Positions 1-25,501 of a stretch of DNA of 25,501 nt are shown piece by piece (within the stretch, counting starts at the first letter, position 1; each line of letters begins with the position of its first letter). Location of the stretch: positions 19,262 to 44,762 of the IMG/VR virus record IMGVR_UViG_3300030104_003429. One strand, given 5' to 3'. Both the position numbers and the translations under genes were made by a program. Source of the DNA: a virus. The notes below the pieces were generated by a model. The model did no database searches. It had not been told where the DNA came from and was given only the letters and a program-made list of their open reading frames with translations.

Positions 1-166
1 ACTGTGCAGAGTTGTCAGCTATAGAACGGAGACTTATATAAATGTCCCAGAGTTCTTTTAGCGTTTCTGTCTCTTCGTCTATATTTAGAGCTTCTATGAC
101 CGCAAGTTTAACCCCATCAGCAGCAGTCTGATAGGCATCATAGGCATGGTTTTTTCCACAAGACAT
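1..166 (-). CDS. hypothetical protein, C-terminus cut by window edge
   Basis: An open frame starts with ATG at 166 and runs off the left end without a stop, giving 55 residues beginning MSCGKNHAYDAYQ. It is acidic in its second half (residues around NIDEETETLKELW) and looks helical. The start lies 2 nt after the stop of the preceding gene, so the two are probably co-transcribed from the sigma70-type promoter at 394-422. I do not recognise a function. It is a real coding frame judging by its tight spacing and codon pattern, but only the N-terminal part is visible. Confidence 0.6.
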   Translation of the reverse strand, partial: MSCGKNHAYDAYQTAADGVKLAVIEALNIDEETETLKELWDIYISLRSIADNSAQ

Positions 167-168
167 GA

Positions 169-369
169 TTAAAGATCTTCAGAGATTACATCCATTAGGA
201 CTTCATAGTCCGCAAATTCATTGCCCGAAAATTCAATCAGTCCCTCGTTTTGATAGTACCTTCTAACCTTTTTGTATAGTTTGGGGTGCTTTACATCTAG
301 GAAAATTTCCTTGTTTGCTGCAGCACGAAGTGTACTCAAGTCCTTCTTGAACTTACTCGACAAAGACAT
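169..369 (-). CDS. small basic hypothetical protein (66 aa)
   Basis: 66 residues, N-terminal half rich in Lys/Arg (KFKKDLSTLRAAANK, KLYKKVRRYY), C-terminal half acidic (NEFADYEVLMDVISEDL). No motif that names a function is visible. It is the first gene after the perfect consensus sigma70-type promoter at 394-422 and is followed after 2 nt by the partial gene at the window edge, so it heads a short early-type unit. Small charged proteins expressed early in T4-like phages are often host-interaction factors, but nothing here shows that directly. Confidence 0.65.
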   Translation of the reverse strand: MSLSSKFKKDLSTLRAAANKEIFLDVKHPKLYKKVRRYYQNEGLIEFSGNEFADYEVLMDVISEDL

Positions 370-393
370 TGCTCTGGATATGTTAACCTCATT

Positions 394-422
394 ATTATAG
401 TCTAGTCATCATCCTTTGTCAA
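394..422 (-). promoter_or_regulatory. perfect-consensus sigma70-type (early) promoter
   Basis: On the minus strand TTGACA (422-417) is followed by exactly 17 nt and TATAAT (399-394), a full match to the bacterial housekeeping sigma consensus. The -35 box lies inside the last codons of the 50-aa gene ending at 402, and the -10 box lies in the 32-nt gap before the ATG at 369. Expected transcription start is near 387. Early genes of T4-like cyanophages are read by host RNA polymerase from promoters of this type, so this probably starts a new early unit. Confidence 0.8.
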
Positions 423-554
423 TTCTTTTTCTGTTTTAAAAATATCATATGCAAACTTTACTCCTGCCTCCCTTGACAGTAGAATTTTTTTAGTGATAGT
501 CATCTCTCTACAATAAAATATCACTGGTTGATCGTCAGAACAATCTCCACTCAT
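402..554 (-). CDS. small acidic hypothetical protein (50 aa)
   Basis: A 50-residue frame from ATG at 554 to TAG at 402-404, starting MSGDCSDDQPVIFYCREM. Its ATG overlaps the stop of the preceding gene as ATGA (554-551), the coupling pattern used throughout this region, which supports it as a real gene. The C-terminus is highly charged (KTEKELTKDDD). The -35 box of the downstream promoter is embedded in its last codons. Function is not recognised. Confidence 0.6.
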   Translation of the reverse strand: MSGDCSDDQPVIFYCREMTITKKILLSREAGVKFAYDIFKTEKELTKDDD

Positions 555-757
555 TTAGTTAACTCCTGTTTACCTTTGAACTCTCCTTTCTTGCAGAAAT
601 AGAAAGTATAATTTTCTGTAGTTACATAGTAACCATCTATTTCTTTTCCATTATCTGTATATCCATACGCTTTAATTTTTTCATCGATGCCATCTAGTCT
701 GAAATTTTTTGTGTTACTTGTTAAGTATTCATGGTATCTAGCATCTAGGTTGATCAT
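551..757 (-). CDS. hypothetical protein (68 aa)
   Basis: 68 residues with many Tyr/Lys/Asn (YGYTDNGKEIDGYYVTTENYTFYFCKKGEFKGK), suggesting a small beta-rich fold. It is joined by ATGA overlaps to both neighbours (754-757 upstream and 551-554 downstream), so it is probably translated by coupling at the end of the accessory operon. No recognised domain. Confidence 0.65.
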   Translation of the reverse strand: MINLDARYHEYLTSNTKNFRLDGIDEKIKAYGYTDNGKEIDGYYVTTENYTFYFCKKGEFKGKQELTK

Positions 758-1002
758 CGTTCCTCGAATGTAAGTTTGCGGATCCGTCTTTTACGGCGTT
801 GTTCTTGCCATTCTAACTGATCTTTTGTTAAATGTCCAGCTTTCCTGACATTTGATGTATTATTTATTAATATGACTTCTGAAAGGTTCACTGCTGAGAC
901 AGTATCACCCTCTAAAATTGTTCGGTTTGCACACCCACAACTCTGAACCTTAGTGCTACTGGTCAATTCCGTGTTGCACCTTTTGCATTTAACTCTTAAC
1001 AT
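754..1002 (-). CDS. conserved cyanophage small protein with Cys cluster (82 aa)
   Basis: 82 residues. The N-terminus carries Cys-x2-Cys (C6, C9, in VKCKRCNTEL) and Cys-x-Cys (C22, C24, in QSCGCANRT), a likely zinc-ribbon-like or metal-binding arrangement. The C-terminus is strongly basic (QRRKRRIRKLTFEER). From memory it resembles a short family seen repeatedly in T4-like cyanophages (CKxCNxEL..SCGC) with no known function. It starts 3 nt before the stop-proximal end of the oxygenase gene cluster unit and is coupled to the next small gene by ATGA. Confidence 0.7.
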   Translation of the reverse strand: MLRVKCKRCNTELTSSTKVQSCGCANRTILEGDTVSAVNLSEVILINNTSNVRKAGHLTKDQLEWQEQRRKRRIRKLTFEER

Positions 1003-1005
1003 AAC

Positions 1006-1668
1006 TCAAATAAAAGTAACTTCAGTAAATCTTGTAGTGGTCTTAAAAAAATTATCTGTTATTGTTTGACCGTGAAACCACTGACCAGGAAAAACAACTC
1101 CTTGATTAAATCTATCCAATATGCATAACTCTTCAGTGAACTGCTTCTCTGTTCTCCAAGGAGTACAGTGCTCAGTATCTTTCTTCATTAAATATGCCTT
1201 TGCTTTTGTATTAGCAGCTCTATACAAAGTAGTACCTGCCTTCATATGATGAGATGGATTCATATAAATCATGAAATTTAATTGCCCATCCATATGAGGA
1301 TGCCAATAGTTACCAGCACCAGGATAATCTGATATCAATCTAAAGGTATTAATAGTATTTGGAATAGCATATGGGTCTATGTCTTTAACACCATAAGCAT
1401 CAGCAAGCATTTCAATAAGAAACTTTCTATTCTGATCCCATCTATTATCAACGGCCAACTGACCATCCATAAAATCTATACCATTCTTAGACCCTCTGAT
1501 AGATTTATGAGTTCTGATTGCTCTAATAGAATCCAAATATGAATAGACTCTATCTGGATGCTTGTACACATCATCAATAAACATGATCTTAGAATCCCTC
1601 CAAGGCTCAACATTGATTGCCCAGTTAGGATTAAATTCAAAATCAGATGCCTTAAAAAATTTAGTCAC
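1006..1668 (-). CDS. 2OG-Fe(II) oxygenase-like protein (DUF6445-type), GTG start
   Basis: 220 residues. The double-stranded beta-helix signature is visible: HxD iron ligands at H125/D127 (WHPHMDGQLNFMIYMN), a distal His at H199 (FPGQWFHGQTI) and a 2-oxoglutarate-binding Arg candidate at R213 (TTRFTEVTF). An N-terminal segment (VYKHPDRVYSYLDSI) resembles the one in the gene at 20509-21366, also DUF6445-like. The start codon is GTG (1668-1666) sharing GTGA with the stop of the preceding gene, so translation is probably coupled. Such enzymes couple 2-oxoglutarate decarboxylation and O2 to hydroxylation; the substrate cannot be predicted. Last of five adjacent oxygenase-like genes. Confidence 0.78.
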   Translation of the reverse strand: MTKFFKASDFEFNPNWAINVEPWRDSKIMFIDDVYKHPDRVYSYLDSIRAIRTHKSIRGSKNGIDFMDGQLAVDNRWDQNRKFLIEMLADAYGVKDIDPYAIPNTINTFRLISDYPGAGNYWHPHMDGQLNFMIYMNPSHHMKAGTTLYRAANTKAKAYLMKKDTEHCTPWRTEKQFTEELCILDRFNQGVVFPGQWFHGQTITDNFFKTTTRFTEVTFI

Positions 1669-2264
1669 TCGAACATAAATGTGTAGTTCACTCTACGATT
1701 GTCTGATCCATCGATCATAGAAACTTTATTAGTCTCATGAAAATATTTAGAGTTAAAAATCAAAAGTCTATTACATGCATAGGGTATGACAGTCTTCTTA
1801 GATTTAGTGTACTCTAAGTATTTTCTTATCATTATTATATCATTATTATACTCTTCCCAACTCCAACTAGGTGGTGGTTGTATATCATAAAGAATTAATC
1901 CATTCTTCTCTGAATCTTGAACAGATTCATTAGGACTAACCCAAAGATTGATATTATATTTTGCTGGATCTGCATGAGGTGTAACTCCATCAGCATTATT
2001 ATCATGCACAAATGCCCAACCTCTAGAAAATTTTCCTAAAAATTTATACCTTGATTTTAATGAGGTAACTATGTCTTCTAATAAAGTAAGTGGGAAAGAA
2101 TCTTTTGAAAAATTTATAGAATGATATCCTTCATAAGAATCATCCTTGAGATCTGTAGTCAATGCAAAGTCTCTTAATTCATTTATTACCTCAGGCAAAA
2201 ATAAATTATCTTCTATAAAATAACGATCTTCCTTAATAATCTTTTCTACAGTACTTGAATGCAT
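1665..2264 (-). CDS. 2OG-Fe(II) oxygenase-like protein (199 aa)
   Basis: 199 residues. Iron ligands are predicted at H97/D99 (VTPHADPAKYNINLWVSP) and H176 (FNSKYFHETN), with R190/R191 (DNRRVNYTFMF) as the 2-oxoglutarate carboxylate contact. The intact HxD...H...R set supports catalytic competence. The ATG at 2264 lies inside the end of the upstream oxygenase gene (32-nt overlap, no clear Shine-Dalgarno), so the true start could be slightly further in. Substrate unknown. It is sequence-distinct from its four oxygenase neighbours, not a recent tandem copy. Confidence 0.78.
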   Translation of the reverse strand: MHSSTVEKIIKEDRYFIEDNLFLPEVINELRDFALTTDLKDDSYEGYHSINFSKDSFPLTLLEDIVTSLKSRYKFLGKFSRGWAFVHDNNADGVTPHADPAKYNINLWVSPNESVQDSEKNGLILYDIQPPPSWSWEEYNNDIIMIRKYLEYTKSKKTVIPYACNRLLIFNSKYFHETNKVSMIDGSDNRRVNYTFMFE

Positions 2265-2847
2265 AAGTAAAACGATGATCAGATTTAAGAGGGGTTGCTC
2301 TATGCCAAACCCATGCAGTAAATTTTAGTAGGGTATTTGGTACTGGTGGTATAGCAATAATTTTATCCTCAAGATAAAACTCAGTTGCTCCACCATCATT
2401 CAAACCAGTATACAGTTCGTTACCATAGAATATAAAAGTTATAGCATCGTAACCATCTGCACAGTCTTGATGAAAATTTGCTATCTCTCTAGGAGCAAAG
2501 CAATTAATATATGCTCTATACAAATCATACTCTTCCATCTCTGGAAACTTAGAACATATGTTTTCATCAAACATATCAAGTATCTGCTGATCCTTATCAC
2601 TTATTGCTATGTTTCTTTCGGCCTCAGGTACGATCTCTCCATTATCTAACTCACCAACCCCGATCATTTCATCCATGATGTCATAGATCATTCCTGTTGG
2701 TTTGTAATTTCCAGCATCGCTTTCACCCCATATGTATGGTGATTTTTTAGCAAAGTCTACAGCATAAGAAAAATCTTGTGCTGGTAAAAATTTAGGAACT
2801 GTTGCAATGGATGGTCTAAGATCCGTAGTATAACTATAATCTATCAT
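2233..2847 (-). CDS. 2OG-Fe(II) oxygenase-like protein (204 aa)
   Basis: 204 residues. Signature residues are H126/D128 (ANFHQDCADGYDAITFIFY), H182 (AWVWHRATPL) and R192 (DHRFTYAFKY). The middle segment (GGATEFYLEDKIIAIPPVPNTLLKF) has the sheet-turn-sheet look of the prolyl-hydroxylase-like fold, where the loop before the distal His records the cofactor site. ATGA overlap at 2844-2847 couples it to the preceding oxygenase. Member of the five-gene oxygenase run; substrate not predictable, though phage versions have been suspected of protein or nucleic acid modification. Confidence 0.8.
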   Translation of the reverse strand: MIDYSYTTDLRPSIATVPKFLPAQDFSYAVDFAKKSPYIWGESDAGNYKPTGMIYDIMDEMIGVGELDNGEIVPEAERNIAISDKDQQILDMFDENICSKFPEMEEYDLYRAYINCFAPREIANFHQDCADGYDAITFIFYGNELYTGLNDGGATEFYLEDKIIAIPPVPNTLLKFTAWVWHRATPLKSDHRFTYAFKYCRKDY

Positions 2848-3413
2848 AAATCAATGGTGTTAACTGCTGTTACTCTCCATACTATACTGTATCTATACAC
2901 ATATGGATGCCTTGGTCCTAAACCTCTATGCCAGTAATTAGATGGAAAAATAATAACTCTACCAGGCACATACTCATGCTCTTCTATAACACTACCATGC
3001 TGTGCATCAAGTATTTGAAACTGACCACCCCACTCTTTATCCCATCTAGAATTTGAGAAGTACATAATAGTTGAATTACTAAGATCACCATCAATATGAG
3101 CACTACCATCACAAAAAGAATGCTGTAAATTTAGATCTATCCTTGACAAATAATATGTTGTGTCTGTTACCTCTTCAATATGCCTCAACATATCAAGAAA
3201 CATAGGTGCTTTAGGTGTCCAGTTAGTAACTGTATTCACACTAGTTCTTTCAAATAAATTCTCACCAAATAATCTATGAGTGCCACCTCCACCATCAGGA
3301 TATCGTCTGCCATTTGCCTCATTAGTACATGAAACAGGTAGATTAAATACCATCTCATCTGTATTTGCTATAAATGCAGGAGAAAATAAGTTGTCATAAA
3401 CTGTAGCAATCAT
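2844..3413 (-). CDS. 2OG-Fe(II) oxygenase-like protein (189 aa)
   Basis: I place the start at ATG 3413, which overlaps the upstream stop as ATGA (3413-3410); an in-frame ATG at 3425 would add four residues. In the 189-aa form the ligands are H106/D108 (GSAHIDGDLSNSTIMYF), H162 (FPSNYWHRGLGP) and R174 (YVYRYSIVWRV). This is the clearest prolyl-4-hydroxylase-like (2OG-FeII_Oxy) layout in the cluster, with the usual GGxFQIL strand between the ligands. It lies between two other oxygenase genes and is translationally coupled to both. Confidence 0.8.
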   Translation of the reverse strand: MIATVYDNLFSPAFIANTDEMVFNLPVSCTNEANGRRYPDGGGGTHRLFGENLFERTSVNTVTNWTPKAPMFLDMLRHIEEVTDTTYYLSRIDLNLQHSFCDGSAHIDGDLSNSTIMYFSNSRWDKEWGGQFQILDAQHGSVIEEHEYVPGRVIIFPSNYWHRGLGPRHPYVYRYSIVWRVTAVNTIDL

Positions 3414-4057
3414 ACTCTTACCCATAAATGTGGTGATGTAACAATGTTTTCGTAATGCTCATCAACTGTCTCAGAAGATGTGATGAATATATCATACACT
3501 ATAGATGCTCTATAATGTAACCCAGAAAAATCTCTGACATTATGCATTACACTAGATGGAAATACAATTAAATCACCATCTATAGGATTGAATTGATATA
3601 TCCCTAGGTGTGGTTTTAAATTTAATGGTAACATGTCCATTTCATTACCACTCTCAAGATTTAAAGTCCCTCCACTACCCTCAGTCCTGAGATAATAAAC
3701 TCCACTAAAATGAGATCCTTTATGATAATGATTTGGATTACCACCATCTTCTAATCTAGTTACATTCGGCCATGACTTTTGAAAGAAAACAGAATAATCC
3801 TGATCATCAGTAATCTCTTTTAAATATTTCCTAACTGCCTGACCCATATGATAATTCAACCAATAGAATCTCTTGGTAGTATGCAACAAAAAGAACTCTG
3901 GTATGTCTTGATCGCCTGTAAAATTTCCACAGTCATTAATTTCTTCTAAATTTTTATTATAAAAATTTTCACAGACATTCATCATACCATCCCATTCTTT
4001 TTTGGGACATGGAATATTAGTTTTATAAAAAGGAGTAGGAAAAAGATACTCTATCAT
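3410..4057 (-). CDS. putative 2OG-Fe(II) oxygenase, TIGR02466-like (215 aa)
   Basis: Starts at ATG 4057, which shares ATGA with the ndhI stop; a frame from an upstream TTG at 4066 is less likely. The motif [15 protein letters not shown] places ligands at H110/H112 (HxH instead of HxD), followed by [14 protein letters not shown] (H172) and [11 protein letters not shown] (R183). This matches the family described as putative 2OG-Fe(II) oxygenase TIGR02466, common in cyanophages. It is the first of five oxygenase-like genes and directly follows ndhI, so both are almost certainly on one transcript. Substrate unknown. Confidence 0.8.
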
Positions 4058-4605
4058 TTCAACCAATCTATACCGACTCTAGGATCAGAGTCCTTGACTG
4101 TGTGTGGATCCATCTCACCCTTGGGTAGATAAGAAAGTTCACGCAATGGTCTAACTGAGGGATCAGTTGTAACATTAGTGGGAAGTCGTCCAAGAGCGAC
4201 ATTATCAAAGTTAAGTTGGTGTCTGTCAAATACTGATAATTCATATTCCTCCGTCATACTCAAGCAATTAGTTGGACAATATTCTACGCAGTTGCCACAG
4301 AATATACATGCTCCAAAATCAATTGAATAGTTTCTTAGTTCTTTTTTCTTAGTTTGTTTGTTCATTACCCAGTCAACGACTGGTAAATTTATTGGGCATA
4401 CACGAACACATACTTCACAAGCAATACATTTATCAAACTCGTAATGAATGCGGCCTCTATAACGCTCAGAAGGGATAAGTTTCTCATAAGGATATTGTAT
4501 AGTTACAGGTCTACGACCCATGTGATCTAAAGTTACAGACAAACCTTGCAGCATATACTTTGCTGCTTGACCTATCTCTTTTATGTAACTAAGAATGCCT
4601 TTCAT
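4054..4605 (-). CDS. ndhI: NAD(P)H-quinone oxidoreductase subunit I (NdhI)
   Basis: 183 residues, near full length for cyanobacterial NdhI. Two 4Fe-4S binding sets are intact: C60, C63, C66, C70 ([12 protein letters not shown]) and C100, C103, C106, C110 ([12 protein letters not shown]). Hallmark NdhI stretches are present ([31 protein letters not shown]-type [12 protein letters not shown]). NdhI is the peripheral-arm subunit of the thylakoid NDH-1 complex, carrying electrons from ferredoxin toward plastoquinone in cyclic flow and respiration. Start at ATG 4605 overlaps the upstream stop as ATGA and matches family length; ATG at 4638 would add 11 atypical residues. The C-terminal about 20 residues differ from typical hosts. 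No other ndh gene is visible, so it must assemble with host subunits. Confidence 0.95.
4201..4229 (-). promoter_or_regulatory. possible internal sigma70-type promoter within ndhI
   Basis: TTGACA (4229-4224), a 17-nt spacer and GATAAT (4206-4201) occur on the minus strand inside ndhI, about 145 nt before the first oxygenase gene. Eleven of twelve consensus bases match. The bases encode conserved NdhI residues ([10 protein letters not shown]), so the match may be accidental, but it would be well placed to transcribe the oxygenase run. Confidence 0.3.
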
Positions 4606-5220
4606 TGTTGAACTTGAATTAATGGAACATACAACCATCCCTCTCTTGTATAGTTACAATGTTCTGGTACATTTGTACTGTCGTATTGATATACAGAGAT
4701 TTTATATTCAGCGTCTGGACATTCATCAATCATTGTTTTCTGAAGACGATCAAAGTATTGTCCTATAGTATTATTATCACCATTGACAGAGCAAAAGAAT
4801 GAAAATCTAGAATCTTTCTTTGCCAATTCCTTTATACATTTAATTAAAAAATATATGTTGGTGCAATTATATTTTAATAACTCATCATCAGCATCTTCAA
4901 TGTAAGGATCATGGAAGAAACAATCATACTTACCAAGGTTATCTATACATGGCCATGCTTGTTTAATTATTTTTACCTTAGGATAATTTTTTGCCCACTC
5001 TATCGCTTTTTCATATACATCATCATCTGGTTCAAGGATAGTATGAGATTTGATATCAAATTGTTGGATTTGTGTAGCAGAATAACCATATCCAAAACCA
5101 ATCTCCAACACATCACCACATGGTTCTAGTAAATTAATACAAGTTTCCATGTAATGTTTCTCCCACTCCATCATATACATGTGAGTATCAGAAGAACCAT
5201 AAAGAGTATCGTCTTTAAAT

Positions 5221-5228
<8 letters not shown>
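4602..5228 (-). CDS. class I SAM-dependent methyltransferase (guanidinoacetate/arginine N-methyltransferase-like)
   Basis: 208 residues. Motif I ([12 protein letters not shown], about residues 40-51) and the acidic ribose contact after strand 2 ([15 protein letters not shown]66) are typical of Rossmann-fold methyltransferases. The later segment [12 protein letters not shown] (about 101-112) resembles the YD..FxDPY/TY motif of guanidinoacetate N-methyltransferase and arginine methyltransferase RMT2-type proteins. The N-terminal [11 protein letters not shown] also fits that group. It overlaps the GIY-YIG gene by 8 nt and ndhI by ATGA. The substrate (small molecule, protein side chain or nucleic acid) cannot be told from sequence. 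Confidence 0.8.
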
Positions 5229-7584
<2,356 letters not shown>

Positions 7585-7596
7585 AACACAATTTTA

Positions 7597-7610
7597 ATCC
7601 TTATAAGGAT
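7597..7610. repeat. 14-bp perfect palindrome between late promoter and start codon
   Basis: ATCCTTATAAGGAT is its own reverse complement. It lies directly after the AATAAATA late motif and contains AAGGA on the minus strand, which could serve as the ribosome site for the gene starting at 7584. It may be a regulator or RNA-fold site, or chance in AT-rich DNA. Confidence 0.4.
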
Positions 7611-7617
7611 ATTTATT
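7610..7617 (-). promoter_or_regulatory. T4-type late promoter AATAAATA for the 449-aa gene
   Basis: Minus-strand AATAAATA (7617-7610) matches the NATAAATA late motif of T4-like cyanophages. It overlaps the TAA stop of the 77-aa gene and lies 25 nt upstream of the ATG at 7584, the usual late-promoter distance. Confidence 0.65.
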
Positions 7618-7846
7618 CGACTCTAGCATTCCAGTCTTTAAATGACGATTGAAGTTGTCCTTTATTCTCTGTATCTGGATCTTTATACCCCTTCATTCTC
7701 TTCCATTCATTGTACAAAGCACCTAGTAACCATGATTGAGATAGACTTTTAGGTCCGTTCTCAAGTAACTCTAGGTATTTTTTGTTGGTGGTGTAACCTT
7801 TGTACTCCTCTCTCCAATTAGAGTCGTCATAGGATTTATTTTTCAT
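7613..7846 (-). CDS. conserved hypothetical protein (77 aa)
   Basis: 77 residues, Tyr/Trp/Lys-rich (WREEYKGYTTNKKYLELLENGPKSLSQSWLLGALYNEWKRMKGYKDPDTENKG). Its ATG at 7846 overlaps the end of the preceding basic protein by 11 nt, so it probably belongs to the same late unit started at 8347-8340. I do not recognise a domain. A short helix-turn-helix-free helical bundle is plausible. Its stop codon TAA forms part of the next late promoter. Confidence 0.65.
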   Translation of the reverse strand: MKNKSYDDSNWREEYKGYTTNKKYLELLENGPKSLSQSWLLGALYNEWKRMKGYKDPDTENKGQLQSSFKDWNARVE

Positions 7847-8315
7847 AAGTAAATGTTTTTCCTTTGATTTGTGTTACTCCCTCAGGTGACTTACCTTGGG
7901 GTTTAAATTTGCCTATACCCTTTCTCTTCGTCTTACCTAATCCTCCTTTTCTAGTTGCACTTAGTGTAGCATTCTTTTTGGTTTGTACAATAACTGCATC
8001 CTGATCATACTTTTTACCTAACTTCTTTATTGCCTTCTTGAATTTTCTCTTACCTTTCTTGCCAGATGAAACTACATGACTTCGTTCACTGCCTCCTTCC
8101 CATTTACCTTTCGTTTTCGTAGGACCAGGAAGACCACGACCACGAATATCTTTATCTAATTGTTTATTTCGTGCTTTGTTTTCTTTAGAAGATTTACCAG
8201 TACGAGTTCCAGAGAGGACAGCCATCCCTCCTTTGTCAGATTTACTTTTAATTCGGCTTAGACTACTCTCCCTCACTAGAGAACATTCTAGCATAAAATT
8301 TGTAAAAGTCTTCAT
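7836..8315 (-). CDS. strongly basic late protein with capsid-targeting-like N-terminus (159 aa)
   Basis: 159 residues, extremely Lys/Arg/Gly-rich (RIKSKSDKGGMAVLSGTR, GKRKFKKAIKKLGKKYDQDAVIVQTKK, GGLGKTKRKGIGKFKPQGKSPEGVTQIKGKTFTY), so probably nucleic-acid binding. The N-terminus MKTFTNFMLECS resembles the T4 capsid-targeting peptide MKTYQEFIAEA found on internal head proteins. A late promoter (8347-8340) lies 24 nt upstream and AGGA sits just before the ATG. Together these suggest a DNA-binding protein packed in the head, an inference. From memory the sequence is conserved among T4-like cyanophages. Confidence 0.75.
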   Translation of the reverse strand: MKTFTNFMLECSLVRESSLSRIKSKSDKGGMAVLSGTRTGKSSKENKARNKQLDKDIRGRGLPGPTKTKGKWEGGSERSHVVSSGKKGKRKFKKAIKKLGKKYDQDAVIVQTKKNATLSATRKGGLGKTKRKGIGKFKPQGKSPEGVTQIKGKTFTYEK

Positions 8316-8339
8316 TTCCTGTGACAGTTTCCTAATTGG

Positions 8340-8347
8340 TATTTATC
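8340..8347 (-). promoter_or_regulatory. T4-type late promoter GATAAATA for the 159-aa basic gene
   Basis: Minus-strand GATAAATA (8347-8340) fits NATAAATA, overlaps the TAA stop of the 39-aa gene, and lies 24 nt upstream of the ATG at 8315. It marks the switch from the nrd unit to late genes. Confidence 0.6.
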
Positions 8348-8462
8348 CTCCGACATACTTATCGTAGTCATCGGCAGCATCACGAATTGCTTTTTTACAC
8401 TCTTCTATGTCCCATTCAATTTCTTCAGAGTTTGAATCCTGAGAAGGTGTCTTTCTTGACAT
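8343..8462 (-). CDS. small acidic hypothetical protein after nrdB (39 aa)
   Basis: A 39-residue frame from ATG 8462 to TAA 8345-8343, starting MSRKTPSQDSNSEE and ending DDYDKYVGG. It overlaps the last 38 nt of nrdB in another frame. Beyond nrdB, the frame continues for about 27 codons without stops and ends exactly at the late promoter. Acidic helical composition (EEIEWDIEECKKAIRDAADD). I believe similar short genes follow nrdB in related phages but cannot verify it here. Function unknown. Confidence 0.55.
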   Translation of the reverse strand: MSRKTPSQDSNSEEIEWDIEECKKAIRDAADDYDKYVGG

Positions 8463-9573
8463 CTTGTTTGATTCCTCCAACGACATAAGACTCTACCTCC
8501 GTTTCTTGTGGTGCTACTTGAAGACCCTTAGAACTAATCCAATGTGTAGTCCAAGGTAATGGATTGTTTCTCATTGCAATATCATAGATAGGATCTAATC
8601 CTACTGCTCTCATTCTCTTATTAGCAATCCACTCAACATATTGTGAGAGAAGTTTCTCGTTTAATCCTATCATACTACCATCTTTAAAGAGATACTCTGC
8701 CCATTCCTTTTCCTGTTGAACTGCTTCCTTGAATGCATCTTCAAGCCATCCCTTTTCTTCATTAGCAATTTTAATCATGTCAGGGTCATCACCCTTCATC
8801 CAATTGTTTAAGATTGTTTGCGTGATGACAAGATGCTGATTTTCGTCTCTGGCGATGAGAGAGATAATTTTAGCGGATCCTTCCATAAGCTTGAGTTCGC
8901 CAAACGCAAACGAGCAAGCGAACGAGACATAGAATCGTATACCTTCGAGGATGTTGACATTAGCAACTGCTCTATAGAGATATCTTTTGAGGTCGTATGA
9001 TGTCCATTGTGAAGATGGCGATCCACTTGAACTCTGTGACCAGAGATTACCTGTACCCCATTCTTGAGCGTAGTTAATAAATTCATCGTATGCATGTGTA
9101 ATAGATTCTGCTCTTTTGAGAATCATCTCATCCCCTATTATAGTATCAAATACTTCAGATGGGTCGGAATATATGTTTTTGATGATATATGTATATGATC
9201 TGCTATGAATCATCTCCATAAGTTGCCATACATTCATGCATGCTTCTAGTTCTGGAAGAGAACAGTATGGTGCAAATGCCATACCAGGTGCTCTACCTTG
9301 TATAGAATCAAGCATTACCTGATACTTCAAGTTAGAAGTAAATATATGTTTCTGTTCTGGTCTCAATGTTTGATAGTCAGCACGATCTTTCTGTAGAGAT
9401 ACCTCTTCTGGTCTCCAGAAATATCCTAGTTGCTGCTGTGTTAGTTTGTCAAAGACAGGATACTTATATGAATCATATCTTTGTACTCCTAGAGGAGCAC
9501 CAAAGAACATTGGTTGTTTTTTAGTATCAACACTAGAAGTATTGAATACTGTCATACCTTTAGGTTCTGACAT
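8425..9573 (-). CDS. nrdB: class Ia ribonucleotide reductase small subunit (NrdB)
   Basis: 382 residues starting MSEPKGM at ATG 9573, 13 nt after the nrdA stop; a GTG at 9630 in the nrdA tail is rejected. Diiron ligands are all present by alignment to E. coli NrdB: D89, E120, H123, E210, E244 and H247, with radical Tyr Y127 (MIHSRSYTYI). Other conserved blocks are LKYQVMLDSIQGR, GIRFYVSFACSFAF and SLIARDENQHL. It stores the tyrosyl radical and, with NrdA, reduces ribonucleotides to supply dNTPs during infection. Length is normal for the family. Confidence 0.97.
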   Translation of the reverse strand: MSEPKGMTVFNTSSVDTKKQPMFFGAPLGVQRYDSYKYPVFDKLTQQQLGYFWRPEEVSLQKDRADYQTLRPEQKHIFTSNLKYQVMLDSIQGRAPGMAFAPYCSLPELEACMNVWQLMEMIHSRSYTYIIKNIYSDPSEVFDTIIGDEMILKRAESITHAYDEFINYAQEWGTGNLWSQSSSGSPSSQWTSYDLKRYLYRAVANVNILEGIRFYVSFACSFAFGELKLMEGSAKIISLIARDENQHLVITQTILNNWMKGDDPDMIKIANEEKGWLEDAFKEAVQQEKEWAEYLFKDGSMIGLNEKLLSQYVEWIANKRMRAVGLDPIYDIAMRNNPLPWTTHWISSKGLQVAPQETEVESYVVGGIKQDVKKDTFSGFKL

Positions 9574-9586
9574 TTTTTCGTTAGTT

Positions 9587-11884
9587 TTAAATTGCACAAG
9601 CGTCACACTCGGTAGTGGATTCAATCTCACTTAATAGTGATTCTAAACCCTGTTTTACTTCTTCAACTTCAACCTCGTCTGTCTTATTATCATATGTATT
9701 CTGATAGTAAGATGTTTTCCAACCATACTTATAGGTTGTTAACAAGTCATTTGCCATGACTGAGACAGGCACTTCATTATCAGGATAGTTGTCTGGATTG
9801 TATGACCAGTTGCCACTAATGGCTTGATCAAAGAACTTTTGCATAACAGCAACAATCTTAACATAACCATCATTACTTTTCATATCCCACAACAATGTGT
9901 AATGTTGTTTCAAAGACTGGTACGCTGGAACAATTTGCTTAAGCGGTCCTTTCTTTGATTTTTTAGTGGACAAATAATCTCTTGGTGGTTCTATTCCATT
10001 GGTTGCATTTGACACAACGGAACTACTCTCTGATGGCATCTGTGCCGACAAAGTTGAGTTCCGTAACCCATATTCTTTTATGTCATTCCTAAGAGTATCC
10101 CAATCATATCTCAATGTATTGGGTACAATCTCATCTATATCCTTTTTATATGTATCAATAGGAAGAATTCCATCAGCATACTTAGTCCTATCAAAATATC
10201 CACATGCACCTTTCTCTTTTGCAAGTTGATTTGATGCCTTCAAAAGATAGTATTGGAATGCTTCTGTCAAATCATGAACCATGTTATGTGCCTCTGCATC
10301 ATCATATGAAAGATGATGTTTAGCGAGGTAGTGTGCAAGACCAATATAACCAATCCCAAGAGACCTACGATTCTTAGTTGCAATCTCTGCTGCCTTGACA
10401 GGATAACCTTGGAAATCAATCAACGCATCTAATCCACGAACAGATAGGTCACATAATTCTTCCAGTTGATCAATATTTCTTAGAGTTCCTACATTTATAG
10501 CAGATAGTATACATAAAGCAATTTCACCATCACGATCATCTATGTGCTGTAGTGGTTTAGTAGGTAGTGTAATCTCCTGACAAAGGTTACTCATCTCTAC
10601 TTTGTCTTTGAATGAACTATGACTGTTACAATGATCTATATTCATGATATAGATACGACCTGTCTCTGCTCTCTCTTTGAGAAGACTTAGTATCAGTTCT
10701 TGAGCACTGATTTTTCTTGAGGGGATTGTTGGATCATTTTCGTAACGCTGATATAACTCATCAAACCTATCGGTCCCAAAACTCTCAAACAAGTTAGGAC
10801 AATCATGAGGGGAAAAAAGCGTGATTTCCTTACTTTCGATAAAACGCTCATAGAATAACCTGCTTAATTGAATACTGTAATCTAATTTTCTAACTCTATT
10901 ATCTTCTGTACCTTTATTGTTCTTAAGAACTAGGATGTCTTCGATTTCTTTGTGCCAGATTGGAAAATGGACAGTTGCTGATCCACCACGGATGCCGTTT
11001 TGAGTGCAGCATCTGACAGTGCTTTCAAACTTTTTGAGGAAAGGAACAACGCCTGTGTGCTGAACTTCACCGCCCCTGATTTTACTGTTGATTCCCCTGA
11101 TTCTACCAGCGTTGATACCAATACCAGCCCTTTGTGCGACATACTTACCAATGGCCATGTCAGAACTAAAAATACTATCCAAGGTGTCGTCAATATCAAC
11201 CAGAACGCAAGACGCATACTGCCGAATGGGTGTTCTAACTCCGCCCATGACTGGTGTTGGGATGTTGATTCTGTGCCTACTGATTGCTTCGTAGTATCTT
11301 TTGACATAATCGAGCCTTTTTTCTTTGGGATAATCTGAGAACATGGTAGCTGCTATCATCATGTACATGAACTGTGGAGTTTCATATACTTGACCAGTAC
11401 TACGGTCTTGAACTAAGTACTTGTCAACAACTTGGCGAAGTCCTGCGTATGTAAACAGGAAGTCACGGTCATGATCTATACATTTATCTAGTTCATCTAT
11501 CTCATCATCTGTATACTTTGTTACAATTTCCTTATCATATATACCTTTCATTATACACTTGGTAATATGATCTCCAAGACTAGGATGATCTTTGATCTTT
11601 GCATAAAGACTTTTCCTTAGACTAAAGAGCAATAGTCTAGCAGCAACAAACTGATAGTTAGGATTCTCTAGAGATATAAGATCACTAGAAGATTTGATAA
11701 GGATCTCTTGAATCTCTGCAGTTGTAATTCCATCATAGAATTGTAAACCAGATTGTATTTCTATCTGACTAGCAGAGACACCTGCAAGATCCTTGCATGC
11801 CTCTTCTACCATTACATGCATCTTATTAAGATCGAGAGGTTCGATGCTTCCAGACCTCTTCTTGACCTTAGTTCCGTTACTCAT
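9587..11884 (-). CDS. nrdA: class Ia ribonucleotide reductase large subunit (NrdA)
   Basis: 765 residues. Start at ATG 11884 overlaps the primase stop as ATGA. Catalytic residues are intact by alignment with E. coli NrdA: C226 and C458 (the redox pair), N433, C435 and E437 (MSNLCQE), Tyr pair Y726-Y727 (SYYQNT) and C-terminal shuttle cysteines C760/C763 (ECDACAI). Residues 1-95 form an ATP-cone-like domain (KVKKRSGSIEPLDLNKM), suggesting retained allosteric control. Length and sequence are close to E. coli class Ia over the whole protein. No glutaredoxin gene is visible here, so reducing power must come from elsewhere. Confidence 0.97.
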   Translation of the reverse strand: MSNGTKVKKRSGSIEPLDLNKMHVMVEEACKDLAGVSASQIEIQSGLQFYDGITTAEIQEILIKSSSDLISLENPNYQFVAARLLLFSLRKSLYAKIKDHPSLGDHITKCIMKGIYDKEIVTKYTDDEIDELDKCIDHDRDFLFTYAGLRQVVDKYLVQDRSTGQVYETPQFMYMMIAATMFSDYPKEKRLDYVKRYYEAISRHRINIPTPVMGGVRTPIRQYASCVLVDIDDTLDSIFSSDMAIGKYVAQRAGIGINAGRIRGINSKIRGGEVQHTGVVPFLKKFESTVRCCTQNGIRGGSATVHFPIWHKEIEDILVLKNNKGTEDNRVRKLDYSIQLSRLFYERFIESKEITLFSPHDCPNLFESFGTDRFDELYQRYENDPTIPSRKISAQELILSLLKERAETGRIYIMNIDHCNSHSSFKDKVEMSNLCQEITLPTKPLQHIDDRDGEIALCILSAINVGTLRNIDQLEELCDLSVRGLDALIDFQGYPVKAAEIATKNRRSLGIGYIGLAHYLAKHHLSYDDAEAHNMVHDLTEAFQYYLLKASNQLAKEKGACGYFDRTKYADGILPIDTYKKDIDEIVPNTLRYDWDTLRNDIKEYGLRNSTLSAQMPSESSSVVSNATNGIEPPRDYLSTKKSKKGPLKQIVPAYQSLKQHYTLLWDMKSNDGYVKIVAVMQKFFDQAISGNWSYNPDNYPDNEVPVSVMANDLLTTYKYGWKTSYYQNTYDNKTDEVEVEEVKQGLESLLSEIESTTECDACAI

Positions 11885-12861
11885 ACTTTTTTCCAAGTGT
11901 TGAATTTTACTTTTGCTTCTAAGTTTTGATATGTGTTTGATTCTAGCATGGGTATGATGTCATGTCCACTAAGAACCATATCGTTTATGTCCTTTTCAAC
12001 AAGAGACGAAGGCCATATCACTACCTTCTCTCCTCTATCGATGGTGTTTGAGATTCTTGTACAAATCTCACGATTCCTTGGCTCGTTATCATAAACCCAA
12101 ACAGGATCGCTAACACCCCACTTCCCAACATCACCGTCTGCACCGCACATAGCGATGCTATTTGGAATGAACGAACTGTCGAACGGTCCTTCTGTAATGA
12201 AGACTGGAGCATCTCTTCTGATGTTATCCAGTCCGTAGATTTTTGGTGCTTCATCATCTAACATTATAGTAATATATTTAACAGAGTTTGGACCTAGACT
12301 TCTGCCCTGAAATCCTACCAATTTTTTCTTATAAAAAAGTGGTATGACTATCCGAGGTTCTTCTCTTACATTTGATCCAAATGTCCGTTTTAATGAGTTC
12401 GTAAACTCACAAAATTTATCCGCATAATAGAATTTAGTAGGATCTATTTTTCTACTTTCAAGATATGTGCGGCCATGAACATTGTCCTTGCAGAACGGTA
12501 GATCTACCTTGGTATTAAATGTTGGCGATTCAAATTCTGTTACTTCTTTTGGTGCAGCAATAGCAGAGGCACCTTTCATACCAGCAAATCCACCTTTGAA
12601 CTTCTCCATAACAAATTTTTTATGGAGTGTAGTGTCTAACTGCTTAAGAAAATTGGCAAAAGAAAGCGAAGCACCACAGTTATGGCACTTGTAATTGGTA
12701 TTATTCTTTATTGAATAAAAATATCCTCTTGCTTTGTTCTTATGCTTTTGAGAATCTCCACAGATAGGACAACGAAAGTTGTACAAATCTGTTTTTACTT
12801 TTTTAAACTTGTCAAGACGAGCTGATAGAAGACTAATATATTTTGAGTCTATCAGATCCAT
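11881..12861 (-). CDS. 61: DNA primase (gp61-like)
   Basis: 326 residues (T4 gp61 is about 342). An N-terminal zinc-binding domain has C31/C34 (FRCPICGDSQKHKNK) and C59/C62 (YKCHNCGASLS). The C-terminal half carries the TOPRIM catalytic motifs: E224 (ITEGPFDSSF), D258xE260 (VYDNEPRN), and DINDM from about 291. It synthesises RNA primers for lagging-strand synthesis with gp41 helicase. Start at ATG 12861; an adjacent TTG is not needed. It overlaps the upstream coiled-coil gene by 29 nt and nrdA by ATGA, so primase and reductase are made from one transcript. Confidence 0.93.
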   Translation of the reverse strand: MDLIDSKYISLLSARLDKFKKVKTDLYNFRCPICGDSQKHKNKARGYFYSIKNNTNYKCHNCGASLSFANFLKQLDTTLHKKFVMEKFKGGFAGMKGASAIAAPKEVTEFESPTFNTKVDLPFCKDNVHGRTYLESRKIDPTKFYYADKFCEFTNSLKRTFGSNVREEPRIVIPLFYKKKLVGFQGRSLGPNSVKYITIMLDDEAPKIYGLDNIRRDAPVFITEGPFDSSFIPNSIAMCGADGDVGKWGVSDPVWVYDNEPRNREICTRISNTIDRGEKVVIWPSSLVEKDINDMVLSGHDIIPMLESNTYQNLEAKVKFNTWKKV

Positions 12862-13246
12862 CAAGGCGTACAGTTTCTTCTGTTATTATACTAACTTCCT
12901 GTCCATTAGTCAAGAAAGGTCTAATTATCTTTTGTCCGACTGGACTAACCAAGAAAGATATAACAGCAAGACCACCAAAAATAGTCCACATTTTCTTTTC
13001 CATGATCTTAAGACGGTCATCAACCATTCGTATATCCCTCTCGCATCCTTTCTTAATCTCATCTGTTTTTCTAGTTACTTCTCTATGAACACTATCAACC
13101 TTCTCAAATAAAACAGCATCAATCCTATCTTGCTTATCCAACTTTTCATTATGAACAGCAAGAAGTTGACCCATCTTGACAGAATTTTCCTGTAGGGTGT
13201 CAACAACTTTCTCAAGTCTTTCTAAAATAGCAGAATTTACATCCAT
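12833..13246 (-). CDS. coiled-coil protein with one membrane segment (XhlA-like arrangement)
   Basis: 137 residues. Residues 1-85 are a charged heptad-like helix (AILERLEKVVDTLQENSVKMGQL, DSVHREVTRKTDEIKK), then one hydrophobic segment at about 87-103 (WTIFGGLAVISFLVSPV) and a short polar tail. This resembles XhlA/haemolysin-type holin accessory proteins and other phage membrane-anchored coiled coils, but no family can be fixed by eye. It overlaps the gene before it by 10 nt and gp61 by 29 nt. A role in lysis or in membrane anchoring is possible; neither is shown. Confidence 0.65.
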   Translation of the reverse strand: MDVNSAILERLEKVVDTLQENSVKMGQLLAVHNEKLDKQDRIDAVLFEKVDSVHREVTRKTDEIKKGCERDIRMVDDRLKIMEKKMWTIFGGLAVISFLVSPVGQKIIRPFLTNGQEVSIITEETVRLDGSDRLKIY

Positions 13247-13446
13247 CGTTTTCTAGATCCTGAACCACCGTACAAATATCGCTTCATAGGTTTTTTGTCT
13301 TTTTTCTTTTTACCGAGACCTTTATCATAACCTGCGACTGGTCCTTTTGCATCTGCTTTAGATCCAAATCCACCACTCTGCCCGACTGCATTGCCGACCA
13401 TCTCTTCTTTAACAAGTTTAATGATCCTAGCAAGGCGACGATCCAT
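13237..13446 (-). CDS. small basic glycine-rich conserved phage protein (69 aa)
   Basis: 69 residues from ATG 13446, whose first base is shared with the upstream stop (TAATG); a TTG at 13473 would add nine residues but is less likely. It begins DRRLARIIKLVKEEM, followed by a Gly/Ala/Ser linker (VGQSGGFGSKADAKGPVAGYDKGLG) and a basic tail (KKKKDKKPMKRYLYGGSGSRKRWM). A similar layout recurs in cyanophage genomes as I recall it. Function unknown; likely late, lying downstream of the AATAAATA motif at 13843-13836. Confidence 0.6.
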   Translation of the reverse strand: MDRRLARIIKLVKEEMVGNAVGQSGGFGSKADAKGPVAGYDKGLGKKKKDKKPMKRYLYGGSGSRKRWM

Positions 13447-13817
13447 TAGATATCTCGTAATTGTTCTAGACAATAATTATCATCCACAATATTATTTAGT
13501 TCAGTAGAAGGATACTCAGGTATCCTACCAAGATAAGAGAGGAAACTCTTAGTGCAAGACCATAGTTCCTTATCGAGTTTGAAGAATAATAAAGGCACTC
13601 CTGCATCTCCAAAAACATTAAAAAGGACTATGAAATGATTAAGAATTAGATGAGTTCTTAGTTCTCCACTATTCTTATATCGTTTCAGTAGTCTTTTAAT
13701 GTATTTGATTCGTTTTAAATCATCATAAAAATCATCCTCAGTTACTGCCTGAGGATTTTCATAATTTTTTATAGCGAAGAGGAGATAGTTACTATCATTC
13801 AGTTCATCAAATCTCAT
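13446..13817 (-). CDS. conserved cyanophage protein, DUF7207-like (123 aa)
   Basis: 123 residues, with the recognisable block FYDDLKRIKYIKRLLKRYKNSGELRTHLILNHFIVLFNVFG at about residues 30-71. This pattern is common in T4-like cyanophages and related myoviruses, and I associate it with the DUF7207 family; function is unknown. All-helical prediction. A late-type motif lies 18 nt upstream of the ATG. Confidence 0.7.
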   Translation of the reverse strand: MRFDELNDSNYLLFAIKNYENPQAVTEDDFYDDLKRIKYIKRLLKRYKNSGELRTHLILNHFIVLFNVFGDAGVPLLFFKLDKELWSCTKSFLSYLGRIPEYPSTELNNIVDDNYCLEQLRDI

Positions 13818-13835
13818 AATAAAATGAAATAATTT

Positions 13836-13843
13836 TATTTATT
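13836..13843 (-). promoter_or_regulatory. T4-type late promoter motif AATAAATA
   Basis: Minus-strand AATAAATA (13843-13836) overlaps the TAA stop of the preceding virion gene and lies 18 nt upstream of the ATG at 13817. The spacing is shorter than at the other late motifs, so it is a weaker call. Confidence 0.5.
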
Positions 13844-14342
13844 CGTCAGTAGGATATGCAATACCGTTAGCACCTGTAGCAATACCAGACATAGCGACTA
13901 GAGTTTCAGATTTTACTCTGAGAGTACCATGCATATCAATGTATGTTTGTACACCAACCCATCCCTGATGTCCTACATGGTAGGAACCTGATGTCTCAGT
14001 TGATATACCATAGACTAGCGAATCATACTCTGATCGATCCTCCTGATATACACTATCTAGCACTGAACTCTTAGGAAGTTCACTGATATAATAGCTTGTT
14101 GCCGAGATACTTACTGCAGATAAACCTGCTGTAGTATCTATGGTTAGTATTCTGTCACTAGTTATACCTGTAACTACTGCATCGCCGTAATAAGTACCGA
14201 CTCCGCCTCTTGCTCCTACTCGGATTACCTGTCCGACAGTTACATCGGATGTAAAGGTAGTACCAGTACCTGTGACGGTTGTACCGTCAACTGCTACTGT
14301 ACCAAAAGTAGCAATGTTGTCATTGTTGCCCCACAGAGCCAT
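13839..14342 (-). CDS. virion structural protein, Gly/Thr-rich beta fold (167 aa)
   Basis: 167 residues, beginning MALWGNNDNIATFGTVAVDG, then a repeat-like beta region (TTVTGTGTTFTSDVTVGQVIRVG, GDAVVTGITSDRILTID) and the block HVGHQGWVGVQTYIDMHGTLRVKSETLVAMSGI. I recognise this from multi-copy structural or decoration proteins of T4-like cyanophages. A perfect TATAAATA late promoter lies 33 nt upstream, consistent with virion expression. Exact location in the particle cannot be told. Confidence 0.8.
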   Translation of the reverse strand: MALWGNNDNIATFGTVAVDGTTVTGTGTTFTSDVTVGQVIRVGARGGVGTYYGDAVVTGITSDRILTIDTTAGLSAVSISATSYYISELPKSSVLDSVYQEDRSEYDSLVYGISTETSGSYHVGHQGWVGVQTYIDMHGTLRVKSETLVAMSGIATGANGIAYPTDE

Positions 14343-14375
14343 GTTTCTACACCCGAACTACAATTTGCATACAAT

Positions 14376-14383
14376 TATTTATA
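14376..14383 (-). promoter_or_regulatory. T4-type late promoter TATAAATA (perfect)
   Basis: Minus-strand TATAAATA (14383-14376) lies in the 44-nt gap before the virion gene, 33 nt from its ATG. It matches the T4 late promoter consensus exactly and is the only one fully outside coding sequence. Confidence 0.75.
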
Positions 14384-14386
14384 AAC

Positions 14387-14578
14387 TCAAGACTCTAGTA
14401 GTGCTTTTTCTAGTGCTTCGACTAGTTGATCATCTACTTTATTGCCTGATTTAGCAGCAGCTTTCTTGAGTAATCCGATAACAAACACCTTTAGTTTGTC
14501 CTCTAGGTCCTCAGGAATTTTATCTACCGCTTTGTTAATAATATCAATAGCGATAGGGAGTAAAAATTTAGTGATCAT
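14387..14578 (-). CDS. small helical hypothetical protein (63 aa)
   Basis: 63 residues with a hydrophobic N-terminus (ITKFLLPIAIDIINKAVDKI) and amphipathic helices (EDLEDKLKVFVIGLLKKAAAKSG, VDDQLVEALEKALLES). There is no charged stop-transfer pattern, so it may be membrane-associated or a small helical bundle. It lies between two late-type genes; function not recognised. Confidence 0.6.
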   Translation of the reverse strand: MITKFLLPIAIDIINKAVDKIPEDLEDKLKVFVIGLLKKAAAKSGNKVDDQLVEALEKALLES

Positions 14579-14606
14579 GATTAATATAATATGCTATTAC
14601 TATATA

Positions 14607-15707
14607 TCAGTCATATTTTTTCTTACCACCAACCAGTCTACCCGATCCTTTTTTATCATAGAATTTAATACCATGCTTCTTCATATCTGAATACTGTGCG
14701 TCTTTAGTTTTTTTGTCTGTTTGTTTCTTTTTCACCCTATCCCTTGCTTGTTGTGCTGAACTAATAAAATCTCTATAACTGGTTAGTTCTTTTAATGCTA
14801 GTTTGTATCCTGCCTTGCTAACACCCCTAACTCTCTTTGCTGTCTTCTCATATCCTTTGTCTGCCTCCTTTCTTTTTCCTGCCATTCCTTTAATACTAGC
14901 ATCACTTGATCTTTTTGCAATATCTTTAGAACCTTTATCGATGTAACTTGCTAATGTATACTTACTTAGTTCATCGATGTAGTCTTCTTTATGGTATGTT
15001 GTCATTGCTTTTGCTTTCTGTTTGACTTTATCACGAATTGATGTAGCAACCATTTTTGCAACTGCTCGCTTTCCAAAAGGATTACTACTCCTTCCAAGAG
15101 GAACCTTTGTATCAGTCTTCATTGCAATCTCATTAACATACTCTTCTTTATTGTTGATATATGCTTTGTATGTAGGAGATTTTTTCTCTACTTTTTCACC
15201 TGATCTTCTCTTTGCTTTGTTACCAGCACCTCTATCAGAGTCTTTCCAGTCTCCAGAAACTTTTTTTCCTCTCAAATCTGTGTATGATTTATAACCTTTA
15301 CCACCCAACCTTTCATCTAAGTGTTGTTCACCAACATACTTTTGAATTTGAAGAGCATTCTTTCTCTTCTTTTCATCTCCTATCTCTTCTTTATTATAGT
15401 TCTTCCACGCAGTAGCATATGCTATTGACTTTTCATCTTTTGATAGTTTGCCATCTTTTTTATAAGATTTTTTAATATGTTTCACCATTCTCTCATGTTT
15501 TGCAGTAGGTGGTGCTTCCTCTTTCACATCTTTTTTGTGAGCACTGTCCTTCATCAAGTCACCATTTGGCATAACATGGTAACCTTTTGGTATTGGTTTG
15601 CACTTATGATCTGTTTTACAAAAGTATTCACCCTTCTTACAATTTTTTGCACTACCGTCATTGTGTTCCCATAGTGCTTCTTGTCGCCAGTTGGATAATT
15701 TTTTCAT
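14607..15707 (-). CDS. lysine-rich conserved cyanophage protein, probable virion/internal component (366 aa)
   Basis: 366 residues, about a fifth lysine. Blocks I recognise from T4-like cyanophages are KHIKKSYKKDGKLSKDEKSIAYATAWK (about 74-100), GDWKDSDRGAGNKAKRRSGEKVEKKSPTY, and a helical repeat-like area LSKYTLASYIDKGSKDIAKRSSDA..AGKRKEADKGYEKTAKRVRG. The N-terminus has a Cys group (CKKGEYFCKTDHKCKPIPKGYHVM) that could bind metal. The gene overlaps the upstream 125-aa frame by 4 nt (ATGA). Likely a late protein, perhaps packaged with DNA, but without enzymatic signatures; the virion role is inferred. Confidence 0.65.
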   Translation of the reverse strand: MKKLSNWRQEALWEHNDGSAKNCKKGEYFCKTDHKCKPIPKGYHVMPNGDLMKDSAHKKDVKEEAPPTAKHERMVKHIKKSYKKDGKLSKDEKSIAYATAWKNYNKEEIGDEKKRKNALQIQKYVGEQHLDERLGGKGYKSYTDLRGKKVSGDWKDSDRGAGNKAKRRSGEKVEKKSPTYKAYINNKEEYVNEIAMKTDTKVPLGRSSNPFGKRAVAKMVATSIRDKVKQKAKAMTTYHKEDYIDELSKYTLASYIDKGSKDIAKRSSDASIKGMAGKRKEADKGYEKTAKRVRGVSKAGYKLALKELTSYRDFISSAQQARDRVKKKQTDKKTKDAQYSDMKKHGIKFYDKKGSGRLVGGKKKYD

Positions 15708-16081
15708 TTTTTATTCCTCATGATAGCACCTTTACCATGTTTCTTTTCAATATCTTTCTTCACAATATCAAGTGCAGTAGCACCTTTACCATACTTTTTC
15801 TCTGCTTCTTTTTGGTAAACAGTCTTACCTTTAGGTCGTTTACTAGGTGTGTAAGATCTTTCTCTTGTTTCTTTTGACCTATGATCTATACCTCTTTCAG
15901 CCATACGATCTTTATAATGATCATATCCTTCTTCTGGAATGTATTCTTCTCTCTTATATGCTGGAACCTTTGCTCCCTTTACACCTCTTCTTGCTTTGTG
16001 TTCTTCTCTACGCTTCTCAATAGTCTTTCCTCTTTTACCACTGGGATCAAACATGCCAGGATCATCATGACCAGGACCCAT
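15704..16081 (-). CDS. basic late protein, likely C-terminal half of a frame-split gene
   Basis: From ATG 16081 the frame gives 125 residues (RGKTIEKRREEHKARRGVKGAKVPAYK..., ending GKGAIMRNKK). The same frame is open back to 16168 and encodes protein-like sequence without a start (NLGEAKVDKGRSDYGKASIRNYRR) directly after an A11 run. As I remember it, this stretch is conserved in cyanophage homologues, where it continues a longer lysine-rich protein. Removing one A would fuse it to the 232-aa frame ending at 16143. So this is either half of a gene broken by an indel or sequencing error, or the product of frameshifting. An independent start at 16081 has only a weak upstream purine tract. Confidence 0.6.
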   Translation of the reverse strand: MGPGHDDPGMFDPSGKRGKTIEKRREEHKARRGVKGAKVPAYKREEYIPEEGYDHYKDRMAERGIDHRSKETRERSYTPSKRPKGKTVYQKEAEKKYGKGATALDIVKKDIEKKHGKGAIMRNKK

Positions 16082-16142
16082 TCTTCTATAATTTCTTATA
16101 GATGCTTTACCATAGTCAGATCTACCTTTATCTACTTTTGCT

Positions 16143-16841
16143 TCACCTAGATTTTTTTTTTTCGTACATTAACCATGTACTTTCGGTTAATGCTGCTTTG
16201 GGATTATACGATTCCATGCCTTGTTTTCGCATGAATTCTTTAAATGCTGGAGAGTTAATCCCTCTTTTCGGATCTCGCATCCTTGCTGCCTTGGATCTCT
16301 CTCTATATGGTTTATCAGATTCGTCTGGATCTTTTTGTGACTCAGGATTTCTCATTGCACGGTAGTTTTCCTGTGCTAACTGTGCAATTCCTTCTTCCAT
16401 TTCTGCAGCATATTCTTCTTCTTTCATATGATCTGCTGCTTTATATAAAGGTTTACCTGTCAGTTTACTCTTCATACCTTTCTTATAATTCTGGTATGCT
16501 GGTGTATTACCTTTCTTGTCAGCATTAGTAACAGTCATTTGCTCAGTTGTTAACTGTGCAATTTCTTCCTCAAGAGTTGGATTAATTGTAATTGTATTCT
16601 TTACGCTCTTCTCTTTAATAGTTGTTTCTTTTTCGTCAGAAGTTGTAGCGTCACCAGACTTGTACATCTTAGTTGCTTCTTTTCTCTCTTGAAGATCATG
16701 AGCAATCTTCTCAGCAACCTCTCTGCGTAATTTTTCAACAGCAGTTTCCTCTACAATCGGTTCATCGATTGTGGATTCAGTAAAGACACTCTGAATAGTA
16801 TTCAGTATTAATGCCTTAGCAGTTTCGTCAATGTTACTCAT
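16143..16841 (-). CDS. conserved late protein, likely N-terminal half of a frame-split gene (232 aa)
   Basis: 232 residues. The N-terminus is helical (MSNIDETAKALILNTIQSVFTESTIDE, VEKLRREVAEKIAHDLQERKEATKMYK). The middle is acidic/Thr-rich and the last third has blocks known from cyanophage proteins (GNTPAYQNYKKGMK, AMRNPESQKDPDESDKPYRERSKAARMRDPKRGINSPAFKEFMRKQGM). It ends just after an 11-A run with YEKKKSR, while the +1 frame continues the conserved sequence. A TATAAATA late promoter (16880-16873) lies 31 nt upstream. A virion or head-internal role is inferred from promoter type and family memory. Confidence 0.65.
   Translation of the reverse strand: MSNIDETAKALILNTIQSVFTESTIDEPIVEETAVEKLRREVAEKIAHDLQERKEATKMYKSGDATTSDEKETTIKEKSVKNTITINPTLEEEIAQLTTEQMTVTNADKKGNTPAYQNYKKGMKSKLTGKPLYKAADHMKEEEYAAEMEEGIAQLAQENYRAMRNPESQKDPDESDKPYRERSKAARMRDPKRGINSPAFKEFMRKQGMESYNPKAALTESTWLMYEKKKSR
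16152..16162 (-). other. A11 homopolymer at a frame break
   Basis: Eleven consecutive A residues on the minus strand (T on the plus) end the 232-aa frame four codons later and lie at the entry to the next open frame. With ten A the two frames become one continuous protein across GEAKVDKGRSDYGKA. It is the site of an indel error, a mutation, or slippage. Confidence 0.8.
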
Positions 16842-16852
16842 CGAAGCTTTCT

Positions 16853-18064
16853 CTACGCTTTCTTCTTAGAGTTATTTATAAACGACCTAACCTTCTCTAA
16901 TGGAGTTAGTTGTTGTACATAGGCACGATACGACTCAGTACCCACTTCTCTTTGACTTGCTGGAACACCAGATACAGGTCTTTTTGTTACATACTCACTC
17001 AAATCTTTTATCCAAGATTTAAACATCATTCCTTCGTTAGTCACTGCTATGACATAGTTTGCACCTCTGCGAACTATTCTACCAATTAAGCCATGGTTTA
17101 AATTTTCTACCAAAGTTCCTATGTCAAATAGTTTTTTGTTGAGGTATATCTCTCTCAGTGTATTTCCTGCAAGTTTAGGAGCAATCTGCCACATTTCTAC
17201 ACCTTCAGTCTTGGCAGCAGCACCCATAGATTTTTGTACCGTATTAAATAATTCTCTTGCTACTATACCTTTAGCAGCTTTAGGTAAACCTTTCTTAAAT
17301 GCCTCAAAATCTCCATCTGCTGCTAAGGCTCGTAGTTTGGAAGCAGACATGCCCTCGACACCTTCAGCATCGGGATCCCTTTCCCCTGCGGAAATAACAT
17401 TAATCGCATCAAAATTATAGAGTTGCCCGTTGTATTTGTTTGCGATCCCCTCAAACTCTTTCTGTCTGTCAGCACCAACAACGATATTAATGCTGGAGTA
17501 CCCTTGTGTATCGGCTTGTGATAACGCATCAAATATAGTCCTAACTGAAGGATCATATACAATATTATTGGTATGATCTGGGAATAATTTTTTCATAAAA
17601 AGAACCTTTTCCTCTGTATCGAGTGGATTCTTTTGTGGATCTACTGAGTGTGATGGATATATTGTGTACTCTCCTTCTTGTGCTGTGTCTGCAATCTTGC
17701 TAAGAAGTTTTTCATGACCTGCAGTAGGTGGATTAAATCTTCCAAAACCAATAGTTAATGTACCACGAGTCTTCTCTACTGGTTCTTGTTCTTCTGGTTC
17801 TTCCTCTGATTGTGCTTGTGGCACAGCAGGTGGAGCTTGATCGGGCACAACACCACGAGCAGCCATACCTGGTCTAGTAGGATCAGTTTCTTGTGCTGGT
17901 TTGCGACCACTATTAAAAACTAATTCACCATCAATGGTACGACCTACAATTCTTCCATTAGGATCTAACCAAGCACCATGACCATCGCCTTTCAAACCAA
18001 GCTTTGATGCTTGCTTTGCTGCGTTAGTCTGAGCTTCAGTTATGAATTGGGCAAAATTCTTCAT
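16853..18064 (-). CDS. cytidylyltransferase-like nucleotidyltransferase-domain protein with capsid-targeting-like N-terminus
   Basis: 403 residues from ATG 18064, one base after the upstream stop; a TTG at 18100 is rejected. The N-terminus MKNFAQFITEAQ resembles the T4 capsid-targeting peptide MKTYQEFIAEA. After a Pro/Glu-rich linker comes an HxGH-class nucleotidyltransferase domain (about 100-280): IGFGRFNPPTAGHEKLL (variant TAGH), IVVGADRQKEF and ISAGERDPDAEGVEGMSASKLR, the ISxTxxR-type motif. The C-terminal 120 residues (NLNHGLIGRIVRRGANYVIAV) form a separate domain. This fold transfers a nucleotidyl group (NMN, pantetheine-phosphate or CTP substrates). It may be packed in the head; the substrate is unknown. 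Confidence 0.75.
   Translation of the reverse strand: MKNFAQFITEAQTNAAKQASKLGLKGDGHGAWLDPNGRIVGRTIDGELVFNSGRKPAQETDPTRPGMAARGVVPDQAPPAVPQAQSEEEPEEQEPVEKTRGTLTIGFGRFNPPTAGHEKLLSKIADTAQEGEYTIYPSHSVDPQKNPLDTEEKVLFMKKLFPDHTNNIVYDPSVRTIFDALSQADTQGYSSINIVVGADRQKEFEGIANKYNGQLYNFDAINVISAGERDPDAEGVEGMSASKLRALAADGDFEAFKKGLPKAAKGIVARELFNTVQKSMGAAAKTEGVEMWQIAPKLAGNTLREIYLNKKLFDIGTLVENLNHGLIGRIVRRGANYVIAVTNEGMMFKSWIKDLSEYVTKRPVSGVPASQREVGTESYRAYVQQLTPLEKVRSFINNSKKKA
16873..16880 (-). promoter_or_regulatory. T4-type late promoter TATAAATA (perfect), inside preceding gene
   Basis: Minus-strand TATAAATA (16880-16873) lies in the last codons of the nucleotidyltransferase gene, 31 nt upstream of the ATG at 16841. 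Confidence 0.65.
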
Positions 18065-18065
18065 G

Positions 18066-18677
18066 CTATTGAGCAAACACTCTTCTAGTATCCTCTGCAA
18101 TCTTATTTATATTGAATGATATAGTCATACGAAGATCTTTAGTATTATTTTTTTTAACACAGTGTTTTAAATGCGAAGGAAAAATTATCAAGTCCCCCTC
18201 TGCAACATCAAATTGTGTGCTTTCTTTTAAGTGAGAATTTTTTTCTTGATCCATGAAACTATCATCAAACATAAAAGAATATACATCCATCTGAGGATTG
18301 AAAAATACTGTAGAACTATGAACCTCAGGATCATAACAAACATAATGTACTGCAGAGAAAAATCCTGGCAAATGAGAATGTGGTTCTTGGAAATGAGATT
18401 CTTCATAGGCATTCAACCAAATATCATCGATATATGGTCTATGTTTTAACCCAATGTCCTCCCTAAATTGTCGTAAAACAATATTATAATGTTCTTTTAA
18501 ATGTTTAGGGAAGGCACCATCGTATTCAGTTCTTACATTACAGTTCCATCCAGTAGGAGTTTCATTAACAGAATGATTTTTGTATGAATTATACCTATCA
18601 AGCATGTATGCTTTTAGGTCTGTAACATCTAGATTATATTTGTAAATTCTAGTCGGAAAGATATCATGATAAAACAT
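18066..18677 (-). CDS. putative 2OG-Fe(II) oxygenase, TIGR02466-like (203 aa)
   Basis: 203 residues. Layout matches the gene at 3410-4057: N-terminal IFPTRIYKYNL, then HFQEPHSHLPGFFSAVHYV with ligands H100/H102 (HxH rather than HxD), GDLIIFPSHLKHCV (H172) and LRMTISFNI (R183). This is a cyanophage family with predicted 2OG-Fe(II) dependence and no assigned substrate. It sits between the 366-aa unknown and the late nucleotidyltransferase gene; the late promoter of that gene is embedded in its last codons. Confidence 0.78.
   Translation of the reverse strand: MFYHDIFPTRIYKYNLDVTDLKAYMLDRYNSYKNHSVNETPTGWNCNVRTEYDGAFPKHLKEHYNIVLRQFREDIGLKHRPYIDDIWLNAYEESHFQEPHSHLPGFFSAVHYVCYDPEVHSSTVFFNPQMDVYSFMFDDSFMDQEKNSHLKESTQFDVAEGDLIIFPSHLKHCVKKNNTKDLRMTISFNINKIAEDTRRVFAQ
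18104..18111 (-). promoter_or_regulatory. T4-type late promoter TATAAATA (perfect), inside preceding gene
   Basis: Minus-strand TATAAATA (18111-18104) sits in the 3' end of the oxygenase gene (encoding FNINK), 39 nt upstream of the nucleotidyltransferase ATG at 18064. It would let the late gene escape the early unit. Confidence 0.65.
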
Positions 18678-18683
18678 ATATTC

Positions 18684-19784
18684 TCACTTAGCACCACGAT
18701 ACAATAATTTTAGCATAGTATATGCACCAAGTTTACCCTTTTGTTTCTGTTCTCTATACTCTGAGTCACTTCTTATTGTCATTAGTAATGTTAATTTATG
18801 ATTATTATCTCCTTTTAAATCAATAAACCACTCTTGAACAGAATTTGGACTCAAGTATGCTTTAACTTTACTAACCGCAGGAAGAAAATCTTTTACAGAT
18901 GCTAGTTGAGCTTCTGCTTTTGCACCAACTGCCTTGACTAATACTAGAGGAACATCTACATTATCTTTTGGTAGATTAAACTCTTCCATTATCCATCGTT
19001 TAGTTAAGTTTAAACCCTTAGCATTATCATTGATCATTGAAATAAATTTATTTCTACAAACTAGGTTCATTTCCTTATATAAGTCCTCAAATTTATTCTT
19101 TTCATACTTAAACATCAATAAAATTTTTTCTTTTAGTATAGGATGAGGAGTTTGTCTGTTAGTTGTTAGTGTTAAATAGTTTGCTTTAGTAACTTCTTTA
19201 GGAAGATTAGGAACTTTAGAGTATACTTTATCCCACAACTCATCTTTTAGTTCTGGTAATGCCTTTGGAAAAGTATCTGTAAAAACTGATTTCCTAAGAC
19301 TAGAACCAACATAAGAATTCATTTTTGGTTCTTTAGATTTAGCAGTTCCTGCTTTTAAACTAACTCCTAAAATTTTTGGAAGAGTTGTTTTGTCTTTAAA
19401 GTATACAAATATATCTCCTGCATGATTATCGGGAACACCTTGTGGTTTTTCTCTGTATCCCCAGACAACTTTTTCAATTAATCTTTGATGACTGTATTCA
19501 TCTAACCATTTTTTTATTCCAACAGCATTTTCTAACTTAGTAGTTCTCATACTTGGTCGAATACTATCCATTAATGTTATATACTTTTCAGCAGATTTAA
19601 TATTACTATCATTTACAAAAGATTTTTTAGCACCTTGAGCAGTTAATTTTGCTGCAGATATAAATTCCTGCATCTCTTCAGCAGTAGTAATTTTTTTACC
19701 ACTATTGAAGGCGATTGCAGGAAATAGTTCCGTTATTGTTGAGTTGACGGTAGTTTGTTCGCCACCTTGTAAATAAGTGGGCAT
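18684..19784 (-). CDS. conserved phage protein with possible PD-(D/E)XK-like core (366 aa)
   Basis: 366 residues, mixed alpha/beta, basic. The stretch AGDIFVYFKDKTTLPKILGVSLKAGTAKSKEP (from about residue 122) has an Asp at the end of one strand (D124) and S-L-K (142-144) on the next, a spacing reminiscent of PD-(D/E)XK nucleases with a replaced acidic residue. The C-terminus (AYLSPNSVQEWFIDLKG, LLMTIRSDSEYREQKQKGKLGAYTMLKL) is also family-like in cyanophages as I recall. No firm function. A TCTAAATA sequence in the gap to mazG (19806-19813) is a weak candidate late promoter. Confidence 0.65.
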   Translation of the reverse strand: MPTYLQGGEQTTVNSTITELFPAIAFNSGKKITTAEEMQEFISAAKLTAQGAKKSFVNDSNIKSAEKYITLMDSIRPSMRTTKLENAVGIKKWLDEYSHQRLIEKVVWGYREKPQGVPDNHAGDIFVYFKDKTTLPKILGVSLKAGTAKSKEPKMNSYVGSSLRKSVFTDTFPKALPELKDELWDKVYSKVPNLPKEVTKANYLTLTTNRQTPHPILKEKILLMFKYEKNKFEDLYKEMNLVCRNKFISMINDNAKGLNLTKRWIMEEFNLPKDNVDVPLVLVKAVGAKAEAQLASVKDFLPAVSKVKAYLSPNSVQEWFIDLKGDNNHKLTLLMTIRSDSEYREQKQKGKLGAYTMLKLLYRGAK

Positions 19785-19807
19785 TTTTTCTAGTACTTTC
19801 TAAGTAT

Positions 19808-20506
19808 TTAGAGGTCGTCTATCCGTCTGTGCTCTGAAAAGTATGAATCAAAGTGTCCATCAGGATATCTAGCAGACAATTTATCAATGTTTTGTCCGAT
19901 AATTTCATCAAGAGATACATCTAATGCTATACATGCTTGAGCAACATACCATAATACATCACCAAGTTCAACTCTTAGATGATTGATACTTGCTGCATCA
20001 TAAGGTTTGCCTTGGAATGCAATTTTCTTAACGATTTCTAAGAACTCACCACCTTCAGCAGATATACCAACAGCAGCAGTTAACAAACGCTCAATCTTAC
20101 ATCCTTCTGCTTGCAATTGTGCAGTGCGAGCAATGAATTGTGATGCAACTTTAGACTCATCACTAGTAACAGCGTCTACAAATTTAGTATATTCTGTCCA
20201 CTTAGCGTTAGTTTTTGTTGCTGTTACTGAATCAGGAGTGATTGTTACCTTTGCATCATCTTGTTTGAATGGTCTAGGTGGTGTTGGAGCACTAGCAATT
20301 GGACTTTTTGAACTCTGATTAGCAACACTTCCTACTTGAGGACCAGTGGGATCATTAGGATCATCTTTCCATCCTTGTACTTCTGGATCAGTTGGTTCTG
20401 CTTCCCAAAATTCTTTTGATCTTGGTTTTCTTGGAGGGGTTGCTACTCTTCTTGACTGTGGATTAGTAAAATCATTGTCAGAAATAGCACTCGAATTAGT
20501 TGGCAT
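19808..20506 (-). CDS. mazG: MazG-like nucleotide pyrophosphohydrolase with long N-terminal extension
   Basis: 232 residues. The C-terminal domain (about 138-222) has the MazG metal-binding helices: SAEGGEFLEIVKK (E151, E154, E157) and ELGDVLWYVAQ (E180, D183), then IDKLSARYPDG. Residues 1-100 are Pro/Ser/Asp-rich and probably disordered, with the block EFWEAEPTDPEVQGW that I recall from a cyanophage-specific MazG variant. The fold hydrolyses (d)NTPs to monophosphates; in cyanophages it was proposed to act on alarmones or on GC-rich host nucleotides, not resolved here. Its position between gp41 and an unknown gene fits nucleotide metabolism. Confidence 0.85.
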   Translation of the reverse strand: MPTNSSAISDNDFTNPQSRRVATPPRKPRSKEFWEAEPTDPEVQGWKDDPNDPTGPQVGSVANQSSKSPIASAPTPPRPFKQDDAKVTITPDSVTATKTNAKWTEYTKFVDAVTSDESKVASQFIARTAQLQAEGCKIERLLTAAVGISAEGGEFLEIVKKIAFQGKPYDAASINHLRVELGDVLWYVAQACIALDVSLDEIIGQNIDKLSARYPDGHFDSYFSEHRRIDDL

Positions 20507-20508
20507 GA

Positions 20509-21366
20509 CTATAAGGGTCGTGTATTTTCAGGATTATAATTATGTAGCGTCGTTAGTCTAAAGAAATCCCAAGACGCTGTAACAATTTCAAGATCTCCGT
20601 CAGGAAAATCCAGATCCTCTGGCATTATACCATAGAAAACTGTGAAAGTCAATCTATCGGAGATGTTAAACCAGTCAGGTTCTATGTATGGGTTATGTAA
20701 ATTATAGACGGAGTATGCAGAAAGACTATTATAAGGCATAGTTACTGCATCTTCATATCTAAACTCTTCATAGTCTTTCATTTGAAACCATGATGAAGTA
20801 TTGACATTTTCATGTCTACTTTGAAAATTATTCAAAGCATTTAACTCATCCATATTGAAATCTAACAGACTTTTCTTGTTCATCCAAGACCAAAATCCAG
20901 TCTTAACAGCACCATGATTTGTTAAATTTATATTTAATGCTACATTTTGAGTCTCTTGTGCAGGTTGAGATGGATGAGCATCGGTATGAGGATAGCAACA
21001 TAGACCTCCACTTTGATCTAGTGTCATCTTTCCACCAGTTGCAGATGCATACACATCAAAAATTTTAGGTCTAGGAACACCAAATATTTTACCAACTCTT
21101 TTGGATAATTTGTAAGTAAATTGATAAGAAAGGAGTGGAGATACTTCCCAAGTTAAACCTGGTCTGATTATCTCATCGCCAGTCATGTTTCTAGTTTCCC
21201 AGAAAGGAAGTGTATTAGTAAATTCAACTACCTTATCAGGATATTTAAAGACATCTCTAGCAATTAATACAGGTATATCTTGGTCTTTACCAAGGTAATG
21301 ATACTCAAATTCAAGATTGTTTATCTCACCAACCTCATCCCAAATTTTATCTGCAGACTTAACCAT
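20509..21366 (-). CDS. 2OG-Fe(II) oxygenase-like protein, DUF6445-type (285 aa)
   Basis: 285 residues. The core has CCYPHTDAHPSQ with H127/D129, ALNINLTN, then SVYNLHNPYI with H224 and DRLTFTVFYGI with R238, the HxD...H...R set of the double-stranded beta-helix family. The N-terminus (LIARDVFKYPDKVVEFTNTLPFWETRN) is shared in style with the gene at 1006-1668. TAATG overlap (one shared base) with the gp41 stop means coupled translation with the helicase. Substrate unknown. Confidence 0.75.
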   Translation of the reverse strand: MVKSADKIWDEVGEINNLEFEYHYLGKDQDIPVLIARDVFKYPDKVVEFTNTLPFWETRNMTGDEIIRPGLTWEVSPLLSYQFTYKLSKRVGKIFGVPRPKIFDVYASATGGKMTLDQSGGLCCYPHTDAHPSQPAQETQNVALNINLTNHGAVKTGFWSWMNKKSLLDFNMDELNALNNFQSRHENVNTSSWFQMKDYEEFRYEDAVTMPYNSLSAYSVYNLHNPYIEPDWFNISDRLTFTVFYGIMPEDLDFPDGDLEIVTASWDFFRLTTLHNYNPENTRPL

Positions 21367-22745
21367 TAGAAATTTAATTTTGCAAATTTATCAGAGGTTC
21401 TATCTTCCTGTAGTTTTTCTATTACTTCTTGATTAGCATCTACTAACTCTCCATTATTATCTTGCTCACAATCAAACAATCTCATCTTTGCACGATCAAT
21501 TCCTACAAGAAATCTCTTATTAAGAGTAGGATCGTTGTATCTATTCTTCAATTGCTTGACCATTATCTGATTAACTAGTTCCAATTCCTCAGTAGATATG
21601 AGAGCGAACATAAGATCAGCAGTAGCAGGGAGTCCAAAGGATTCTGAAGTGTCAGTAATGTCAACATCGCTAGAACCGAAACCAGCACGAGTAGTTTGAG
21701 TAGCACTAACAATCGGTACATTAGACTCGACAGCAAGACCACGAAGCTCCTCTGCAATTGCTTTAATATATGAATACGAATTAACACCTATTGCTCCTCT
21801 GTATCTGGATGATGCACATATATTCAAATAATCAACGAATATTATATCAGGTCTAAATGATTTCTTCAACGCTAGTTCATTAAGTAGTGCTTTGAAATGA
21901 CCTGAGTGTGCAGATGCAGTAGGATATTCTTTTATAATTAACTGACCTTGTGTTCTTTCTGATAAATTAGTTACTTTATTTTCAAACAATACACGAGGAA
22001 GATCGGTAATATCTTTTATATTAACATCCAATAGGTTAGCATCTATTCTTTCTGCAATTTTTTCTTCTGCCATCTCTAAGGTAATGTAGAGAACATTCTT
22101 ACCTTGCAATAAACAACTACTAGCAAAATGACACATAAACAAAGACTTACCCACACCAGTACCTGCGAGAGCAACATTAAGAGTTTTGTTAGGAAGACCT
22201 CCTTTTGTAATACGATTGAAGAATTCCAAGTCAAAAGGAATCTTTTCGTCTTTCTTATGGTACGATTCGTATCTTGCTTCGTAATCTTCTAAGTAATCAT
22301 GACCTATATGATTATCGAAAGAAACAGCCAGAGCGTCAGAGAGAATGCTAGGAATAGCATCCCTTCCTTTTTTGTCATCTTTTCCATCAGCAATAGAAAT
22401 GGATTCCATGAGTGCCAAATATATAGCACGGTCACGACACCAGATCTCTGTAGTGTCTAATAACCATTGATCATGGGTAGAAGGTTCACTAAGAGTCTCT
22501 AATAACTTAGATGCAGTTTTATATTCTTCCTCAGAAATATCATCTCTCTTCTGTATCTCAATGGAAAGGATCTCAGTTGTTAAACACTTATCATATATCT
22601 GAGCAAAATCTGATATCTCCTCAAATATAATCTTTTCAATACGCTCTTCAAAATATTCTCTGTCAATAAAAGGAAGAACTTTTCTTAAGTATTCTTCATC
22701 ATGAATGAATGTCCTTAAGATGGTTAACTCTATACGATCTTTCAT
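21366..22745 (-). CDS. 41: replicative DNA helicase (gp41-like, DnaB family)
   Basis: 459 residues (T4 gp41 475). The RecA-like C-terminal domain has Walker A GTGVGKS (195-201), Walker B-type PDIIFVDYLN (D305), and the sensor-like QTTRAGF segment. The N-terminal 170 residues are the helical primase-interacting part. It unwinds DNA ahead of the fork and partners gp61. It shares one base (TAATG) with both its neighbours, so expression with UvsX is coupled. Confidence 0.95.
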   Translation of the reverse strand: MKDRIELTILRTFIHDEEYLRKVLPFIDREYFEERIEKIIFEEISDFAQIYDKCLTTEILSIEIQKRDDISEEEYKTASKLLETLSEPSTHDQWLLDTTEIWCRDRAIYLALMESISIADGKDDKKGRDAIPSILSDALAVSFDNHIGHDYLEDYEARYESYHKKDEKIPFDLEFFNRITKGGLPNKTLNVALAGTGVGKSLFMCHFASSCLLQGKNVLYITLEMAEEKIAERIDANLLDVNIKDITDLPRVLFENKVTNLSERTQGQLIIKEYPTASAHSGHFKALLNELALKKSFRPDIIFVDYLNICASSRYRGAIGVNSYSYIKAIAEELRGLAVESNVPIVSATQTTRAGFGSSDVDITDTSESFGLPATADLMFALISTEELELVNQIMVKQLKNRYNDPTLNKRFLVGIDRAKMRLFDCEQDNNGELVDANQEVIEKLQEDRTSDKFAKLNF

Positions 22746-23749
22746 TAAGAACCATAACTAAATTCTTGCTTGGCGATACCGTCAAGTTTCTCCATTATAT
22801 CATCTGTAAAATATTCATCTGGTTTTGCAAGAATTTGTTTAGCATATATTTTTTTACCATTAATTTCATATCTACCTGCAACATTCTTCCATAGTCCACC
22901 AAGTTCCCCTAACTCTAGTAGTCCATAATATTTGTCGAGACCTCTCTCATCATAATAGAGACGAATATTTACTGTTTTGTTTTCTTTTGATAATCTGCTT
23001 TTAGCTGTCTTAGCTTTGATAATGTTACCAACAACTTCTTGCGAATCCTTTTCCTTTTTTTTGCTGAGATATATGATTGTAGACGAGGCATACTTGAGGC
23101 CACTGCCTCCTCCCATTTCTTTAGTTGGGACATAAGATCCGATAACATCGTAAGTGTGGTTTGTGACTATAAGGGGAATGTTTGCTTGCCCTAGTTTCAA
23201 GGTCAACATTCTAAACGCACCCTTGACCAATTGTGATTTGGTCATATCACGAACTTGTTTATCGTTTAATGCATCGTTGATCTCTTTCTCTGTGGAAAGC
23301 ATACCTAGTGAGTCTAACACAAACATACATGGTTTGCGAGAAGACTCAGGCATTTGTAGGTATTTATCAACTGCTTTTAGTGCTTTAGATCTAAAGTCTT
23401 CAATCGTTACTACATTGATAACAACTAAACGATTAGTGTCTACTCCATGTGCTTCTAATAAAGATTTGGATATAGCACTTTCAGTATCGAAGTACAGAAC
23501 ATAAGCGTCAGGATTATTATCCAGAAAATTCTTGACGACTGCGAGGGAGAAGAAAGTTTTTCCAGTACTAGATTCGCCAGCAATAGCAGTAATCTTGTTG
23601 CTAGATACACCACCAAATATACTACCTGATACCAATGCGTTAAAGATGTACGAACCTGTGTCCACATATCTTTCATTTTCTTCGATATCTGAGGCGAGTT
23701 TGGTGTAGTCATCTCCTATCTCTTTTACTATGTCCTTTAAAAAATCCAT
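22745..23749 (-). CDS. uvsX: UvsX RecA-like recombinase
   Basis: 334 residues. Walker A GESSTGKT (58-65), Walker B region CMFVLDSLGML (D146), the loop L1/L2-type segment after VTNHTYDVIGSYVPTKEMGGGSGLKYASSTI, and the KAKTAKSRLSKENKTVNIRLYYD strand are all present. UvsX coats single-stranded DNA and drives recombination-dependent replication and repair. T4 UvsX is about 390 residues, so the cyanophage form is shorter at the C-terminus. Coupled by TAATG to the small gene before it and gp41 after. Confidence 0.96.
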   Translation of the reverse strand: MDFLKDIVKEIGDDYTKLASDIEENERYVDTGSYIFNALVSGSIFGGVSSNKITAIAGESSTGKTFFSLAVVKNFLDNNPDAYVLYFDTESAISKSLLEAHGVDTNRLVVINVVTIEDFRSKALKAVDKYLQMPESSRKPCMFVLDSLGMLSTEKEINDALNDKQVRDMTKSQLVKGAFRMLTLKLGQANIPLIVTNHTYDVIGSYVPTKEMGGGSGLKYASSTIIYLSKKKEKDSQEVVGNIIKAKTAKSRLSKENKTVNIRLYYDERGLDKYYGLLELGELGGLWKNVAGRYEINGKKIYAKQILAKPDEYFTDDIMEKLDGIAKQEFSYGS

Positions 23750-23916
23750 TACAATCTCAATGTTTTTAAGTATTCTAGCACATTATCACGCACTTGCATA
23801 AGTTCGTCATAACATTTTTGGTTGTTAGCACAGTTCCCAAGTTTAGGATCTGGTTTATGAACAGACTCAATGAATAAATCTAGTCCACGATTCCATTTGT
23901 CATCTGGTTCATTCAT
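23749..23916 (-). CDS. small hypothetical protein between gp43 and uvsX (55 aa)
   Basis: A 55-residue frame from ATG 23916 to TAA 23751-23749, starting MNEPDDKWNRGLDLFIESVHK and ending LEYLKTLRL. It overlaps the preceding gene as ATGA and the uvsX start as TAATG, so it is tightly coupled in the replication unit. Helical and charged, with two Cys (NCANNQKC). No function recognised. Confidence 0.65.
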   Translation of the reverse strand: MNEPDDKWNRGLDLFIESVHKPDPKLGNCANNQKCYDELMQVRDNVLEYLKTLRL

Positions 23917-24083
23917 ATGATCATACCATATTTTTCTCTGATAATTTTTTTATAAGGTCCGCCAGGATTTTCATCTCTAGTTTCTTTTACAATTTTTAAC
24001 TTCTGATATAGAGCAGTGTCACCACCTAGATGCAAAGCACCAATAATAGTAGCGAGTTCTTTATCATTGACTGGTAAGTCCAT
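23913..24083 (-). CDS. small conserved hypothetical protein after gp43 (56 aa)
   Basis: A 56-residue frame from ATG 24083 to TGA 23915-23913, MDLPVNDKELATIIGALHLGG then DTALYQKLKIVKETRDENPGGPYKKIIREKYGMII. Its ATG shares one base with the gp43 stop (TAATG). The helix-rich pattern looks like a small conserved phage protein; function unknown. Confidence 0.7.
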   Translation of the reverse strand: MDLPVNDKELATIIGALHLGGDTALYQKLKIVKETRDENPGGPYKKIIREKYGMII

Positions 24084-25501
24084 TAGGCAAAAAATGATTC
24101 TAAGTTTGCAGTTTTCTCAACACTCCAACCGATAGCATCAAGAATAATTTTTAGGGGTTCAAGGAATGCCTTCTCAAATTGTAAGTCATGATCGATGTAT
24201 TTGTCAAGTCCTAACTCGACAGGATAATCTTGTATGAAAGACAAGACATTCTCGTGAATAGTATTTGGTTTTTTCAAATAACAGAATTTAATCTTTTCAC
24301 CATTCTGAATTAGAGAATACTTATTAGTAAGTTTTCTCTCTTTAATATAATGGTTGAACAACAGTGCTCCCCTGACATGAATAGGAGTTCCTTTGATATA
24401 GATGCTAGAGTGGGATTTGTACTTCTGAACATCACTAACTGACCGAGGAAATGATATCTCCTCAGGAGGTAAAGTCCTAAACTTTTTTCGACACCCATCT
24501 ATGTAGTTGATTACATCATCCTCTGTGCCATTCATCATTATCTTGAACGCATCCTTCAACATATTTCTACAAGAAGCAGGAGTAGAAGATTTGACAGACT
24601 CAATACCCATAACTTTTAGTTTAGGTTGTTCATATCTAACTCCTTCACTATCCCATACATTAAGGATGTATCTCTTCTTAGCAGTCCATATACCACGATC
24701 AGCAATGTTCTCACGCTTCATGAACATCTTCTGATCATAAGCATTCAAATAGTCTGCTAATTCTTTGTAGGATTGGTCGATGAACGGTTCCAATTTCTCC
24801 TTACAGATCGTATCAAGAAACGAGACAACTTTTTCATTAGATTTTTCTTTATCTCCGAATATAAGATCCACCAAAGGACCAAGATTAAGATAAAGGGAAT
24901 CAGTATCACTAGCGATGACATAATCAACCTCTTGTGTTTTGAGAATTTTGTTCAAGTAGTTGTTCATTTTGTTCTCTATCCATCTGATAGAGACCTGTCC
25001 AGACAATGTAATTGCCTCTGCGTTTGCTAATTTATAATAGCGGAAGTATTGATTACCAATCGCACCATAGGCAGAGTTGAGAGATATCTTCTTTGCCATC
25101 TGGATGTTGTTACACCTTGCAATTTCTTTTTCAAGGGCAACCGTTGGTGTTTTTTCATACTTCTTCTTAGCATCGATCATCCTCTTCTTAAAGATCACAC
25201 GCTCGTTATACATCTTTTCCATCAACTCTGGAAGGAATCCTCTCTTATCCTTTCTATACTGTGCCCCATTAGCAGCAACAGCATCCTTACCATCTATTTC
25301 TATCTCTCCTTCAAGGATTCTATCAACAGTTGCTTTTGGATGTCTACTCTCCCTGAGCGTTTCTGGGGAGATATTGTACTGCATAATAAGATGAGGATAC
25401 AGACTGTTGAGGTCAAAACTAACAACCCAATCATACTTTCCTGGTATCGGTTCCTTGACATAAGCACCTGCGTATTTGTCAGATTTATCTGACTGTTCTT
25501 T
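24083..25501 (-). CDS. 43: DNA polymerase (gp43-like, family B), C-terminal part; N-terminus beyond window
   Basis: 472 residues are visible and the frame is open to the right edge, so the gene starts outside the window. Polymerase motif A is DLNSLYPH (visible residues 30-37), motif B is KKISLNSAYGAIGN (about 138-150), and motif C is the catalytic ASDTDSLYL (DTDS at 199-202). The exonuclease domain is not in view. It replicates the phage genome with gp41, gp61 and UvsX. The first visible ATG at 25384 is internal and not a start. Confidence 0.95.
   Translation of the reverse strand, partial: KEQSDKSDKYAGAYVKEPIPGKYDWVVSFDLNSLYPHLIMQYNISPETLRESRHPKATVDRILEGEIEIDGKDAVAANGAQYRKDKRGFLPELMEKMYNERVIFKKRMIDAKKKYEKTPTVALEKEIARCNNIQMAKKISLNSAYGAIGNQYFRYYKLANAEAITLSGQVSIRWIENKMNNYLNKILKTQEVDYVIASDTDSLYLNLGPLVDLIFGDKEKSNEKVVSFLDTICKEKLEPFIDQSYKELADYLNAYDQKMFMKRENIADRGIWTAKKRYILNVWDSEGVRYEQPKLKVMGIESVKSSTPASCRNMLKDAFKIMMNGTEDDVINYIDGCRKKFRTLPPEEISFPRSVSDVQKYKSHSSIYIKGTPIHVRGALLFNHYIKERKLTNKYSLIQNGEKIKFCYLKKPNTIHENVLSFIQDYPVELGLDKYIDHDLQFEKAFLEPLKIILDAIGWSVEKTANLESFFA

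Follow-up and report, generated by a model that had tools for sequence, protein, structure and literature searches.

A conserved A11 run at the frame junction of a modular marine phage gene as a probable slip site

The window analysed here (25,501 nucleotides of a 44.8-kb virus record) carries a gene whose two parts lie in different reading frames and meet at a run of 11 A residues (minus strand, 16152..16162). The break in frame is conserved among related contigs and the sequences on both sides of it are under coding selection. The run is probably a functional slip site from which both a short and a long protein would be made, with transcriptional slippage as the most likely mechanism. We infer that slippage occurs, that it is mainly transcriptional in nature and that the ratio of short to long protein is selected.

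The closest named records by DNA are the Prochlorococcus phages P-TIM68 and P-SSM7 and single-cell marine viruses, and the gene order around the split gene resembles that annotated in the T4-like cyanophage P-SSM7. The local order is a cytidylyltransferase, Lys-rich module genes, a primase-like ORF and nrdA/nrdB-like ORFs (these last judged by eye). The gene upstream of the split gene (16853..18064, minus strand) is cytidylyltransferase-like (T4-GC190 type), with an N terminus (MKNFAQFITEAQ) that resembles a T4 capsid-targeting sequence. This ORF was called from a TTG (16853-18100, minus strand); its true start is probably the ATG at 18064, from which MKNFAQFITEAQ is read. The gene that follows the split gene (14607..15707, minus strand) encodes 366 aa with more Lys-rich modules (MKKLSNWRQEA...). 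Elsewhere in the window, a 159-aa protein (7836-8315, minus strand) has a Pfam S-AdoMet_lyase match and begins MKTFTNFMLEC like a T4 capsid-targeting head; it is possibly an injected SAM lyase. Five genes in series (1006-4066, minus strand) give the impression, from their ORF translations, of being 2OG-Fe(II)-oxygenase-like, and a ferredoxin-like protein with two CxxCxxCxxxCP motifs (4054-4638, minus strand) resembles NdhI by eye.

The N part of the split gene is a frame of 232 aa (16143..16841, minus strand; PHROG 24078, unknown function) made up of module A, which starts MTVTNADKKGNTPAYQNYKKG..., and module B, AQENYRAMRNP...GINSPAFKEFMRKQGM. It ends ...ESYNPKAALTESTWLMYEKKKSR-stop, the last residues being E-K-K-K-S-R. 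At the junction (16143-16168, minus strand) the sequence is TGTACG-A11-TCTAGGTGA. The run lies at a module boundary, and the unshifted frame is closed by a TGA (16143..16145, minus strand) two codons past it. No other run of nine or more identical bases occurs in the 25.5-kb window. The C part lies in the +1 frame (15704..16168 from stop to stop, minus strand; PHROG 26015 and 1418, unknown function). From 16168 this frame reads KKKNLGEAKVDKGRSDYGKASIRNYRR..., and the C part runs from NLGEAKVDKGRSDYGKASIRNYRR... to ...GAIMRNKK. It has 149 codons after the lysines, and its first ATG, GTG or TTG occurs only at residue 25, which leaves 24 codons without a start. The re-read sequence bears out the first-pass annotation as to the coordinates and peptide of the 232-aa frame ended by A11, and as to a second frame open from 16168 with no start codon (none before residue 25). 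It had also proposed that one A fewer would join the two frames; the +1 relation is confirmed and two A more would serve equally, but the fused length that it gave as 385 residues is about 378 when recomputed. The C frame closes with a TGA that shares bases with the ATG opening the next gene (ATGA, 15704..15707, minus strand). Because this stop/start overlap is kept in 6/6 relatives, shifted ribosomes may feed the next gene too.

Relatives were sought with each half of the gene and with two DNA patterns, in searches that are independent of frame. Both halves were found together in five other marine IMG/VR contigs (L002, L003, L004, L005 and L006), and in all six, the window included, they stand in a +1 relation at a single long A run. 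The run is A11 in the window and L006 and A12 in L002, L003, L004 and L005. The two versions (A11-TCTA and A12-TTA) have equal total length, so they differ by substitution with no indel and the frame relation is unchanged. All six have a near-invariant N frame ahead of the run (ESY[ND]PKAALTESTWLMYEKKK), and past the run the +1 frame opens [NK]L[GA]EAKVDKGRSDYGKASIRNYRR in 6/6. Aligning homologues across the junction, the check that had been proposed for the split-gene reading, thus finds the +1 break kept throughout, at A11 or A12. Selection is purifying on both sides of the run (15 pairs each; dN/dS of 0.11-0.49 for the N part and 0.12-0.54 for the C part). Of the 10 sites that vary in the first 24 codons past the run, 8 are third positions (P = 0.003). 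The three all-AAA codons alone would be a weak signal, since outside the run 13 of the 39 lysine columns that never vary also use AAA in every one of the six contigs. A C-frame ATG stands immediately before the run in L006, where the other five have ACG; an ATG at residue 25 is present in the window and four others and absent in L006.

The last module of the N part was surveyed in other lineages by DNA pattern (GINSPAFK; 99 stretches), which together with other loci gave 85 distinct contexts. Counts of contigs exclude re-fetched duplicates (for example L002/L036/L093/L101, and L182, which is L103). A stop follows directly after the module in 70 of the 85 contexts, and two are in-frame fusions (L120 with no run, L207 with an in-frame A9). 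In the remaining 13 rows the frame changes at an A run; these rows come from 12 contigs, six of which form the window's lineage. In the other six (L103, L104, L125, L148, L167 and L171) the N part ends ...ASYEPTLPM[LV]ESKKKL-stop at an A9, and in 6/6 an unlike C part (TLTIEEEDKIYLVKANEPEQAYEV...) goes on in the -1 frame, where the first 33 codons contain no start. A search with this C part added L214 and L215 (A10, -1) and L216 (A12, -1), whose N parts end otherwise than those six; L214 and L215 come from different samples and are identical at the junction. The C frame lacks a start for at least 25 codons in the A9, A10 and A12 groups, and C-part dN/dS is 0.13-0.47, with dS up to 1.75 and one near-identical pair at 0 (eight contigs, L215 being left out as having the same junction as L214). 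The opposite shift and a different C partner are therefore found at the same gene position in nine further contigs, so that the break survives the swapping of flanking sequence, with a direction that depends on the group. Homologues whose halves are always separate genes, named beforehand as evidence against a split gene, are not what the window's lineage contains; elsewhere this arrangement does occur, both in the 70 contexts that stop after the module and in at least three loci (L040, L028 and L031) where the C module is carried by a downstream gene.

Runs of at least nine A residues were also scanned in 267 sequences, which were chosen for related modules (with a few chance matches) and are not a random sample. 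The 35 distinct contexts found comprise 16 frame transitions, 15 runs inside one ORF and four others; L171, near a contig end, and L215, with the same context as L214, are outside the 16 transitions. An A run thus needs no frame break, as 15 of the 35 contexts are in frame inside one ORF. Besides the A11 of the window, a junction run of A9 to A12 is present in 17 further contigs. Sibling genes contribute transitions in L218 and L260 (A11, +1, 'NLAHTAPLSDRV') and in L219 (A11, -1). The L218 type of joint is in frame in L217, L222, L244 and L245 (A10-A11), where one continuous frame covers the joined protein. This module joint is in frame at L222 1766 (A10) and out of frame at L218 1864 and L260 985 (A11); the flanks of L222 and L218 are closely similar. 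A junction type of such mixed frame could be explained by drift or phase variation too. When the same 35 runs are taken as T on the sense strand, they give no frame transition (0/35). Among named T4-like cyanophages and single-cell viruses, about 389 kb of sequence (one 7-kb overlap counted) contains no A or T run of nine or more, and no cultured example was found around the same locus in seven isolate or metagenome-derived and six single-cell stretches, which are not whole genomes. The junction peptide of a further sibling gene, used as a query, had no match in named phages. Among the pattern matches, L090 (an integrase-like ORF by eye) and L094/L095 (no module found) were taken as chance, and L096-L098 fall in bacterial genomes. 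The gene beginning MLSFK... is whole with an A8 in P-SSM4 (L083) and P-RSM3, and is frame-broken at an A7 in P-SSM3 (L084 3659-3770), which carries two annotated genes there; the P-SSM3 break may be an error, a mutation or another slip site.

A tracts of at least nine residues make bacterial RNA polymerase slip, producing mRNAs with extra or missing A's (available text of PMC1088944 and PMC5009743), and slippage is seemingly suppressed in some AT-rich genomes (Baranov et al., available text of PMC1088944). The model proposed for the window begins with a faithful copy of A11, on which ribosomes would stop two codons past the run and release the short form of 232 residues. RNA polymerase that lost one A or gained two would place the message in the +1 frame, and the resulting protein of about 378 residues would contain two more modules. 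A ribosome slipping on the poly-A could enter the +1 frame as well, by what we consider a less likely route. Ribosomes making the long form would terminate at the C-frame TGA, with which the next gene's start codon overlaps. In the A9, A10 and A12 groups, one A more or two fewer would yield the long form. Polymerase slippage is favoured over classical ribosomal frameshifting because both directions occur and there is no consistent RNA stimulator; as the polymerase both adds and removes bases, opposite shifts at homologous joints suit it. This one mechanism would cover both directions, the lack of a constant stimulator and a run that is free to change by substitution.

The main alternative, above all for the -1 groups, is slipping of ribosomes on poly-A. 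Programmed frameshifting or poly-A sliding would here act at A_AAA_AAA-type heptamers for the -1 shift (A9, A10 and A12) and produce a +1 or -2 shift at A11 and A12. In the A9 group a perfect A_AAA_AAA site is present, with C as the next base, and sliding on iterated AAA codons has been reported in E. coli (available text of PMC4363877). However, classical sites shift one way, whereas the homologous joints described here use both +1 and -1. A -1 shift at a slippery heptamer would serve only the A9, A10 and A12 groups, as the window's lineage needs +1 or -2. The downstream RNA is also inconsistent: that of L216 folds well (z -2.78) and that of L219 folds better than most shuffles (z -1.75), but 8 of the 10 sequences are unremarkable, folding no better than shuffles, and none of 38 pairs is compensatory (0/38). 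Upstream of the run, no conserved Shine-Dalgarno-like element was apparent by eye. On this evidence ribosomal slipping is regarded as unlikely, if still a serious candidate. Phase variation at the DNA level, with replication slippage toggling the long form among virions, is improbable. Runs of A9 to A12 are hypermutable in principle, and the sibling joint has relatives in frame at A10 and out of frame at A11; against this, the joined state occurs in 0/6 and 0/6 contigs of the two main lineages despite frame-independent searches, A11 became A12 by substitution, and near-identical viruses from different samples share run length (L125/L171 and L214/L215).

Independent translation of the C part, in which termination at the TGA would be coupled to initiation at an internal or non-standard start, is very improbable. 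It would be possible in L006 from the ATG before the run, and the window and four others could use the ATG at residue 25. Yet the 24 residues ahead of the latter are themselves under coding constraint, L006 lacks it, the others lack the ATG near the run, and the A9, A10 and A12 groups have no start for at least 25 codons. Ordinary overlaps in the same loci do provide a start: at A7-A8, each of the 19 transitions resembles a normal overlap of two genes and offers an ATG no more than 33 bases from where the run begins, whereas 15 of the 16 transitions at nine or more A residues have none within that distance. That the gene is decaying, or that the break is a sequencing or assembly error, is scarcely credible. 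The contigs come from metagenomes and long homopolymers are prone to error, but the break is found in 6/6 and 9/9 contigs of separate assemblies, in the nine with the opposite shift, and the run is conserved by substitution. Purifying selection past the run (the C-part dN/dS above) likewise speaks against an inactivating indel. Error, inactivation and slippage giving both forms were the three options of the first-pass annotation, and the conserved break and the selection past the run make slippage the best supported of them.

Neither half of the protein matches a Pfam family above cut-off, and the AlphaFold models are of low confidence (mean pLDDT 58 for the N part and 55 for the C part), with short helices. 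Many other proteins also contain the C module, there joined in frame and with no long A run. At 33 of 40 distinct starts of the module it is preceded by hydrophobic-x-E-A, with L, I, V, M or F at P3 before E-A. These starts resemble T4 gp21 prohead protease sites. The upstream cytidylyltransferase begins MKNFAQFITEA, which resembles a T4 capsid-targeting sequence and fits the pattern MK-x-[FY]-x-x-F-x-x-E; the N terminus of the split gene itself (MSNIDETAK) does not fit this pattern. More than 40 distinct heads of the form MK-x-F/L-x-x-F/W-x-x-E occur among the loci examined. Given the hydrophobic-x-E-A sites and the capsid-targeting-like N terminus of the neighbour, we think that these proteins may be built from shuffled modules of proteins that lie inside the capsid and are cleaved during maturation. 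The products of the split gene would then be capsid-internal proteins of a T4-like marine phage, with modules split by prohead-protease-like sites. A T4-GC190 homologue is present in virions of cyanophage S-SM1 (available text of PMC3037559), evidence that covers the neighbouring gene only.

More speculatively, poly-A runs might act as frame-agnostic joints. Modules of injected or capsid-internal polyproteins would recombine at A-rich linkers, and slippage at A9 to A12 would express a new module in any frame; +1, -1 and in-frame joints do occur at the same kind of boundary, and run length might tune the ratio of short to extended protein. If the slippage model is correct, ocean phages make two forms of modular virion-type proteins by A-tract slippage. 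Genes that look 'split' or 'frameshifted' in contigs of marine viruses would then in some cases be whole, with a second half that gene callers miss. The joints found here (+1, -1 and in-frame, A9 to A12) offer a natural set for relating the direction and efficiency of slippage to run length.

Slippage on A runs is already known in bacteria, and a suggested phage case exists in CPt10; in the available text of the open-access literature, no report of slippage or frameshifting was found for phage or cyanophage genes of the present kind. Judged from sequence, the gene appears to have the attributes of a programmed transcriptional slippage gene, namely a run of at least nine at a two-frame junction, an organisation conserved without indels and downstream coding selection. 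It resembles the bacterial slippage genes (Thermus dnaX at A9, IS elements of Deinococcus and Roseiflexus, and Shigella mxiE, spa13 and spa33; available text of PMC1088944 and PMC5009743) in having an A or T run of nine or more at the joint of overlapping frames, a run kept by substitution and not by indel, and short and extended products, here predicted. In the Deinococcus IS elements the run changes by substitution (available text of PMC1088944), the same signature as A11-TCTA to A12-TTA. Unlike these polymerase, transposase and secretion genes, the present gene encodes a phage modular, probably capsid-internal protein, and the direction of shift varies between lineages. The methyltransferase of Campylobacter phage CPt10 is likewise a phage gene broken at a poly-A tract, for which its authors suggested slippage, but it is a single gene, not virion-type, and conservation is not shown in the available part of that account (PMC2853527). 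The lambda G/GT tail assembly chaperone and other phage recoding also give a short and a C-terminally extended form from one gene (available text of PMC5009743). Lambda G/GT is, however, a ribosomal system with a single direction in a tail gene, whereas the gene described here has a long A run and lies among head and DNA-metabolism genes, not beside a tape measure gene. T4 internal proteins and capsid-targeting sequences, the role of the latter being described in the available text of PMC9026906, have parallels in neighbour genes that begin MK-x-F-x-x-F-[IL]-x-E-A and in modules that follow hydrophobic-x-E-A. The split gene differs from them in lacking such an N terminus and in having modules that are shuffled and repeated between genes.
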